DNA of 64,000 nucleotides from a virus. A model generated the notes under the pieces. The model made no database searches. It was not told the origin of the DNA and worked only from the letters and a program-made list of their open reading frames with translations. The stretch lies in IMG/VR virus record IMGVR_UViG_3300027659_000015, positions 41,722 through 105,721 of that record, one strand, 5' to 3'. Numbering within the stretch: position 1 is the stretch's first letter; every line of letters starts with the position of its first letter. Of this stretch, positions 1-64,000 are shown one piece after another. The translations under genes were made by a program, and so were the position numbers.

Positions 1-2
1 AT

Positions 3-581
3 GTTGTTTCAGGTAATATTCAATCTGTTTACATAACAACTGCTGGTTCTGGTTATATTACGACACCTACAATTACAATTACGGATGCTAATAATATTCC
101 TGGTACAGGCGCAACAGCAATCATTACAGGTGAAACATCTAAGAATGGTGGCAATGTACTCGCTAAATATGTCACCAAGAAAGTTGTTTTGGATCCAACA
201 TTTGACTCCGGTGACCTGAATGTTTATCTAACTGCATATCGTCCAGTAAATACAGATATTCATGTGTATTACAAGGTTCTAAACAGAAATGATACACAGA
301 AGTTTGATGACAGTTCATGGCAATTAATGACCAAAATTAATAACTCTGGTTCATTATTTTCTCAAGCAAGAAGTGATACTTATGAATATGTGTTTGCTCC
401 AGGAAATGCTGGTGTCGACCAAGGTTATGTAACTTATACAAGTACAACAGGACAAATATACACCTCATTTAGTCAATTTGCTGTCAAAGTTGTTTTGACT
501 AGTTCCGACCATACGTATTCACCATTTGTAAATGATTTACGTGTGATTGCTTTACCTGCGAACGTTAATACTTCAGTATAA
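3..581 (+). CDS. C-terminal part of a virion structural protein (baseplate or fibre-base type), 5' end outside window
   Basis: The frame is open from the first bases of the window and ends at 581, so only about 192 C-terminal residues are visible. The readable part has a Gly/Thr-rich stretch followed by a conserved-looking segment starting YVTKKVVLDPTFDSGDLNVY and then YKPV/YYKVL-like strands. I recall this pattern from large structural proteins encoded just before the fibre genes in T4-like cyanophages, where they are thought to be baseplate-associated. The next gene starts 2 nt downstream, so the two are probably co-transcribed. An internal ATT-GGAT region near 189 could be mistaken for a start, but the upstream codons continue the same protein style. 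The exact role is inferred from position and composition. Confidence 0.6.
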   Translation, partial: VVSGNIQSVYITTAGSGYITTPTITITDANNIPGTGATAIITGETSKNGGNVLAKYVTKKVVLDPTFDSGDLNVYLTAYRPVNTDIHVYYKVLNRNDTQKFDDSSWQLMTKINNSGSLFSQARSDTYEYVFAPGNAGVDQGYVTYTSTTGQIYTSFSQFAVKVVLTSSDHTYSPFVNDLRVIALPANVNTSV

Positions 582-583
582 TT

Positions 584-802
584 ATGTTAATACCAATTAC
601 AGGAACAAGTTTAGTTCGTGATACGGAAAGTATGGCTTTGATTAATCGAGACATTTCTGGTTTACAAGATTATAAAACCAAACGAAAATTTGCTGAGTCT
701 CAAAAAGAGCAAATAAATAAGGTTGAATCAGAAATTAATAATATTAAAAACGACATATCAGATATTAAAAAACTGATGGTAAAACTATTAGAAAAAGGTT
801 AA
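584..802 (+). CDS. Small coiled-coil protein next to fibre genes
   Basis: A 72-residue protein between the partial structural gene and the first large fibre gene, with gaps of 2 and 1 nt. The N-terminus reads ITGTSLVRDTESMALINRD. The C-terminal half is strongly helical and charged (KEQINKVESEINNIKNDISDIKKLM), with isoleucine and leucine at heptad-like spacing, so a short coiled coil is likely. I recall similar small proteins with an 'LVRDxxSMAxIN' start before structural genes of T4-like marine phages, but no function is known to me. It may be a minor virion component or assembly factor. Confidence 0.6.
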   Translation: MLIPITGTSLVRDTESMALINRDISGLQDYKTKRKFAESQKEQINKVESEINNIKNDISDIKKLMVKLLEKG

Positions 803-803
803 A

Positions 804-3800
804 ATGGCAAATACAGTAACGATTATAAGTTATGCCAATACATTTGGTCAATGGATGGTTGCGACAGATGCTCTTATTGCAGAAAACAATACATTAGCAA
901 CAGGTGATTACACCAAAAATTCTGGTACAATTTTCCTCAGCGAAACAACAAAAAACGCACTGCAGTCAAACGGTAATATCATCGTACAAAAACAACTCAG
1001 AGTACAAGGCTCAGGTTCATCCGCTTCTATTGATAATAATTTATCGGTTGATGGCCAAGTTTATTTTGGTAATACAACATTAGGTTTAACTAATTCTGGC
1101 CAAGCCAACATCAATGGTCTTTTAATTGCTCAAGGACCAGGTACTGGGTTATATGTTTCCAATAGTGTATATATTGGTGGTAATACAACAATACAATATA
1201 ATATATTAACAAATTCAATCCAATCCAATACATCAGTAAATACAAGAACAATTAGTGTCACAGGTAATACATATTCAAATAATTTTATTGCAAATTCTTC
1301 TGCACAAATAAACAATTTAACTGTCGGTGGTTTAAGTAATTTAATTGGTACGACAAATGTTGGTGACATATATGTTTCCGGCACAGGTAATTTTAATACA
1401 ACAATTAACGTTGATGATGGTATAATTGTTGCTGGTATTAATGTGGCACCACAGCTTACGGCAGCTTTTGTTAAAGCGAATTCTGCTTATGAAGCACAAA
1501 ATACTACAGGTTCATATGCAAACGGTGCTTACGGCCAAGCAAACTCAGCGGCTACATATGCCAATGGTGCTTTCCTTCATGCTAATTCATCATTCAATTC
1601 TCAAAATACAACCGGTTCATATGCAAACGGTGCTTACGGCCAAGCAAATTCAGCAGCCTCATATGCTAACTCGGCCTTCACAAATTCAAATTCTTCTTAT
1701 TCACTCGCAAACAATATAGTCACAGGTACACAAAAATTAGATTGGGTGAGTGTAGGTAACACAACATTCACTTCTTCATTACAGGCTAATACAACTGTTA
1801 ATACTTCTAGTGTCTCTGTCACAAATAGAATAACAACAAAAGATATTACAGCAAATAATTCAATCACCTCACAAGGTTCTGTTGTATCCAATACCTTCAC
1901 AGCGAATATTAGTGCTTCGATACCAACACTTACAATATCAACGAAACTTGATGGTAATGATGCAGCATTTTTTGCAAACAGTTTATCTGTAGGTTCTGGT
2001 GGTTTAAGTATTAGTGGTAACTTTACTTTGACTGGTAGTACAATCTACGCTGCTAATACTTTCCAATTGAGTACTGGCGTTTCTGCTGGTATTTCTAGTT
2101 ATATTTCAGTTGCTCGTGGTTCTTCTGGTCCAAATGCTGCATTCCGTTGGAATGAACCTTTGTTGTATTGGGAAACACTAGATGTAACAGGTAACATCTA
2201 TTCACGTGTCATTACAGAAAACTATTTGGCTAATCAAACGGGTTCATATGCTAACTCAGCATTTGACAAAGCCAACTCTGCCTATGAATCACAGAATACG
2301 ACAGGCACTTATGCCAACTCAGCATATACACAAGCAAATACCGCATTTAATAATGCAGCTGGTGCTTCTCTGTATGCTAACGGTGCTTTCATTCAATCAA
2401 ATGCAGCGTTCATTAAATCCAACTCTGCCTATGAATCACAGAATACGACAGGCACTTATGCCAACTCAGCATATACTCAGGCAAATACAGCAGTTAATAA
2501 TGCAGTTGGTGCTTCTCTGTATGCTAACGGTGCATTTACACAATCTAATGCTGCTTTCATCAAAGCAAACTCAGCATATGATTTAGCAAATACATTTGCC
2601 AATACTTTTGTTGGTACACAAGGTTCTGTTACACATTCTGGTGGTGTAATATCATTCTCAAGTAATAATGGTATAAAAATTGTAGCTACAAGTGCAAACA
2701 ATTTTGCTATTAGTTCACCACAAGACTTACAGACAGCAAATACACCAACATTTAATGGTTTAATCTTAACTAATGCTTTACCGTTAAATCAAGGTGGTAC
2801 AGGTGCAACATCATCTTCTGGAGCATTAACCAATATTTTACCAACGGGTGCAACAGCAGGTTATGTATTAACTACAGGTGGTCCAGGTAACTTTTATTGG
2901 TCCGCAAGTTCTGGTGGCGGCGGCGGTGGTGGTGTAACACCAGGTACTACAATCAACTCAACTCGTTTGTCATACACAGCTAATGGACAATCGGGTTATA
3001 CAGGAAATTCTTTTGTTATACCAACCGCAACAACCGGTACACAAGTTCGTGCTTATATTAACGGTGTTAGACAATTTGAATCTGAATATGCTTTAGATTT
3101 AAGTGCCAACACAATTGCATTTACAACAACACCACCAAGTGGTGATTCGATTCTTGTTGAAGTTGATGGATATTATGTAAATCCATATTACGCAAATAAT
3201 ATTACATTTACTGCACCCCAAGGTGACATTCCATCTTCTGCTAATACAATTCAATTAGCAATCAACGATCTTGAGAGTAGAAAAGCTGCATTGACTGGAG
3301 GTTCATTTACTGGCCGAGTCTTTGGTCTTACACCAAGTGTGGGTAATAATGACACAACTTTTGCTACAACAGCATTTGTTAAATCTTTATTGAATAATAG
3401 TAATACATTTACCTTAAATGCTGCAACCGTGACTAACGGTGTATACACTACATCAACTGGTGTTGTTACAAGTGCAATGATGACAACAACTGGTATTTCT
3501 GCAGGTCAATATGGTACTACAACAGCTATACCACAATTTACAGTAGATACGGCCGGTAGAATTACTGCAATCGGTACAGTTGGTATTAGTATTCCTGCAG
3601 GAACGTCAATTTATGCTAACACAAATCAATTAGTCGCTAATGTCGCAACAGGAACAGTACAGATTGGTTTAGCAAATACCAATACAAATATAGGAACTTT
3701 TGGTGGTGCAAGTACAGCAACAACTTTTGCTGTTGACGGTTACGGTAGGATTACAAGTGTGGCCAACGTAGCAATAGCAATTGCTTCTAGTGCTGTTTCT

Positions 3801-4295
3801 GGTTTAGCATCATCAGCTACGACAGATACAACAAATGCTGGTAACATTGGTTCTGGTACTTTGGCTGCAGCAAGGCTTGGTACAACAATGCAACCACAAC
3901 TTGGTACACTTGGTGTTGGTACTGCAGCACCAACGACAACTGGTCAAATCCGTGCTTCTGACAACATTACTGCTTTTTACAGTTCAGATAAGAGATTGAA
4001 AGAGAACATACAAGATATTCCGGATGCATTATCTAAAGTTGGCTGTATTGGTGGTAAATTATTTGATTGGACAGATGATTACGTATCAAAACATGGTGGC
4101 GCAGATGGTTACTTTGTACAAAAATCAGATTTTGGTGTTATTGCTCAGGATGTTCAACAAGTATTCCCTGTTGCTGTTCGCCAGAAACCAGATGGAACAT
4201 TAGCAGTTGATTATGAAAAATTATGTGCTTTAGCATTTGCTGCTATTAAAGAACTCAAAGCTGAAGTTGATGCTCTAAAAGGAAATAATAAATGA
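804..4295 (+). CDS. Tail fibre with C-terminal S74-type intramolecular chaperone domain
   Basis: A 1163-residue fibre protein. The N-terminal 200 residues are rich in Asn/Thr/Gly with recurring NLTVxG-like strands typical of beta-structured shafts. Residues about 215-300 and 470-610 contain alanine-rich repeats of the type SYANGAYGQANSAA, and a Gly run near 710 looks like a hinge. The last 105 residues, from about 1059, form a peptidase S74 (endosialidase-type) chaperone domain: SSDKRLKENI, then FGVIAQDVQQVFP, VDYEKL and a terminal helix. In that family the domain directs trimerisation and then cleaves itself off using a Ser/Lys pair near this S-D-x-R-x-K motif. Cleavage here is inferred. The stop overlaps the next start by 4 nt (ATGA). 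Confidence 0.8.
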   Translation: MANTVTIISYANTFGQWMVATDALIAENNTLATGDYTKNSGTIFLSETTKNALQSNGNIIVQKQLRVQGSGSSASIDNNLSVDGQVYFGNTTLGLTNSGQANINGLLIAQGPGTGLYVSNSVYIGGNTTIQYNILTNSIQSNTSVNTRTISVTGNTYSNNFIANSSAQINNLTVGGLSNLIGTTNVGDIYVSGTGNFNTTINVDDGIIVAGINVAPQLTAAFVKANSAYEAQNTTGSYANGAYGQANSAATYANGAFLHANSSFNSQNTTGSYANGAYGQANSAASYANSAFTNSNSSYSLANNIVTGTQKLDWVSVGNTTFTSSLQANTTVNTSSVSVTNRITTKDITANNSITSQGSVVSNTFTANISASIPTLTISTKLDGNDAAFFANSLSVGSGGLSISGNFTLTGSTIYAANTFQLSTGVSAGISSYISVARGSSGPNAAFRWNEPLLYWETLDVTGNIYSRVITENYLANQTGSYANSAFDKANSAYESQNTTGTYANSAYTQANTAFNNAAGASLYANGAFIQSNAAFIKSNSAYESQNTTGTYANSAYTQANTAVNNAVGASLYANGAFTQSNAAFIKANSAYDLANTFANTFVGTQGSVTHSGGVISFSSNNGIKIVATSANNFAISSPQDLQTANTPTFNGLILTNALPLNQGGTGATSSSGALTNILPTGATAGYVLTTGGPGNFYWSASSGGGGGGGVTPGTTINSTRLSYTANGQSGYTGNSFVIPTATTGTQVRAYINGVRQFESEYALDLSANTIAFTTTPPSGDSILVEVDGYYVNPYYANNITFTAPQGDIPSSANTIQLAINDLESRKAALTGGSFTGRVFGLTPSVGNNDTTFATTAFVKSLLNNSNTFTLNAATVTNGVYTTSTGVVTSAMMTTTGISAGQYGTTTAIPQFTVDTAGRITAIGTVGISIPAGTSIYANTNQLVANVATGTVQIGLANTNTNIGTFGGASTATTFAVDGYGRITSVANVAIAIASSAVSGLASSATTDTTNAGNIGSGTLAAARLGTTMQPQLGTLGVGTAAPTTTGQIRASDNITAFYSSDKRLKENIQDIPDALSKVGCIGGKLFDWTDDYVSKHGGADGYFVQKSDFGVIAQDVQQVFPVAVRQKPDGTLAVDYEKLCALAFAAIKELKAEVDALKGNNK

Positions 4296-5188
4296 CAACA
4301 AAAGTTAGTTCATCCACGTTAGCTAATACGGCGGTTACGGCCGGCACATATGGTGGTTCAATTCAGGTTCCTGTTATTACCGTTGATCCACAAGGTAGAT
4401 TAACTTCTGCAGCCAATCTTATCATCACACAAACTGCTGTATATGCAAACTCAGGTCAAATCAACGCAAATACCGCAACAGGTGTTGTACAAATTGGTTT
4501 ACCAACACAATCTGTTAATCCAGCAATATCTTATGGTTCAGGTACACAGACACCAATCATTCAAGTTGACCAATATGGTAGAATTGTTGGTATTTCAACC
4601 ACATTGATTACTGGTGGTTCAGCAGGTATTGGTGCTACATCTTTTGTGAGAACAACATTTACCGCAACTTCGACACAAACAGTTTTTTCTGCAAATTACA
4701 CAGTAGGTTATTTACAAGTCTTTGTCAATGGTGTTTTACTTGGAACTTCTGATTATACTGCATCAAACGGAACATCTATTACTTTAGGTGTGGCATGTAT
4801 CGGAGGTGAAATAGTTGAAGTTATTGCTTATACCGTTACATTAGTTAATAATCTTTCTCCATCATATACTGGTGGACAAGGTGGTTCGGCTGGTCAAATA
4901 TTATATCAGTCAGCAGCAAATACTACATCAAATACAGACGTTGGTACAACTGGTTATTTGTTAACAAGTGCTGGTTCAGGTAAACCAACATGGACAGCTC
5001 CATCCGCTTTAACAGTTAGTGCAGCTACTTCAGCCACTTCTGCTGGATCACTTTCAACTGGACTATGGTCTGTGGCAAACACATCTAATAAATTGGTTTT
5101 CTCATATAATAGTGTGGCCGTTTTCTCAGTTGATTCATCTGGTAACATGATTGCCAAAGGTGATATAACTGGCTTTGGCACTCCTTAA
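4292..5188 (+). CDS. Fibre-associated protein with GTYG/VDxxGR repeats
   Basis: A 298-residue protein whose ATG overlaps the stop of the S74 fibre. Residues 15-110 contain two copies of a motif seen in many tail fibres: TAGTYGGSIQVPVITVDPQG and a later QTPIIQVDQYGRI. The same motif occurs in the preceding fibre near its residue 900. The middle (about 130-180) reads like a beta-sandwich with VFVNGVLLGTSDYT, a pattern that recurs in other fibres of this locus as a short surface domain. Because it directly follows a self-cleaving fibre, it could be an adaptor or a receptor-binding tip added after maturation. That role is inference. Confidence 0.6.
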   Translation: MTTKVSSSTLANTAVTAGTYGGSIQVPVITVDPQGRLTSAANLIITQTAVYANSGQINANTATGVVQIGLPTQSVNPAISYGSGTQTPIIQVDQYGRIVGISTTLITGGSAGIGATSFVRTTFTATSTQTVFSANYTVGYLQVFVNGVLLGTSDYTASNGTSITLGVACIGGEIVEVIAYTVTLVNNLSPSYTGGQGGSAGQILYQSAANTTSNTDVGTTGYLLTSAGSGKPTWTAPSALTVSAATSATSAGSLSTGLWSVANTSNKLVFSYNSVAVFSVDSSGNMIAKGDITGFGTP

Positions 5189-5198
5189 GGATAATTAA

Positions 5199-5606
5199 AT
5201 GACTATCGCACGTACTTTAGGCAACTTCGCAAACGTAGTTTTAGCGAATACTGCTATTGTTTCATCAAATCCAATCACAGCGTCATCACTCACAGATTCT
5301 AAAGGTGGTGTAAGAGCTTTACCAGTAAACACACAAAGTGGTGTTTACACATTAACTTCAGCTGATGTTGGTAAAATGGTAAGCACAACAGCAGGTGTTA
5401 CTGTTCCAGTATCAACATTCGTTGCTGGTGATAATATCACTATTTACAACAATTCTGCATCTTCCATAACAATTACTTGTTCGGCAATTACAGTATATCG
5501 TGCTGGTATAACAACAGCATCTACATCTTTGGCACTTGGCGGTAGAGGTGTTTGTACATTCTTATTCTACGCAAGTGATGCAGCGGTTGTGACAGGAACA
5601 GTCTAA
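5199..5606 (+). CDS. Small beta-rich fibre-associated protein
   Basis: A 135-residue protein preceded by an AAGGA ribosome-binding site. It is rich in Thr/Ser/Val with LTSADVGKMVSTTAGVTVPV followed by FVAGDNITIYNNSASSITIT. The second element resembles the repeated 'F..G..i.i.N.s...itit' strand pattern found at the ends of phage fibre and tailspike proteins. No membrane segment or enzyme motif is visible. It overlaps the next gene by one base, so it is translated in a tightly coupled block. A virion structural role is likely from context; the precise function is unknown. Confidence 0.5.
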   Translation: MTIARTLGNFANVVLANTAIVSSNPITASSLTDSKGGVRALPVNTQSGVYTLTSADVGKMVSTTAGVTVPVSTFVAGDNITIYNNSASSITITCSAITVYRAGITTASTSLALGGRGVCTFLFYASDAAVVTGTV

Positions 5607-7123
5607 TGTCATCAACAGCGGTTATGAGCAATCAAAGCTCAGCAGCTTTGATAAAATCAACATTCTGGCAAACAGGTAATGTTAATAGATTAAACGACTG
5701 TTGTATTGATTCCGCAGGTAATGTTTACACACTTTATGAATGTAGAGAAATTCAAACCGATAATTCTTTTTGGAAATATTCTTTACAAAAAACAAAATCT
5801 GATGGTACTGTCGCCTGGACAAAAATTTTGTATCAGGGTACTCAAAGTAATCAAATACAAAATAGTTATGTATTCATCAAAGCCATTGATAATGATTATT
5901 TGATTTTTGGTGGATCTTCATCGGCAGATGCATCATCAAAAGGTTATATTTCTAAAATAAATTCTTCTGATGGATCGGTTGCTCTGGCTAGAAATTTCAC
6001 AAATACTGATGGTCGTGGGTACGGATTTCGAGGATGTCATATTGATTCATCAAAAGCTATATATTTAACTAGATATGATTTGTATGGTTCTCCAATCATT
6101 TATAAACTCGATTATAATTGTAATTTAATATGGGCAAAATCATTACCGGTGGGTTTTTTTGATAGTGATGGTGCATCCAATGAATATATTCCGATTGGTT
6201 TTTTTGGAAATTCTTTAGGCCAAACAGTGTGGTGTGGTAATTTTTATGGATATTTGGCGAGGAATGGATCTCCAGGAAATAAGTACTGGAAACAATCAAC
6301 TATGCTTTTTTCATTGGACAGTAATGGTAATCTTGTTTATTTGAAATTTGTAAAACCAATGCAGTTTTATTCTGGTTTTTTAGATGAATCTGGTGTTTCA
6401 TACTACACCGGTTTGATGGGATATAATTATTATTCTAATGATAGCACCACTAGCAGTTATAATACCCTTAATAATAGATATAAAGGATTTTTAAAATTAG
6501 ATGCGGCAGGAAACGTATCTTTTTATAAAACATCAATAAGCAACGATACTTCAGCGCAAAACACTTATGACGTAAGTTTGATTAACGACAAACAAGGTAA
6601 TATTTACAGAATTAGTATTACACCTGATGGTTATGCAAAACCATATCTATGGATTAACAAATTTGATAGTTCCGGAAATCTTATTTGGGGCAATTATTTA
6701 AAATTTAGTACAACTTGGCCAAACACAACAGGTGTTGGTATATGGGATAATAATGATGGCGGAACCACAACAAAAAGCGGCTTGACGCCGTGTTGGATAG
6801 AAAATAATAAATTAATCATTCCACTTACTGTTTATGCAACTGCTGCAACAACTGATACTTCCAGAAAATGGATGATACACGTTAAACTACCAACAGATGG
6901 TTCAAAGTTGGGTTCGTATATACCAGCAACATATTTGACGATGGATTACTTAGCTCAAGATGTATCAAATAAGACTTGGGATTATTATGCAAACTCATCA
7001 CCTGTAATGTCAGCAAATACACCAGGCTTGGTTACACTCTCAGATACAATAAGTGCATCACCTACAACTTATACTGTGGCAGATACAACTATATCAATTA
7101 CAAATTATAAGGTGCCATTTTAA
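5606..7123 (+). CDS. Propeller-like fibre-tip protein with D-x-x-GN-x-Y repeats
   Basis: A 505-residue protein. Repeated elements of the form DSAGNVYTLYE, INSSDGSVAL, DYNCNLIWAKSL, DSNGNLVYLK, DAAGNVSFYKT, DKQGNIYRIS and DSSGNLIWGNYL occur across residues 25-370. This 'D..GN.y....k.d..G...w.k' periodicity is that of SBBP/PQQ-like beta-propeller blades. It differs from the Thr/Ser-rich fibres around it by being richer in Tyr, Trp and Lys, which suits a folded receptor-binding head. It ends the first co-transcribed block of the locus; a 110-nt gap follows. The propeller fold is inferred from repeat spacing. Confidence 0.55.
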   Translation: MSSTAVMSNQSSAALIKSTFWQTGNVNRLNDCCIDSAGNVYTLYECREIQTDNSFWKYSLQKTKSDGTVAWTKILYQGTQSNQIQNSYVFIKAIDNDYLIFGGSSSADASSKGYISKINSSDGSVALARNFTNTDGRGYGFRGCHIDSSKAIYLTRYDLYGSPIIYKLDYNCNLIWAKSLPVGFFDSDGASNEYIPIGFFGNSLGQTVWCGNFYGYLARNGSPGNKYWKQSTMLFSLDSNGNLVYLKFVKPMQFYSGFLDESGVSYYTGLMGYNYYSNDSTTSSYNTLNNRYKGFLKLDAAGNVSFYKTSISNDTSAQNTYDVSLINDKQGNIYRISITPDGYAKPYLWINKFDSSGNLIWGNYLKFSTTWPNTTGVGIWDNNDGGTTTKSGLTPCWIENNKLIIPLTVYATAATTDTSRKWMIHVKLPTDGSKLGSYIPATYLTMDYLAQDVSNKTWDYYANSSPVMSANTPGLVTLSDTISASPTTYTVADTTISITNYKVPF

Positions 7124-7172
7124 AATTTCGAATTTTTGCGTTCCGGCTCAAGAATTTTCTCCGACAGTTTCG

Positions 7173-7191
7173 GGATTCCAAAAAGTGAATC
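7173..7191 (+). other. Short hairpin in gap between fibre genes
   Basis: The 110-nt gap 7124-7233 contains a perfect 6-bp inverted repeat, GGATTC and GAATCC, separated by 7 nt. No T-run follows, so it is not a clear intrinsic terminator. It could be an mRNA processing or protecting structure. A weak CTAAATATA late-like box follows at about 7202. Confidence 0.3.
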
Positions 7192-7233
7192 CACTCCTAG
7201 ACTAAATATAAGTATAATAATAAGAAGACTACT

Positions 7234-7575
7234 ATGCCAGCAGGTTACCAAGAATTATTTTTAGAACAAGGTTCGGAGTTCAACACATCCGTGACACTTG
7301 ACAACGCCGATGGTTCACCTTATAGCTTGGTGAATTGTCAGGTTAAGTCATCTATGAAGAAGTCTTATTATTCAACTAATTCCACGACAGAACTCACAGT
7401 TGACCTTAATAATCCATCACAAGGTATAATAATTTTAAGTTTAACATATAAACAAACAGCAAATATTGCTGCGGGTAGATATGTATATGATGTTGCTGTT
7501 AAGGATTCTTCGAATACAGTATCCAGAGTTTTGGAAGGTATTGTAAACGTATCACCTAGAGTTACCGTATTTTAA
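7234..7575 (+). CDS. Ig-like small structural protein
   Basis: A 113-residue protein beginning MPAGYQELFLEQGSEFNTSV, followed by a pattern of alternating strands with LNCQVKSSMKKSYYS-like text and ending YVYDVAVKDSSNTVSRVLEG. 'x-x-LxxG-x-x-F-x-x-x-v-x-l-x-d-x-x-G-x-p-x-x-l' followed by 'aGrYvYDv' is the signature of small Ig-like phage proteins found beside fibre genes in T4-like phages. It lies 110 nt after the propeller protein and 8 nt before the next gene. It probably forms a small beta-sandwich attached to a fibre. Its function is not established. Confidence 0.55.
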   Translation: MPAGYQELFLEQGSEFNTSVTLDNADGSPYSLVNCQVKSSMKKSYYSTNSTTELTVDLNNPSQGIIILSLTYKQTANIAAGRYVYDVAVKDSSNTVSRVLEGIVNVSPRVTVF

Positions 7576-7583
7576 GGTAGAAC

Positions 7584-8123
7584 ATGCCAACAGTAACAGT
7601 CAGACAACCAGCATCTGTCCGAGTAAAAATAGGTACATCTGCAAGACCAGAAACAGTACAAACAATTTCTTATGGTACAAAGACTTTAAGGAGTCTGAAC
7701 GACCTAGGAATAACGGGTGCAAATACTGGTGATGTAATTGTGTATAATGCACAAACTGAAACTTTTAATGTCAGGCCTCTTGGTACTTCAACTCCAGTAA
7801 CAGGTAATTTGTTACCATCACAACATCTAGAATATGATTTAGGATCACCAACACAGAGGTTCCGAAGTTTATATATTGGTTCAAACACAATTGATTTGGG
7901 TGGAACTATACTTAAAACTGATGCCAACACAGGTTCATTGGCCATTGCTGCTGCACCTACAGATAGATATCCAAATCCTGTAGCAATTTTGATAACACCA
8001 CAAGGTGGATTTTCACCTGTACAAACGGTAGGTGGTGAAATTCCTGTTGGAGCATTAGACGCAACTGTATCAAGGTCTATTACCTATTTGGCTTTCACAG
8101 GTGCTGATTCCGGATTCTTTTAA
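7584..8123 (+). CDS. Fibre-locus protein with LGSxxxRFxxLYIGSNTIDLGG module
   Basis: A 179-residue protein. Residues 90-125 carry LGSPTQRFRSLYIGSNTIDL, then TDANTGSLAIAA and a C-terminal VQTVGGEIP. The same block recurs in the 915-residue fibre at 26599 (LGSSTARWKDLYLSGNTIDL, NDANTGSFVF, VQTTGG), so this is a shared exchangeable module. The N-terminal 60 residues are different (VRQPASVRVKIGT, then LNDLGITGANTGDVIVYN). Its stop is directly followed by the ATG of the next gene. A structural role at the fibre base or shaft is likely. Confidence 0.55.
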   Translation: MPTVTVRQPASVRVKIGTSARPETVQTISYGTKTLRSLNDLGITGANTGDVIVYNAQTETFNVRPLGTSTPVTGNLLPSQHLEYDLGSPTQRFRSLYIGSNTIDLGGTILKTDANTGSLAIAAAPTDRYPNPVAILITPQGGFSPVQTVGGEIPVGALDATVSRSITYLAFTGADSGFF

Positions 8124-8321
8124 ATGGCTAATACACACATACAAATATTAAGGTCGTATGCAAATACAGCACCAGAAACTTTATTAGATGGTGAATTAGC
8201 GTATTCTTTTGTTTCACAAACATTGTTTATTGGTAATGTTTCCAATAATGTTGTGGGAATTGCTGGTCCGGGTTACTTAGCGAACTCAATTAGCACAATT
8301 GACGGTGGCAGTTTTTCATAA
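8124..8321 (+). CDS. Short fibre N-terminal-domain protein
   Basis: A 65-residue protein starting immediately after the preceding stop. It reads MANTHIQILRSYANTAPETL then GELAYSFVSQTLFIGN. The 641-residue fibre that follows begins with the same kind of module (ILIKRSTTLGRPVSLQAGEL, AYSYASNTIFIG), as does the 157-residue protein at 11037. In many phage fibres this 'i.LkRS...g.P..l..GElAys.....lyiG' block is the N-terminal attachment domain. This gene is therefore a stand-alone copy of that domain with almost no shaft. It could cap an attachment site or be a remnant of a larger fibre. Its stop codon lies inside a late promoter box. Confidence 0.55.
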   Translation: MANTHIQILRSYANTAPETLLDGELAYSFVSQTLFIGNVSNNVVGIAGPGYLANSISTIDGGSFS

Positions 8322-8324
8322 ATA
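8317..8324 (+). promoter_or_regulatory. Late promoter box CATAAATA
   Basis: CATAAATA differs by one base from the T4 late consensus TATAAATA recognised by gp55 polymerase. It lies 43 nt before the 641-residue fibre gene, and its internal TAA is the stop codon of the gene upstream. Confidence 0.55.
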
Positions 8325-8366
8325 GATAATAGGATTAAATCCAAACCAATAACAAGGATAATAATA

Positions 8367-10292
8367 ATGGCAAATACCTCAATCTTAATCAAACGTTCCA
8401 CTACGTTAGGCAGACCAGTAAGCCTACAAGCTGGTGAGTTAGCGTACTCATACGCATCGAATACTATTTTTATTGGTTCACCTGACGGTAATGGTGTTGT
8501 CAATGTTGGTGGTCAATACTACACCTCACAAATTGATGCAGCTACCAGTTCAAATACCGTAAGCACCATAGTTAAACGTGACGCAGCTGGTAACGTTTTC
8601 TTAGGCCACGCAAACGTCAGAAGTATTAGTTTCTCTGATGGTGGTGTATTAAGTAATACTTCTTTCTCAGGCAACGCAAACTCAGCAACGCAATTCCAAA
8701 CAGATAGATATATTAATGTTACTGGTGGTGACATTACTGCTTCTGCACAGTTGTTTAATGGTACTGCAAATGCAACATTAAGTGCTTCACTTAATACGAT
8801 TGACGGTCTAACTGCTGGTGTCTATGGTGGTACAACAGTAATACCTATCATCCAAGTGTCTGCAAACGGTCGTGTTATGACCATTGCCAACTCGGCAACT
8901 ATCTCAACATCTTTGGGTATTGCTGGTGACACTGGTACCGATACTGTTTCACTCGCTACCGATACATTGACAATCACTGGTGGTGCAGGTCTTACATCAA
9001 CCGTAACAAACAATCAAGTTTCTATTGATGTAGACAATACAGTTGTTCGTGCAAATACTGCATCATTGAATCAAACGATTGATGGTAATATTACCATCAG
9101 CGGTAATCTTTCTGTCTTGGGTGATGTTACAAAATATGATGTAACAACAATGACAGTTGAAGATTCATTGATTGGTCTTGCAGCAAACAATTCAGGTGAT
9201 GCAGTCGATATTGGTTTCGTTGGTTCATATAATGATGGTACGGCTCGTTCTGCTGGTTTGATTCGTCATGCTGGTGATGGTGCATACTATCTGTTTGATA
9301 ATTATACAGGCGATCCAACAAGTAACGTAATTAACGTTTCATCTGGAACCTTCCGTCAAGCAAACTTGAGGTCAAACTTAGTTGCTGCATGGGCAAACAC
9401 AACAGTATTACAAGTTGGTACATTAACAGTTGCCGGTTCGACAAACATCAAATCATTGTCATTAACTGATGCATTAACTGTTCCTAGTGGCGGTACTGGT
9501 GCAACTACATTCACCTCTGGTTCTATACTTGTTGGTGATGGTACAAGCTCATTAAAATTACTTGCAAATACAAACTTTGTTAAAACGGAAAGTGGTCCAA
9601 CAACAGGCACACAAAATAATACTATCACATCTGTAACAGTAGATGCGTATGGTAGATTCACTGCTGCTACGTTCAATCAAATTTCTGGTCTAACAGTTGG
9701 CCAAGGCGGTACAGGTAAATCTACTTTTGCTGCTGGAAAAGTTGTTATTGGTAATGGCACAGGTGCTCTAGTAGAACTTGCAAATGTTACTTATGGATTG
9801 ACTGGTACATTAGGTCAAGCTAAAACAATCACATCGTTAACAGTTGATGATTATGGCCGTGTAAGTGCAGCAACAGCAGAAGACATTTCTGGATTGACTG
9901 TTACACAAGGCGGTACTGGTGTAAACACATTCTCTTCTGGTAGAATGTTGATTGGTAATGGTTCTGGTGCAATTCAAACAATTGCTAATGTTACTTACGC
10001 ATTAACTGGTACACTAGGTGCTTCTAAGACAATCACAGCATTGACGGTTGATGCATACGGTCGTGTAAGTGCAGCTACTGCTTCAGATATTTCTGGATTG
10101 ACTGTTACACAAGGCGGTACTGGTGCTTCTACATTTACCTCAAAAGGTATCGTATACGGTGATGGTACAAATGCTATGGCAGTTACTGCTGCAGCAGGTA
10201 CGGCTGACCAAGCATGGTCTAACCAGATTCTTACAACAACTAATGCAGGTGTTCCTGTATGGACATCCTCTTTGGATGGAGGTCAATTCTAA
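8367..10292 (+). CDS. Tail fibre with repeated GTxGxxxTITxLTVDxYGR units
   Basis: A 641-residue fibre, preceded by a late box at 8317 and an AAGGA site. It begins with the attachment-type module (LIKRSTTLGRPVSLQAGELA). The middle carries SGNLSVLGDVTKYDVTTMTV followed by EDSLIGLAANNSGDAVDIGF, which recurs as a related block in the 1326-residue fibre. Residues about 360-610 contain at least three copies of a roughly 60-residue unit: GLTVxQGGTGxxTFxSGxxx, then IGNGxGAxxxIANVTYxLTG, then TLGxxKTITxLTVDxYGRVS. This motif is widespread in phage tail fibres. It ends with WTSSLDGGQF, close to the end of the 65-residue protein upstream (STIDGGSF). Confidence 0.7.
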   Translation: MANTSILIKRSTTLGRPVSLQAGELAYSYASNTIFIGSPDGNGVVNVGGQYYTSQIDAATSSNTVSTIVKRDAAGNVFLGHANVRSISFSDGGVLSNTSFSGNANSATQFQTDRYINVTGGDITASAQLFNGTANATLSASLNTIDGLTAGVYGGTTVIPIIQVSANGRVMTIANSATISTSLGIAGDTGTDTVSLATDTLTITGGAGLTSTVTNNQVSIDVDNTVVRANTASLNQTIDGNITISGNLSVLGDVTKYDVTTMTVEDSLIGLAANNSGDAVDIGFVGSYNDGTARSAGLIRHAGDGAYYLFDNYTGDPTSNVINVSSGTFRQANLRSNLVAAWANTTVLQVGTLTVAGSTNIKSLSLTDALTVPSGGTGATTFTSGSILVGDGTSSLKLLANTNFVKTESGPTTGTQNNTITSVTVDAYGRFTAATFNQISGLTVGQGGTGKSTFAAGKVVIGNGTGALVELANVTYGLTGTLGQAKTITSLTVDDYGRVSAATAEDISGLTVTQGGTGVNTFSSGRMLIGNGSGAIQTIANVTYALTGTLGASKTITALTVDAYGRVSAATASDISGLTVTQGGTGASTFTSKGIVYGDGTNAMAVTAAAGTADQAWSNQILTTTNAGVPVWTSSLDGGQF

Positions 10293-10339
10293 GCTGACTA
10301 TATAATGTAAATGTATTTTCTATATAATAGGAGTTTGAA

Positions 10340-11032
10340 ATGGGAAATGATAAGTATTTAAATCATTATGTTGAGATATTGACCAGTACAATGACTGATT
10401 GTGTTGTTCGAAATGTCTCAATGCAAGCGAATGCTAAAATAACTGATGAGGTTGTAAAAGAACAGACTGAACAGATTGTTGAGTTGGTAAAGTTAAATGA
10501 TGAACTAAAAGAAACAGTTCAACAATTAAAACAAACCAATTCTACAAATGAAAATAATGTCATAGAAGAGTTAAGGAATAAGTTGGTTGAATCTGAAAGT
10601 CTTGTTACAAAACATAGACAAGAATATGAAGAATTGAACAACAAGTTTCGTGATTATGATAGTGTTAAGAATCAAGCAATACACGTTGAAACTTTTAAAG
10701 GTGAATTGATTAGAGCCAGAGAAGAAACTAACCGAGTTCGAGTAGAACTTGAGAATGTAATCAACTCTACCAAGGCCGAAAATAATGGAAAAATTAATGG
10801 TATTACTGAACAGAATGAAAATTATGTTAAACAACTAATACAGTCACATGAAACCGAGAAAAGCAATCTAAACAATAAGATTGCAGAATTGGTTGAAAAA
10901 ATTGAATACTTACAACTACCTCCTGCCAAACGCAGAAAAATTGAAGAACAGCTTAATAAAGAAGTAGTATCAACGAACATAATAAGTTTAGTTGATACTG
11001 AAAGTGTACTCAAGGATGGTGGAACGTTTTAA
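10340..11032 (+). CDS. Long coiled-coil protein in the fibre locus
   Basis: A 230-residue protein with a clear AGGAG ribosome-binding site. Composition differs sharply from its neighbours: Glu, Lys, Asn and Leu dominate and Thr/Ser/Gly are scarce. From about residue 35 to 190 it is a nearly continuous coiled coil (QIVELVKLNDELKETVQQLK and similar). A basic LPPAKRRKIEEQLNK segment precedes the C-terminus. Two TATAAT-like sequences lie in the 47-nt gap upstream (10301 and about 10324), though no good -35 is seen. It could be a fibre assembly chaperone, a whisker-like element or a non-virion protein. I do not recognise a family. Confidence 0.5.
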   Translation: MGNDKYLNHYVEILTSTMTDCVVRNVSMQANAKITDEVVKEQTEQIVELVKLNDELKETVQQLKQTNSTNENNVIEELRNKLVESESLVTKHRQEYEELNNKFRDYDSVKNQAIHVETFKGELIRAREETNRVRVELENVINSTKAENNGKINGITEQNENYVKQLIQSHETEKSNLNNKIAELVEKIEYLQLPPAKRRKIEEQLNKEVVSTNIISLVDTESVLKDGGTF

Positions 11033-11036
11033 GTAA

Positions 11037-11510
11037 ATGTCAAACACAGCAATACAGTTAAAAAAATCAGGCGTAACAGGAAACACACCATCAGGTCTTG
11101 CATTTGGTGAGGTTGCTCTCAACTACGCCGATGGAAAACTGTATTATAAAAACAGTCTTGGTGGTAGTTCATATATTAGTAACCAATTCTCGTTTGATAC
11201 AATCAACTCAAACAACTCCCTAATACTTGCGGGAGGCATTTCAGACACTCTGTCTATTGCTGCTGGTAATAATATAACCATCAGTACTAATACCACCACA
11301 AAAACAATCACAATCAATGCTGTTGATTCTGTTACAGATGCGAGAGCATATGCACATGCCAATGCTGCGTATGCGTCTCAAAATACAACACTATCCTTTG
11401 CTACCGCAGCGTTTATTCAGGCTAATGCAGCCTTTGCCAAAGCAAATACGGGAACAACAGCTCTCGATGTGAACTCCGATATTGTTGCATTTACTATCGC
11501 ATTTAGTTGA
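11037..11510 (+). CDS. Fibre protein with attachment module and short YANSAF-type tail
   Basis: A 157-residue protein starting 4 nt after the coiled-coil gene. It begins with an attachment-type module (IQLKKSGVTGNTPSGLAFGE then VALNYADGKLYYKN). An INAVDSVTDARAYAHANAAY segment and alanine-rich repeats (AAFIQANAAFAKANTGTT) follow. It is much shorter than the related large fibres, so it may be a short fibre or a truncated one. A late box (AATAAATA) begins 3 nt after its stop. Confidence 0.55.
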   Translation: MSNTAIQLKKSGVTGNTPSGLAFGEVALNYADGKLYYKNSLGGSSYISNQFSFDTINSNNSLILAGGISDTLSIAAGNNITISTNTTTKTITINAVDSVTDARAYAHANAAYASQNTTLSFATAAFIQANAAFAKANTGTTALDVNSDIVAFTIAFS

Positions 11511-11513
11511 TGT

Positions 11514-11521
11514 AATAAATA
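11514..11521 (+). promoter_or_regulatory. Late promoter box AATAAATA
   Basis: AATAAATA lies 20 nt upstream of the 108-residue gene at 11542 and just after the previous stop. It is a one-base variant of the T4 late consensus. Confidence 0.45.
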
Positions 11522-11541
11522 GAAGATAATAGGAAATTCAA

Positions 11542-11868
11542 ATGGCAAATACATTTAAAAATCAAGTAAAGGCGGCAGTAGGAACATCACCACAGACCAT
11601 CTATACTACTGCTGTTGGTGTATCAACTACAATCATTGGTATGACGATTGCTAATCTACTGAACACAACAATAACGGCAAATGTAATTCTAAACTCTGGT
11701 GGTACAGACTATTACATGGTTAAAATGGCACCAATTGATCCAGGTAATTCTTTGATTACTATTGGTGGTGAACAAAAATTAGTAATGACAGCCAACGATG
11801 TACTTAAAGTTTCAACAAGTAATGCTTCATCAGCTGATGTTATTTTAAGTTTATTGGAATTAACATAG
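11542..11868 (+). CDS. Small fibre-associated protein, paralogue of 29348 gene
   Basis: A 108-residue protein. It reads as a small beta-sandwich: TIIGMTIANLLNTTITANVI, then DYYMVKMAPIDPGNSLITIG and LVMTANDVLKVSTSNASSAD. The gene at 29348 has the same order of elements (NNVILSNYTTSTVTANVIIN, YYLAGTVSIPSNSTLVLLG, EEGDVIQANASANSSVNFTA). This family is common beside tail fibres in phages and is generally annotated only as a virion or tail protein. It is followed 1 nt later by an 88-residue fibre fragment. Confidence 0.6.
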   Translation: MANTFKNQVKAAVGTSPQTIYTTAVGVSTTIIGMTIANLLNTTITANVILNSGGTDYYMVKMAPIDPGNSLITIGGEQKLVMTANDVLKVSTSNASSADVILSLLELT

Positions 11869-11869
11869 T

Positions 11870-12136
11870 ATGAAATTCGCATACATTGGTGACCAAGGAA
11901 ATAAAGAAATACGGATAGTTGGAACTACCGCCAACAGTTCTTTCCAAAAAGCCAATTCAGCAGCAGTTGCCGCACAAGCGGCCTTCAATCAGGCCAATGC
12001 TGCATATGCCTATGCAAATACCGGTGGTGCTGGTGGAACCACAATTAATAATTATCTTGGTTTTCCTTTCCTTGATTTAGGTTTCATTAGTGAACCTATA
12101 GAGAATCGAACAGTTGATTGTGGAACACTAGCATAA
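11870..12136 (+). CDS. Short alanine-rich fibre protein
   Basis: An 88-residue protein with an N-terminal KFAYIGDQGNKEIRIVGT, an alanine-rich repeat block of the YANSAF type (AVAAQAAFNQANAAYAYANT) and a distinct C-terminus FPFLDLGFISEPIENRTVDC. The repeat block is the same building material as in the 1326- and 915-residue fibres. It may be a short adaptor fibre. Its stop codon lies within the CATAAATA late box that precedes the next gene. Confidence 0.5.
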   Translation: MKFAYIGDQGNKEIRIVGTTANSSFQKANSAAVAAQAAFNQANAAYAYANTGGAGGTTINNYLGFPFLDLGFISEPIENRTVDCGTLA

Positions 12137-12139
12137 ATA
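12132..12139 (+). promoter_or_regulatory. Late promoter box CATAAATA
   Basis: It lies 26 nt before the 1326-residue fibre gene. The TAA at 12134-12136 inside the box is the stop codon of the upstream gene. Confidence 0.55.
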
Positions 12140-12165
12140 TTAAATAATATACGGATTAACCATTC

Positions 12166-15100
12166 ATGTCTACACAGTTACAATTTAGAAGAGGTAATAC
12201 GACACAGACAAGTGCCTTCACGGGTGCTGTGGCCGAAATTACCGTCAACACGGACAATTATAGCATTGTTGTACATGATGGAAATACTCCTGGTGGTTTC
12301 CAGGTATCAACGGCAGCACAAGGTGCAGCTACTTTAAGTATCGCTACTGGTGCTTTCACCAAAGCCAATGCGGCTTTTGAAGCAGCCAATAATGTGGCAC
12401 CACAAATTGCACCGGCTTTTAATACTGCCAATTCGGCAGGTATCTATGCTAACGGTGCCTTTACACAAGCAAATGCTTCTTATGGTCAATCAAATTCTGC
12501 TGCATCATATGCCAACTCAGCATTCACGGCAGCCAATACTGCTGATAGTAAAGCAGTTACTTCTGGTTCATATGCTAATTCCGCTTTAACGGCAGCCAAT
12601 ACGGCAGAGTCAAAAGCGATAACAGCAGGATTATATGCCAACTCAGCTTTCACAGCAGCCAATACTGCTGATAGTAAAGCAGTAACAGCCGGCAGTTATG
12701 CCAACTCAGCGTTCAATACGGCTAATTCAGCATTTGATGTAGCTAATTCAGCAAGTATCTATGCTAACGGTTCTTTCAATCAAGCCAATGCTTCATATGG
12801 CCAAGCAAACTCTGCTTCGTCATATGCTAATGCTGCTTTCTCTACGGCAAATTCTAAATTTAATTCATCTGGCGGTACAATATCAGGTGACACACTCGTT
12901 GCTGGTAATCTAACTGTTACAGGTACAACATTCTATGCTAATACAGTAAACTTATTAGTAAAAGATAATATCATTACATTAAATTCTAATGTAACTGGTA
13001 CACCAACACAAGATTCTGGTATTGAAGTTAATCGTGGCAATCAAACAAACACAGCTTTGATATGGAGTGAATCTAAGAAATACTGGCAGTTCACTAATGA
13101 TGGTACGAACTATAGTAATATAGCTGCTTCATCAGCAGAATCATACGCTAACTCAGCATTCATTAAATCTAATTCATCATATGGTCAGGCCAATTCAGCA
13201 TCATTATATGCTAATGGAGCCTTTGAACAGGCTAATGCAGCATTTGCATCAGCTAATAATGTAGCACCACAAGTTGCACCAGCATTTAGTACTGCAAATT
13301 CGGCTGCCTTGTATGCTAATAGTGCATTTGTCCAGGCCAATGCTTCATATGAAAAGGCAAACTCAGCTGGCATTTATGCTAATGGTTCTTTCATACAATC
13401 AAATTCTTCTTTTGGTACTGCCAATTCTGCGGCAAGTTACGCTAACTCAGCCTTCTTAGCAGCCAACACAGCAGATAGTAAAGCAGTAACAGCTGGTAGT
13501 TATGCTAATTCATCTTTCTTGGCCGCAAATACTGCTGATTCCAAGGCAGTAACAGCAGGTTCGTATGCTAACTCATCTTTCTTAGCAGCAAATACGGCAG
13601 ATAGTAAAGCAATAAGTGCTGGCAGTTATGCTAACTCAGCATTTATAGCAGCCAATATAGCTGACAATAAGGCGGTAACGACAGGTATATACGCCAACTC
13701 AGCCTTCTTAGCAGCCAATACGGCAGATTCAAAGGCAGTAAATGCCGGATCATATGCTAACTCAGCCTTTACATCAGCTAATACAGCAGACAGCAAGGCA
13801 GTAACAGCAGGATTATATGCTAACTCAGCATTCACGGCAGCCAATACGGCAGATTCAAAGGCAGTAACAGCAGGTTCTTATGCTAACTCAGCCTTTACAG
13901 CAGCTAATACGGCAGATTCAAAGGCAGTAACAGCAGGTTCTTATGCTAACTCAGCATACACTCAGGCAAATACTGCCACCACTAATGCAGCAACTGCTGA
14001 TTCTAAAGCAGTAACATCAGGTAGTTATGCTAATTCAGCATTCACAGCAGCTAATACGGCAGATTCAAAGGCAGTAACAGCAGGTTCTTATGCTAACTCA
14101 GCCTTTACAGCAGCTAATACGGCTGATTCTAAAGCTGTTTCTGCTGGTACATATGCTAACTCTGCATATGCTCGTGCTAATAATAGTATCAATGCAAATA
14201 CTGGTGGTACAATTACCGCAGATTTGATTATTACTGGTAACTTAACAGTTCAAGGTAATACGACTTATGTTAATACACAAACAATCGCCACACAAGACTC
14301 GTTAATTCGTCTTGCTAATAATAATACTATTGGTGATACAGTTGATATTGGTATTTACGGTGCATATAATCCTGGTGGTGGTGTAAAGTATACCGGTCTT
14401 GTTAGACAAGCTGGTGCAAATTATTTCTTATTTCAAAATTTAACTACTGACCCAACCGCAAACGTATTATCTCCGGGGTCATTGACTGCTGCTAACACAG
14501 GCACATTGACTGCCAATTTAACATCGTATGCTGTTTCAATTAATGGTATTGATGTTGAAACAAATCAAACTAGAATTTTTACACAAGCAAATTCAGCATT
14601 TGCAACTGCTAATTCTGCTGGTGTTTATGCCAACTCTGCCTTTACTGCAGCTAATATATCAGACTCTAAGGCAGTTACGGCTGGCAATTATGCCAACTCG
14701 GCATTCACGGCAGCCAATACTGCTGATAGTAAAGCAGTTTCTGCTGGTTCATATGCCAACTCAGGATATATTCAAGCAAATACGGCTACTACCAATGCAG
14801 CAACGGCTGATAGCAAAGCAGTAACAGCTGGTTCATATGCCAATTCAGCATTTGGTGTTGCTAATACTGCTGTAAGCAATGCAGCTGGTGCTTCTCTGTA
14901 TGCTAATGGCGCTTTCAGTCAAGCAAATGCCGCTTACGCAGCAGCTAATGCAGCAGGATCTAGTGCAACAGTTGTTGCTGCCTTCATACAAGCAAACTCG
15001 GCATTTGGTACGGCAAACTCAGCAGCACTCTATGCTAATGCTGCGTTCTTAGCAGCCAACAATTCTTCAGATTCTTGGGTTAGAGGTCAAGCAAATGCGG

Positions 15101-16146
15101 CCTTCATACAAGCCAATGCAGCATTCGCAGTAGCCAATTCTGGTTCAGGATCAGCATCATCTGGTGTGTATGCTAACGGTGCTTTTGCTCAAGCCAATGC
15201 AGCATTCAATAAGGCAAATACACTTACAACTACCGGTTATGTTGATGCGTTTACCGCTGATGGTGCCAACAGTAGTTTCGTATTGTCAACGATACCGGCT
15301 AATAAGAATGTAACCTTTGTTGCTGTACAAGGTGTCTTACAACCTAAATCAACATACAGTTTAACTGGTTCTACATTAACATTTGATTCGATTCCACCCA
15401 ATACTGCTATTATTGAAGTTACAACTCTAGTAACAACTGGTGGTAGTAATGCTGGTGGTGCAGGAAATATAACATACAGAAGTTATACAGGTAATAATAC
15501 AACATCAAGTTTTACCGTAACTTCTGGTATGACCGCCAACACAATATTCGTGGCAGAAAACGGTATTCTACAAAGACCAGGTACAGATTATACAGTATCA
15601 GGTACAACTCTAACATTCAATACAACTCCAGCTACTGATGTTGATATTCAAGTCCGTGAATTGTCATTAGGTGGTGATCCAAGTTTTGCTTTTGATGCAG
15701 CTAACTCAGCAGGATTATATGCTAACGCTGCCTTCTTAGCAGCCAATAATGCTTCCGATTCATGGGTCAGAAATCAGGCGAATGCTGCATTTGGTACGGC
15801 TAACTCAGCAGCATCGTATGCTAACTCAGCATTTGCAGCAGCTAATACATCTTCAATTACATGGTCTATTGTAAATACAAACAGTACAATGGCAGCGAGA
15901 CAAGGTTATTTTGTTGATACAACAACTGCTCCTATAACAATGACACTACCAACAAGTGCAACACTAGGTGATACTATTCGTATCAATGATTTGGCGGGAA
16001 CATTTAGTGCAAATAATTTAACAGTAGCAAGAAATGGTCATAAGATTCAAGGTATTGCTAACGATTTATTAGTGAACGTAAACCAAAGTAGTTTTGGTTT
16101 GGTATACAGTAACAGTACATACGGCTGGAAGGTAATAGAACTATAA
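12166..16146 (+). CDS. Giant alanine-rich repeat tail fibre (YANSAF repeats)
   Basis: A 1326-residue fibre. It begins with an attachment-type segment (LQFRRGNTTQTSAFTGAVAE, then ITVNTDNYSIVVHDGN). Most of residues 60-220, 330-670 and 800-1010 are repeats of SAFTAANTADSKAVTAGSYA or related forms. Interspersed folded modules include SGGTISGDTLVAGNLTVTG with an NIITLNSNV element (shared with the 915-residue fibre), an SLIRLANNNTIGDTVDIGI block (related to the 641-residue fibre), and C-terminal FVAVQGVLQPKSTYSLTGST-type domains. The regular alanine and asparagine spacing suggests a trimeric helical or coiled shaft (inference). The C-terminus (TMTLPTSATLGDTIRI, then VNVNQSSFGLVYSNS) resembles a fibre tip. 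Confidence 0.7.
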   Translation: MSTQLQFRRGNTTQTSAFTGAVAEITVNTDNYSIVVHDGNTPGGFQVSTAAQGAATLSIATGAFTKANAAFEAANNVAPQIAPAFNTANSAGIYANGAFTQANASYGQSNSAASYANSAFTAANTADSKAVTSGSYANSALTAANTAESKAITAGLYANSAFTAANTADSKAVTAGSYANSAFNTANSAFDVANSASIYANGSFNQANASYGQANSASSYANAAFSTANSKFNSSGGTISGDTLVAGNLTVTGTTFYANTVNLLVKDNIITLNSNVTGTPTQDSGIEVNRGNQTNTALIWSESKKYWQFTNDGTNYSNIAASSAESYANSAFIKSNSSYGQANSASLYANGAFEQANAAFASANNVAPQVAPAFSTANSAALYANSAFVQANASYEKANSAGIYANGSFIQSNSSFGTANSAASYANSAFLAANTADSKAVTAGSYANSSFLAANTADSKAVTAGSYANSSFLAANTADSKAISAGSYANSAFIAANIADNKAVTTGIYANSAFLAANTADSKAVNAGSYANSAFTSANTADSKAVTAGLYANSAFTAANTADSKAVTAGSYANSAFTAANTADSKAVTAGSYANSAYTQANTATTNAATADSKAVTSGSYANSAFTAANTADSKAVTAGSYANSAFTAANTADSKAVSAGTYANSAYARANNSINANTGGTITADLIITGNLTVQGNTTYVNTQTIATQDSLIRLANNNTIGDTVDIGIYGAYNPGGGVKYTGLVRQAGANYFLFQNLTTDPTANVLSPGSLTAANTGTLTANLTSYAVSINGIDVETNQTRIFTQANSAFATANSAGVYANSAFTAANISDSKAVTAGNYANSAFTAANTADSKAVSAGSYANSGYIQANTATTNAATADSKAVTAGSYANSAFGVANTAVSNAAGASLYANGAFSQANAAYAAANAAGSSATVVAAFIQANSAFGTANSAALYANAAFLAANNSSDSWVRGQANAAFIQANAAFAVANSGSGSASSGVYANGAFAQANAAFNKANTLTTTGYVDAFTADGANSSFVLSTIPANKNVTFVAVQGVLQPKSTYSLTGSTLTFDSIPPNTAIIEVTTLVTTGGSNAGGAGNITYRSYTGNNTTSSFTVTSGMTANTIFVAENGILQRPGTDYTVSGTTLTFNTTPATDVDIQVRELSLGGDPSFAFDAANSAGLYANAAFLAANNASDSWVRNQANAAFGTANSAASYANSAFAAANTSSITWSIVNTNSTMAARQGYFVDTTTAPITMTLPTSATLGDTIRINDLAGTFSANNLTVARNGHKIQGIANDLLVNVNQSSFGLVYSNSTYGWKVIEL
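13441..14160 (+). repeat. In-frame tandem 63-nt repeat tract inside fibre gene
   Basis: Measured from GCT/GCC-AAC/AAT at 13441, copies begin at 13504, 13567, 13630, 13693, 13756, 13819, 13882 and 13945, exactly 63 nt apart. An 84-nt unit (63 plus 21) leads to 14029, and 63-nt units follow at 14092 and 14155. Each unit encodes 21 residues of SAFTAANTADSKAVTAG followed by SYAN. Some neighbouring copies are nearly identical at third codon positions, which points to recent duplication. Confidence 0.85.
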
Positions 16147-19100
16147 TGGCAACGACAAATTTAACGAATTTAAAAGCAAATGCTTTTACTGATGTTGTAA
16201 GTACAATTGTAAATACAACTAGTATTATATCTACAACTCCAAAAGTTACAAGTATAACTTATCCAGGAAATGATACTGCGGCTAATACAGGTGGTGGACA
16301 AACAATTACATTAACTGGAACAGGATTTAGTTCAGGTGCTTCGATTCTTATCAATGCTACATATGCTGGTGTTGTAACAGTAGTCAGTAATACAACTATA
16401 ACATTCACTTCACCAGCACAAAATGCTGGTACTTACACACTATATGTTATTAATTCTGATGGTGGTACAGCCATTTCTATTCCTGGTATTAGTTATAGTG
16501 GAACACCAACATGGACAACTGCGGCTGGTACTTTAGGAACAAGTTACGAAACTGCTGCAATCAGTAACAGTTTGACTGCAACTGGTGATCCAACAATCAG
16601 TTATAGTTTATATTCAGGTACATTACCACCAGGAAGTTCATTGAATTCTTCAACTGGTTTATTATCTGGAACATCACAAGCAACAGCTAGTTCCACAACT
16701 TATAACTTCACAATTCGTGCTACTGATGGACAGAATCAGGACACAGATAGAGCATTTAGTATTACCATAAGTCCAGATGTTGTAAGTTGGAGTTCTCCTG
16801 CGGATAATTCCAGCACTTCTGTGTATGAATATGCTACAATAACACCAGTCACACTAGCCGCTTCTAGTGCAGCAGGTAAATCTATTACATATACAGCGAA
16901 TACTTTACCAACAGGTTTGACGATAAGTGGTAATACAATTTCTGGAACACCGACTGTAGTTGCTAATACGTTTACACAAGTTACTGCTAATTCAGCAAAC
17001 ACTTTCAGAACAGCCACTAAAAATATTAGTTTCATTGTTAATCCGGATGTAGTCACTTGGAGTTCACCTGCTGACGGTACAAGTACCTCTTTGTTTGCAG
17101 ATACAGCAATGTCAAATGTTACATTGAGTGCAGCTTCTGCGGCAGGTAAATCAATCACATATAGTGCGAATACTTTACCAACCGGAGTTACTATTACTGG
17201 TGCGGTAGTTAATGGAACACCAACTGTTCCTGGAACAACTAATAGTTTGATTACAGCAACAGCTGCAACGACAAATAGAACTGCTACAAGAAACTTTACA
17301 TGGGTAGTTAGTGTTGCTAACGATACTTACTTTAAATATACCACCTTGTTATTGAACGGTGAAACAACTTCTAATTCATTCATTGCTGATGCAAGTACAA
17401 ATAGTTTTGGATCAAATATTAATGGTGATACAAAACCTGTGTTGTTTAATCCATATCAAGGCGATGGGTATTATAGTAATTACTTTGATGGTACCGGGGA
17501 TTATCTATCGCTATCGTCTGCTATAGTGCCGGCTACTGGTAATTTCACTATTGAATTTTGGATTTATAGCTTGACCAATGCAGGCTCAGCCCAACGTGCA
17601 GTTTATGCTCAGTATTCAGGTGGCACGAGCGGACGATTTATGTTTGGTCTAGACCAAAGTTCCTCTTCTAGAATTTGGCTACATTATAATGGTACCGACT
17701 ACGTTGGAACGACCAATGGCATACTTCCTAATACTTGGACGCATCTTGCTTTAGTAAGAAACGGAGATGTATTCAATATGTATGTGAATGGTGCACTGAA
17801 CGCTACTAACACTTTTGCAGGCGCATCATTACAACAAATTGCTGGCAACATTGGTGGTATGGGTGGCAGTTTTAATGTTAATGCACAAGTTAGCAACTTA
17901 CGAATTGTAGTCGGCACCGCAGTCTACACCGCTGCATTCACTCCAAGCACAACACCATTAACAGCGATAGCAAACACAAGTTTATTAACATGCCAAAGTA
18001 ATAGATTTATTGATAACTCAACTAACAATTTTGCAATCACTAAAGTAGGTGATACAACAATATCACCCAACATACCATTCACTGCAAACGCTAGTTACAG
18101 CACTTATGGTAGCACATACTTTGATGGTACTGGGGATTATTTAAGTATAGCAAGCAATAGTGCATTTGCTTTTGGAACAGGTGATTTTACTGTTGAAGGA
18201 TGGTATTATTCAACTGCCGGAAATGGAAGATTTACTTTATATGATTCTGGTTCAGGTGGCGGAAACGGACAATTTTCTATATTCCAAGATAGTGCTTCTG
18301 GTTTTTATGTACGCATGGGAGGTGATATAACGTATGCATCTCCTCCAGGAAATAATCAATGGGTTCATTTTGCTGTAACAAGATCCGGTACAACTGTAAG
18401 ATTATTTTTTAATGGAATATTGGCTGTTAGCGGAACTCAATCTACTAATATAACAAACAATACACCGTACATTGGTTTATTAAATGGATATGGTTATCCA
18501 ATGAATGGTTATATTTCTGATTTGAGAGTAGTTAAAGGTACCGCAGTATACACAACAACCTTTACACCACCTACATCACCACTAACAGCAATAGCAAACA
18601 CAAGTTTACTAACACTACAATACAACGGTGGCGCAACTAATCAAGGTATTATAGACAACAGTAATTTCAACAATATTATCACACGTAATGGTAACACAAG
18701 TCAAGGCACATTTAGTCCTTATAGTGTGACAGGTTGGAGTAATTACTTTGATGGTACAGGCGACTATATTAATGCAGGTTCGGGTGCATCGGTAAATATG
18801 ACTGGTGATTTCACAGTTGAAATGTGGATATATGGTACTAATACAAGTTGGACTGGCGGAGATGTAATTGGCGCCACTTGTTTGGTGGACACAAGAGACC
18901 AATCAAACGCTACAGAAAATAATCGACTTGCACTTTCCATGAACAGTACTGGATCATATCCTAGTTTCTATAATGCGGGAACAAATGTATCAACCGCTTC
19001 AACTATTCCAGCTAATGTTGGTGTGTGGAATCATATTGCTTATTCACGCAGTGGTTCTACTATAAAGATTTTTGTAAATGGTGTTCAAGGCGCTAGTTTT

Positions 19101-21260
19101 ACGGATAGTACAGCATTCACGGCTGTAAGATGGGTTATTGGTATGTATGCATCTCAATCAGGTGGTACTAATAATAGAGGTGGATTTATAGGTTATATTT
19201 CCAACCATCGTATAATTAATGGTACTGCACTTTATACAACAGCATTTACCCCACCCACATCACCGTTAACTGCAATATCTGGTACAAGTTTATTAACTTG
19301 CCAATCAAATAGATTTATTGATAAATCAACTAATAATCTTACACTTACTAAAGCAGGTGATGTTTCAGTTCAAGCCTTTGGTCCATTCGGTGGTATAAGT
19401 GAAGCAGTGCCAATAAGTTATAGTAACTACTTTGATGGTACTGGGGATTATTTAACTGTACCGGACAATGTTGTCTTACAATTAGGATCTGGTGATTTCA
19501 CTGTCGAATTTTGGATTAATTATAATTCTATTACGGGATATCAGTCACCTTTCACTAAAGGTTACACCGCCGCAGGTGATATCTTGCTTCAAACAGGTAA
19601 CGGTAACGGAGCACTCATAGTTTATCTGAGTGGATCAGTAGTCATCACAGAATCTACCGGAGCAAGTATCGGGACGTGGTATCACTATGCATTGGTACGA
19701 AGCGGAACAACAGTAACATTATATCGTGATGGAGTGTCACGTGGGACTGCAACCAGTTCAGTCAACTTTAACACTACAAATCAATTAGGCATAGGTGCAA
19801 CAGGCAAAGCACCAGGTGGCGGAGCAATTGGTGATTTCACAATCAACGGATACATGAGTAATTTTCGTGTAGTCAAAGGTACCGCAGTATACACAACGGC
19901 ATTCACACCAAGTACAACTCCATTAACAGCGATAGCAAATACAAGTTTATTAACCTGTCAATCAACTAGAATGATTGATAATAGTACTAATGCATTTACA
20001 ATAACTGCTGCCGGCAATGTTGTGCCAAGAATATTCAACCCATTCGGATACACCGCACAGAGTGCAACAAGTTATACCCCAAGTTTGCATGGTGGTAGTG
20101 CATACTTTGATGGTACTGGGGATTATTTAAATATACCATACTCACCATCATTTAATTTTGGGACAGGAAACTTTACTGTTGAAGGATGGATTTATTTAAA
20201 CTCACTGGCTTCTAGTTATTATGTAATGGCCGGTACATACACTACAGGAACTACAGACGAATGGCTAATTCAAATTTCTAACGGAAACACGATTAGATTT
20301 TTGACTTCTGTGGGAACTTCTTTTTATTCCGCAACAATAACAACTAGCACTTGGTATCACATTGCCGCTGTTCGAAATGGGTCAACAATAACTTTATATG
20401 TAAATGGTACGAGCGTTGGTAGTTATACCAACTCCAATTCAATTGGTTCTGTATCTAAAGTTTTATACATTGGTGTTCAAAACATCAGCACTTGGCCAAT
20501 GAATGGTTACATAGACGACCTAAGAATAACTAATGGTACGGCAATATACACCAGTAACTTTGTACCACCTACAACACCATTGACAAACTACTCTACAGCT
20601 TATCCTGCAAGTCTATTGTTGAATTTCAATAACGGTGGTATAATAGACCAACATTCTACAAATGTATTAGAGACGGTGAGTAATGCACAGTTAAGCACTG
20701 CGGTTAAGAAGTATGGTAACGCTAGTATGTATTTTGATGGTACCGGGGATTACCTTTATGGGTCTCCAAACCAGACTTTTAATTTATCAGTAGGTGATTT
20801 TACAGTAGAACTTTGGGTATATTTTACCGGCTCTAATAACAGTAGAGGAATATGGGCAGTTGGTAATGCAAGTAGAAGTGGTGTATGTCTTAATATAAGC
20901 GCTACCGGTCGCATTCAAAGTGTGTATGGTGACGGTGTGAACTGTACTTACACAGACGGCACGACTGTTGTACAATTGAATACATGGAATCATATTGCTC
21001 TTTCTAGAGCTGGGTCTACTAATAGGATGTATCTTAATGGTGTTTTGGAAAATACATTTACATCATCTAATTTTGGAGCCGGATCATATTCGGGTTATGT
21101 TGGAGATGGTTGGGGAATAAGTTCTGGTAATTTAGTCTTTATGTCTGCTGCGGCCTCAGGACCAATTTTAGGATATATAGATGACTTCAGAATCACTAAA
21201 GGATACGCCCGTTACACAAGTAACTTCACCGCCCCAACAAGTGCGTTGATAACCAAGTAA
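16146..21260 (+). CDS. Large multi-LamG adhesin, copy 1
   Basis: A 1704-residue protein, one of two paralogues. The N-terminus is an IPT/TIG-like domain (about residues 35-115, TITLTGTGFSSGASILI) followed by Ig-like repeats (about 120-400, with ATSSTTYNFTIRATDGQNQD and repeated SPDVVSWSSPADNSSTS-type units). From about residue 445 come six LamG/concanavalin-like modules, each opening with Y-F-D-G-T-G-D-Y (near 17481, 18117, 18744, 19428, 20103 and 20729). Each then has FTVE-x-W, W-x-H-x-A-x-x-R and NGYISNxRxVKGTAVYT. Such modules often bind glycans, so this is probably a receptor-binding adhesin (inference). It starts on the last base of the previous stop. Confidence 0.7.
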   Translation: MATTNLTNLKANAFTDVVSTIVNTTSIISTTPKVTSITYPGNDTAANTGGGQTITLTGTGFSSGASILINATYAGVVTVVSNTTITFTSPAQNAGTYTLYVINSDGGTAISIPGISYSGTPTWTTAAGTLGTSYETAAISNSLTATGDPTISYSLYSGTLPPGSSLNSSTGLLSGTSQATASSTTYNFTIRATDGQNQDTDRAFSITISPDVVSWSSPADNSSTSVYEYATITPVTLAASSAAGKSITYTANTLPTGLTISGNTISGTPTVVANTFTQVTANSANTFRTATKNISFIVNPDVVTWSSPADGTSTSLFADTAMSNVTLSAASAAGKSITYSANTLPTGVTITGAVVNGTPTVPGTTNSLITATAATTNRTATRNFTWVVSVANDTYFKYTTLLLNGETTSNSFIADASTNSFGSNINGDTKPVLFNPYQGDGYYSNYFDGTGDYLSLSSAIVPATGNFTIEFWIYSLTNAGSAQRAVYAQYSGGTSGRFMFGLDQSSSSRIWLHYNGTDYVGTTNGILPNTWTHLALVRNGDVFNMYVNGALNATNTFAGASLQQIAGNIGGMGGSFNVNAQVSNLRIVVGTAVYTAAFTPSTTPLTAIANTSLLTCQSNRFIDNSTNNFAITKVGDTTISPNIPFTANASYSTYGSTYFDGTGDYLSIASNSAFAFGTGDFTVEGWYYSTAGNGRFTLYDSGSGGGNGQFSIFQDSASGFYVRMGGDITYASPPGNNQWVHFAVTRSGTTVRLFFNGILAVSGTQSTNITNNTPYIGLLNGYGYPMNGYISDLRVVKGTAVYTTTFTPPTSPLTAIANTSLLTLQYNGGATNQGIIDNSNFNNIITRNGNTSQGTFSPYSVTGWSNYFDGTGDYINAGSGASVNMTGDFTVEMWIYGTNTSWTGGDVIGATCLVDTRDQSNATENNRLALSMNSTGSYPSFYNAGTNVSTASTIPANVGVWNHIAYSRSGSTIKIFVNGVQGASFTDSTAFTAVRWVIGMYASQSGGTNNRGGFIGYISNHRIINGTALYTTAFTPPTSPLTAISGTSLLTCQSNRFIDKSTNNLTLTKAGDVSVQAFGPFGGISEAVPISYSNYFDGTGDYLTVPDNVVLQLGSGDFTVEFWINYNSITGYQSPFTKGYTAAGDILLQTGNGNGALIVYLSGSVVITESTGASIGTWYHYALVRSGTTVTLYRDGVSRGTATSSVNFNTTNQLGIGATGKAPGGGAIGDFTINGYMSNFRVVKGTAVYTTAFTPSTTPLTAIANTSLLTCQSTRMIDNSTNAFTITAAGNVVPRIFNPFGYTAQSATSYTPSLHGGSAYFDGTGDYLNIPYSPSFNFGTGNFTVEGWIYLNSLASSYYVMAGTYTTGTTDEWLIQISNGNTIRFLTSVGTSFYSATITTSTWYHIAAVRNGSTITLYVNGTSVGSYTNSNSIGSVSKVLYIGVQNISTWPMNGYIDDLRITNGTAIYTSNFVPPTTPLTNYSTAYPASLLLNFNNGGIIDQHSTNVLETVSNAQLSTAVKKYGNASMYFDGTGDYLYGSPNQTFNLSVGDFTVELWVYFTGSNNSRGIWAVGNASRSGVCLNISATGRIQSVYGDGVNCTYTDGTTVVQLNTWNHIALSRAGSTNRMYLNGVLENTFTSSNFGAGSYSGYVGDGWGISSGNLVFMSAAASGPILGYIDDFRITKGYARYTSNFTAPTSALITK
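18009..18100 (+). repeat. 92-bp linker repeat, copy A
   Basis: Identical over 92 bp to 23274-23365 in the paralogous adhesin. It encodes the linker between LamG modules 1 and 2. The variable LamG sequences on both sides differ strongly. Confidence 0.85.
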
Positions 21261-21278
21261 TACATCTATCATAAATAT
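21189..21278 (+). repeat. 90-bp perfect direct repeat, copy A
   Basis: Identical over 90 bp to 26487-26576. It covers the last 24 codons or so of the adhesin, the stop codon, a short spacer and the CATAAATA late box. Confidence 0.9.
21270..21277 (+). promoter_or_regulatory. Late promoter box CATAAATA
   Basis: It lies 31 nt before the second LamG adhesin and is part of the 90-bp repeat, so both adhesins are followed by the same promoter. Confidence 0.55.
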
Positions 21279-21308
21279 CCAGTATCAAACTAAAAAGAAA
21301 AATGTGAT

Positions 21309-24300
21309 ATGACTTTAAAAATTTCATCGACTAATATACAAGGTTCAACATTAGATGTACTGACGGCACCTGCAGCTATTGCTAATGCTGCCTTTGCAGC
21401 TGCTAATGTGGCATCCGCAGCAGCTAATACGGCTGCAGCTGCAGCAAATGTGGCAACCGCAACGGCAACATCAGCATTAACAGCAGCAAATACAGCAGTT
21501 GCTGCTGCTGCAAATAGTGCACCTAGAGTTTCCTTGATATCATATCCAGGAGATGATACTGCTGCTAATACAGGTGGTGGACAAACAATCACATTAACAG
21601 GAACAGGTTTCGCTTCTGGTGCCACAGTTCTTATCAACGGCACATATGCTGGGGTTGTATCGGTAGCAAACAGTACAAGTATGTCCTTTGCGGCTCCTAC
21701 TCAAAGTGCTGGTACATATACGTTGTATGTTATTAATACTGATGGAGGTACTGCTATCTCCATTCCAGGTATCAGTTATAGTGGTACACCAAATTGGACA
21801 ACTGCGGCTGGTAGTTTAGGAACAAGTTACGAAACTGCTGCCATTAGTAGTACACTAACAGCAACTGGTGATGCACCAATTACATATAGTTTATACTCAG
21901 GTACATTACCACCTGGAAGTTCATTGAATACATCTAGTGGTTTGTTATCAGGAACATCACAAGGTGTTGCAAGTTCAACCACTTATAATTTTACCATTCG
22001 TGCTACTGATGCACAAAATCAGGACACAGATAGAGCATTCAGTATAACACTCAGTCCAGATGTGGTTACATGGAGTTCTCCTTCAGACAACTCAACCACG
22101 ACTGCATATGAATATGCACCTATATCAAATGTAACAATGTCTGCCACATCGGCTGCTGGCAAATCAATTACATATACAGCGAATACTTTACCGACTGGTG
22201 TAACCATAACAGGTAATACAATTTCTGGAACACCTACAGTTGTTGCAAACACAAATACAAGATTAACAGCTAATGCAGCAACTACACTCAAAACAGCCAC
22301 AAAAGATATTAACTTTGTGGTTAATCCAGATGTAGTTACTTGGAGTTCACCTGCTGATGGAACTAGCACTGCGTTGTTCCAAGACCAAGCAATGTCAAAT
22401 GTAACATTGTCAGCAACATCAGCGGCTGGTAAAAGTATTACATATAGTGCGAATACTTTACCAACCGGAGTTACTATTACTGGTGCGGTAGTTAATGGAA
22501 CACCAACTACTGTGGGTACCACCAACAGTTTGATTACAGCAACAGCAACCACCACCAATCGTACTGCTACCAGAAACTTTACATGGGTAGTAAGTCTTGC
22601 TAATGATATATATTTTAAGAATACAACACTGTTATTAAACGGTGAAACAAGTGTAACACCATTCATTAGTGATATAAGCACAAATAGCTTTGGCTTAACT
22701 ATTCAGGGTGATACAAAACCTACATTGTTTAATCCATATCAAGGTGATGGGTATTATAGTAATTTCTTTGATGGTACTGGAGATTATTTAAGTGCTGGTT
22801 CTAATTCATCATTTGCCGTTGGCACAGGAGACTTTACTTTCCAAGCATGGGTTTATCCAACAGCATATACAAGCCCTGTATCGGCAATTTTTGATACTGG
22901 TAGCGCCGTAGCATCCGGTAGATTTTCTGTTGTTCTTTATTCGAGTGGGCTAGTCTATGTTGACAGCAATGCAAATCTACTTATATCAAGTTCAACGTTA
23001 CCGTTAAACAAATGGACACTTATTTCTATCATTAGAAGTAGCGGAACAATGACCATGTATTTTAATGGCACTAGTGTGGCTAGTGGAAGTATTGCAACCA
23101 ACTTTACTGAGACACAAAGCTATATTGGAAGAACAGTGGACGGCTACTATTTCAACGGTTACATTTCAAATTTGCGCTTGGTTAAAGGCACTGCACTTGC
23201 AAACACCGTACCAACCTCTCCGCTAACAGCAATAGCAAACACAAGTTTATTGACCTGTCAGAGTAATAGGTTAATTGATAACTCAACTAACAATTTTGCA
23301 ATCACTAAAGTAGGTGATACAACAATATCACCCAACATACCATTCACTGCAAACGCTAGTTACAGTACTTATGGTAGTACATACTTTGATGGTAGCGGGG
23401 ATTATTTAACTACTCCTATTACATCAAGCGGGCCGTTAGATTTTGGTAGTGGTAATTGGACAGTAGAAGCATGGGTAATGTACACTGGTGCCAGTTTAAC
23501 AGGAGGATATAGAAACTTTTTAACTTTCTGTAATGACTCTGGCTTACCCTATATACAAATTGGAACAAAAACAAGTAGTGGTTATGTTTTCGTACAAGAA
23601 GGAACACCAGCAACAGTACCTTGGAATGCTGAAGGAACTACGTTATTAACTTCAAACGTTTGGCATCATATTGCCGCAGTAAGAAACAGCAACAATATTT
23701 ACTTGTACTTGGATGGAGTATTACAGGGTTCGGTTGCATATAGTGGAACACATCAAACTTTTGCAAAAGTTCAAATCGGTTCGTTAAAGTATAGCGGATC
23801 TATTATACAAGATTGGACCGGGTATATTGCGGATGTTCGTATAGTTAAAGGTACAGCAGTCTATACATCAGCATTTACTCCACCTACAACACCATTAACC
23901 TCAATAGCAAACACAAGTTTACTAACACTACAATACAACGGTGGTGCTACTAATTCAGGTATTATAGATAATAGTAATTTCAACAACATTATCACAAGAT
24001 TTGGTAATACTAGTCAAGGCACATTTAGTCCATATAGTCCTACAGGTTGGAGTAATTACTTTGATGGTACTGGGGATTATCTAACCATTGCCGGAACAAG
24101 CACAGCCTGTGCGTTACCTGGTGATTTCACAATTGAATGTTGGTATTATCAAAATACTTCCTCAGCTTTATTTTACGGAACTATTTTTAGTACTACGGCT
24201 ACATATGCAACAACAAATAGTTTACGCATTTCAACCGGACAAAATAATAATACTATTCAAGTTGCTTCTGGCGGCAGCGCAGTTCTTAACGCCAGTGTAA

Positions 24301-26558
24301 CTTTTACTCCCTACACTTGGGTTCACCTTGCACTAGTAAGAAGTGGAACTACATTAACACTATACCAAAATGGAGTTTCTGTTGGTTCAGCTACAAATTC
24401 ACAATCATTTGTATCCGACACTTTTATTATTGGAGACACACAGGGGTCCGGAGCACCATATTGTTTTAACGGATATATGTCTAATTTCCGTGTAGTCAAA
24501 GGTACCGCAGTCTACACAACCGCATTCACCCCACCTACATCACCACTAACAGCAATAACAAACACGCAACTATTAACTTCTCAAAGTAATAGATTAATTG
24601 ATAATAGTCCGAACAATTTTACATTGGTAAAAGGCGGCGATGTTTCAGTTCAAGCCTTTAGTCCATTCGGTAGCGTAAGTGAAGCAACACCGTTGAGTTA
24701 TAGTAATTACTTTGCTGGTGGCGCATCAGATTATCTAACAGTAACTACTGGATCTAGTCAACTTAATTTACCTAGCGACTTTACAGTTGAATTGTGGTTT
24801 TATGAAACTAATACTACTCCAACAATACCTCGTTTTGCAGGATCAACGTCCGGTGGGTTTGCTTGTGGTATAAATGCGTATGATGGTAATGCAACTAGAA
24901 AACTAGACTGGCGAGCAACCGGTTCTGCACCAGTATATGGTGTAACTGCAATAACAACAAATGTTTGGCACCATGCCGCATATGTTAAATCTGGCTCTAC
25001 ATTTAGAATATTTTTAGATGGAGTATTAGAATATTATAATGGAAGTTATAGTACCACATTTACTAGTAGTGCAACATATATCGGCAGTGCAAATAGCGCA
25101 GATGCAGCTTATTCGTTTAGAGGTTACATTTCTAATTTCCGTGTTGTTAAAGGTACGGCTGTTTATACCACCGCCAGTACTACTGTAGGTGCAACAATAT
25201 TTACACCAGGTACCTCACCATTGACCGCTATAGCAAATACTGCATTATTAACTTGTCAATCTACTAGAATAATTGATAATAGTACCAATGCATTGACTAT
25301 GACAGGTACGGGAACCTACACAGTTAACCAGGTCAATCCATTCGGATACACTGCACAGAGTGCAACAAGTTATACCCCAAGTTTACATGGTGGTAGTGCA
25401 TACTTTGATGGTACTGGGGATTATATGCAAGCCCCGCTGACACCGTACAATTTTGCTCCTGCTGGTGATTTTACCATTGAGGCATGGGTATACTTGACCG
25501 GTGCGCTGGCCAGCGGCAATTATACAATTGCATCAAACTGGCCATCAGGATCAGTACCCGCCCAGACATTTCAATTTCAAGTAAACACATCAGGACGCCT
25601 GCTATTTTATGCCGGCATTGGAGACACACAAGTGCAAGTAGTAGGAACTTCAACACTTGTGTCAGTAAATGCATGGAATCATGTGGCAGTTTCTCGGTCA
25701 GGCGCAACCATTAGATTATTTGTAAATGGAACACAAGATTCAACCACTGTCAGCAATGCAGGTGCGCTAAACGTACAATCAACATCATATAAACTTGCAA
25801 TCGGTTGTCGCAATGATTCAGGTGGTTATGCATTTGGATGGAAAGGGTACATAACCGATTTCCGTTTTGTCGGCGGAACCGCAGTCTACACTTCAAACTT
25901 TTTACCACCAACACAAACATTAACAAACTACTCTACAAGTTATCCATCACAATTATTATTAAACTTTACTAACGGTGGTATAATAGATCAACATTCTACA
26001 AATGTACTAGAGACTGTGGGTAATGCACAATTAAGTACTGCGGTTAAGAAATATGGTAATGCTAGTATGTACTTTGATGGTTCTAGTAGAATAACAATAC
26101 CGGCGTCTCCGCAGTGGATATTTGAAACAGGGGACTTTACCGTTGAGTTTTGGATGAATACTGCGGACACTGGCGCAGGTTTAATAACTCCTGCAACTAC
26201 TGGCGCCGGATATTGGGCTTTGTTGATTTATGCAAGCACATTATATTGGCAAAATGCGTATAATTCTTCTAACTTAAAGACTGCATCATTATCTGGTTAT
26301 TTGAACAATACCTGGGCTCATATTGCTATTGTTAGATATTCTGGTAATTTGTATTTTTATTTTAACGGCACTGCACAAGGTAGTGCTACGGCAGATTCAA
26401 CCAATTATAGCGGCGCTGTAAATACATTAACTATTGGATACGATCCACAGGGTAATGGATACTATGCTGGTTATATAGACGACCTAAGAATCACTAAAGG
26501 ATACGCCCGTTACACAAGTAACTTCACCGCCCCAACAAGTGCGTTGATAACCAAGTAA
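21309..26558 (+). CDS. Large multi-LamG adhesin, copy 2
   Basis: A 1749-residue paralogue of the adhesin upstream. A distinct alanine-rich N-terminus of about 65 residues (AAAANVATATATSALTAANT) is followed by the same IPT/TIG domain (TITLTGTGFASGATVLING), the Ig-like repeats and six LamG-like modules opening near 22764, 23382, 24058, 24708, 25401 and 26069. The fourth and sixth openings deviate from the YFDGTGDY pattern (YFAGGASDY and YFDGSSR). Linkers between modules correspond one-to-one with those of copy 1, while the LamG interiors differ. Both copies end ITKGYARYTSNFTAPTSAL-ITK. It probably recognises a different receptor or glycan (inference). Confidence 0.7.
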   Translation: MTLKISSTNIQGSTLDVLTAPAAIANAAFAAANVASAAANTAAAAANVATATATSALTAANTAVAAAANSAPRVSLISYPGDDTAANTGGGQTITLTGTGFASGATVLINGTYAGVVSVANSTSMSFAAPTQSAGTYTLYVINTDGGTAISIPGISYSGTPNWTTAAGSLGTSYETAAISSTLTATGDAPITYSLYSGTLPPGSSLNTSSGLLSGTSQGVASSTTYNFTIRATDAQNQDTDRAFSITLSPDVVTWSSPSDNSTTTAYEYAPISNVTMSATSAAGKSITYTANTLPTGVTITGNTISGTPTVVANTNTRLTANAATTLKTATKDINFVVNPDVVTWSSPADGTSTALFQDQAMSNVTLSATSAAGKSITYSANTLPTGVTITGAVVNGTPTTVGTTNSLITATATTTNRTATRNFTWVVSLANDIYFKNTTLLLNGETSVTPFISDISTNSFGLTIQGDTKPTLFNPYQGDGYYSNFFDGTGDYLSAGSNSSFAVGTGDFTFQAWVYPTAYTSPVSAIFDTGSAVASGRFSVVLYSSGLVYVDSNANLLISSSTLPLNKWTLISIIRSSGTMTMYFNGTSVASGSIATNFTETQSYIGRTVDGYYFNGYISNLRLVKGTALANTVPTSPLTAIANTSLLTCQSNRLIDNSTNNFAITKVGDTTISPNIPFTANASYSTYGSTYFDGSGDYLTTPITSSGPLDFGSGNWTVEAWVMYTGASLTGGYRNFLTFCNDSGLPYIQIGTKTSSGYVFVQEGTPATVPWNAEGTTLLTSNVWHHIAAVRNSNNIYLYLDGVLQGSVAYSGTHQTFAKVQIGSLKYSGSIIQDWTGYIADVRIVKGTAVYTSAFTPPTTPLTSIANTSLLTLQYNGGATNSGIIDNSNFNNIITRFGNTSQGTFSPYSPTGWSNYFDGTGDYLTIAGTSTACALPGDFTIECWYYQNTSSALFYGTIFSTTATYATTNSLRISTGQNNNTIQVASGGSAVLNASVTFTPYTWVHLALVRSGTTLTLYQNGVSVGSATNSQSFVSDTFIIGDTQGSGAPYCFNGYMSNFRVVKGTAVYTTAFTPPTSPLTAITNTQLLTSQSNRLIDNSPNNFTLVKGGDVSVQAFSPFGSVSEATPLSYSNYFAGGASDYLTVTTGSSQLNLPSDFTVELWFYETNTTPTIPRFAGSTSGGFACGINAYDGNATRKLDWRATGSAPVYGVTAITTNVWHHAAYVKSGSTFRIFLDGVLEYYNGSYSTTFTSSATYIGSANSADAAYSFRGYISNFRVVKGTAVYTTASTTVGATIFTPGTSPLTAIANTALLTCQSTRIIDNSTNALTMTGTGTYTVNQVNPFGYTAQSATSYTPSLHGGSAYFDGTGDYMQAPLTPYNFAPAGDFTIEAWVYLTGALASGNYTIASNWPSGSVPAQTFQFQVNTSGRLLFYAGIGDTQVQVVGTSTLVSVNAWNHVAVSRSGATIRLFVNGTQDSTTVSNAGALNVQSTSYKLAIGCRNDSGGYAFGWKGYITDFRFVGGTAVYTSNFLPPTQTLTNYSTSYPSQLLLNFTNGGIIDQHSTNVLETVGNAQLSTAVKKYGNASMYFDGSSRITIPASPQWIFETGDFTVEFWMNTADTGAGLITPATTGAGYWALLIYASTLYWQNAYNSSNLKTASLSGYLNNTWAHIAIVRYSGNLYFYFNGTAQGSATADSTNYSGAVNTLTIGYDPQGNGYYAGYIDDLRITKGYARYTSNFTAPTSALITK
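23274..23365 (+). repeat. 92-bp linker repeat, copy B
   Basis: Identical to 18009-18100. The two copies sit at equivalent places between LamG modules 1 and 2 of the two adhesins. Confidence 0.85.
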
Positions 26559-26576
26559 TACATCTATCATAAATAT
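26487..26576 (+). repeat. 90-bp perfect direct repeat, copy B
   Basis: Identical to 21189-21278. The two copies are 5298 bp apart and bracket the whole second adhesin gene. Confidence 0.9.
26568..26575 (+). promoter_or_regulatory. Late promoter box CATAAATA
   Basis: It lies 23 nt before the 915-residue fibre gene and falls within the second copy of the 90-bp repeat. Confidence 0.55.
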
Positions 26577-26598
26577 GGAATAATAACCAAAAAGAAAC

Positions 26599-29346
26599 AT
26601 GTCATTATTAAAGATAAAACCATTTGTTATAGATGATACAACAGCAAGTGATGCTTTTGTAAAAGCTAATGGTGCGTTTGGCACGGCCAACTCAGCTGCC
26701 TTATATGCTAACGCTGCCTTCACAGCAGCCAATAATGCTTCTGATTCATGGGTTCGTAATCAAGCGAATGGTGCCTTCATACAAGCTAACGCTGCCTTTA
26801 CAGCAGCCAATAATGCTTCTGATTCATGGGTTCGTAATCAAGCCAACTTGGCATTTGGTACTGCAAACTCCGGTTCATCTTACGCCAATTCAGCATTCAC
26901 AGCAGCCAATACTGCTGATGGTAAAGCAGTCACGGCTGGTTCATATGCTAACTCAGCATTTGGTACGGCTAACTCAGCAGCTCTATATGCTAACGCTGCC
27001 TTCTTGGCAGCAAACAATGCTCTAGATTCGTGGGTCAGAGGTCAAGCTAATGCTGCTTTTGGTACAGCCAATTCTGGTGCTTCATATGCCAATTCAGCAT
27101 TCACAGCAGCTAACACAGCAGATGGTAAGGCAGTCACGGCTGGTTCATATGCCAATTCAGCATTCACAGCAGCTAACACAGCAGATGGCAAGGCAGTAAC
27201 ATCCGGTAGTTATGCCAATTCAGCATTTGGTACGGCCAATTCTGCTGCGTCATATGCTAACGCTGCGTTTACAGCAGCTAACTCAAAATTCAATTCATCT
27301 GGTGGTACAATCTCAGGTGATACAGTTGTTACAGGTAACTTAACAGTAACAGGTACAAGATTCTACGCCAATACAATCAATTCAACTGTTCAAGATAACA
27401 TCATTACATTAAATTCTAATGTAACAGGTGTACCAACACAAGATGCTGGTATAGAAATCAACCGTGGCAGTTCAACAAACACATCCATTGTATGGAAAGA
27501 GTCGGTAAAATCGTGGCAGTTCACTAATGATGGCACAAACTATAGTAACATAGCAGCTTCATCAGCGGAGTCATATGCTAACTCAGCATTTACAGCAGCC
27601 AATACGGCTGATGGTAAAGCAACAAGTTCTGGTAGTTATGCCAACTCAGCATTTGGTACGGCCAACTCAGCAGCTCTGTATGCTAATGCGGCCTTTACTG
27701 CCGCTAATACGGCTGATGGTAAGGCAGTAACGGCAGGTACATATGCCAATGGTGCCTTCATACAAGCTAATGCGGCCTTTACAGCAGCCAATAATGCTTC
27801 GGATTCTTGGGTAAGAAACCAAGCCAATGCATCGTTTGGTACTGCCAATTCGGCTGCTCTATATGCTAATGCAGCCTTTATTCAGGCTAACGCAGCATAT
27901 AATACAGCCAATTCCGGTTCTTTATATGCTAATGGTGCCTTCTTACAAGCTAATGCAGCATTCACTGCAGCCAATAATGCTTCAGATTCTTGGGTTAGAA
28001 ATCAGGCCAATGCAGCATTCTTACAAGCTAACGCAGCATACACTATAGCCACTCTAGGATCCGCAGCAATTGTAACAAGAACATATACGGGGAATGGCGC
28101 AACAACAAATTATACTATTACTACCGGATCAACCGTAGATAATGTTTTGGTAACAGAAAATGGTGTGTTACAAACACCAACAATAGATTATACAATATCT
28201 GGTACAACACTCGCATTTGTTGTTGCACCAATAAATAATGTGAAGATTCAAATCAGAGAACTTCTAATACCTAGTGGTAGCCAATCTAGTAATACAGCCA
28301 ATATTGCTTTTGATACGGCCAATGCAGCATTTATAAGAGCAAATAATTCTTTAAATGTACAATCTGGTGGTACAATTACAGGCAATCTTACGATTGCTGG
28401 TAACTTCCTTCCTTCGGCAAACATAACATACAATTTAGGTTCAAGCACAGCCAGATGGAAAGACTTATATCTTTCAGGTAATACAATTGACCTTGGTGGT
28501 GCACAGATTAAAAATGATGCTAACACAGGTAGTTTTGTGTTCGTTCCAATTGCATCAGCGAATACACCAAATCCAACAGCATTATTCATTAGTTCTACTG
28601 GTTCTATAACAACAGTACAAACTACTGGTGGTGTAATTAGTGATGCCAATTTGACTCTAGCGGCAGCAAATACAGCTAATACAGTACCAACCGATGTATC
28701 TATAAATTTGGCATTTATTCAAGCTAATGCAGCATTCTTACAAGCTAATGCAGCATACACGGCAGCAAATAGTGCTAGTAGTGCCGGCAATCAACTTTAT
28801 TATAATTCATTTACTGGTGATGGTACAACAACAGGATTTACATTAACAGCTGCTCCATTGGATAGTACTTACACAATTGTTAATATTGATGGTGTATTTC
28901 AATTAAAATCTGCTTATACGCTTTCTGGAAATACTATTACATTTACTGCTGCACCAACCAACAGTTCAAAAATAGATGTAACATCTTTTGCAAACATAAC
29001 ACTAAATACAACGATTGATACGGTCGCTAGACAAACAGGTGCTTCGGCATTCCTAGCAGCCAATACACCACAAGAGATTGCTAATTCGGCAGCATTGTAT
29101 GCTAACGCAGCATTCATTCAAGCCAATGCAGCATTCACGGCAGCCAACAATGCTTCTGATTCTTGGGTTCGCAATCAAGCTAATGCTTCCTTTATACAAG
29201 CAAACGCTGTATTCACACAATCAAATACTTATGTTTGGCCAGCTGCTAACTCAGCAGGTGTATATGCTAATGCGGCCTTCGCAAAAGCAAATACTGCGTT
29301 AACATTGGGTAAATCTATAGCAATGGCAATAATATTCGGAGGATAA
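26599..29346 (+). CDS. Alanine-rich repeat tail fibre, mosaic of modules from other fibres
   Basis: A 915-residue fibre. Residues 15-230 and 320-470 consist of two repeat types: the YANSAF/TADGKAVTAG unit and NNASDSWVRNQANAAF-type units. Inserted modules are recognisable from other genes of the locus. SSGGTISGDTVVTGNLTVTG with NIITLNSNV matches the 1326-residue fibre. LGSSTARWKDLYLSGNTIDL matches the 179-residue protein at 7584. Two NVLVTENGVLQTPTIDYTIS-type beta domains also occur. The C-terminus is again alanine-rich (SAGVYANAAFAKANTALTLG). It is followed 1 nt later by the small protein paralogous to the 11542 gene, so the order long repeat fibre plus small protein is shared loosely with the earlier block. 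Confidence 0.7.
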   Translation: MSLLKIKPFVIDDTTASDAFVKANGAFGTANSAALYANAAFTAANNASDSWVRNQANGAFIQANAAFTAANNASDSWVRNQANLAFGTANSGSSYANSAFTAANTADGKAVTAGSYANSAFGTANSAALYANAAFLAANNALDSWVRGQANAAFGTANSGASYANSAFTAANTADGKAVTAGSYANSAFTAANTADGKAVTSGSYANSAFGTANSAASYANAAFTAANSKFNSSGGTISGDTVVTGNLTVTGTRFYANTINSTVQDNIITLNSNVTGVPTQDAGIEINRGSSTNTSIVWKESVKSWQFTNDGTNYSNIAASSAESYANSAFTAANTADGKATSSGSYANSAFGTANSAALYANAAFTAANTADGKAVTAGTYANGAFIQANAAFTAANNASDSWVRNQANASFGTANSAALYANAAFIQANAAYNTANSGSLYANGAFLQANAAFTAANNASDSWVRNQANAAFLQANAAYTIATLGSAAIVTRTYTGNGATTNYTITTGSTVDNVLVTENGVLQTPTIDYTISGTTLAFVVAPINNVKIQIRELLIPSGSQSSNTANIAFDTANAAFIRANNSLNVQSGGTITGNLTIAGNFLPSANITYNLGSSTARWKDLYLSGNTIDLGGAQIKNDANTGSFVFVPIASANTPNPTALFISSTGSITTVQTTGGVISDANLTLAAANTANTVPTDVSINLAFIQANAAFLQANAAYTAANSASSAGNQLYYNSFTGDGTTTGFTLTAAPLDSTYTIVNIDGVFQLKSAYTLSGNTITFTAAPTNSSKIDVTSFANITLNTTIDTVARQTGASAFLAANTPQEIANSAALYANAAFIQANAAFTAANNASDSWVRNQANASFIQANAVFTQSNTYVWPAANSAGVYANAAFAKANTALTLGKSIAMAIIFGG

Positions 29347-29347
29347 A

Positions 29348-29704
29348 ATGGCAGCACCAAATATGGTAAACATAACATCAGTAACAGGAAAAACGGCAGT
29401 GGCCGGTTTGACTACAATAACGAGTAATGTTATTACAAATAGTTCAGGTAGCAGTACAGTCAACAAACTTAATAATGTAATTTTAAGTAATTATACCACA
29501 TCAACTGTTACAGCGAATGTAATAATTAATCGTACTTCTGTTCTTTATTATCTAGCTGGTACCGTAAGTATACCTTCAAATTCAACATTGGTATTATTAG
29601 GCAAAGATACAAGTGTATACTTAGAAGAAGGTGATGTAATACAAGCAAATGCATCAGCAAATTCTTCTGTTAATTTTACTGCAAGTTATGAGTTGATAAG
29701 TTAA
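29348..29704 (+). CDS. Small fibre-associated protein, paralogue of 11542 gene
   Basis: A 118-residue protein with TVTANVIINRTSVLYYLAGT, VSIPSNSTLVLLGKDTSVYL and EEGDVIQANASANSS. The element order matches the 108-residue protein at 11542. It sits 1 nt after a repeat fibre and 1 nt before the glycine-rich protein. Proteins with this 'YYLa..v.iP..stl.l..kd..vyL.EgD.i' pattern are common accessories of phage tail fibres. The function is unknown. Confidence 0.6.
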   Translation: MAAPNMVNITSVTGKTAVAGLTTITSNVITNSSGSSTVNKLNNVILSNYTTSTVTANVIINRTSVLYYLAGTVSIPSNSTLVLLGKDTSVYLEEGDVIQANASANSSVNFTASYELIS

Positions 29705-29705
29705 A

Positions 29706-30716
29706 ATGAGAACAAGAAGCAATTACGGTGTCATTGGTCAAACTCAATCTTTGACCATAAATTCTACGGGCGGTGTTTATTCGGCCGATGACCAAAGAGT
29801 TGCTAAATCTGGTATTAATTGGCCAGGAGTTATCGGGTGGATAAATTATTATACACCAGGTACATATACATTTACGGTACCTTCAGCAGTGACTACAATT
29901 TCTGGAATGGCAGTTGGTGGTGGAGGTGCTGGTGATGACGGTGTGAACGGTGACGGCGGCGGTGGCGGCGGGTCAGGCGGATCATCCGGTTATTTTAGTA
30001 ATCTTACAGTAACTCCCGGATCAACTATTACTATAGTTGTTGGAAACGGTGGACCAGCAACTACTTTAAAGAGTACTAATGCACCTGCTGGTAATTCAAG
30101 TTCAATCACATATGGTACATTTTATTTAACTGCTTATGGTGGTCCAGGTGGAATATGTTATTCTGGTGGAGCTGCTGCGGCACCACCTGCGCCGCTGTTT
30201 GGGAATATTCCAGTAGGAGTAACTACTGGCGGTTATGCGGGTGGTAGTGGAGGCGCTGCATATAACGGCGGCGGTGCCGGCGGTGGCGCAGGTGGATTAG
30301 CTGGTGTTGGTGGAAATGGCGGTGGTCAAGTAGGTGGTGCAGGCGGTGCTGGAACAGGTGGAGGAGGTGGCGGCGGATCAACTGCCACCGGAGGAAGTGG
30401 TGGTGCTGGTAGCACTAATAATGGTTTTACTTCTGGCGCAGGCGGCGCTGGAACATCCGATGTAACTGGTGGCGGAGGAGGAGGATGCGTTACATATAGT
30501 AATACCTATACAACTACTTCTGGTGCAGCTGGAAATGGTTTGACAGTTTTAGGTTCAAAAGGCGGCGATGGTGGATTTCCTGGCGGTGGCGGCGGTGGGT
30601 CTTTTGATAATAATACTGGTTTAGCCAGTGCCGGCGGGAATGGTTTTGTGCGTTTGATATGGGGATCAAATGGTAATGGAGCTAGAATATTCCCAACAAA
30701 TGCTGGAGATGTTTAA
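29706..30716 (+). CDS. Glycine-rich adhesin-type protein
   Basis: A 336-residue protein. The first 60 residues (RTRSNYGVIGQTQSLTINST, then WINYYTPGTYTFTVPSAVTT) lead into a glycine-rich domain from about 75 to the end. The glycine clusters include GGGGGGSGGSSGYFSN, TVTPGSTITIVVGNGGPATT, GGAGGGAGGLAGVGGNGGG and PGGGGGGSFDNNTG. This 'FtvPaGvt.i.v...G.gG.gG' arrangement is the phage glycine-rich domain found on fibre tips. Polyglycine II helices build the T2-type gp38 adhesin, so a host-recognition tip is a fair inference. It has locally higher GC because of the glycine codons. The last residues (VRLIWGSNGNGARIFP) are typical of this family's end. Confidence 0.65.
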   Translation: MRTRSNYGVIGQTQSLTINSTGGVYSADDQRVAKSGINWPGVIGWINYYTPGTYTFTVPSAVTTISGMAVGGGGAGDDGVNGDGGGGGGSGGSSGYFSNLTVTPGSTITIVVGNGGPATTLKSTNAPAGNSSSITYGTFYLTAYGGPGGICYSGGAAAAPPAPLFGNIPVGVTTGGYAGGSGGAAYNGGGAGGGAGGLAGVGGNGGGQVGGAGGAGTGGGGGGGSTATGGSGGAGSTNNGFTSGAGGAGTSDVTGGGGGGCVTYSNTYTTTSGAAGNGLTVLGSKGGDGGFPGGGGGGSFDNNTGLASAGGNGFVRLIWGSNGNGARIFPTNAGDV

Positions 30717-30744
30717 ATACAAACAATGATAACAAAAGTAACAA

Positions 30745-31545
30745 ATGGCATTAACTAAAATTCTTCCATCAGGTTTAGATTCTACACAGAACTATACCGT
30801 AAATACAATTACAGCCAACACGGTGGTGTCTAATGGTATAAACTTATTTACATTTGCTAATGCAGCATTCACCGCAGCCAATAGCGCTTCAGATTCTTGG
30901 GTAAGAAATCAAGCTAATGCTTCCTTTATACAAGCAAATGCTGCCTTTACAGCAGCCAATAACGCTTCAGATTCTTGGGTAAGAAATCAAGCTAATGCTT
31001 CCTTTATACAAGCAAATGCTGCCTTTACAGCAGCCAATAACGCTTCTGATTCTTGGGTAAGAAATCAAGCTAATGCTTCCTTTATACAAGCGAATGCAGC
31101 ATTCACGGCAGCCAATAACGCTTCAGATTCTTGGGTAAGAAATCAAGCTAATGCTGCGTTTGTTCAAGCAAATGCTGCCTTTACAGCAGCCAATAATGCT
31201 GGCGGTGGTTTAAGTACACCCACAGTTACTGGTGTAACACAAGCTAATGAAGTAACAACACAAACATTTATAATCACTAATTATAATGCAGCTTACGCAT
31301 ACATAATTAGTACAACTGGTGGTTCAATATCTCGAACAGCAAATACCATATATTGGACGATGCCGTCTGTTACAACAAATACAGTACATTATATGACAAC
31401 ACAAAGTGTTTACACGGGCGTAACTTCTTTAGTTGGTACAAATACCGTTTTGGTTGTTAATCTAAATATAACTGACACAGCTATTGTTGTGACAGATTTC
31501 ACCACCTCTTATGCAAATACGGTTTATGGATGGGTAGTACCATGA
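30745..31545 (+). CDS. Fibre protein with four 26-residue SDSWVRNQANA repeats
   Basis: A 266-residue protein. The N-terminus reads ALTKILPSGLDSTQNYTVNT, an opening seen in several fibre N-termini. Residues 35-150 are four copies of a 26-residue unit (NASDSWVRNQANASFIQANA followed by AFTAAN). The C-terminal 110 residues are an Ig-like beta domain (TVTGVTQANEVTTQTFIITN, then YIISTTGGSISRTANTIYWT). Its stop overlaps the next ATG (ATGA), implying translational coupling to the propeller-like protein that follows. It probably forms the stalk that carries that protein (inference). Confidence 0.6.
   Translation: MALTKILPSGLDSTQNYTVNTITANTVVSNGINLFTFANAAFTAANSASDSWVRNQANASFIQANAAFTAANNASDSWVRNQANASFIQANAAFTAANNASDSWVRNQANASFIQANAAFTAANNASDSWVRNQANAAFVQANAAFTAANNAGGGLSTPTVTGVTQANEVTTQTFIITNYNAAYAYIISTTGGSISRTANTIYWTMPSVTTNTVHYMTTQSVYTGVTSLVGTNTVLVVNLNITDTAIVVTDFTTSYANTVYGWVVP
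30895..31200 (+). repeat. Four tandem 78-nt repeats inside fibre gene
   Basis: TCTTGG marks the same position in copies at 30895, 30973, 31051 and 31129, exactly 78 nt apart. Adjacent copies differ by only a few bases, which indicates recent tandem duplication. The same 26-residue unit is scattered in the fibre at 26599. Confidence 0.85.
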
Positions 31546-34166
31546 AAGCAAAAGCTAATGCAATTTTTATCAGTAGCATTTATAATCAAGAGGTGGGTGA
31601 TACCAATTGGAATGAATACCAAACAATTATTACTGCAAATAGTGTAAATGAATTAACCATAAGAACGAGTGATACAACAGCAAATAATTTATCTGTGACA
31701 AGTAATTATTCCAGTTTAGTTCCAGGTTCAAAGATTTATGTTAGTAACAATGGTACCACTTTGATTGGTGGAACTATTGGTACTATAACTACTGGAACAG
31801 TTAAATCAAACACATCAACTAAGGCAGTAGATACGACAAGAAGTGCAGTTTCAGGTAATACAATTTATAATACTGCTGCGTCAACTTATGCATCTGCAAA
31901 TTTTATAAAACCTGATGGAAAATTATTCTGGATTTGTGGTGGTGATGGTGTTATAAGAGAATATAAATTAAATGTTCCTTGGAATCTTGCTTCAGGTGCA
32001 TCAACTGGTAAAACAATCGGTGCATACAACGGAAATATAGGAACATCAGCTTTCTGTTTTAGTTATGATGGAAAATATTTTTTTAGAAGTACTTCGCAAG
32101 ACAATAATGTAGCATCACCAGCGGCTGAATGTATAGCTAGATTTACTTTAATTACACCATGGGATATTTCAACATTAGGTACCAACGTTCAATCTAGAGT
32201 AATGATGTCTGGTAGTGGCGGCAATGGTTACCAATACAGTAGAAGTATGAGAATTTCTAGAGATGGAAAAACAATATTGACATGGTCTTATGATGGAACC
32301 ACTGCCGGTTCTAAGAACGTACTAGCTGTACCATTTGATATAACGAGTTATGTATCAGCTTCAAGTTATACATACTCTCCTACCGGTGTTTCTGGTCCTG
32401 CGAGTTACGAGGTTTCAGAAGATGGAAAAATTTGGTATAGTTGGACAGGTGTTAATGGTGCCTATGCAGCCATTCTGTATCAAGGATCTTTTTCGTCTCC
32501 TTGGGAACTCAACACAATGGCGGTTGCTAAAACAATTTCTTTAAGTTTCCCATCCGGAGCCTATGGCGATCTGAAAAGTACTTACGGGCCAGTAGGTATT
32601 ATGAGTGCAGACGGAAAAACAACTGGTGTGATTCTACCAACAGCGACACCCAGTTCAGTTGGAATCGTAACATTTAACCTAGACACTCAAGGCGGTGACG
32701 CTGCACAAAGTTACAATATTGATGTTACTAGTTTTGGTATGACTGCTGCAGCAAATAGAGCATGGTTATCAGAACCAAGTGTTTATGTTGCAGCAACAAG
32801 AAGTGCAAATACCGCAAGAACTTGGTCATATCAAATAGAATTAGATACAGATACAGCAGCAAACACCACAACAGCAGTTGTAGGTATAGATGGAACAGGT
32901 GTGTTGGCTGCCAATGACACTGTTTTATTAAATGGATCAACTTCAGTAACATTGACTTCTGTTGTTGAAACAGCAAATGGTTTACCTTGGAAAGATCCAG
33001 CTGGATCGACCGATTACATTAAATATTTCGGAAAAAATTATCAAACATTAAATTCCACCTCTATTACAGATTACACTCTTGTGGCAAACATGCACATGAG
33101 ATTTTCCAATAATGGTAGTTATTTTTACATTATTGGAGATTCTACTGCTGTTTATGGAACAGGTGTTTATCAGTATGTGATGACAAGTCCGTGGGATGTT
33201 AGTACAGCAAAATTTTTAAATTTTTGTCCAATAGGAAAATGGAATGCTGGATCTTCTAATGGGTATTATAATGGTAGTTACCCTTTGATTACTGGATTTG
33301 ATATTGATCCTAATGGCAATAGATTTTTTATTTTCTGGGGCACAGCGTATGCAAACACTCGGGCATATCAATATAATTTATCGAAACCACATGATTTAAA
33401 TTCTATATCATCAGTTAATGGTCCTTATACATATGTACCTGCAGATGTTGGTGTGTCAACCAGGAGAATTGCGGGAACCAGGTTTAATAAAACAGGTACA
33501 CAAATTCTCGCAATAAACACTGCATCCTCAGGTGGACCGAGTTACAGTCAGGTTTTAACATTAGGTACTCCATGGGATATTTCATCAGTAACAAATTGGA
33601 CTCCAGTAACCACATTGACAGGCACGGCAACTGGAATGCCATGGATTGATAGTTGTTTCACACCGAACGGAGATAATTTGTTATGTTTGGGACAAAGTTA
33701 TACAGATTCATATTTAACTATGCAACCAACCACAACAGCAAACAATTCTTGGACTGGTTGGATTTGGAATACAAAATCTACATCTGCAGCCAACGTTGCG
33801 GCTTATCCAGCCGGTTCTATTAGTGCAACAGGTCAATCCAGAAGTATAGATATATCTCCAGATGGAACAAATTTGTATATTTTATTAGCCAGTGGTGCAA
33901 TATACCAATTTGGTACAAGATTAAAACCATTAACTAAATATGTTATAACATATCCAACTCAAGCATCAGCACCGACAAGTGTTTATTTGCCTGATCCTAG
34001 TGTGTTACAAACATTTACTCCATCATTAGATAGTGCAAATAGCACATTAAATTTCAGTAGTTCATTTGTTTCTGCCAACTCTCGAGCAATACAATTTAAA
34101 ATTAATAATGCTCCAGTAGATACTGAAGTTACTCAAGTAAGAATTAACCTAAACAAGTCACAATAA
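31542..34166 (+). CDS. Large propeller-like receptor-binding candidate with S-x-DG-K/PWDIS repeats
   Basis: An 874-residue protein. I place the start at ATG 31542, inside an ATGA overlap with the stalk gene; an in-frame ATG at 31530 is possible but has no advantage. From about residue 115 to the end there are nine or ten repeats pairing an 'x-x-DG/NG-x-x-x-x' turn with a 'PWDIS/PWNLA/PWELN' turn. Examples are KPDGKLFWICGGDGV with YKLNVPWNLAS, SRDGKTILTWSYDG with VPFDITS, and SNNGSYFYIIGDST with YVMTSPWDVSTA. Such periodicity indicates one or two beta-propellers. It starts the last co-transcribed fibre block before the neck genes and is a strong candidate for a receptor-binding tip (inference). 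Confidence 0.6.
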   Translation: MKAKANAIFISSIYNQEVGDTNWNEYQTIITANSVNELTIRTSDTTANNLSVTSNYSSLVPGSKIYVSNNGTTLIGGTIGTITTGTVKSNTSTKAVDTTRSAVSGNTIYNTAASTYASANFIKPDGKLFWICGGDGVIREYKLNVPWNLASGASTGKTIGAYNGNIGTSAFCFSYDGKYFFRSTSQDNNVASPAAECIARFTLITPWDISTLGTNVQSRVMMSGSGGNGYQYSRSMRISRDGKTILTWSYDGTTAGSKNVLAVPFDITSYVSASSYTYSPTGVSGPASYEVSEDGKIWYSWTGVNGAYAAILYQGSFSSPWELNTMAVAKTISLSFPSGAYGDLKSTYGPVGIMSADGKTTGVILPTATPSSVGIVTFNLDTQGGDAAQSYNIDVTSFGMTAAANRAWLSEPSVYVAATRSANTARTWSYQIELDTDTAANTTTAVVGIDGTGVLAANDTVLLNGSTSVTLTSVVETANGLPWKDPAGSTDYIKYFGKNYQTLNSTSITDYTLVANMHMRFSNNGSYFYIIGDSTAVYGTGVYQYVMTSPWDVSTAKFLNFCPIGKWNAGSSNGYYNGSYPLITGFDIDPNGNRFFIFWGTAYANTRAYQYNLSKPHDLNSISSVNGPYTYVPADVGVSTRRIAGTRFNKTGTQILAINTASSGGPSYSQVLTLGTPWDISSVTNWTPVTTLTGTATGMPWIDSCFTPNGDNLLCLGQSYTDSYLTMQPTTTANNSWTGWIWNTKSTSAANVAAYPAGSISATGQSRSIDISPDGTNLYILLASGAIYQFGTRLKPLTKYVITYPTQASAPTSVYLPDPSVLQTFTPSLDSANSTLNFSSSFVSANSRAIQFKINNAPVDTEVTQVRINLNKSQ

Positions 34167-34546
34167 TGTTAACAAGTAAAACTGTTGAAATACAACCTCA
34201 GATGTTTAAGAAGGTTTATACTTTCTATGATGATATCATTCAAGGTTATAAAGCTCAAAAAACCGAAACGATAAACAATTCTACCATAGAATTTAATGGT
34301 TGGGTATTTGATTCTGATGAAAAAAGTATAGGTAGAATGTCTAGATATCTACAGATATCCACTATCACAATGTTGAAAGACCAATCAAATGGTATGACAA
34401 CAAGTGATGCTTGGCAAAAAAATTACGTTGATAACAAAATTCAATGGAAATTAAATGACAATAACATACAAGAAATTAGTGTTGAACAATTATTTGAAGT
34501 TTATACTATGTGTGTTCATAACATGTCCAACAACTGGTTAAAATAA
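34166..34546 (+). CDS. Possible tail-fibre assembly protein
   Basis: A 126-residue protein starting on the last base of the preceding stop. It is not Thr/Ala-rich like the fibres but soluble and mixed: NSTIEFNGWVFDSDEKSIGR, MSRYLQISTITMLKDQSNGM, then a Trp-rich C-terminal half with VEQLFEVYTMCVHNMSNNWL. The 'G..fdsd..S..r.........' element followed by 'l....l......' helices resembles the DUF4376-type C-terminal domain of fibre assembly proteins encoded after fibre genes in many phages. Its position after the last fibre gene fits a chaperone role. Similarity is by eye only. Confidence 0.5.
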   Translation: MLTSKTVEIQPQMFKKVYTFYDDIIQGYKAQKTETINNSTIEFNGWVFDSDEKSIGRMSRYLQISTITMLKDQSNGMTTSDAWQKNYVDNKIQWKLNDNNIQEISVEQLFEVYTMCVHNMSNNWLK

Positions 34547-34559
34547 TAGGTAACAAAAC

Positions 34560-34664
34560 ATGGCTTTTCCATCAAGTCCAGTAGACGGACAAACGTATTC
34601 ACAATTTGAAAGAAACTATACCTATCCAATAATATTGTACCACACAACACTAAATACCTGGTAA
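34560..34664 (+). CDS. 34-residue protein with FPSSPxDGQxY motif
   Basis: ATG at 34560 opens a 35-codon frame ending TAA at 34664, in an otherwise empty 133-nt gap. It encodes MAFPSSPVDGQTYSQFERN and ends YHTTLNTW. The 'FPxSPxDGQxY' motif is a familiar short unit in phage tail and fibre proteins, where it is usually followed by a Tyr/Trp-rich strand, as here. It may be a tiny virion component or a remnant of a larger fibre. The upstream sequence has an AGG element 8-10 nt from the ATG. Confidence 0.5.
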   Translation: MAFPSSPVDGQTYSQFERNYTYPIILYHTTLNTW

Positions 34665-34679
34665 TAAGGAGATTTAGTA

Positions 34680-35453
34680 ATGGCAGTAACAACAACTAGA
34701 GCCAGTTTCAAAGATTATTGTCTCAGACGTTTAGGTTTTCCCGTAATAGAAATTAACGTTGATGATGACCAAATAGAGGATCGTATTGACGATGCTTTAT
34801 TGTATTATCAAGATTACCATTTTGATGGCCTACAAAAAATCTATTACATCAAGGCAATAGACCAAACAGACATTAACAACAAGTATCTTAGCCTATCTCA
34901 GGCCAGAGATTCAGCTAACAATATATTAGATATTGCTGGTATAACTCGTATCTTTCCAGTTAGTGATTCACAATCATCAGTCAATATGTTTGACCTAAGA
35001 TACCAATTACGTTTGAATGAGTTGTATGACTTCACATCAGCATCCTACATCAACTACACCTTAACACAACAACACCTACGTTCACTTGAATTGATGTTCA
35101 CAGGTGAAGTTCCAATTCGTTTCCAACGACATATGCAAAGGCTCTACATTGATTGGGCATGGGGTGCATCACAAGCACCAGTTGGTACTAAAGTAATTGC
35201 CGAATGTTATGCCGTTATTAATCCAGAAGTTTATGGTCGTGTATATAATGACCGATGGTTAAAAGAATATGCAACGACATTAATCAAAATTCAATGGGGC
35301 GCCAATCTTAAAAAGTTTGCTGGTATTCAATTGCCAGGTGGTGTATCACTAAATGGTAATGTAATCTTTGATGAAGCCATGAAAGAGAAAGACCGTTTAG
35401 AACAAGACATGATTACAAACTATGGTGGCCCACTAGAAATGTTTATGAACTAA
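34680..35453 (+). CDS. gp13: Neck protein gp13
   Basis: A 257-residue homologue of T4 gp13 (309 residues), which with gp14 forms the neck that closes the filled head and receives the tail. Recognisable features are an N-terminal SFKDYCLRRLGFPVIEINVD with DDALLYYQDYHFDG, a central WAWGASQAPVG, and a C-terminal KFAGIQLPGGVSLNGNVIFD with MKEKDRLEQD. The LPGG-x-x-LNG block is the most conserved part of the family. A strong AAGGAG site precedes the ATG by 6 nt. gp14 and gp15 follow directly in the T4 order. Confidence 0.88.
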   Translation: MAVTTTRASFKDYCLRRLGFPVIEINVDDDQIEDRIDDALLYYQDYHFDGLQKIYYIKAIDQTDINNKYLSLSQARDSANNILDIAGITRIFPVSDSQSSVNMFDLRYQLRLNELYDFTSASYINYTLTQQHLRSLELMFTGEVPIRFQRHMQRLYIDWAWGASQAPVGTKVIAECYAVINPEVYGRVYNDRWLKEYATTLIKIQWGANLKKFAGIQLPGGVSLNGNVIFDEAMKEKDRLEQDMITNYGGPLEMFMN

Positions 35454-35454
35454 C

Positions 35455-36330
35455 ATGGCAACATCAGTCTATTTTAATAACTACAACTCACATGCTGAGC
35501 AAAGAGTTGTAGAAGACCTCATCGTTGAATCTATAAAGATTATGGGTTTCGATGCATACTATTGTCCTATCTTTAATCCGGATGATAGAGACATTCTATA
35601 CGGTGAGGATCCTGTTAAGAAGTTTAAGTCTGCATTTCCGATTGAATTCTATCTTTCTGATGCCATGGATTATTCTGGTGAAAGAGAATTCTTTTCTAAG
35701 TTTGGCCTTGAGATTAAAAACAACGCTAATGTTATTCTATCCAAGCGTTCATTCTCACAACGAGTACCACAAGATTTATTTACCAGGCCACGTGAAGGTG
35801 ATTTGGTCTATGTACCATTCTTAAATGGTAGAGGTGAACTTTTTGAAATTAAGTTTGTGAATCAAAATAAAGATTTCTTTACTTTAGGCCGTAAGATTCC
35901 ATTCTTCTATGAATTGGAACTTGAGAAATTCAAATACTCACAAGAAGTTATTGATACGGGTATCGCTGATATTGATGATGCAGCCACACAATCTAGTTAC
36001 ACATTAGATTTGAATATGTCTGGTGGTACAGGAGTTTATCAATCAAAAGAAATTGTATATCAATCACCAGACACCACAAAAGCCAATGCTACTGTTGTTG
36101 CTATTGCACAATCTTGGTCAGCAAATACATTAAGTGTTACAAATATTGCTGGTGAATTTATTACTGGTCAAAGAATAATTGGTGCCACAAGTAATGCTCG
36201 ATTTACGCTATCGACATTCAATACATTAAAAGATTCTACGAGAAACGAAACATACGACAATATGTATATTGAAAATCAAGCAAACAATATTGTTGATTTT
36301 GCTGAAAATAATCCTTTTGGAAAAATATAA
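35455..36330 (+). CDS. gp14: Neck protein gp14
   Basis: A 291-residue homologue of T4 gp14 (256 residues), the second neck protein. Matching features are VYFNNYNSHAEQRVVEDLIV, ESIKIMGFDAYYCP, ILYGEDPVKKF, FFSKFGLEIKNN, REGDLVYVP and ELEKFKYSQEVIDTGIADID. The last hundred residues include an added beta domain (GTGVYQSKEIVYQSP, then NIAGEFITGQRIIGATSN). A similar domain ends gp15, a repeated accessory module not known to me in T4. It starts 1 nt after gp13 and overlaps gp15 by one base. Confidence 0.87.
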   Translation: MATSVYFNNYNSHAEQRVVEDLIVESIKIMGFDAYYCPIFNPDDRDILYGEDPVKKFKSAFPIEFYLSDAMDYSGEREFFSKFGLEIKNNANVILSKRSFSQRVPQDLFTRPREGDLVYVPFLNGRGELFEIKFVNQNKDFFTLGRKIPFFYELELEKFKYSQEVIDTGIADIDDAATQSSYTLDLNMSGGTGVYQSKEIVYQSPDTTKANATVVAIAQSWSANTLSVTNIAGEFITGQRIIGATSNARFTLSTFNTLKDSTRNETYDNMYIENQANNIVDFAENNPFGKI

Positions 36331-37316
36331 TGGCTACACCACAATACAATCGTGTCATTCGTAAAATAGTTGTTGGATTTGGTAATCTATTTAATGAGAT
36401 TACTTTAGTTAGATTTAATCCAGATTCAACTGAAGCCGAACGTTTTATTATACCAATTGCTTATTCATCCAAAGAACGTTATGTTATGAGGTTAGAGGAT
36501 GATTTAAGTTTAGATAAAAAAGTTCAAGTTACTTTGCCACGTTTGTCATTTGAGATGACCGGATTATCTTATGATGCATCCAGAAAACAAAATACAAACA
36601 TTAAAAACTTTGCGCAAACTTCAGCTGGCGTTGTGGCTCAATACAATCCTGTACCTTACAATTTTGATTTTTCTTTATACTTGTATGTGAGGAATATTGA
36701 AGATGCAACACAAGTAATAGAACATATATTACCGTATTTTACACCAGATTATACCATCAAACTCAATTTAATTCCTGAAATGGGAATCACCAAAGAAATT
36801 CCTGTAATATTAAATTCAACACAACAAGAAATTGTTTATGAAGGTAACAGAGACCAAGAAACAAGAATGATTATTTGGACTCTTAACTTTACAGTCAAAG
36901 GTTTTATATTTGGTAAATCTTCTACATCTGGTATAATTAAAACTTCTATCACTAATATATTGAATGATATTGGACCAGATGATATTGTTGAATTTAATAT
37001 GGCTAATCCAGGTATTGGAACATATCAAATAGGTGAAATTGTATACCAAGGATATACACCTACAAATGCTATTGCAACAGGAAAAGTTCTTTCTTGGAAA
37101 AATAATATATTAAAGCTAACAAATGTTAACGGTAACTTTGTTTCTTCACAACCAATTTATGGTGTAAATAACAACGCTAGTTATACATTCAATACATACA
37201 ATAGAGGTGGTGTTATATCAAATACTATGGTTACAATTACAACAACACCATCACCTAATACAGCTAATGCTAATAGTTTGTATACATATGCAACCACTAT
37301 AGTTGAAAAAGTTTAA
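36330..37316 (+). CDS. gp15: Tail completion / sheath terminator gp15
   Basis: A 328-residue homologue of T4 gp15 (272 residues), the hexameric tail terminator that stabilises sheath and tube and binds the neck. Conserved features are FGNLFNEITLVRFN, IPIAYSSKERYVMRL, VTLPRLSFEMTGLSYDASRK, SAGVVAQYNPVPYNFDFSLY, and IEHILPYFTPDYTIKLNL. The added C-terminus (GIGTYQIGEIVYQGYTPTNA, then NVNGNFVSSQPIYGVNNNAS) parallels the extra domain of gp14. It is followed after 12 nt by gp16. Confidence 0.87.
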   Translation: MATPQYNRVIRKIVVGFGNLFNEITLVRFNPDSTEAERFIIPIAYSSKERYVMRLEDDLSLDKKVQVTLPRLSFEMTGLSYDASRKQNTNIKNFAQTSAGVVAQYNPVPYNFDFSLYLYVRNIEDATQVIEHILPYFTPDYTIKLNLIPEMGITKEIPVILNSTQQEIVYEGNRDQETRMIIWTLNFTVKGFIFGKSSTSGIIKTSITNILNDIGPDDIVEFNMANPGIGTYQIGEIVYQGYTPTNAIATGKVLSWKNNILKLTNVNGNFVSSQPIYGVNNNASYTFNTYNRGGVISNTMVTITTTPSPNTANANSLYTYATTIVEKV

Positions 37317-37328
37317 AGCAAAGAAATT

Positions 37329-37742
37329 ATGAATACATTTGATAAGAACATGGAAAAAATCTTTGATGTAACTCCCGTAGAGGAAGAAAAGAAATCTTTA
37401 GTACCAGTTACAAAAGAACCAATTGATAGTATCGACCTTAAAACAGATTTGGTCGATGCTTACGAACAATCTAAAAGTAATCTACAAGATTTAATTGACA
37501 ACGGCAAAGATGCAATGGAAGAATTGCGTCAGATTGCCAGCGCAGGACAACACCCACGAGCATTTGAAGTATACGCCACATTATTAAAAAATGTAGTAGA
37601 AGCAAATGACCGGTTATTAAAAACACAAAAAGAAATGCGTGAAATGGATGGTAAAAAAAGAGAAGCTGATACAAAAATCAATAATGCTCTCTTTGTTGGA
37701 TCAACGGCTGAGTTGAATAGGTTCCTCAAAGGTAAAGAATGA
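37329..37742 (+). CDS. gp16: Small terminase subunit gp16
   Basis: A 137-residue protein directly upstream of and overlapping gp17 (ATGA). T4 gp16 is 164 residues and forms the DNA-recognition ring that stimulates the packaging ATPase. Here the central segment SASGQHPRAFEVYATLLKNV (read IASAGQHPRAFEVY) followed by EANDRLLKTQKEMREMDGKK gives the two-helix coiled core of the family. The C-terminal NNALFVGSTAELNRFLKG resembles the gp17-interacting tail. The N-terminal DVTPVEEEKKSLVPV is acidic and variable. Confidence 0.85.
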   Translation: MNTFDKNMEKIFDVTPVEEEKKSLVPVTKEPIDSIDLKTDLVDAYEQSKSNLQDLIDNGKDAMEELRQIASAGQHPRAFEVYATLLKNVVEANDRLLKTQKEMREMDGKKREADTKINNALFVGSTAELNRFLKGKE

Positions 37743-39430
37743 ATGTTGATTTAAAATTTGGTGAAGCCTACAGAGACAATCCTTTACTTAAAAAGGCAGG
37801 CGTTAAGGTAGAGTATACACAAGAACAAGTTGACGAATATATTAAGTGTTCTAAAGACCCAATCTATTTTGCCAAGAACTACATTAAGATTGTGAACGTA
37901 GATGAAGGTTTAATCAACTTTAATATGTGGCCATTTCAAGAAAAAATGCTTGAATTGTTTGTCAGAGACAGATTTGTTATCACCAAATGTCCTCGACAGG
38001 TAGGTAAAACAACTACAACTGTGGCATATATGTTGTGGGCAACCATCTTTACTGACACACAGAATTGTGCTGTACTTGCCAATAAAGGTTCATTAGCAAG
38101 AGATATTTTATCCAAGTATCAACTTGCTTATGAAAACTTACCAATGTGGTTACAACAAGGCGTTCTTACATGGAACAAAGGTAACGTAGAACTTGAAAAT
38201 GGTTCTAAGATTATTGCTGCTTCTACATCATCATCTGCCATTCGAGGCGGTTCATTTAACATTGTGTTCTTAGACGAATTCGCTTTCGTTCCAAACAATA
38301 TTGCTGAAGAATTCTTTAACTCTGTTTACCCTGTAATTTCATCAGGTAAAAAGACCAAGATTATTATTGTGTCTACACCGAACGGCATGAATCTATTCTA
38401 CAAGTTGTGGATGGATTCATTAAACAAGAAAAATAACTATACCAATTTTGAAATTCATTGGTCAATGGTACCAGGTCGTGACGAGAAGTGGAAAGAAGAA
38501 ACAATACGTAACACTTCTGAAAGGCAATTTAGTCAAGAGTTTGAAACTGAGTTCTTAGGTTCAACCAACACCTTGATTTCTGGTTACAAATTACAACAGA
38601 TAGCTTATAAAGATCCTATTGCCAACCACGACCTACTGAAAATCTATGAACATCCAGTCAAAGAAGGTGTCGATGAATCTAAATCTGACCACCTATATTG
38701 TATCTGTGTAGACGTATCAGAAGGTAAGAATCTAGATAGTTCAGCGTTCTCGGTAATTGATATATCTCAGACACCATATAGACAAGTGGCAACTTATAAG
38801 AGTTCATCAATCACACCCATATTATTTCCAACAGTTATCTACAATACAGCCAGATACTACAACGATGCCTATGTATTAGTGGAGATTAACAATAATCCAC
38901 AAGTGGCAGACTCATTACACCAAGATTTTGAATATGAAAATCTGTGGAAAATATTTACAGGTAACAAGAAACCACAACAACTATCTGCTGGTTTCGCACG
39001 TGGTATTCAAATGGGACTGAAGATGTCAGTTCAGGTCAAGGCAATTGGTTGTTCCAACCTTAAAACTTTGATTGAAGGTGATAAATTATTGATTAATGAT
39101 TTTGATACTTACTCAGAATTGACCACCTTTGTTCAGCAAAAGAATACATTCAAGGCTGAAGAAGGTGCTAATGATGATACAGTTATGCCTTTAGTTATGT
39201 TTTCATGGTTAACAACTCAACAATATTTTAAAGAGATTGTTAACCACGACATCCGAAAACAAATTCAGTTGGAAAATATGAATCAAATAGACGATGATGT
39301 ATTACCAGCACCCATAATTGAAGATGGATTAGAACATGACTTTGAAATATGGGGTGGTGATTTATGGGAAAAACCAGAAGGTGGTGATACTTATGCAAAC
39401 TTTACAAAAAAGATGCTTTCAAGGATGTAA
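37739..39430 (+). CDS. gp17: Large terminase subunit gp17
   Basis: A 563-residue packaging motor ATPase and nuclease (T4: 610). The Walker A-type loop CPRQVGKTT is at residues 84-92, preceded by the adenine-binding FNMWPFQEKM. Walker B IVFLDE is at 175-180, and a coupling motif IIIVSTPNG follows. The RNase H-like nuclease domain shows CICVDVSEG near residue 320 and the acidic DDTVMPLVMF near 480. It docks on the portal (gp20) to cut and package concatemeric DNA. A late box lies just downstream for the sheath operon. Confidence 0.95.
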   Translation: MNVDLKFGEAYRDNPLLKKAGVKVEYTQEQVDEYIKCSKDPIYFAKNYIKIVNVDEGLINFNMWPFQEKMLELFVRDRFVITKCPRQVGKTTTTVAYMLWATIFTDTQNCAVLANKGSLARDILSKYQLAYENLPMWLQQGVLTWNKGNVELENGSKIIAASTSSSAIRGGSFNIVFLDEFAFVPNNIAEEFFNSVYPVISSGKKTKIIIVSTPNGMNLFYKLWMDSLNKKNNYTNFEIHWSMVPGRDEKWKEETIRNTSERQFSQEFETEFLGSTNTLISGYKLQQIAYKDPIANHDLLKIYEHPVKEGVDESKSDHLYCICVDVSEGKNLDSSAFSVIDISQTPYRQVATYKSSSITPILFPTVIYNTARYYNDAYVLVEINNNPQVADSLHQDFEYENLWKIFTGNKKPQQLSAGFARGIQMGLKMSVQVKAIGCSNLKTLIEGDKLLINDFDTYSELTTFVQQKNTFKAEEGANDDTVMPLVMFSWLTTQQYFKEIVNHDIRKQIQLENMNQIDDDVLPAPIIEDGLEHDFEIWGGDLWEKPEGGDTYANFTKKMLSRM

Positions 39431-39440
39431 ATCCGGCGTT

Positions 39441-39448
39441 TCATAAAT
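39441..39448 (+). promoter_or_regulatory. Late promoter box CATAAATA
   Basis: It lies in the 69-nt gap between gp17 and gp18, 51 nt before the sheath ATG. High-level sheath expression is expected from it. Confidence 0.55.
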
Positions 39449-39499
39449 ATCCAATATGGTATAACTGCCAAACAAACATAATAATTCAAGGAGAATAAA

Positions 39500-41218
39500 A
39501 TGGCATTTCAAATCTCTCCAGGTGTAAATGTATCCGAAGTAGACTTAACAACAGTCGTACCTTCCGTACTTACAACTGCTGGTGCATTTGCTGGAAATTT
39601 TGCATGGGGTCCAGCAAATCAAATTAAATTAATCGATAGTGAAATCACTTTAGTAAAAACGTTTGGTAAACCAAATTCAAATACAGCAGTACCATTCTTT
39701 ACTGCTGCAAGCTTTTTGGCATATGGTGACAATTTAAGTATTGTTCGTGCTGTTGGTTCTGGTGCATTAAATGCTGACGCAAACACAGCAAATGCAAACA
39801 TTCAAATTACCAATGAAGAAGCTTATGAAGCATCGTATTTAAATGTTAATTCTTCAAATCTTTCTGGTCCTTTTGCAGCACGTTATGCTGGATCTTTAGG
39901 AAATTCAATTAAAGTTGAAGTTTTTGATTCAGCAAATTCCACACTATTCAATGCTTGGTCGTATAAATCATATTTTACATCTACACCAGGAACATCATCA
40001 CAGGTGGCTGCTGCTGGCGGCACTAATGATGAGATTCACATTATAGTTACAGATGCTAATGGTTTATTTACTGGTACTCCAGGAACAGTATTAGAAACTT
40101 ATCCATTTGTTTCTAAACTATCTACTAGTACATTGAATGGTGCAAGTACTTATTATAAACAGGTAATCTTTAACGATTCAAATTACATTTATTCAATGGA
40201 TCCTGTTGATTATAGTAATACAAATAGTACATGGGGTTCATCTAATGCCGCAACATCATTCGCCAGAATTAGTTCAGCAACATATGCAAATGGTTATTAC
40301 TCTGTTACTTTGGCTGGTGGTGTAGATTCAGCACCGGCTGACGGAAACACGCAGTCTGCTTACAGTTTGTTCTCAAATAAAGAAACAGTTGATATTGCTT
40401 TGGTATTGACTGGTGATTCAAGCGTAACTGTTCAACAACATGTAATTGATAATTTAACTACAAGTCGTGCTGATTGTGTGGCATTTGTTTCACCACGTTA
40501 TGTCGATGTTGTTAATAAGTCAGGAAACGAAACAACTAATATTCAAAGTTGGTTAACAAGTCTAGGTAGAAGTTCATCTTATGTTATGGCAGATTCTGGT
40601 TGGAAATATCAATACGACAAATACAACAATGTATATCGTTGGATTCCATTGAACGGTGACATTGCTGGTCTATGTGTATACACAGATACAATTAAAGATC
40701 CATGGTTCTCACCGGCTGGTTTCAACCGTGGTGCTATCAAGAACTGTATCAAGTTAGCATGGAACCCAACTAAGACATTCCGTGATGTATTGTATGCAGC
40801 AGGTGTCAATCCTGTTGTATCTTTCCCTGGTCAAGGTACCGTATTGTTTGGTGACAAAACATTACAATCTAAACCATCAGCGTTTGACCGAATCAATGTT
40901 CGCAGACTATTCATCACATTAGAGAAATCTATTGCTAAAGCTGCTCAATATTCATTGTTTGAATTGAACGATGAATTCACACGTGCTCAGTTTAATAATT
41001 TGGTAACTCCATTCTTACGTGACATCCAAGGTCGCCGTGGTATTACAGACTTTAAAGTGATATGTGATTCAACCAATAACACTCCACAAGTTATTGATTC
41101 TAACCAATTTGTTGGTGATATCTATATTAAGCCTGCTCGTTCTGTCAACTTTATTCAGTTGAACTTTGTGGCCGTTGGAACTGGTGTTGACTTCAACACT
41201 ACCGTTGGTGTGGCTTAA
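39500..41218 (+). CDS. gp18: Contractile tail sheath gp18
   Basis: A 572-residue sheath protein (T4: 659). The start is set by AAGGAG 8 nt upstream. N-terminal features are FQISPGVNVSEVDLTTVVPS and AGAFAGNFAWGPANQIKLID. The C-terminal part carries PWFSPAGFNRGAIKNC, INVRRLFITLEKSIAKAAQY, FLRDIQGRRGITDFKVICD and GDIYIKPARSVNFIQLNFVA, which form the conserved inner domain that grips the tube. The middle, about residues 130-280, is Ser/Thr-rich and variable and should be the exposed protrusion domain. Confidence 0.93.
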   Translation: MAFQISPGVNVSEVDLTTVVPSVLTTAGAFAGNFAWGPANQIKLIDSEITLVKTFGKPNSNTAVPFFTAASFLAYGDNLSIVRAVGSGALNADANTANANIQITNEEAYEASYLNVNSSNLSGPFAARYAGSLGNSIKVEVFDSANSTLFNAWSYKSYFTSTPGTSSQVAAAGGTNDEIHIIVTDANGLFTGTPGTVLETYPFVSKLSTSTLNGASTYYKQVIFNDSNYIYSMDPVDYSNTNSTWGSSNAATSFARISSATYANGYYSVTLAGGVDSAPADGNTQSAYSLFSNKETVDIALVLTGDSSVTVQQHVIDNLTTSRADCVAFVSPRYVDVVNKSGNETTNIQSWLTSLGRSSSYVMADSGWKYQYDKYNNVYRWIPLNGDIAGLCVYTDTIKDPWFSPAGFNRGAIKNCIKLAWNPTKTFRDVLYAAGVNPVVSFPGQGTVLFGDKTLQSKPSAFDRINVRRLFITLEKSIAKAAQYSLFELNDEFTRAQFNNLVTPFLRDIQGRRGITDFKVICDSTNNTPQVIDSNQFVGDIYIKPARSVNFIQLNFVAVGTGVDFNTTVGVA

Positions 41219-41224
41219 TAAATA
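41217..41224 (+). promoter_or_regulatory. Late promoter box AATAAATA
   Basis: It overlaps the sheath stop codon (41216-41218) and lies 20 nt before the tube gene. Confidence 0.45.
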
Positions 41225-41244
41225 AACAATAACAGGAGAAAAGA

Positions 41245-41790
41245 ATGGCATTCAATGTAGCAGAATTTAGAGCGAATATGATTGGAGACGGTGCACGTCC
41301 TAATCTATTTTCGGTCACTTTAACTTTTCCAACTATTGCTTCAAACAGTACTGCATCTGGTCAAAAATTAACATTTATGGCCAAGACAGCACAATTACCA
41401 GGTTCAACCATTGGAACTGTACCAGTATATTATTTCGGTCGTGAAATGAAATTTGCTGGTAACAGAACTTTTGCTGACTGGACATTAACAATTATCAATG
41501 ATGAAGATTTCACAATTAGAAATAGTCTTGAATCATGGATGAATGCTATTAATAGTCACGCAGGTAATATTCGTAGCAGTGCTGCTAAAAACGCAGTCAA
41601 CTACACAGTTGACGCAATAGTAACACAATACGGAAAAACAGGTAACGAACTTAAAAAATATAAATTTGTTGGAGTATTTCCAGTAGATTTGGCACCAATT
41701 GATTTAGATTGGGGTTCAAATGATACCATCGAAGAGTATGCAGCAACATTTGCATATCAATTCTGGGAATCAGAGAACACAACAACTTGA
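41245..41790 (+). CDS. gp19: Tail tube protein gp19
   Basis: A 181-residue tube monomer (T4: 163) directly after the sheath, as in T4. Visible features are FRANMIGDGARPNLFSVTLT, FMAKTAQLPGSTIGTVPVYY, FGREMKFAGNRTFADWTLTI, and FTIRNSLESWMNAIN. The 'k...LPgs.ig.v.v.y.gr..k..g.r....w..ti' run is diagnostic for the family. AGGAG precedes the ATG. A terminator-like hairpin follows the gene. Confidence 0.92.
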   Translation: MAFNVAEFRANMIGDGARPNLFSVTLTFPTIASNSTASGQKLTFMAKTAQLPGSTIGTVPVYYFGREMKFAGNRTFADWTLTIINDEDFTIRNSLESWMNAINSHAGNIRSSAAKNAVNYTVDAIVTQYGKTGNELKKYKFVGVFPVDLAPIDLDWGSNDTIEEYAATFAYQFWESENTTT

Positions 41791-41796
41791 TTTTAC

Positions 41797-41828
41797 GGAG
41801 GGATTAATTTTCCTCCTTTATGTTTTTT
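41797..41828 (+). terminator. Intrinsic terminator after gp19
   Basis: GGAGGGA pairs with TTCCTCC around a 6-nt loop, followed by TTTA and then a run of seven T. It lies between gp19 and gp20. Confidence 0.65.
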
Positions 41829-41852
41829 TGACTTTATAATTAATTTAAAAAT

Positions 41853-43526
41853 ATGGCTAATACAAATAAATTTTCACTTTTTGGTTTTACAATATCCCGT
41901 GAAAAAGATGAGCTTGAGAAATCAGCTCAACAGTCGTTTTCGCCTCCAACTACGGATGATGGCGCATTAACTATTACATCTGCTGCTTATTACGGTACAT
42001 ACGTTGACCTTGACGGTACAGCCAAGAATGAGGTAGAACTTATCTCTCGTTACCGTGAAATGGCAATGCAACCAGAAATTGAATCTGCGATAGATGATAT
42101 AATTAATGAAGCCATTGTACAAGATGATGATGGTACAATTACAAACATCATTTTAGATAATCTAAAACAACCAGATAAGATTAAGAAAGCCATCAAAGAT
42201 GAATTTCAAACCATCTTACGTCTGTTTAATTATAAAAACATGGCACAAGATGTTTTTCGTAGATATTATATCGATGGTAGATTGTTTTATCATGTAATTA
42301 TTGATAGAGAAAAACCTACTGAAGGCATTAAAGAACTAAGATACATTGATCCACGTAAACTACGTAAGGTACGTGAGATTAAGAAACAGAAAGACGAAAG
42401 AACCGGTGCAGATATTATGCAAACGGTTAATGAATATTACATCTACAACGATAAGGTTGTGGCTGGTTCATCATCGAATTATGGTCCAGTTGGTGTTCGT
42501 ATTACAACAGACTCAATCGTTTCGGTTGTTTCTGGATTAATGGATTCACGTAGAGCAGTCGTTCTGAGTTATCTACATAAAGCTATCAAACCTCTCAATC
42601 AACTTCGGATGATTGAAGATGCAACGGTGATTTACCGAATTTCGAGAGCTCCAGAACGCCGCATCTTTTATATTGACGTAGGTAATCTACCAAAATTAAA
42701 AGCAGAGCAGTATCTCCGTGATATTATGGTGAAATACAAGAACAAACTTGTATATGATTCTAACACAGGTGAGGTACGTGATGACCGCAAACACATGTCT
42801 ATGTTGGAAGATTTTTGGTTACCTCGCCGTGAAGGTGGTAAAGGTACAGAAATTACCACATTGCCAGGTGGCCAGAACCTAGGTGAGTTAGAAGATGTTA
42901 AGTATTTTCAAAAGAAATTATATGGTGCATTGTCTGTACCAATTTCTAGATTAGAACCAAATCAAGGTTTCTCATTAGGTCGTACCTCTGAGATTACCCG
43001 TGACGAATTAAAGTTTTCTAAATTTGTTGACCGTTTACGTAACAAGTTTACAGAAGTGTTTGACCAAGCACTAAGAATACAATGTGTTCTCAAAGGTATT
43101 TGTACAGCTCAAGAGTGGGATTTATTTAAAGAACACATCTATTATGATTTCATTAAAGATAATAACTTTGCTGAACTTAAAGAAGCAGAACTGATGAACC
43201 AACGATTAAGTTTGTTGGGTGCCGTTGATGCCTACACAGGTCGTTATTTTTCACAAGCATGGATTCAACGTCATGTTTTACGTTTGACAGATGATGAAAT
43301 TGAAGAAATGCAAAAAGAAATCGATACCGAGAAAGAAGAAGGATTAGGTTTACCAGTTGGTGTTATGAATGACGTTGCTCAACAGCAAATGATGAGTAAT
43401 GTACCAGCACAAGCAACTCATCCAGAAGATTTGAAGGCACAAGCTGAATTACAATCGCAATCACAAAAACAGCAGGCCAAAAAAGAAGAAGTGAATACTT
43501 TCACAAAACTGAAACGTATATTATAA
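41853..43526 (+). CDS. gp20: Portal protein gp20
   Basis: A 557-residue portal (T4: 524), the dodecameric vertex through which DNA is packaged and the head assembly initiator. Recognised by TYVDLDGTAKNEVELISRYR, PEIESAIDDIINEAIV, YYIDGRLFYHVIIDREKPTE, ELRYIDPRKLRKVREIKKQK, LHKAIKPLNQLRMIEDATVI, RIFYIDVGNLPKLKAEQYL and the catalytic-looking but structural LGRTSEITRDELKFSKFVDR. The C-terminal 40 residues are Gln-rich. Its stop codon lies inside a perfect TATAAATA late box. Confidence 0.95.
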   Translation: MANTNKFSLFGFTISREKDELEKSAQQSFSPPTTDDGALTITSAAYYGTYVDLDGTAKNEVELISRYREMAMQPEIESAIDDIINEAIVQDDDGTITNIILDNLKQPDKIKKAIKDEFQTILRLFNYKNMAQDVFRRYYIDGRLFYHVIIDREKPTEGIKELRYIDPRKLRKVREIKKQKDERTGADIMQTVNEYYIYNDKVVAGSSSNYGPVGVRITTDSIVSVVSGLMDSRRAVVLSYLHKAIKPLNQLRMIEDATVIYRISRAPERRIFYIDVGNLPKLKAEQYLRDIMVKYKNKLVYDSNTGEVRDDRKHMSMLEDFWLPRREGGKGTEITTLPGGQNLGELEDVKYFQKKLYGALSVPISRLEPNQGFSLGRTSEITRDELKFSKFVDRLRNKFTEVFDQALRIQCVLKGICTAQEWDLFKEHIYYDFIKDNNFAELKEAELMNQRLSLLGAVDAYTGRYFSQAWIQRHVLRLTDDEIEEMQKEIDTEKEEGLGLPVGVMNDVAQQQMMSNVPAQATHPEDLKAQAELQSQSQKQQAKKEEVNTFTKLKRIL

Positions 43527-43529
43527 ATA
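43522..43529 (+). promoter_or_regulatory. Late promoter, perfect TATAAATA
   Basis: An exact T4 late consensus. The gp20 stop TAA (43524-43526) is inside it, and the gp67-like ATG follows 19 nt later. Confidence 0.75.
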
Positions 43530-43548
43530 GTTTAATTGGGAGAACAAT

Positions 43549-43740
43549 ATGTCAGAAACAACAAGAGCAATTATAGATTATGCAGAAGATGGTAACGCAA
43601 CAGAGATGCGTGATGCTTTGTATTCTGCTATTCAAGATAGAGTTATGGCTCATATCGAAAACCATAAAGAACAGTTAGCAAAGAACCTTTTTTCACAGCC
43701 ACCAGAAGTAGAAGCTGAAACAGAAGATTCATCCGTTTAA
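43549..43740 (+). CDS. gp67: Prohead core protein gp67-like
   Basis: A 63-residue protein in the exact position of T4 gene 67, between portal and protease. It has an N-terminal helical part (IIDYAEDGNATEMRDALYSA, RVMAHIENHKEQLAKNLF) and an acidic tail (PPEVEAETEDSSV), as does T4 gp67 (80 residues). In T4 this protein is part of the scaffold core and is degraded by gp21. It has a GGGAGAA ribosome site. The assignment rests on position, size and charge pattern. Confidence 0.7.
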   Translation: MSETTRAIIDYAEDGNATEMRDALYSAIQDRVMAHIENHKEQLAKNLFSQPPEVEAETEDSSV

Positions 43741-43752
43741 TAGGAAATAAAA

Positions 43753-44274
43753 ATGGCAAATTCATTCACATATCAAGTGATAAAAGATACCACAGAACAT
43801 ACTGTTATTAAATTAACAGGATCTTTTGATGGTACCGGTCAAGAATCTAATGCAGTTCGTATTCAAGCAAATACACTATATGGCGCATTAGATAGTTCCA
43901 AAGCTAATTTGTTATCGTCTGCAGCAAACACAGGATCTCTTTCATATTATGGACTGGCATTAAATCGTTTGTGGTATGATTGTCCTTCTGGTGGTGATGT
44001 ACAACTATTTTGGAATGCATCAACACCATTAACATTGATTGCTATGAACGGCAACGGAGAATATGATGGTATGGGCAATTGGACAACAATTCCAAATAAT
44101 ACAGCTGGTGCGGCAGGCAGTAAAGGTGACCTTGGTGTTGTGACCCGTGGCATGCTTGCAAACGACTCATATACCATGATTATTGAACTACGTAAAGATA
44201 ATGCTCAATATCAACGTGGTCAATTTAATGATCCTGCAGCGTTTAACTACGGATCTTACGGCGTAAGGCCATAA
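43753..44274 (+). CDS. Unknown protein inserted in the head-assembly operon
   Basis: A 173-residue protein between the gp67-like gene and the protease, where T4 has gene 68. It does not look like gp68: it is a beta-rich, aromatic, soluble protein with QVIKDTTEHTVIKLTGSFDG, LSYYGLALNRLWYDCPSGGD, VQLFWNASTPLTLIAMNGNG and a C-terminal QYQRGQFNDPAAFNYGSYGV. No signal peptide, coiled coil or acidic tail is seen. I recall similar proteins in head operons of marine T4-like phages, annotated only as structural. A capsid-decoration or virion surface role is possible. Confidence 0.6.
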   Translation: MANSFTYQVIKDTTEHTVIKLTGSFDGTGQESNAVRIQANTLYGALDSSKANLLSSAANTGSLSYYGLALNRLWYDCPSGGDVQLFWNASTPLTLIAMNGNGEYDGMGNWTTIPNNTAGAAGSKGDLGVVTRGMLANDSYTMIIELRKDNAQYQRGQFNDPAAFNYGSYGVRP

Positions 44275-44287
44275 AAGAAAGTCTATA

Positions 44288-44932
44288 ATGAAACTCATTA
44301 AAGAAATTACCGAATCGGTAAACTACTTAGTAGAAGAAAAAAATGGCAAGAAAGAACTCTATATTGAAGGTCCTTTTCTTGTTGCTGAGTCGGTTAACAA
44401 AAACAAACGCATGTACAAAGAAGAAACTATGCGTAATGAAGTTAATCGTTATACAGAAGAATACATTAATAAAAACCGTGCCTTTGGTGAATTGGGTCAT
44501 CCAGACACCCCATCCATTAATCTTGACCGTGTATCTCACTTAATTGTGGGTTTACATCAAGAGGGAAATGCTTGGATAGGCAAAGCTAAAATCCTTGAAA
44601 CCCCTATGGGTAACATTGCAAGAAGCCTTATTGAAAGTGGTGCACAATTAGGTGTGTCATCTAGAGGTATGGGTTCTCTTAAAATGGAAAACGGTATCAA
44701 CGTTGTTCAAGGTGATTTTTGTCTAGCCACAGCGGCAGATATAGTAGCAGACCCTTCTGCGCCTGGTGCTTTTGTACAAGGTATCATGGAAGGTAAAGAG
44801 TGGATGATGGTAAACGGATCATGGACTGAAGTTCAATTGGAGGAAGCAAAACAAGAAATTCGTCAAGCTTCTAAAAAACAGATTGAACAAGTCAGTTTAA
44901 AAATATTCGAAAATTTCATCAAAAAACTTTAA
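44288..44932 (+). CDS. gp21: Prohead maturation protease gp21
   Basis: A 214-residue protease (T4: 212). It cleaves scaffold and capsid proteins after an L/I-x-E motif during head maturation. Conserved blocks are ESVNKNKRMYKEE, FGELGHPDTPSINLDRVSHL, WIGKAKILETPMGNIARSLI, and GAQLGVSSRGMGSL. The His of GHP (71) or of VSH (84) and Ser124 or Ser125 of GVSSRG are the expected catalytic residues. Gene order protease, scaffold, capsid is as in T4. Confidence 0.93.
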   Translation: MKLIKEITESVNYLVEEKNGKKELYIEGPFLVAESVNKNKRMYKEETMRNEVNRYTEEYINKNRAFGELGHPDTPSINLDRVSHLIVGLHQEGNAWIGKAKILETPMGNIARSLIESGAQLGVSSRGMGSLKMENGINVVQGDFCLATAADIVADPSAPGAFVQGIMEGKEWMMVNGSWTEVQLEEAKQEIRQASKKQIEQVSLKIFENFIKKL

Positions 44933-44933
44933 T

Positions 44934-44941
44934 TATAAATA
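44934..44941 (+). promoter_or_regulatory. Late promoter, perfect TATAAATA
   Basis: An exact late consensus, 1 nt after the gp21 stop and 27 nt before the scaffold ATG. AAGGAG precedes that ATG. Confidence 0.75.
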
Positions 44942-44968
44942 TCCATTATATACAAGGAGATTCTCAAA

Positions 44969-46240
44969 ATGGGAAATTTTAATCTAGCAGACGCCGCTAA
45001 AGCAATCTTAGTCGAAGGTGCAAAAGAATCTTTCGATTCTAACATTTCGTCTAAGCAAGGCGGTAAAGACAAACCATCTAAATTACCTACATCAGTTGCT
45101 TACGGTAACAAAGATGTTGGTAAAGTCGGTGATGCACCAGAAGAAATGGATGATACTAATCCAGATTACACAAAAGGCACACCATCAGCAACACCTCCAG
45201 GTGCTACACCACCAGTTGGTTCACAACCTATGGCTAAACTAAAAGGTCAACCAGGAGAAGATTCAGCTGCCGGTACAACACCAGTACAAGAACCAGCCAC
45301 AGATTATTCATCTATTCGTGACCGTGTGAAGGCTAAATTGGCCAAGCAAACTATGCAGCCTAATCCAGGTGCTACATTCCAATCTTACGGTGAAGAAACC
45401 GAAGAAGAAGGTGAAGTAGTTGCTGAAGAAAAAGAAGAAGGTCATGAGGACGCTAAGCAAGACAAAGCCATGATTAAGAAGATGATGAAGAAAGAAAAGA
45501 TGAAAGAGCAAATGGAACAAGACGTTGATGCTCTATTGTCTGGTGAAAACCTTTCTGAAGAATTCAAAGACAAGGCTACCACAATTTTCGAAGCTGCCGT
45601 TATTGCTCGTACACAAGCTGTAATGGAAGATATTGAACAGGCACTATTCGAAGAATTCGAAGTTGCCGTTGAAGAAATCAAAGAAGACTTGGCTACCAAG
45701 TTAGATGATTATATCAATTACATGGCCGAAGAATGGTTGAAAGAAAACCAATTGGCAGTTGAAAAAGGTCTACGTGCTGAAATCGTGGAATCTTTCATCA
45801 ATGGTATGAAAGACCTATTCGAATCACATTACATCGACATTCCAGAAGAAAAAGTGGATGTTGTTGAAGGTCTAACAAGCAAAGTCGAAGAACTTGAATC
45901 TTCATTGAACGAACAGATTCAATCTGCCGTTGACTTGAAGAAAGAACTTAACGAACACAAAAAAACAGAGGCTATACATGCAGTATGTGAAGGCCTAACG
46001 CAGACTCAAGTAGAGAAAATGAAATCACTCGCAGAGGGTGTTGAGTTTACTACTGACGAAGAATTCGCAGATAAACTGGTAACGTTGAGGGAATCTTATT
46101 TCAATCAACCAATCAATACATCTGGTAGTTCTGCATTGAACGAAGAAGTCGATATCGAAGAAGACAAAAAGCCTACAGGCCGTGTCGATGCAGAAATCGC
46201 ACAGTATGCACAAACAATCTCTAAAACATTGGTTAAATAA
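44969..46240 (+). CDS. gp22: Prohead scaffold core protein gp22
   Basis: A 423-residue scaffold, much longer than T4 gp22 (269). Residues 1-130 are Pro/Gly/Thr-rich and low-complexity. From about 140 on it is highly acidic and helical (EEGEVVAEEKEEGHEDAKQD, then MKKEKMKEQMEQDVDALLSG), and residues 200-350 form a long coiled coil (EQIQSAVDLKKELNEHKKTE). Several L-x-E sequences suit gp21 cleavage. It ends IAQYAQTISKTLVK. The extended N-terminus compared with T4 is typical of aquatic T4-like phages. Confidence 0.88.
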   Translation: MGNFNLADAAKAILVEGAKESFDSNISSKQGGKDKPSKLPTSVAYGNKDVGKVGDAPEEMDDTNPDYTKGTPSATPPGATPPVGSQPMAKLKGQPGEDSAAGTTPVQEPATDYSSIRDRVKAKLAKQTMQPNPGATFQSYGEETEEEGEVVAEEKEEGHEDAKQDKAMIKKMMKKEKMKEQMEQDVDALLSGENLSEEFKDKATTIFEAAVIARTQAVMEDIEQALFEEFEVAVEEIKEDLATKLDDYINYMAEEWLKENQLAVEKGLRAEIVESFINGMKDLFESHYIDIPEEKVDVVEGLTSKVEELESSLNEQIQSAVDLKKELNEHKKTEAIHAVCEGLTQTQVEKMKSLAEGVEFTTDEEFADKLVTLRESYFNQPINTSGSSALNEEVDIEEDKKPTGRVDAEIAQYAQTISKTLVK

Positions 46241-46243
46241 ATA
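46236..46243 (+). promoter_or_regulatory. Late promoter box AATAAATA
   Basis: It contains the gp22 stop codon (46238-46240) and lies 38 nt before the major capsid ATG. Confidence 0.5.
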
Positions 46244-46281
46244 AAATTTACCAACACATAAAACTATAAGGATAACATAAA

Positions 46282-47622
46282 ATGTTTCTAACAGAAGAAT
46301 TACAACAAAAGTGGTCACCAGTTCTGAATCATCCAGAACTCGAAGCCATTAAAGACCCATACAAGAAAGCAGTTACTGCTCTTGTTTTGGAAAACCAACA
46401 ACAAGCTATGGCTCAAGACCGTCAGTCTTTGAACGAAACTACATCTGCTACACCAACTAACGTTGCCGGTGGTGTTTCGAACTATGACCCAATCTTGATT
46501 TCATTGGTTCGCCGTGCTTTGCCTAATCTAATTGCTTATGACGTTGCTGGCGTTCAGCCAATGACTGGTCCTACCGGTTTGATTTTTGCAATGCGTGCTC
46601 GTTACAACGCACAATCTGGTGGCCCATCTAACAGTAATGAAGCATTCTTCAATGAAGCAAATACCGAATTCTCTGGTACTTCTTCTGTTGCTAATCCATA
46701 CGGCTTCCGTGGTAACAATGCAACTGACGTTGTTACAAACGCTGGTGCTGACTTGACTGCTAACAGTTACACAACTGGTATTCCTTTGCCAACAGCTACT
46801 GCTGAAGGTTTGGGTGCAGATTCTGGTGTTGCTTTCCAACAAATGGCATTCTCTATTGAGAAAGTTACTGTTACTGCTCAGTCACGTGCTTTGAAGGCCG
46901 AGTACTCACTTGAACTTGCTCAAGACTTGAAGGCAATCCATGGTTTGGATGCTGAAACAGAATTGTCAAACATTCTGTCTACAGAAATTTTGGCTGAAAT
47001 CAACCGTGAAGTTATCCGTACCATTTATACTTGTGCCGTAGCCGGTGCTCAGTATGGTACTACTACTGCTGGTGCTTTCGACTTGGACACCGACTCTAAC
47101 GGTCGTTGGTCTGTTGAGCGTTTTAAAGGTTTGATTTTCCAAATTGAACGTGATGCTAACGTAATTGCTAAGCAAACTCGTCGTGGTAAAGGTAACGTGA
47201 TGATTGTATCATCTGACGTTGCTTCTGCTATGGCAATGGCTGGTGTGTTGTCTTACACTCCAAACCTGTCTGCTGACCTACAAGTTGATGACACAGGCAA
47301 TACATTTGCTGGTTTGTTACATGGTCGTATCAAGGTTTATATCGATCCTTATTTTGGTGGTTATACATCAAACCAAGAATTGGTTACAATCGGTTATAAA
47401 GGTTCATCTCCTTATGACGCTGGTATCTTCTATTGCCCATACGTACCGTTGCAAATGGTTCGTGCAATTGACCAGGCTACATTCCAACCAAAAATTGGTT
47501 TCAAGACTCGTTACGGCATGGTTGCAAACCCATTCGCTACAGGATTGACAAGTGGTAACGGCGCATTGAACGCACGTTCAAACGTTTACTATCGTATCTT
47601 TGCCGTCAAAAACTTGATGTAA
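46282..47622 (+). CDS. gp23: Major capsid protein gp23
   Basis: A 446-residue HK97-fold capsid protein (T4: 521). Diagnostic blocks are ISLVRRALPNLIAYDVAGVQ, PMTGPTGLIFAMRARYNAQS, KAEYSLELAQDLKAIHGLDA, ETELSNILSTEILAEINREV and a C-terminal FKTRYGMVANPFATGL. The N-terminal propeptide contains L50-N51-E52, which fits the L/I-x-E site of the gp21 protease, so cleavage after Glu52 is likely. The codons are more GC-ending than in the fibre genes, consistent with high expression. A strong terminator follows. No gp24 vertex paralogue follows, unlike T4. Confidence 0.96.
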   Translation: MFLTEELQQKWSPVLNHPELEAIKDPYKKAVTALVLENQQQAMAQDRQSLNETTSATPTNVAGGVSNYDPILISLVRRALPNLIAYDVAGVQPMTGPTGLIFAMRARYNAQSGGPSNSNEAFFNEANTEFSGTSSVANPYGFRGNNATDVVTNAGADLTANSYTTGIPLPTATAEGLGADSGVAFQQMAFSIEKVTVTAQSRALKAEYSLELAQDLKAIHGLDAETELSNILSTEILAEINREVIRTIYTCAVAGAQYGTTTAGAFDLDTDSNGRWSVERFKGLIFQIERDANVIAKQTRRGKGNVMIVSSDVASAMAMAGVLSYTPNLSADLQVDDTGNTFAGLLHGRIKVYIDPYFGGYTSNQELVTIGYKGSSPYDAGIFYCPYVPLQMVRAIDQATFQPKIGFKTRYGMVANPFATGLTSGNGALNARSNVYYRIFAVKNLM

Positions 47623-47652
47623 AAAGAAGTCACCGTAGAGTGATATTTAAAA

Positions 47653-47679
47653 GACCACTTTCGAGTGGTCTTTTTTTTT
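47653..47679 (+). terminator. Strong intrinsic terminator after gp23
   Basis: The stem GACCACT/AGTGGTC encloses a stable TTCG tetraloop and is followed by nine T. It ends the capsid transcript. Confidence 0.92.
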
Positions 47680-47709
47680 GGCTCCTAAATAATAGATAAG
47701 GAGAAATGA

Positions 47710-48222
47710 ATGACTGTATTAAACAGAAGTCCACAAAATACCAATCCATTACAAGCTACAAAATTTTTACTAACGTTTGCACGTATTAAGGCTGTACAGT
47801 ATTTTTGTCAAGAAGTTAATCTTCCTGGTGTATCATTAGGTGAAGTTAATCGAGCTACTCCATTTTTAGATATGTATTCTCCAGGTACTAAACTAACATA
47901 TGAACCACTTGATGTAACATTTACTATTGATGAAGAATTACAATCATGGAAAAATATGTACGATTGGTTTTTAACTATTGCTAGTCCAGATGGTTTTGAA
48001 GGCCGTACTTATGTAAGAGAACTACAAAGAAGTGAACATTTATCTGATGCCACTTTGACAGTATTATCTGCATTGAATAATCCAATATTAAGAATTGAAT
48101 TTACCAATGTATTTCCATTATCATTGAGTGATATTCAATTCGATACCAAATCATCTGCAGATAATATTATTACAGCCAAGGCAACATTCAGATATCAATC
48201 ATATAAACACTTGACAGTATAA
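47710..48222 (+). CDS. Second tail-tube-fold protein
   Basis: A 170-residue protein with a GAGAA ribosome site. It shares the tube-protein pattern: NPLQATKFLLTFARIKAVQY, CQEVNLPGVSLGEVNRATPF, LTYEPLDVTFTIDEELQSWK and NMYDWFLTIASP. The 'f....v.LPg...g......p' motif matches gp19 and the related tube-initiator and terminator proteins. It differs from gp19 (181 residues) at almost every other position. It may be a tube initiator, tube terminator or baseplate-hub adaptor. Its position after gp23, far from the tail genes, is unlike T4. Confidence 0.7.
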   Translation: MTVLNRSPQNTNPLQATKFLLTFARIKAVQYFCQEVNLPGVSLGEVNRATPFLDMYSPGTKLTYEPLDVTFTIDEELQSWKNMYDWFLTIASPDGFEGRTYVRELQRSEHLSDATLTVLSALNNPILRIEFTNVFPLSLSDIQFDTKSSADNIITAKATFRYQSYKHLTV

Positions 48223-48239
48223 TACTTTTGTGATATAAT
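48211..48239 (+). promoter_or_regulatory. Sigma70-type promoter before uvsY
   Basis: TTGACA (48211-48216) and TATAAT (48234-48239) are both perfect and are separated by 17 bp. The -35 lies inside the end of the tube-like gene. It marks the change from late structural to early/middle genes. Confidence 0.85.
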
Positions 48240-48282
48240 GTTTTTATTATGTAAGCTATTGACCTAATTGATTATTTTAAAT

Positions 48283-48717
48283 ATGGAAACACTTGAACAG
48301 ATATTAAAGATGTGGGAATCCGATGTAATTATCGACCAAACGGAACCCTCCAAAGAATTATTAAAGATACCAAGGTATCATAGTAAGTATTTGTCCGTCT
48401 TAACTAAACATAGAATTGCCTCAAAGAAGGCTCATTTTGATTATTTACGTATGCGTAAAGTCAAATGGGAATACTTTACTGGTAAAATGTCGCAAGATGA
48501 ATTGGAACAATATGGTTGGGAGCCATTTCAGTTTGCTCTCAAGTCTGACATAACAACATACCTAGAAGCAGATTCAGACCTTATCAAGTTGCTTGAGAAG
48601 AAGGTCTATCACGAAGAGGTCGTATCGGTATTAGAATCTATTATGAACGAATTGAAACAAAGAACATGGCAACTACGTGACTTTATATCATGGGAGAAAT
48701 TCATTGGTGGCCAGTGA
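48283..48717 (+). CDS. uvsY: Recombination mediator UvsY
   Basis: A 144-residue homologue of T4 UvsY (137), which loads the UvsX recombinase onto gp32-coated single-stranded DNA. The start is ATG 48283; an in-frame TTG lies 5 codons earlier. Similar features are METLEQILKMWESDVIIDQT, YHSKYLSVLTKHRI, LRMRKVKWEYFTGKMSQDEL, and a C-terminal LKQRTWQLRDFISWEKFIGG that parallels the T4 end (IKSRGFAIKHIQDMRAFEAG). In T4 uvsY also directly precedes uvsW. UvsX itself is not in this window. Confidence 0.85.
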   Translation: METLEQILKMWESDVIIDQTEPSKELLKIPRYHSKYLSVLTKHRIASKKAHFDYLRMRKVKWEYFTGKMSQDELEQYGWEPFQFALKSDITTYLEADSDLIKLLEKKVYHEEVVSVLESIMNELKQRTWQLRDFISWEKFIGGQ

Positions 48718-50197
48718 TTTAATTATTACTAAGAAAGATGAAGTCTTTGCCAAGGTGGCCTGTGAACGCCACATTGCAATGGAACTGTCTGAGTTCTTCA
48801 CCTTCTTTGTACCAGGCTATCAGTTCGTTCCAGCCTATCGGAATCGAATATGGGACGGTAAAATAAGATTGTTTGCTTTACAATCTGGTCAAATCTATCT
48901 TGGTCTTGTGCCTTATCTCAAAGAATTCTGTACCGAGCGTGAATATACATACGAAATAGAAGAGTTAACAGATGAATACTCTGTATATCTGGCAGAAAAG
49001 TTTATCAAAACGTTAAATCTTCATTCGAACGGACAACCAATTGAGGTCAGAGAACACCAATTAAATGCTTATGTTCACGCAATGCGCAATCGTAGAGCAT
49101 TGTTATTGTCACCTACGGCATCAGGCAAATCATTAATCATTTATCTTATTTGCCGGCAGTTATTAGATTATCAAAAACTTAAAGGTCTTATTATTGTTCC
49201 GACTACATCTTTGGTAGAACAATTATACGCAGACTTTGGTGATTATGCAAGTGAAAGTGGTTTCAAAAACTTTATGCATGTGCATAGAATTTACCAAGGT
49301 AAAGAAAAGACCACAGATAAAGCCATTACAATATCTACATGGCAATCATTGTATCAGATGGACAAATCTTATTTTGAACAGTTTGATTACATTATAGGTG
49401 ACGAAGCACATCTATTCAAGGCACAGTCTTTGACAACCATTATGACTTCTGCCAACAAAACAAAATACCGTATTGGTCTAACTGGTACTTTGGATGGAAC
49501 CAAAACACACAAATTGGTATTGGAAGGTTTATTTGGTCCTGTAGAAAAAGTTATTACAACTAAAGAATTAATTGATAAGAAACAACTATCAGATTTTGTT
49601 ATTAAATGTTTGGTACTTAAACACTCGGATGAGATATGTGCTGAGATGAAAGGTGCAACTTATGTGGATGAGATTCAGTATCTAATTGCCAATGAGGCAA
49701 GAAATAAATTCATTCGTAATCTAACCATATCATTAAAGACCAATACTTTGGTATTGTATCAAATGGTAGAGAAACACGGTAAGATTCTTTTTGATATGAT
49801 TAAAGAACGAGCTGGTGAAAGAAAGGTATTCTTTGTACATGGGGGTACAGAAACCGAAACAAGAGAAGAGATTCGTGGAATTATGGAGAAAGAAAATGAT
49901 GCAATTGTTGTTGCTTCTTTTGGCACCTTTAGTACTGGGATTAATATACGTAATTTGCACAATATTATATTTGCGTCGCCGTCAAAGTCCAGAGTTAGGA
50001 ACTTGCAATCAATTGGTCGAGGTCTCAGGCAGTCTGAGGGTAAAACCATTGCAACACTCTACGACATTGCAGATGACCTCAGACACAAAAAACATATGAA
50101 CTTTACACTACAACATTTCGTGGAAAGAGTGAAGATATATAATGAAGAGAAGTTCTCATTTAAAATTTACAACATAGGACTCAAAGATGGAAAATAA
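48707..50197 (+). CDS. uvsW: Recombination helicase UvsW
   Basis: About 496 residues from the GTG at 48707, which overlaps the uvsY end by 11 nt; a GTG at 48677 would add ten residues. I chose 48707 because the family N-terminus aligns from LIITKKDEVFAK and a GGGAGA element lies upstream. UvsW is an SF2 helicase that unwinds branched and R-loop structures and switches replication from origin to recombination mode. The Walker A SPTASGKSL is near residue 136, DEAH (GDEAHLFK) near 232, and motif VI SIGRGLRQ (QSIGRGLRQSEGKTIA) near 440. The N-terminal DNA-binding domain has PGYQFVPAYRNRIWDGKIRL. Confidence 0.93.
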   Translation: MASDLIITKKDEVFAKVACERHIAMELSEFFTFFVPGYQFVPAYRNRIWDGKIRLFALQSGQIYLGLVPYLKEFCTEREYTYEIEELTDEYSVYLAEKFIKTLNLHSNGQPIEVREHQLNAYVHAMRNRRALLLSPTASGKSLIIYLICRQLLDYQKLKGLIIVPTTSLVEQLYADFGDYASESGFKNFMHVHRIYQGKEKTTDKAITISTWQSLYQMDKSYFEQFDYIIGDEAHLFKAQSLTTIMTSANKTKYRIGLTGTLDGTKTHKLVLEGLFGPVEKVITTKELIDKKQLSDFVIKCLVLKHSDEICAEMKGATYVDEIQYLIANEARNKFIRNLTISLKTNTLVLYQMVEKHGKILFDMIKERAGERKVFFVHGGTETETREEIRGIMEKENDAIVVASFGTFSTGINIRNLHNIIFASPSKSRVRNLQSIGRGLRQSEGKTIATLYDIADDLRHKKHMNFTLQHFVERVKIYNEEKFSFKIYNIGLKDGK

Positions 50198-50552
50198 TAT
50201 AAAAATTGTTCGTTTTAAAGATGGATTGGATGTTGTTTGTCATTTTAATTATACATCAGAAGATGAAACCATGATGGAACTTGAAACACCAATGATGTTT
50301 GAGGTAAGAAATACCAATTTGATAATGCAGAATTGGTTGCCTTTATCTTTAATGAAAGTGAATACTGTTAAGATTAAAACAGAAGAGGTTCTTTGTTTGA
50401 TTGAACCTTCCGATGAATTCGCTGAGTATTACCATGAAACGGTAACTAAGATGAATAGGTTTGAGGGTAACAAACAAACAGGAGAAGAAACTCATCAGCT
50501 ATTGGAAGCATTAGCTGAATTGAAGAGTATGGATGAATCGGACATCCATTAA
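50187..50552 (+). CDS. Small Sm-like protein between uvsW and gp55
   Basis: A 121-residue protein overlapping the uvsW end by 11 nt. The first 75 residues read like an Sm/LSm beta barrel: IKIVRFKDGLDVVCHFNY (an Sm1-like 'v.fkdG.dvv..f'), then MMELETPMMFEVRNTNLIMQ, NWLPLSLMKVNTVKIKTEEV and LCLIEPSDEFAEYYHET. A helical tail follows. I recall small proteins of this pattern near uvsW and 55 in T4-like cyanophages. If the fold is right, an RNA-binding or Hfq-like role is possible, but this is inference. An antisense promoter points into its 3' end. Confidence 0.55.
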   Translation: MENNIKIVRFKDGLDVVCHFNYTSEDETMMELETPMMFEVRNTNLIMQNWLPLSLMKVNTVKIKTEEVLCLIEPSDEFAEYYHETVTKMNRFEGNKQTGEETHQLLEALAELKSMDESDIH

Positions 50553-50577
50553 TATATATCATAGGGGAACACCGAGG

Positions 50578-50606
50578 ACTATAACACATGTCAAGCCCCT
50601 TGTCAA
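50578..50606 (-). promoter_or_regulatory. Antisense sigma70-type promoter upstream of gp55
   Basis: On the minus strand TTGACA (plus 50601-50606 TGTCAA) and TATAGT (plus 50578-50583 ACTATA) are separated by 17 bp. Transcription would start near 50571 and run antisense to the Sm-like gene and uvsW. No minus-strand gene lies downstream. Confidence 0.55.
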
Positions 50607-50628
50607 CAACTTTTTATGGTACATTTGA

Positions 50629-51168
50629 ATGAGTAAACAAAAACATTATATTAATAACGGAGATTTTCTAACAGCTTTGGTCGAATACAAGACAAAGAAA
50701 AAAGAAGCAATTGAAAAAGGTTTACCTGAACCTCGTATACCGAATTACATAGGTGAATGCTTTATGAAGATTGCCGAAGGTCTGTCACATAAGCCAAACT
50801 TTATTAATTACACTTACCGAGATGAAATGATTTCGGACGGTATTGAGAACTGTTTGATGTACTTTGCCAACTTTGATGAAACCAAATCAAAGAATCCATT
50901 TGCCTATTTTACTCAAATCATTTACTATGCCTTTCTTAGACGAATACAGAAAGAAAAGAAACAACTGTATGTGAAGTACAAAGCTACGGAACAAATGGGT
51001 ATTCTGGATGAATTTGAAATGATGGAATTTGAAGATGGTACATCAAAACAATTTGAATTGTATGACAATATATCCGAATTCATTGAAACATATGAAGATG
51101 CCAAACAGGCAAAGAAAGACTCCAAATCGGCAAAGAAGCCTAAAGGGATTGAAAAATTTATAGAATAG
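50629..51168 (+). CDS. gp55: Late transcription sigma factor gp55
   Basis: A 179-residue homologue of T4 gp55 (185), the minimal sigma that directs host RNA polymerase to TATAAATA late promoters with the sliding clamp gp45. Shared blocks are YINNGDFLTALVEYKTKKKE, YIGECFMKIAEGLSHKPNFI, YTYRDEMISDGIENCLMYFA, and FDETKSKNPFAYFTQIIYYA with FLRRIQKEKKQ (T4: NFDETKYKNPHAYITQACF). The C-terminus is lysine-rich. The numerous late boxes in this window are its expected targets. Confidence 0.93.
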   Translation: MSKQKHYINNGDFLTALVEYKTKKKEAIEKGLPEPRIPNYIGECFMKIAEGLSHKPNFINYTYRDEMISDGIENCLMYFANFDETKSKNPFAYFTQIIYYAFLRRIQKEKKQLYVKYKATEQMGILDEFEMMEFEDGTSKQFELYDNISEFIETYEDAKQAKKDSKSAKKPKGIEKFIE

Positions 51169-51177
51169 TGTTATAAT
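51149..51177 (+). promoter_or_regulatory. Sigma70-type promoter at gp47 start
   Basis: TTGAAA (51149-51154) and TATAAT (51172-51177), 17 bp apart. The -10 ends only 6 nt before the gp47 ATG, so the mRNA probably begins at or within the start codon. Confidence 0.75.
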
Positions 51178-51183
51178 CTTGTT

Positions 51184-52257
51184 ATGAATATGAAAATTGC
51201 TGTAATTACTGACCAACATTTTGGAGCTAGAAACGACTCCGTTCACTTCTTGGATTTCTATGAGAAGTTCTACCGTGAAACATTTTTTCCTAAGATTAAG
51301 GAAGAACAGATTAAGTTCGTACTGATTTTAGGTGATACCTTTGACCGTAGAAAGTATGTGAATTTCTATTCTCTCAAGCGTACCAAAGAGATGTTCTTTG
51401 ATCCGTTACAAGAGATGGGATGTGAAGTCTTTATGTTGGCTGGTAATCACGACACATACTTTAAAAATACGAATGATGTAAACTCTGTTGACCTATTGTT
51501 AGCAGAGTATGGTAACATACATGTTATCACAGAGCCAGAAACTATCTACATTGGACCTAAACCGATTGCAATGGTACCATGGATATGTGCCGATAACTAT
51601 GAACAAACATTACAGTTTATCAAAGAGACTGATGCCACAATCTGTATGGGTCACTTTGAAATTGCTGGATTTGCTATGCATCGTGGTATGCCATCACAAG
51701 AAGGCTTAGACCGTTCCTTATTCAACAAGTTTGATTATACATTCTCTGGTCACTATCACCACAAATCAAATGCTGATGGCATCTATTATCTTGGTAATCC
51801 ATATGAATTAACATGGCAAGATTACAATGATACCAGAGGATTTCACCTGATGGACTTTTGGAAAGATGAAATACAATTCATACCAAATCCAAATCGTATG
51901 TTCCACAAAATCCTATATGACGATAAGGTAGATACCATTAAAGAGATTGATGGTAAAAACTTATCTGAATACAAGAATACCTATGTCAAAGTGGTTGTGG
52001 TCAATAAAACCAATCCGTACCTATTTGACAAGTTCATGAATAACCTGTATAATGTCAATCCAATCGACATTACTATAGCTGAAGATTTTACTGAATTATC
52101 ATTTGATGATGAAGAATTAGTAAATGAGGCAGAGGATACAATTACAATTCTAAACAAATATGTTGATGGTATCTCTGAAGATAACATTGATAACACCAAA
52201 TTAAAAAACATTCTCAAAGAACTTTACGTTGAAGCTTTGAATACTGAACAAGCATGA
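51184..52257 (+). CDS. gp47: Recombination nuclease subunit gp47 (SbcD/Mre11 type)
   Basis: A 357-residue metallophosphoesterase (T4: 339) that with gp46 resects double-strand ends for recombination-dependent replication. The motifs are complete: D10-x-H12 in ITDQHFG, GDTFD (50-54), GNHD (87-90), GHFE (156-159) and GHYHH (189-193). No Shine-Dalgarno is seen, and a second in-frame ATG lies at 51190 (MNMKIAV). Its end overlaps gp46 by 4 nt, as expected for a stoichiometric complex. Confidence 0.94.
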   Translation: MNMKIAVITDQHFGARNDSVHFLDFYEKFYRETFFPKIKEEQIKFVLILGDTFDRRKYVNFYSLKRTKEMFFDPLQEMGCEVFMLAGNHDTYFKNTNDVNSVDLLLAEYGNIHVITEPETIYIGPKPIAMVPWICADNYEQTLQFIKETDATICMGHFEIAGFAMHRGMPSQEGLDRSLFNKFDYTFSGHYHHKSNADGIYYLGNPYELTWQDYNDTRGFHLMDFWKDEIQFIPNPNRMFHKILYDDKVDTIKEIDGKNLSEYKNTYVKVVVVNKTNPYLFDKFMNNLYNVNPIDITIAEDFTELSFDDEELVNEAEDTITILNKYVDGISEDNIDNTKLKNILKELYVEALNTEQA

Positions 52258-53972
52258 TATTATTCCAAAAAGTTAGGTGGAAGAATTTTCTTTCTACTGG
52301 TGCTCATTATACAGAAATTAATTTTACCAAATCACAGAACACTTTGATTATTGGTCAGAATGGTGCTGGTAAGTCCACTATACTGGATGCACTTTGTTTT
52401 GGCCTGTTTGGTAAACCGTTTCGTAAAATAAATAAACCACAACTGGTAAACTCTATCAATACAAAAGATTGTGTTGTGGAAGTATTCTTTAATATCGGTC
52501 AGAAACAATATAAGATTGTTCGTGGTATTAAACCGAATACATTTGAAATTTATATCAATGATGTTTTGCTGAACCAAGATGCCGCTGCAAAAGACTATCA
52601 AGAGGTACTAGAGAAACAAATTCTCAAATTAAACTACAAGTCCTTTACGCAGGTGGTCATCCTTGGTTCAGCATCTTTTGTTCCGTTCATGCAGTTATCT
52701 GCCAATGACCGTAGAACTATTATCGAAGACCTACTCGACATTCAAATCTTTTCATCAATGAATGGTGTGGTCAAAGATAAACTATCCGAATTCAAAGAAG
52801 ATATTACCAAAGCAAAGTATGGTATCTCTCTGACGGAAGAAAAGATTAAACTTCAATTACAGAACATTGAAGAACACAAGAAACATAATGATGATGAGAT
52901 TGCCAAGATACTGGCTGAAATAGGTAAATCAAAAGAGCAACACAACAAATTACGAAATGATATTGAGTTGATTAACAAACATGTTAAAGTATTGAACTCA
53001 AAGATTGGTGATAAGAAAGAAAAACTGGAAAAGAAATCTAAAGGTTTGTTTCAGGTTAAAGGTAAGATTGAGAACAATATCAAGAAGAATGAAAAAGATA
53101 TTGAATTCTACCAACATAATGATAACTGTCCTACTTGTAAACAATCTATTGAACCAGACTTCAAAGAACACCAAGTTGAAGAACGTACTAATAAATTAGG
53201 TACACAGAAAATTGGTCTTACTGAGGTAGAAACCGAACTTCAAAATATTACTAATGAAATGTCGGATATCACCAAGATTATCCAGCATATTATTGAACAC
53301 CAAAATCAAGTAACAGAACATAATGCTACGGTGAGAGCTATCAGTACATACATTGATAAGTTAAATAAACAATATGATGAACTGTCTATCAAGGTTAATA
53401 GTCCACAAGCTGATAACCAAAAGTTACTTGAGTTGAAATCTGAGATGTTTGAATTCAACACGGCATATGAAGAACTGATGAACGAAAAACATTATTTTGA
53501 ATTTGCAGGTTCTTTGTTAAAAGATACTGGTATCAAAACCAAAATCATTAAACAATATTTGCCAATTATGAATAAGTTGATTAACAAGTACCTAACTGCC
53601 ATGGACTTCTTTGTTAACTTTAACATTAACGAAAACTTTGAAGAAACAATTAAGAGTAGGCACCGTGATGAATTCTCTTATGCCAATTTCTCTGAAGGCG
53701 AGAAGATGCGTATCGACTTAGCACTCCTTTTTACATGGAGACAGATTGCTAAGATGAAAAACTCTACCAATACAAACCTATTGATACTAGATGAGGTATT
53801 TGATTCTAGTCTCGATACAGTCGGTACAGAAGAATTTTTAAAGTTGATACATGAGATGGGACAAGACACAAATGTGTTTGTTATTTCCCACAAAGGAGAC
53901 CAACTGTTCGATAAGTTCCGTTCGGTCATTAAGTTTGAGAAAAAAGGAAACTTTTCAAGGATAGCAAAATGA
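52254..53972 (+). CDS. gp46: Recombination ATPase subunit gp46 (SbcC/Rad50 type)
   Basis: A 572-residue SMC-like ATPase (T4: 560). Walker A GQNGAGKST is at 34-42, the zinc-hook motif CPTC at 292-295 lies in the middle of two long coiled-coil arms (about 165-285 and 305-420), the ABC signature FSEGEKMRIDLA is near 477, and Walker B LLILDEVFD is near 505. With gp47 it forms the end-resection nuclease that feeds UvsX/UvsY. It overlaps gp47 and the deformylase by 4 nt each. Confidence 0.95.
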   Translation: MILFQKVRWKNFLSTGAHYTEINFTKSQNTLIIGQNGAGKSTILDALCFGLFGKPFRKINKPQLVNSINTKDCVVEVFFNIGQKQYKIVRGIKPNTFEIYINDVLLNQDAAAKDYQEVLEKQILKLNYKSFTQVVILGSASFVPFMQLSANDRRTIIEDLLDIQIFSSMNGVVKDKLSEFKEDITKAKYGISLTEEKIKLQLQNIEEHKKHNDDEIAKILAEIGKSKEQHNKLRNDIELINKHVKVLNSKIGDKKEKLEKKSKGLFQVKGKIENNIKKNEKDIEFYQHNDNCPTCKQSIEPDFKEHQVEERTNKLGTQKIGLTEVETELQNITNEMSDITKIIQHIIEHQNQVTEHNATVRAISTYIDKLNKQYDELSIKVNSPQADNQKLLELKSEMFEFNTAYEELMNEKHYFEFAGSLLKDTGIKTKIIKQYLPIMNKLINKYLTAMDFFVNFNINENFEETIKSRHRDEFSYANFSEGEKMRIDLALLFTWRQIAKMKNSTNTNLLILDEVFDSSLDTVGTEEFLKLIHEMGQDTNVFVISHKGDQLFDKFRSVIKFEKKGNFSRIAK

Positions 53973-54589
53973 GTACAGATGATAATATAGTTTTATATAA
54001 CACGGACGAAAAGGTAAAGATTCAACAACCACAAATTGAAACTTTCGATTTAGTTGACCCAACACATTCAGCATTACACAAAGCATTACAAGAATTTGAT
54101 TTTGATAATACGCCTATCAATCCGGATGATTTCGCTTCTTCACTTGTTGAAACTTGTAAGAAAAATAATGGATTAGGATTATCTGCCAACCAATGTGGGT
54201 TTGAACATCGTGTTTTTGTGATGGGTGCCGAAGATGATTATATTGCCTGTTTCAATCCAAAAATTATTGAAATGGAAGGCGAAGCACATATGGAAGAAGG
54301 TTGCCTTACTTTTCCATTATTGATGTTGAGAGTTACCAGACCTAAAAAGATTAAAGTGGAATACCAGGATTTCACAGGTGTGAAACGAGAAGCAACTTTC
54401 GATGGCATAAGTGCGAGAGTTTTCCTCCATGAGCTTGACCATATGAACGGAATAGTGTATACTAGTCGTGTAAAGCCTTTGGCATTCCAGTTTGGTTTGA
54501 AGAAACTAAACAAGATTCGCCGTAAGTATTTTAATCCTAAAGTTATGGCACAATTAGCAGCACAACAAAATAATGGCAAAACAACTTAA
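53969..54589 (+). CDS. def: Peptide deformylase
   Basis: A 206-residue Fe/Zn peptide deformylase, which removes the N-formyl group from nascent proteins. All three family motifs are visible with viral-type variation: GLGLSANQCG (68-77; usual GxGLAAxQxG), EGCLTFP (110-116; usual EGCLS) and HELDH (154-158). Cys111 and the two His of HELDH are the metal ligands and the Glu is catalytic. Many T4-like phages of aquatic bacteria carry such genes. It overlaps gp46 by 4 nt and the next gene by 17 nt. Confidence 0.92.
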   Translation: MSTDDNIVLYNTDEKVKIQQPQIETFDLVDPTHSALHKALQEFDFDNTPINPDDFASSLVETCKKNNGLGLSANQCGFEHRVFVMGAEDDYIACFNPKIIEMEGEAHMEEGCLTFPLLMLRVTRPKKIKVEYQDFTGVKREATFDGISARVFLHELDHMNGIVYTSRVKPLAFQFGLKKLNKIRRKYFNPKVMAQLAAQQNNGKTT

Positions 54590-55940
54590 AATCGTAAATA
54601 CAATCTTTGGTGAAGAAGAACAAGTCTGTCAAAGTAATGTCATTCCACCAGTTGATGAACAATGGAAAATTTGGCAACAACAAAATCCACCAACCACTGG
54701 TGAAAAAGTTGATAAAGAAACTTTAAAATCAAAGTTGATTAATGATTTGACATATGCATCTAAAATGGATGTACGTGAATATACCTTGTATCAAAAATGG
54801 ACAGAAGTCAAGAAAAGATATCCACTTAAAGTAACATCTACCATAAATGATGAAATTGTTATGGATGATCCAAAACAAAACAAAATAATTCAACAAGTTA
54901 AACAAAACTTTTGGATGCCAGAATCACCAGATGATTATGCCAATTTAAGACCTATCATGAAATTGTCTAATGGTAGTGAAGGTGATTTTACAGTTGATGA
55001 ATGGAATGCCATTCGTACCTTTTCTTCCACAATGAAGAACAATTCTAATATTGGTCGTAATCTATTCTATACAGTTATCGATGGCCAGTCAGGAAAGTAT
55101 CTTGGTGTTATTTGTATCAGTTCCGACTTCTTAGACCTGACTCCAAGAGATAATAAAATTGGTTGGTCGAGAGATGTTAAGACACAACAAAGTATGATTA
55201 ATCATACGGCAATTGGTTCTACGATTGTTCCTTTACAACCACTAGGTTTTAATTATATGGGCGGCAAGTTACTTGCCTTATTATGTTTATCGGATACAGT
55301 ACAAAATGATTGGAAGGTAAAATATGGAGATACACTTGTTGGTGTTACTACTACTTCACTTTATGGTAACACAAAGTCCGGTGGTCTTTCTCAGTATGAT
55401 GGTTTGGAACATTGGGAGAAAATGGGATTCTCATCTGGTTCAGTTGCTTTTGAACCATCCAAAAAAACAGTAGATGAAATTTATAAATGGGTTAAAGAAA
55501 ATTATCCCGAAAAATACTTTGAGTGGTGGGATGCAAAGAAGCCAACCACAAAATTTGATAAAGATGGTAATGGAAAAGATGGTGGTTTACCTTTGAAACG
55601 TGACCATAAGAATCGCACACTTAATTTTGCCTATTCTAAGTTAGGCATTCCAAAAGAATTAATTCGTACAGAACATGCGAGAGGAATCTATTTTTCTCCT
55701 CTCTATAATAACACCAATGAATATCTCCGCAAGGAGATTGGTGATAAAGAACTGGTTAAATCGTTTGATACCAGTGAAGAAGCCTTGACGCAAATTTGGA
55801 AAACCAAATATGCCAAAGGTCGTATATCAATGTTGAAGAAAAAGAACACCGTATCTTATGAATCTTTGTTCTATGATGACTTGATATACCTGTCTTGGGA
55901 AGAAACCAAGGCTAAGTATTTGCCACAAGTTGGCAGATAA
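54573..55940 (+). CDS. DruA/DUF4338-like protein of unknown function
   Basis: A 455-residue protein. Residues about 160-290 match my memory of the DUF4338/DruA family: GKYLGVICISSDFLDLTPRD with NKIGWSR (194-200), AIGSTIVPLQPLGFNYMGGK with LLALLCLSD, and then YGDTLVGVTTTSLYGNTKSG with YDGLEHWEKMGFSSG. Cellular DruA proteins show the order 'YLGv...ss......RD..IGW', 'L...v', 'W...yG..p.l.eT...', 'Y.a..W..lG.t.G'. The C-terminal 90 residues (RTEHARGIYFSPLYNNTNEY, then LIYLSWEETKAKYLP) are extra. DruA belongs to the Druantia anti-phage system; what phage homologues do is not known to me. It may act on DNA, as its replication neighbours suggest. Confidence 0.55.
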   Translation: MAKQLKIVNTIFGEEEQVCQSNVIPPVDEQWKIWQQQNPPTTGEKVDKETLKSKLINDLTYASKMDVREYTLYQKWTEVKKRYPLKVTSTINDEIVMDDPKQNKIIQQVKQNFWMPESPDDYANLRPIMKLSNGSEGDFTVDEWNAIRTFSSTMKNNSNIGRNLFYTVIDGQSGKYLGVICISSDFLDLTPRDNKIGWSRDVKTQQSMINHTAIGSTIVPLQPLGFNYMGGKLLALLCLSDTVQNDWKVKYGDTLVGVTTTSLYGNTKSGGLSQYDGLEHWEKMGFSSGSVAFEPSKKTVDEIYKWVKENYPEKYFEWWDAKKPTTKFDKDGNGKDGGLPLKRDHKNRTLNFAYSKLGIPKELIRTEHARGIYFSPLYNNTNEYLRKEIGDKELVKSFDTSEEALTQIWKTKYAKGRISMLKKKNTVSYESLFYDDLIYLSWEETKAKYLPQVGR

Positions 55941-55961
55941 TTAAATATACCATGGAAATGG

Positions 55962-55990
55962 TTGACAGGAGTACTATATAATAGTATAAT
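55962..55990 (+). promoter_or_regulatory. Sigma70-type promoter before winged-helix gene
   Basis: TTGACA (55962-55967) and TATAAT (55985-55990), 17 bp apart. A second TATAAT at 55977-55982 is too close to this -35 to use it. The ATG follows 51 nt later with AGGAG. Confidence 0.85.
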
Positions 55991-56041
55991 GTGAATACTT
56001 GTGAAAACAAGACTTTGAAACTTTGTCATTAGGAGAAAATT

Positions 56042-56308
56042 ATGACTAAACTATCCGCAAAACAACGTATGTTGAATGCTTTGAGCAAACCAGAAGGTTA
56101 CAACACCTTCACAGTCGAGCAAGCTCGCCGCCGCTTTGGTGTTACCAATGTGTCTGCTCGTATCGATGAACTTCGTCAAGAAGGTCACGTAATCTATACT
56201 AACACCAAGTACAACGCTAACGGTGTTAAAGTTGCTTCTTATCGCCTCGGTAAGCCAACTAAAGCTATGGTGCGTACAGCACTTCAAGCAGGTTATAGCT
56301 TAGCTTAA
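56042..56308 (+). CDS. Small winged-helix DNA-binding protein
   Basis: An 88-residue basic protein with its own strong promoter and terminator, so it is a monocistronic unit. The sequence KQRMLNALSKPEGYNTFTVE, QARRRFGVTNVSARIDELRQ and EGHVIYTNTKYNANGVKVAS is a compact winged helix: helix-turn-helix at about 24-45 and a wing at 47-70. Similar proteins are widespread in T4-like phages of aquatic bacteria and are usually unnamed. A transcription or replication accessory role is possible. The strong expression signals suggest high abundance. Confidence 0.75.
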   Translation: MTKLSAKQRMLNALSKPEGYNTFTVEQARRRFGVTNVSARIDELRQEGHVIYTNTKYNANGVKVASYRLGKPTKAMVRTALQAGYSLA

Positions 56309-56318
56309 ACCACTTATT

Positions 56319-56357
56319 AGGGAGACTGCCGTAGAGGCGGTACTCCCTTTTTTTTAT
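56319..56357 (+). terminator. Intrinsic terminator after winged-helix gene
   Basis: AGGGAG-ACTGCC pairs with GGCGGT-(A)-CTCCCT around GTAGA with one bulged base, followed by a run of eight or more T. Confidence 0.9.
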
Positions 56358-56371
56358 TTCTTGGAGAGCAA

Positions 56372-57190
56372 ATGGAAATTTCAGTTAAAAAAGAAGAACT
56401 ACAAAAGAAAAGTATATTTGTAGCCACACCAATGTATGGTGGAATGAATCATGGATTGTATGCCAAAGCTTGTTTAGATTTACAGGCTATTTGTATGCAA
56501 TACGGAGTACAAATTAAATTTTCATTTCTTTTCAATGAATCTTTAATTACACGAGCTAGAAACTATTTGGTGGATGAATTCATCCATCGTTCAGAATGTA
56601 CACATCTATTGTTTTTAGATTCTGACATTCACTTTAATCCACAAGACGTTATTGCCTTGTTAGCACTAGAGAAAGATGTTATTGGTGGTCCTTATCCTAA
56701 GAAGGCCATTAAGTGGCGTGCTGTTAAAAAGGCAATGGAAAAGAATCCGAATATTGAACCACAAAATCTCGAACAAGTTACTGGTGACTTTGTTTTCAAT
56801 CCAGTTAAAGGCACAGATAAATTTTCTGTAACCGAACCACTTGAAGTACTTGAGATTGGTACAGGATTTATGTTAGTTGAGCGTTCAGTCTTTGCAAAGA
56901 TGGAAGAAGCATATCCAATGATTCGTTACAAACCAGACCATGTTGGCCAAGCCAATTTTGATGGTTCACGTTACATTCAGGCTTTCTTTGATACAGTAAT
57001 CGATACTAAAGATTCTATCACAGGTGGTGGTTCAGACCGTTACTTATCTGAAGATTATATGTTCTGTCAAATGTGGCGTAAAATTGGTGGTTCAATTTGG
57101 TTGTGTCCTTGGATGAAAACTGACCATATTGGTACATATCACTTCAGAGGAGATATGCCTGCTGTTGCCAACTTTGTTGGTGAGATGTAA
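56372..57190 (+). CDS. Glycosyltransferase, GT-A type
   Basis: A 272-residue protein with a Rossmann-like start (SIFVATPMYGGMNHGLYAKA) and the metal-binding motif D83-S-D85 in LLFLDSDIHF. Preceding it are ESLITRARNYLVDEF, and following it VIGGPYPKKAIKWRAV and FLVERSVF-like text (EIGTGFMLVERSVFAKM). SEDYMFCQMWRKIGG and a late WMKTDHIGTYHFRGDMP provide the acceptor-side Asp and His. This family is common in phages. The acceptor may be DNA bases, a virion protein or host surface sugar; none is indicated. It overlaps the next gene by one base. Confidence 0.75.
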   Translation: MEISVKKEELQKKSIFVATPMYGGMNHGLYAKACLDLQAICMQYGVQIKFSFLFNESLITRARNYLVDEFIHRSECTHLLFLDSDIHFNPQDVIALLALEKDVIGGPYPKKAIKWRAVKKAMEKNPNIEPQNLEQVTGDFVFNPVKGTDKFSVTEPLEVLEIGTGFMLVERSVFAKMEEAYPMIRYKPDHVGQANFDGSRYIQAFFDTVIDTKDSITGGGSDRYLSEDYMFCQMWRKIGGSIWLCPWMKTDHIGTYHFRGDMPAVANFVGEM

Positions 57191-57510
57191 TGGGTGCAGG
57201 TCGTAAGTATGATGGAGGCAAACTAGAATATGGTTTACTTCCACCATTTGCATTAGAAGAGACCGTCAAAGTACTTACCTTTGGCGCTCAAAAATATGAA
57301 CGTGGAAATTGGCAAAAAGTACCTGACTCTAAACGCAGGTATTTTGATGCAATGGAACGGCATGTTTGGGCATGGCAAAAGGGTGAACAATTAGACCCCG
57401 AGTCTGGTATACATCATTTAGCCCACGCAATGTGCTGCTTGATGTTTTTGTATGAACATGATATAATCTATTCTGTTAATAATGATAAGGTGAAAAATGA
57501 AACTATCTAA
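57190..57510 (+). CDS. dATP/dGTP diphosphohydrolase-domain (MazG-like) protein
   Basis: A 106-residue protein matching the phage family exemplified by GRKYDGGKLEYGLLPPFALE, VLTFGAQKYERGNWQKVPDS and ERHVWAWQKGEQLDPESGIH, then HLAHAMCCLMFLYEHD. The E-x-x-x-H-x-x-A and H-H-x-x-H-A pattern suits a metal-dependent nucleotide pyrophosphohydrolase of the MazG/dGTP-diphosphohydrolase type. Possible roles are trimming dNTP pools or nucleotide alarmones. It overlaps gp45 by 14 nt, and the gp45 promoter lies inside it. Confidence 0.7.
   Translation: MGAGRKYDGGKLEYGLLPPFALEETVKVLTFGAQKYERGNWQKVPDSKRRYFDAMERHVWAWQKGEQLDPESGIHHLAHAMCCLMFLYEHDIIYSVNNDKVKNETI
57439..57467 (+). promoter_or_regulatory. Sigma70-type promoter before gp45
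   Basis: TTGATG (57439-57444) and TATAAT (57462-57467), 17 bp apart, inside the upstream coding region. The gp45 ATG follows after 29 nt, with AAGGTG as ribosome site. Confidence 0.65.
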
Positions 57511-58171
57511 CGAGACACTTAACGTGTTAAAAAACTTTGCTGGAATCAATTCTGGTATTGAGTTTAAAACAGGCAATAAGATTGCTACTATTTCTTCAAC
57601 AAAGACCGTGCTTGCAAAAGCCACTTTGCCTGATGATTTTCCACAAGACTTTTGTATCTATGATTTGAACCAATTCTTATCAGTACATTCCTTGGGTAAA
57701 GATACTGAATTGGATTTTGATTCCAATAATGTAGTATTTAAATCTGGTCGTTCCAAGACTAAGTATCGTATGACCGCCAAGTCTATGATTGTCTCGGCAC
57801 CAGAAAAAGAGTTGACTTTACCATCTGTTGATGGTTCTTTTAAACTTAAAGATGAAGACCTAGCACAAGCATTGAAGAATGCTGCTGTACTTGGTTCTCC
57901 TAACATTGCTTTTGAATCCGATGGTTCTAAAATCTCTGTTACCTGCTTCAATGCTAAAGATGACTCAGCACACACAAATACAATCGAAATTGGTACAACC
58001 GATAGTGATGAAGTATATAAAGCCGTCTTTCTAGTTGAAAACTTTAAGATGATTCCTGGTACATATGATGTACAAGTTTCATCAAAAGGTCTGGCATCAT
58101 TTGCCAATGAAAAAGGCGACTTGCAATATTGGATTGCTATTGAAGCCAAAGAATCTAAATTTGGAGAATAA
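57497..58171 (+). CDS. gp45: Sliding clamp gp45
   Basis: A 224-residue clamp (T4: 228), the trimeric processivity factor for DNA polymerase and the co-activator of late transcription. Features include KLSNETLNVLKNFAGINSGI, FKTGNKIATISSTKTVLAKA, TLPDDFPQDFCIYDLNQFLS, SGRSKTKYRMTAKSMIVSAP and a C-terminal YDVQVSSKGLASFANEKGDL with QYWIAIE. The clamp loader genes (44 and 62) follow after three small genes, as an expanded form of the T4 order 45-44-62-regA. Confidence 0.93.
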   Translation: MKLSNETLNVLKNFAGINSGIEFKTGNKIATISSTKTVLAKATLPDDFPQDFCIYDLNQFLSVHSLGKDTELDFDSNNVVFKSGRSKTKYRMTAKSMIVSAPEKELTLPSVDGSFKLKDEDLAQALKNAAVLGSPNIAFESDGSKISVTCFNAKDDSAHTNTIEIGTTDSDEVYKAVFLVENFKMIPGTYDVQVSSKGLASFANEKGDLQYWIAIEAKESKFGE

Positions 58172-58172
58172 T

Positions 58173-58358
58173 ATGTTTTATGTTACTGATGCCGTTACTG
58201 CCAACCGTGTTGCTATTAATCCTGCTCACGTTGTTGCTGTGTTTAAAATTCCAGAAGGTGAACAAGCCGGCAAGACTGGTGTGAATCTTGTGAATGGTAG
58301 TATCGTTTGTACCGAAGAAGATTATGAGATTGTTGCAATGATTAATAACGAAGGTTAA
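58173..58358 (+). CDS. 61-residue small beta protein
   Basis: The ATG at 58173 follows the gp45 stop by 1 nt with GGAGA upstream; longer in-frame readings run back into gp45 and are unlikely. The sequence FYVTDAVTANRVAINPAHVV, AVFKIPEGEQAGKTGVNLVN and GSIVCTEEDYEIVAMINNEG has the pattern 'v....g....iNp.hI..v...p.....v.l.nG....v.e....v...i' seen in small FlbD-like beta proteins. Similar tiny proteins occur in many phage replication regions. The function is unknown. Confidence 0.65.
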   Translation: MFYVTDAVTANRVAINPAHVVAVFKIPEGEQAGKTGVNLVNGSIVCTEEDYEIVAMINNEG

Positions 58359-58359
58359 T

Positions 58360-58635
58360 ATGACTAAAGTTAATACATTATTTGGTTCTTATGATGATGA
58401 AGCATTGAAGAAACTCAAAGGATATGTTGACGAAGTTGTACTTCATATGCACAAGAATGATGGTAACAATGCTGCCATCAAAGACATTGTTGATATTGCA
58501 CATGATGAATTGAAAGTACCTAAAAAGATTCTCAAGCGCATGGCAAAGACACAACATAAGAATTCTTTTCAGACTGAAGTGGCTGAATCAAAAGAATTTG
58601 AAGCTTTGTATGAAAGCATGGTTGAGGTCAAATAA
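58360..58635 (+). CDS. dsbA: Double-stranded DNA-binding protein DsbA-like
   Basis: A 91-residue homologue of T4 DsbA (89), a late-promoter-region DNA-binding protein that enhances late transcription. The core NAAIKDIVDIAHDELKVPKK followed by ILKRMAKTQHKN and SKEFEALYESMVEVK aligns with T4 NELIKDIRIRAKDELGVDGK, MFNRLLALYHKD and EEVVELYDTV. It lies between the clamp and clamp loader, consistent with a role linked to replication-coupled late transcription. Confidence 0.8.
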   Translation: MTKVNTLFGSYDDEALKKLKGYVDEVVLHMHKNDGNNAAIKDIVDIAHDELKVPKKILKRMAKTQHKNSFQTEVAESKEFEALYESMVEVK

Positions 58636-58973
58636 TGAATCAGTTAGAGATTAAGTTTTTTTGGCCTCTAACTGAACAAACTGAATTGAACCTGGATTTT
58701 AATCCAAGTATTCAATGGAATGAAGAATGGCGAAAGAGACAATTGAATACTACTGCATATAGTGGTAGTTTTTTAATTAGTGATGGTGGTACAGGTGTTA
58801 TCAGTTGGTCTCAACCTGTAACCAGCTCATTCGTTTTAAGGCCTTCTACAAAGAATGTTGGTAAATGGGAACTATCAGAATCTATGTTTGTGTATAGACC
58901 CACTAAACCAAATGCCGTCATCAGGTTTATGGCCAAGCATCTTCTTGGCTTTAAATGGCATGATGAAAATTAA
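58635..58973 (+). CDS. Unknown 112-residue protein
   Basis: It starts on the last base of the dsbA stop. The sequence NQLEIKFFWPLTEQTELNLD, FNPSIQWNEEWRKRQLNTTA, then VISWSQPVTSSFVLRPSTKN and KPNAVIRFMAKHLLGFKWHD is soluble, aromatic-rich and mostly beta. I recognise no family. The conserved-looking 'IKFFWPLTEQ' start suggests a phage-specific protein that recurs in this replication cluster in relatives. There is no signal peptide or metal motif. Confidence 0.6.
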   Translation: MNQLEIKFFWPLTEQTELNLDFNPSIQWNEEWRKRQLNTTAYSGSFLISDGGTGVISWSQPVTSSFVLRPSTKNVGKWELSESMFVYRPTKPNAVIRFMAKHLLGFKWHDEN

Positions 58974-58993
58974 TTATATTATGGAGAATTTGA

Positions 58994-59926
58994 ATGTCAG
59001 AACACATGTTATGGGTGGAGAAGTATCGCCCTAAAACGATTGAAGATTGTATTCTTCCTGAGGCTCTCAAGGCAACCTTTCAGGAATTTGTAAATCGTAA
59101 AGAGATCCCAAATTTGCTTCTAGCAGGTTCAGCAGGTGTCGGCAAGACTACTGTTGCTCGTGCTATGTGTGAAGAGGTGGGTTGTGATTACATTGTCATT
59201 AACGGTTCTGATGAGAATGGTGTAGATACCATTCGTGTTAAAATTAAAAACTATGCTTCGTCAATGTCCTTGACTGGTGGTCGTAAGGTCATTATCTTAG
59301 ATGAAGCAGACTATCTAACGCCTAATGCACAGGCCATCCTGCGTGCAGGTATTGAAGAATTTGCATCTAACTGTTCTTTCATATTCACCTGTAACTTTAA
59401 GAACAGGATTATCGATCCTATTCATTCCCGTTGTACTGTAATTGATGTTAAGCCAAATGGTTCTAAAGCCAAGATGGCGACACTATTCTTTAAGCGTGTA
59501 GAATGGATATTGAAAGAAGAGAATATCACGTATGACAAAGAAGTTATTGTCGCCGTTGTTACTAAACATTTCCCTGATAATCGCCGTATTCTTAATGAGT
59601 TACAACGATATGGTATATCTGGTAACATTGACAAAGGTATTCTTGCCTCAGTTTCAGATATTCAACTTGGTGAGTTAACCAAATCACTCAAAGATAAAGA
59701 CTTTGCTGGTGCTCGTAAATGGGTCACCATGAACTTGGACAATGATCCTACACGCATCTTCCGTAAATTGTATGATGGTCTATATGAACTATTGAAAGCC
59801 AATTCTGTACCTCAATTGGTTCTTATCCTTGCCAAGTATCAATATCAGGCAGCATTTGTGGCTGACCATGAAATTAATTTGATTGCCTGTCTCACAGAAA
59901 TTATGGTTGAATGTGAATTCAAATGA
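58994..59926 (+). CDS. gp44: Clamp loader large subunit gp44
   Basis: A 310-residue AAA+ ATPase (T4: 319) that with gp62 loads the gp45 clamp. It opens LWVEKYRPKTIEDCILPE, with Walker A GSAGVGKTT at 45-53, Walker B VIILDEADYL near 99-108, sensor 1 SFIFTCNFKNRI and the SRC arginine finger motif IHSRCTVIDV. The C-terminal helical collar begins around 225. It has GGAGAA upstream and overlaps gp62 by 4 nt. Confidence 0.95.
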   Translation: MSEHMLWVEKYRPKTIEDCILPEALKATFQEFVNRKEIPNLLLAGSAGVGKTTVARAMCEEVGCDYIVINGSDENGVDTIRVKIKNYASSMSLTGGRKVIILDEADYLTPNAQAILRAGIEEFASNCSFIFTCNFKNRIIDPIHSRCTVIDVKPNGSKAKMATLFFKRVEWILKEENITYDKEVIVAVVTKHFPDNRRILNELQRYGISGNIDKGILASVSDIQLGELTKSLKDKDFAGARKWVTMNLDNDPTRIFRKLYDGLYELLKANSVPQLVLILAKYQYQAAFVADHEINLIACLTEIMVECEFK

Positions 59927-60291
59927 CACCATTCGACTTTGTAAACCTGGTTCTTCACACCAAGAAACCAGATGATGAACTTGACTTCAAGGACTATGCG
60001 CCTTTCATAGTCAATCGTTCTCTATCATACCACATTGATTGTGTGTTGTATGCCAATGAGATGAATCTTTGGCCATCTACGGACAAAGACATGCAATACC
60101 AGTATCTTCTAAATAGTATTAGACCTATGAAACGGAAGTTCGCTCCGTGGCAGAAGTCCAAGAACGATGAGAATATTGATTGCATTAAAACATATTTTGG
60201 TTACTCCAATCAAAAGGCTAAAGAAGCCTTGCGTATTCTTACTGATGAACAAATCGCTGAAATAAAAAGAAAAACAGACAAAGGCGGGTGA
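59923..60291 (+). CDS. gp62: Clamp loader small subunit gp62
   Basis: A 122-residue protein, shorter than T4 gp62 (187), overlapping gp44 by ATGA. Family features are TPFDFVNLVLHTKKPDDELD, FKDYAPFIVNRSLSYHIDCV, LYANEMNLWPSTDKDMQYQY, and LLNSIRPMKRKFAPWQKSKN. The 'sYh.D.v..aNemN' and 'k.rk..kW.k' elements are characteristic. The loss of about 60 C-terminal residues is usual for aquatic T4-like phages. regA follows after 1 nt. Confidence 0.9.
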   Translation: MTPFDFVNLVLHTKKPDDELDFKDYAPFIVNRSLSYHIDCVLYANEMNLWPSTDKDMQYQYLLNSIRPMKRKFAPWQKSKNDENIDCIKTYFGYSNQKAKEALRILTDEQIAEIKRKTDKGG

Positions 60292-60292
60292 T

Positions 60293-60700
60293 ATGATTGA
60301 CGTTAAGGATTTGGTGGAAGTAACATTACAAGAACAAGATGATTTCTTAAAAGTCCGTGAAACATTAACACGGATTGGTGTGGCTTCCAAAAAAGATAAA
60401 ACATTATTCCAGTCGTGTCATATTCTCCACAAGCGTGGACAATATTACATAGTACATTTCAAAGAACTATTTGCCTTAGATGGCAAGCCAACAGACATTA
60501 CCGAGAATGACCTTTCTCGTAGAAATGCCATCGCCAACCTATTGGAAGATTGGGGTCTGATTAAGATTGTCAACAAAACACAAACAGAAACACCACCACC
60601 TATCTTTCTATCACAGGTAAAAATCATTTCTCATAAAGAGAAGGCTGAATGGCAATTAACCCCCAAGTACAATATTGGTAAAAAACCACAAAGTACTTAA
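60293..60700 (+). CDS. regA: Translational repressor RegA
   Basis: A 135-residue homologue of T4 RegA (122), which binds the start regions of many early mRNAs and represses their translation. The match is strong: DDFLKVRETLTRIGVASKKD, KTLFQSCHILHKRGQYYIVH, FKELFALDGKPTDITENDLS, LLEDWGLIKIVN and WQLTPKYNIG correspond to T4 blocks in order. In T4 its targets include the 45-44-62 cluster. The hsp20 promoter overlaps its last codons. Confidence 0.95.
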   Translation: MIDVKDLVEVTLQEQDDFLKVRETLTRIGVASKKDKTLFQSCHILHKRGQYYIVHFKELFALDGKPTDITENDLSRRNAIANLLEDWGLIKIVNKTQTETPPPIFLSQVKIISHKEKAEWQLTPKYNIGKKPQST

Positions 60701-60725
60701 CAGGTAGTATAAATAATAGTATAAT
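60697..60725 (+). promoter_or_regulatory. Sigma70-type promoter of hsp20
   Basis: TTAACA (60697-60702) and TATAAT (60720-60725), 17 bp apart, overlapping the regA stop. Predicted transcription starts near 60732, at the foot of the leader hairpin. Confidence 0.75.
60708..60715 (+). promoter_or_regulatory. Late promoter, perfect TATAAATA, within the hsp20 promoter spacer
   Basis: An exact late consensus located between the -35 and -10 of the sigma70-type promoter. hsp20 would then be transcribed both early and late. Confidence 0.65.
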
Positions 60726-60730
60726 TATGG

Positions 60731-60785
60731 TGCCGTGCTCATCGAGGCGGCAATTTCTTAAACTCGCTTTAACAGGAGAAAAAGC
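60731..60785 (+). ncRNA. Structured hsp20 5' leader (candidate cis-regulatory RNA)
   Basis: The leader starts with a two-part hairpin: TGCCG/CGGCA (60731-60735 with 60748-60752) enclosing CTC-ATC-GAG. CTCG downstream (about 60773) can pair with CGAG of the hairpin, and AGCA next to the start codon can pair with TGCT of the hairpin, giving alternative structures. The AACAGGAG ribosome site lies between. Known phage manA-type RNA motifs have been reported upstream of Hsp20/IbpA genes; membership here is not shown. Confidence 0.45.
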
Positions 60786-61229
60786 ATGACTCAATTATTT
60801 CCTTCAATGGATTTCCACAAGTTCGACCCTTTTATGATTGGTTTCGATGAAGTTTTCAAGCAATTTGAAGACCTGTCTAAAACAGCAAAAAAAGCAGTTG
60901 CATATCCACCATACAATATTAAACAAGTAAAAGAAAACAAATACGTCATTGAAATGGCAGTTGCTGGTTTCGCTAAAACAGATATTGAAGTTACCCTAGA
61001 AGGTAACAAATTGGTTGTTAAAGGTGCTGCTAAAGAAGATGAAACAGACACTTCAGAATACCTCTTCAAAGGTATTGCTAATCGTGGTTTCAATCATGAA
61101 TTCAAGATTGCTGATAAGATTGAAATTGAAAACGCAGAGTTGGCAAACGGTATGTTAAAAATCTGGTTGTCTAACATGGTCAAAGCTCAAGACCTAATCA
61201 AAAAGATTCCTTTGGTTTCTAAAGACTAA
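60786..61229 (+). CDS. hsp20: Small heat-shock protein Hsp20
   Basis: A 147-residue alpha-crystallin-domain chaperone of the IbpA type. Domain features are YPPYNIKQVKENKYVIEMAV, AGFAKTDIEVTLEGNKLVVK, then FKGIANRGFNHEFKIADKIE and ENAELANGMLKIWLSN. An AGGAG site precedes the ATG. Hsp20 genes are a signature of T4-like phages of marine and freshwater bacteria and may stabilise replication or head assembly at high synthesis rates. The dual promoter and structured leader suggest elaborate control. Confidence 0.92.
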   Translation: MTQLFPSMDFHKFDPFMIGFDEVFKQFEDLSKTAKKAVAYPPYNIKQVKENKYVIEMAVAGFAKTDIEVTLEGNKLVVKGAAKEDETDTSEYLFKGIANRGFNHEFKIADKIEIENAELANGMLKIWLSNMVKAQDLIKKIPLVSKD

Positions 61230-61257
61230 ATGTAATTTTCCAATAAAACGGTAAATA

Positions 61258-61290
61258 ACAAAGGGGCTCTTGACAGAGCCCTTTCTTTTT
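61258..61290 (+). terminator. Intrinsic terminator after hsp20, with -35 box as loop
   Basis: GGGCTC (61264-61269) pairs with GAGCCC (61276-61281), flanked by AAA and TTT that extend the stem apart from one extra G, followed by TTTCTTTTTT. The 6-nt loop is TTGACA. Confidence 0.85.
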
Positions 61291-61298
61291 TGTATAAT
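61270..61298 (+). promoter_or_regulatory. Sigma70-type promoter overlapping the hsp20 terminator
   Basis: TTGACA (61270-61275) and TATAAT (61293-61298), both perfect, 17 bp apart. The T-tract of the terminator forms the spacer. It would drive the 69-residue gene and the dCMP deaminase. Confidence 0.85.
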
Positions 61299-61307
61299 GG
61301 ACTTATT

Positions 61308-61517
61308 ATGAAATATCGAAACAAAGAACTTCAACATTCCAATCCAGTAAAAGTGCGTGTGAAATCATCACAAGAAGTTTTCTATACCTTTAAACATTGG
61401 GGTACGGAAGATATTGATGGTGTTGATTTTATTTCGGTTTGTAAATTTGAACCTAGACAAGACTTAACACAACAGCTATATAAGATGCGTAAAGATTCAT
61501 TGGAATATATTAAGTAA
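61308..61517 (+). CDS. Unknown 69-residue basic protein
   Basis: I start it at ATG 61308; the in-frame TTG at 61290 overlaps the promoter -10 and is unlikely. No Shine-Dalgarno is seen and the -10 ends 9 nt upstream, so it may be translated from a near-leaderless mRNA. The sequence KYRNKELQHSNPVKVRVKSS, QEVFYTFKHWGTEDIDGVDF and ISVCKFEPRQDLTQQLYKMR is basic and soluble with no known motif. It lies 11 nt before the dCMP deaminase and is probably co-transcribed with it. Confidence 0.6.
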   Translation: MKYRNKELQHSNPVKVRVKSSQEVFYTFKHWGTEDIDGVDFISVCKFEPRQDLTQQLYKMRKDSLEYIK

Positions 61518-61528
61518 TATTTCACATT

Positions 61529-61957
61529 ATGAAACAGAAACATATTGAAGCCTATATGAAGACCGCTGAGGTCTTTGCGGAATGTTCTACCGCAACCCGT
61601 CTCCATGTTGGTGCTATCATAGTCAAAGATGAACGTATTATCTCAATAGGATACAACGGAACACCGTCTGGATGGGATAATAATTGTGAAGATATCAAGA
61701 TAAACAATGATGGTGATTATGTCACCGTGACTAAACCTGAGGTGTTACATGCGGAAACCAATGCTATCGCTAAACTGGCGAAATTTAATGGATCTGGAAG
61801 TGGGTCTGTATTGTTCGTTACTCATGCTCCTTGTCTTGATTGCTCCAAGTTGGTTTTTCAAAGTGGTATTTCTACTGTGTACTATCGTAATAGCTATCGT
61901 GACAATGCTGGAGTGGACTTCCTCAACCGAGCAGGAGTAAAAGTGGAACAAATCTAA
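61529..61957 (+). CDS. cd: Deoxycytidylate (dCMP) deaminase
   Basis: A 142-residue zinc deaminase converting dCMP to dUMP for thymidylate synthesis. The catalytic H74-A-E76 lies in VLHAETNAIAKLAK, and the second zinc motif P101-C102-x-x-C105 in HAPCLDCSKL. The N-terminal ATRLHVGAIIVKDERIISIG with YNGTPSGWDNNCED is the usual substrate region of phage and bacterial dCMP deaminases. Its presence fits a phage that replenishes dTMP for an AT-rich genome. Confidence 0.92.
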   Translation: MKQKHIEAYMKTAEVFAECSTATRLHVGAIIVKDERIISIGYNGTPSGWDNNCEDIKINNDGDYVTVTKPEVLHAETNAIAKLAKFNGSGSGSVLFVTHAPCLDCSKLVFQSGISTVYYRNSYRDNAGVDFLNRAGVKVEQI

Positions 61958-62007
61958 TTTTCTAAATAAGGCTGGAAAACTATGGTCGGATAACTCAAGG
62001 AGTTCCT

Positions 62008-62514
62008 ATGAAATTGAGAATCGTTAATTGTCCAGATGAACACTTCAAGCCTTATGTGGAACGGGCTGTCCATTTTTTTGCCAAAGAACTAATTATTAAT
62101 AAAAAAATTAGAAATAATTGTTTTGTTAAGATAAAGTTTGATGAAAAAATAAAAGATTATGGTTCCTGTCTGGTTGAAGAATACAATACTAGAAACCAAC
62201 CTAGAGAATTCCTAATTGAAGTTCATCCTGGTATTGGTGCCAGAACAATCATAGAAACTATTGCACATGAAATGGTGCATGTCAAACAACATATCTACAA
62301 CGAAACCAATGATGACTTATCACATTGGCTTGGTAGAAAAATAAACTCAGACGAAATTGATTATTGGATTCATCCATGGGAAATAGATGCTCATGGAAGA
62401 GAAATTGGTTTAGTAACTAAATTTGCCATTTCTGAAAGCCTTTGGGATATTTTTGATGGTTTTAAAAATCCAACTCAAGCAATCGATAATAAAGAACTAG
62501 GTTGGAAAATATAA
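62008..62514 (+). CDS. SprT-like zinc metallopeptidase
   Basis: A 168-residue protein with the zincin motif HEMVH at 87-91 (TIAHEMVHVKQHIYNET). Further features are SCLVEEYNTRNQPREFLIEV before it and SHWLGRKINSDEIDYWIHPW, then EIDAHGREIGL after it; the His and Glu in the latter could supply the third zinc ligand. SprT-like peptidases of this size are found in several marine T4-like phages, and their cellular relative SPRTN degrades DNA-protein crosslinks. The phage function is unknown. AAGGAG precedes the ATG. Confidence 0.75.
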   Translation: MKLRIVNCPDEHFKPYVERAVHFFAKELIINKKIRNNCFVKIKFDEKIKDYGSCLVEEYNTRNQPREFLIEVHPGIGARTIIETIAHEMVHVKQHIYNETNDDLSHWLGRKINSDEIDYWIHPWEIDAHGREIGLVTKFAISESLWDIFDGFKNPTQAIDNKELGWKI

Positions 62515-62520
62515 CATTCT

Positions 62521-63195
62521 ATGAAAATTTCGGAGTTTAAACCAAAGAGTAACAATCTTTGGGAAGAAAAGTTTTTGCCTAGTAAAAAGATTGGTATTGT
62601 TATACGTGGTATAACAACAGGTAGATCCGTAAAACAAGATAAAGATTGGAATTTAACTAAAGATAATATAAAAGAATATCTAATAAATCCAATAGGACAA
62701 TCACACAATATCTATATTACAACTTACCAACATGATAACTTGGAAGAAATCAAAGCATTTTATAATCCAAAAAAATTAAATGTATTACCATTTCAAGGTT
62801 CCAATCAAGTAGATACAATAATAAAAGCTTTGGTTGATATACAGGATGAAGATTTAGATTTTATATTTGTAATAAGATTTGATACCGAATATTTACAAAA
62901 GGTTGATACCTTTGAATTTGATTTTGATAAGTTTAATTTTTTGTTTAGAGAAAAGGATACTTGGCAGGAACAAAATTATGTTTCGGATATCTTCTTTGCT
63001 TTTCCTAAAAAATACTTAACATCTTTTATAGATGCCATCAAAGCAGAGCAAACTAATCCATCAAGAAGTTTCCATGATTTACACAATTCATATAAGAGAA
63101 TTAAAGATATAATTGGAGAAGAAAGTATTCATTTTGTCTTTGATGGTGAACATTTTTCTGATGTTAATCCTTATTTCATAATAAAAAGAATCTAA
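62521..63195 (+). CDS. Unknown protein, possibly glycosyltransferase-related
   Basis: A 224-residue protein starting 6 nt after the SprT-like gene. A nucleotide-binding-like start (KIGIVIRGITTGRSVKQDKD) is followed by NIYITTYQHDNLEEIKAFYN, LNVLPFQGSNQVDTIIKALV and DIQDEDLDFIFVIRFDTEYL. The last part, with an R-x-D in 'VIRFD', resembles the core of WavE-like or related surface-polysaccharide transferases. C-terminal features are SDIFFAFPKKYLTSFIDAIK and HFVFDGEHFSDVNPYFIIKR. It is AT-richer than its neighbours (many AAA, TTT and ATA codons), suggesting more recent acquisition. The family call is tentative. Confidence 0.5.
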   Translation: MKISEFKPKSNNLWEEKFLPSKKIGIVIRGITTGRSVKQDKDWNLTKDNIKEYLINPIGQSHNIYITTYQHDNLEEIKAFYNPKKLNVLPFQGSNQVDTIIKALVDIQDEDLDFIFVIRFDTEYLQKVDTFEFDFDKFNFLFREKDTWQEQNYVSDIFFAFPKKYLTSFIDAIKAEQTNPSRSFHDLHNSYKRIKDIIGEESIHFVFDGEHFSDVNPYFIIKRI

Positions 63196-63199
63196 CCGC

Positions 63200-63228
63200 T
63201 TGCCAAACAATAAAAGTTCCTATATAAT
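63200..63228 (+). promoter_or_regulatory. Sigma70-type promoter upstream of tRNA region
   Basis: TTGCCA (63200-63205) and TATAAT (63223-63228), 17 bp apart. It points into the short frame at 63235; an intrinsic terminator follows at 63360. Confidence 0.7.
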
Positions 63229-63234
63229 AACACT

Positions 63235-63327
63235 ATGACAAAATTTAATAACACATTACCGACAACTCCACAGTATCACAATTGTGATGAGTCATGGTCG
63301 ACCAGGTTTTGTGTAAAGGAAAAGTAA
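63235..63327 (+). CDS. Possible 30-residue leaderless mini-protein
   Basis: ATG 63235 opens 30 codons (MTKFNNTLPTTPQYHNCDES, then WSTRFCVKEK) ending TAA. The -10 box ends 6 nt before the ATG and there is no Shine-Dalgarno, so translation would need a leaderless mRNA. Alternatively the 130-nt promoter-to-terminator unit (63235-63388) may be a small untranslated RNA. I cannot decide between these. Confidence 0.35.
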   Translation: MTKFNNTLPTTPQYHNCDESWSTRFCVKEK

Positions 63328-63359
63328 CTAAAAAGTTCTATCAGATTCTAAACACAAGA

Positions 63360-63388
63360 CCCTAGACCTAAAAAATCTAGGGTTTTTT
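63360..63388 (+). terminator. Intrinsic terminator before tRNA-Ser
   Basis: CCCTAGA pairs with TCTAGGG around an A-rich loop, followed by six T. It closes the short transcript from 63235 four nt before the first tRNA. Confidence 0.9.
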
Positions 63389-63392
63389 GTTT

Positions 63393-63480
63393 GGAAGTGT
63401 GGTCGAGTGGTCTATGGCTCTGGTCTTGAAAACCAGCGTATCGAAAGGTACCGTGAGTTCGAATCTCACCGCTTCCGCCA
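63393..63480 (+). tRNA. tRNA-Ser (UGA)
   Basis: The acceptor GGAAGTG pairs with CGCTTCC (one G-T pair), the anticodon stem CTGGT/ACCAG encloses CTTGAAA with anticodon TGA at 63427-63429, and a long variable arm typical of serine tRNA follows. The CCA end is encoded. Confidence 0.93.
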
Positions 63481-63486
63481 ATTTGT

Positions 63487-63560
63487 TTCTCGCTGGTGTA
63501 GTGGTAGCACAATAGTCTCCAAAACTATTAGTTGCGGTTCGATTCCGTAGCGGGATGCCA
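63487..63560 (+). tRNA. tRNA-Trp (CCA)
   Basis: The anticodon stem ATAGT/ACTAT encloses CTCCAAA with anticodon CCA at 63519-63521. The T arm is TGCGG-TTCGATT-CCGTA and the acceptor TTCTCGC pairs with GCGGGAT apart from a T1-T72 mismatch. The discriminator is G, as in bacterial tRNA-Trp, and CCA is encoded. The D stem is only 3 bp. Confidence 0.85.
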
Positions 63561-63565
63561 ATTGT

Positions 63566-63641
63566 ATAGGTGTGACCCGAAAGGTTAGGGGGCGGATTGC
63601 AAATCCGCTTTATGCAGGTTCGATTCCTGTCACCTATTCCA
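63566..63641 (+). tRNA. tRNA-Cys (GCA)
   Basis: The acceptor ATAGGTG pairs perfectly with CACCTAT. The anticodon stem GCGGA/TCCGC encloses TTGCAAA with anticodon GCA at 63599-63601. CCA is encoded. Confidence 0.92.
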
Positions 63642-63669
63642 AATGTGTTGTATTAAAACAACAGTCTGG

Positions 63670-63697
63670 TTGACAGGTCTACCAGTTCTGTTATAAT
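63670..63697 (+). promoter_or_regulatory. Sigma70-type promoter before tRNA-Glu
   Basis: TTGACA (63670-63675) and TATAAT (63692-63697), 16 bp apart. It would transcribe tRNA-Glu and what follows, independently of the first three tRNAs. Confidence 0.8.
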
Positions 63698-63727
63698 TCA
63701 TCCATGAATTGAGAAATCGATTCAACT

Positions 63728-63738
63728 GTTCTTTAAAA
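63728..63738 (+). promoter_or_regulatory. boxA-like antitermination element
   Basis: TGTTCTTTAAA, within a longer CTGTTCTTTAAAAATTT, resembles the boxA of proteobacterial rRNA leaders (E. coli consensus TGCTCTTTAACA). It lies between the promoter and tRNA-Glu. Confidence 0.5.
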
Positions 63739-63753
63739 ATTTTGTATCAATAT

Positions 63754-63829
63754 GCTCGGTTCGTCTATCGGTTAGGACACTGCCCTTTCACGGCAGTAAG
63801 GAGGGGTTCGATTCCCCCACCGAGTACCA
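63754..63829 (+). tRNA. tRNA-Glu (UUC)
   Basis: The acceptor GCTCGGT pairs with ACCGAGT (first pair G-T), the anticodon stem CTGCC/GGCAG encloses CTTTCAC with anticodon TTC at 63787-63789, and the T arm GGGG-TTCGATT-CCCC is canonical. CCA is encoded. Confidence 0.93.
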
Positions 63830-64000
63830 TATTAAAATACATTGGGTTACCAATTCCAGTAGGTGACTTAGGAGCACGTGATGGCCGCATCATCTCGCTA
63901 AGTTTACATGAAGCCTTCCGATGGCGCTGGAAAACAAATTGGCCTGTAATGTGGAGATTGTCTTATCGGCAGACGAAGCCGTGAGAAGCCAGATAAAGTT
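63830..64000 (+). other. Unexplained, relatively GC-rich segment after tRNA-Glu
   Basis: 170 nt with no supported gene. One frame is open from within the tRNA to 63984 (reading GLPIPVGDLGARDGRIISLS and on), but it has no usable start. Small inverted repeats such as GTCT/AGAC (63960-63975) occur. It is visibly more GC-rich than the phage average. It could be the beginning of a structured RNA or an acquired fragment that continues beyond the window. Confidence 0.35.

What the first reader, a model, noticed from the sequence alone, without database searches (positions are those of the whole stretch)
54573..55940. Phage protein resembling DruA/DUF4338 in the replication-recombination block
Residues 160-290 show the family's ordered motifs (YLGV, RD-x-x-IGW, G-x-T-x-V-P, D-x-L-V-G-x-T-T-T-S, W-x-x-x-G). 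DruA is a component of the Druantia anti-phage system, so a phage relative beside recombination genes might be a counter-defence mimic, a DNA-modifying enzyme or the ancestral form. The function of the viral branch is not known to me.
Basis: partly seen in the sequence, partly recalled or inferred. Interest (0 to 1): 0.6.

Follow-up and report, generated by a model that had tools for sequence, protein, structure and literature searches.

The report
Viral DruA protein, likely an acyltransferase
A gene carried by every examined close relative of this T4-like water phage encodes a viral cousin of DruA, an unexplained part of the bacterial anti-phage system Druantia; it has the fold of an acyl-transferring enzyme, so it is probably a phage replication-module enzyme rather than a Druantia mimic.

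Summary
Its profile matches plasmid-borne Druantia DruA over 268 columns (hhalign E 2e-28). An AlphaFold2 model (pLDDT 90, pTM 0.84) retrieves almost only GNAT-fold acyltransferases from the PDB. The tree places Druantia DruA as one clade and the viral proteins as its sister, so this is an old viral lineage, not a recently captured copy.

In this T4-like, pelagimyophage-related group the gene is core: present in 64 of 64 gp46 loci with room for it, directly after gp47-gp46-(peptide deformylase). It is as conserved as gp46 and gp47. Near-complete relatives carry a second, cyanophage-type DruA gene in the replisome cluster. Nothing Druantia-like lies nearby, and a published survey found no Druantia in Pelagibacter, the host of the nearest isolated relatives. 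A dedicated Druantia decoy is unlikely.

Small DUF4338 proteins share a collinear signature with Mom, the phage Mu DNA-modifying GNAT. My best mechanism is therefore an acyltransferase that modifies phage DNA or replication-associated DNA. The fold is well supported; the DNA substrate is inferred only.

The parts
54573..55940 (+). Viral DruA-family gene (called DruA1 here), 455 aa
55026..55730 (+). PF14236 DruA domain, residues 152-386, with the GNAT-like core strands and helices
   Evidence: profile match; model; Foldseek PDB hits nearly all GNAT
55236..55274 (+). QPLGFNYMGGKLL, residues 222-234: loop and helix after a strand, at the place of the GNAT acyl-CoA loop; Q222, P223, G225, G230, G231, K232, L233 invariant in 33 viral-type proteins
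   Evidence: the acyl-CoA role is inferred
55350..55427 (+). TTSLYG...SQYDGLEHW...G, residues 260-285. Y275/W281/G285 align with Y/W/G of small DUF4338 proteins (GSVYRASNWIEIG), which align with Mu Mom (GVVYQASNFDFIG)
55770..55937 (+). C-terminal helical region ending in a nearly invariant Arg (QVGR), residues 400-455, beyond the Pfam model
53969..54589 (+). Peptide deformylase gene upstream; overlaps the DruA1 start by 17 bases; detected in 66 of the 72 relatives with an upstream neighbour
52254..53972 (+). gp46/SbcC
51184..52257 (+). gp47/SbcD
56042..56308 (+). 88-aa winged-helix protein (HTH_39), next recognised gene downstream in 75 of 75 relatives

Best explanation
The gene encodes a viral DruA-family protein with a GNAT acyltransferase fold. 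It is a core member of the replication-recombination module of this T4-like phage group, usually accompanied by a second, cyanophage-type DruA gene elsewhere in the replisome cluster. Shown: family, predicted fold, core status, two copies in most near-complete relatives, sister relation to Druantia DruA. Inferred: it uses an acyl-CoA (or related) cofactor bound at the QPxGxNxxGGKLL loop, with the TTS...Y275...W281 motif at the active site, to add a small group to replicating phage DNA, in the manner of Mom. The mark would separate phage DNA from host DNA for the phage's own nucleases and for host restriction enzymes.
For: Pfam/PADLOC DruA matches. hhalign to Druantia DruA: score 218, E 2e-28, 268 columns; to small DUF4338: score 134; 0 of 100 column shuffles reach either. 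Model pLDDT 89.7, pTM 0.84; by my count at least 48 of the top 50 PDB hits are GNAT-like acyltransferases, best Foldseek probability 0.97, E 8e-3; DUF4338 is called a GNAT domain in PMC10853773. Small DUF4338 versus Mom: score 45, probability 84%, 176 collinear columns, best of 100 shuffles 21.8, sharing G-x-x-Y-x-A-S/A-N-W/F-x-x-x-G; one DUF4338 protein weakly hits Pfam Mom on that motif, E 0.008. Core gene in 64 of 64 testable gp46 loci; identity similar to gp46/gp47. Second copy directly after gp41 helicase (four of four relatives read), beside gp43 (HTVC008M) or between gp44 and gp62 (cyanophages).
Against: No direct profile match of the viral type to Mom (score 17, within shuffles). The best Foldseek PDB E-value is 8e-3, none below 1e-3. 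The usual GNAT signature R/Q-x-x-G-x-G/A is not clearly present. No sequence evidence of the substrate; protein, nucleotide or RNA acylation fits the data too. Jumbo phages L334 and L344 and cyanophage S-SSM7 carry both Mom and DruA, so the two are not simply interchangeable.
Confidence: 0.42

Rival explanations
1. Protein (or RNA) acyltransferase for host takeover or regulation: a GNAT enzyme that acylates host or phage replication, transcription or translation proteins.
For: GNAT fold; the retrieved GNATs with known substrates act mostly on proteins, small molecules or tRNA; PMC10853773 proposes protein targets for the DUF4338 GNAT domain fused to DndF; the neighbouring peptide deformylase also acts on proteins.
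Against: DruA relatives sit in DNA-centred settings (Druantia, DndF fusion, transposons) and the small DUF4338 profile links to Mom; the gene stays with replication genes although its position changes.
Confidence: 0.24
2. Non-catalytic GNAT-fold DNA-binding or scaffold protein that works with gp46/47 or the replisome.
For: Canonical acyl-CoA loop not evident; long flanking N- and C-terminal regions and a nearly invariant C-terminal Arg; association with gp46/47 and a winged-helix gene.
Against: Many invariant polar residues in the core (R192, S184, K232, T260, T261, Y264, Y275) look catalytic.
Confidence: 0.18
3. Counter-defence mimic that poisons or satisfies Druantia in the host.
For: True homology to Druantia DruA over 268 columns.
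Against: Core and slowly evolving; viral clade is a deep sister, not nested in Druantia; a published DefenseFinder screen of 172 Pelagibacter genomes found only restriction-modification systems, in 19 of them (PMC11066056).
Confidence: 0.07
4. Superinfection or defence gene: the phage uses a DruA to exclude competing phages, as in Druantia.
For: Relatives in bacterial integrative or transposon settings (L252, L253) and in Druantia.
Against: No Druantia partner genes beside it; embedded in the replication module and present in every testable relative.
Confidence: 0.06

Closest known systems
DruA of Druantia (PF14236; plasmid examples in Pseudomonas putida, Nitrosococcus, Meiothermus, haloarchaea)
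   Same: Homologous over residues 115-420, shared GGKL, TTS...S-x-Y and R-x-x-Y...L...N motifs
   Different: No druB-E or long helicase beside the viral gene; viral proteins form a separate sister clade; extra N- and C-terminal regions ending in GR
Cyanophage DruA-like proteins (phrog_19197; S-PRM1 gp050)
   Same: Same family, also among replication genes; already noted by structure as DruA-like in PMC12774648
   Different: This is the longer DruA1 type next to gp46; the cyanophage type (DruA2) is a distinct paralogous clade, and the group of the window carries both
Pelagibacter phages Mosig EXVC030M and HTVC008M DruA1
   Same: 57% and 49% identity, same place after gp46
   Different: Annotated only as DUF4338 or hypothetical protein; I found no functional study
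Mom of phage Mu (PF25680), a GNAT-fold DNA adenine-modifying enzyme
   Same: GNAT-type fold and, through small DUF4338 proteins, a collinear profile with the Y-x-A-S-N-W/F signature
   Different: No direct profile match to the viral DruA type; the R-A-S-N part of the signature is replaced by D-G-L-E-H
Small DUF4338 proteins of jumbo phages and transposon neighbourhoods
   Same: Same Pfam family; hhalign score 134
   Different: About 230-290 aa, most carry YRASNW and GSM/GSQ instead of SQYDG and GGKL; outgroup in the tree

Membership tests
DruA domain family PF14236 | Profile score above the curated cut-off | tested here: met
   71.7 bits against 27
DruA domain family PF14236 | Ordered family motifs (G, RD-x-x-IGW, T, Y, G) | tested here: met
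Druantia defence system component | Neighbouring Druantia genes (druB-E, long helicase) | tested here: not met
   PADLOC scan of seven neighbouring proteins finds none; UvsW and gp46 give only generic helicase/SMC-type matches
Druantia defence system component | Falls inside the Druantia DruA clade | tested here: not met
   Seven Druantia-type DruAs form one clade (100/94), viral proteins a separate one (94/87)
GNAT superfamily | GNAT fold | tested here: met
   Confident model; at least 48 of the top 50 PDB hits GNAT-like, probability up to 0.97, but best E 8e-3; supported by PMC10853773
GNAT superfamily | R/Q-x-x-G-x-G/A acyl-CoA motif | tested here: inconclusive
   QPLGFNYMGGKLL lies at the right place but does not match the pattern cleanly; coordinates could not be inspected
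GNAT superfamily | Acyl-CoA binding and acyl transfer | not testable with these tools
   Needs biochemistry
Mom family PF25680 | Profile match to Mom | tested here: not met
   No Pfam Mom hit up to E 1; direct hhalign within shuffle range; only the small DUF4338 branch matches Mom

The most novel reading that the evidence does not exclude
DruA and Mom belong to one lineage of nucleic-acid-modifying GNAT enzymes: aquatic T4-like phages carry two such enzymes as core replication genes that put an undescribed acyl-type mark on DNA, and Druantia's DruA is a defence-side branch of the same enzyme, which would explain what DruA does in Druantia.
Probability: 0.25. Interest if true: 0.85.

Novelty: new variant of a known kind. 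Interest (0 to 1): 0.52.

Why it matters
I know of no established biochemical activity of DruA. A core phage branch of the family, with a predicted GNAT fold and an indirect link to Mom, turns that into a testable question: look for a modified base in Pelagibacter phage or cyanophage DNA. If right, abundant aquatic T4-like phages would have a DNA modification not yet described, and Druantia type I would gain a mechanism.

Tried and rejected
Sequence search of the PDB with the single protein or the A1 profile: no real hit. First structure model on a shallow alignment: pLDDT 70 with only weak GNAT hits; replaced by a deeper alignment. hhalign of A4 against A8 was circular because A4 holds the small proteins; repeated with A9, which does not. 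Idea that Mom replaces DruA: Methylophilales phage Melnitz has Mom and no DruA, but S-SSM7 and jumbo phages L334 and L344 have both, so not exclusive. Association with CobS and the adjacent VWA-like 'peptidase' gene: present around DruA in several phages but no match in this window, so not required. NCBIfam: no match. The Mom mechanism paper (10.1093/nar/gkaa319) is not held; Mom details beyond PMC7824862 are from memory. A PF14236 survey of a bacterial order could not be run because it needs a genome handle of that order.

Full report
OBSERVATION. The ORF window:54573-55940 (+) is real: 455 codons from ATG, overlapping the preceding peptide deformylase by 17 bases. It matches Pfam PF14236 (DruA) at E 7.4e-20 over residues 152-386, PADLOC DruA at 2.7e-16 and PHROG 19197 (unknown function) at 4.5e-26.

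WHERE IT IS FOUND. The window is the end of a 105,721-base virus record; only one DruA lies in that record, which stops about 8 kb after the gene. The closest named relatives are Pelagibacter phages Mosig (57%) and HTVC008M (49%), both Kyanoviridae; more distant ones are in Synechococcus phages. Of 80 loci fetched with the neighbouring gp46, 64 carry DruA and the other 16 end too soon to tell; none with room lacks it. The order gp47-gp46-(deformylase)-DruA-winged-helix is conserved. Protein identity to the window (median 73%) is close to gp46 (70%) and gp47 (71%) and above deformylase (61%) in the same loci. This is the pattern of a core gene, not of a fast-changing anti-defence gene.

TWO COPIES. 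HTVC008M has a second DruA-family gene between DNA polymerase and UvsX. A PF14236 search of records behind the loci finds two or more members in most of the near-complete relatives of the window. In four relatives read directly, the second copy (about 370 aa) sits right after the gp41 helicase. In cyanophages the corresponding protein lies between gp44 and gp62. The tree makes this DruA2 a clade apart from DruA1 (100/100). Large phages L334-L338 carry a DruA1-like protein plus a small DUF4338 protein about 1.5-2 kb further on; where I read the genes between (L334, L337) they include a gp62-like gene and a probable nucleotide kinase.

RELATION TO DRUANTIA. The viral query picks out DruA on plasmids with Druantia-like operons (DruA, hypothetical genes, long helicase). 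Profile comparison of 33 viral-type proteins with seven Druantia-type DruAs gives score 218, E 2e-28, 268 columns; none of 100 column shuffles exceeds 26. Druantia DruA is closer to the viral type than to the small DUF4338 proteins (score 64, 60 columns). In an IQ-TREE tree with small DUF4338 as outgroup, Druantia is one clade (100/94) and all viral-type proteins another (94/87). Long branches are present (Druantia and small groups), so the sister relation is good but not final. Two bacterial examples, L252 (near a tyrosine recombinase) and L253 (a 733-aa fusion near a transposase), fall inside the viral jumbo clade, suggesting capture from phages. No Druantia gene lies in the window neighbourhood.

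FOLD AND MECHANISM. With a diverse 54-sequence alignment the AlphaFold2 model reaches pLDDT 89.7 and pTM 0.84. Its PDB hits are, by my count, GNAT-like acyltransferases in at least 48 of the best 50, with probability up to 0.97 but E-values no better than 8e-3; an earlier weaker model gave the same kind of hits. PMC10853773 independently describes DUF4338 as a GNAT domain. Small DUF4338 proteins match the Mom profile (score 45, 176 columns, best of 100 shuffles 21.8), sharing G-x-x-Y-x-A-S/A-N-W/F-x-x-x-G. A clean profile alignment places viral Y275, W281 and G285 on the Y, W and G of that signature. Mom of phage Mu acylates DNA adenine (PMC7824862). The step from small DUF4338 to the viral type is strong; the step to Mom is moderate; a direct viral-to-Mom match is absent. 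I therefore judge a DNA-modifying acyltransferase most likely, at about 0.4, with protein acylation next.

WHY NOT A DRUANTIA DECOY. In PMC11066056 a DefenseFinder screen of 172 Pelagibacter genomes found anti-phage systems in 19, all restriction-modification, yet Pelagibacter phages keep this gene. Together with core status and the deep sister position this argues against a Druantia-specific role. The host of the window's phage is not known.

KNOWN AND NEW. PMC12774648 already reported DruA-like structures in Synechococcus phages, and Mosig's gene is annotated DUF4338. In the papers searched I found no description of the core status of DruA1 beside gp46, the two-copy pattern, the sister relation to Druantia, or the DUF4338-Mom profile link; that is no proof that none exists.

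Noticed in passing
window:56372-57190: Protein with a weak Anp1 glycosyltransferase-like match (PF03452, E 2.5e-4, below cut-off), phrog_1574 of unknown function, between the winged-helix gene and gp45.
   Followed up: partly
L364:292-1101 (Melnitz-2 69571-70380): Genuine Mom homologue (PF25680, E 7e-49) in Methylophilales phage Melnitz, annotated only as DUF465 protein or hypothetical protein; this phage has no DruA.
   Followed up: partly
L083:3704-4825: Cyanophage S-SCSM2R DruA2 is annotated 'methylcarbamoylase mom', though Pfam matches it only to DruA.
   Followed up: yes
first model md1cc99fb0f05, BFVD search: Best viral structural matches include uncharacterised proteins of giant viruses (Faunusvirus, Yasminevirus, Dasosvirus; E 2e-12 to 1e-5), suggesting the family also occurs in giant viruses.
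   Followed up: no
L249:2280-4708, L250:969-3478: Two adjacent DruA-family genes in tandem on short contigs binned as Thermoplasmata; probably phage contigs placed in the wrong bin.
   Followed up: partly
L253:4906-7107: 733-aa fusion of an unknown N-terminal region with a viral-type DruA in a Verrucomicrobium MAG, next to a transposase gene.
   Followed up: partly
L334, L344 records (G015, G016): Jumbo phages with two DruA-family genes and one or two Mom genes in one genome.
   Followed up: partly
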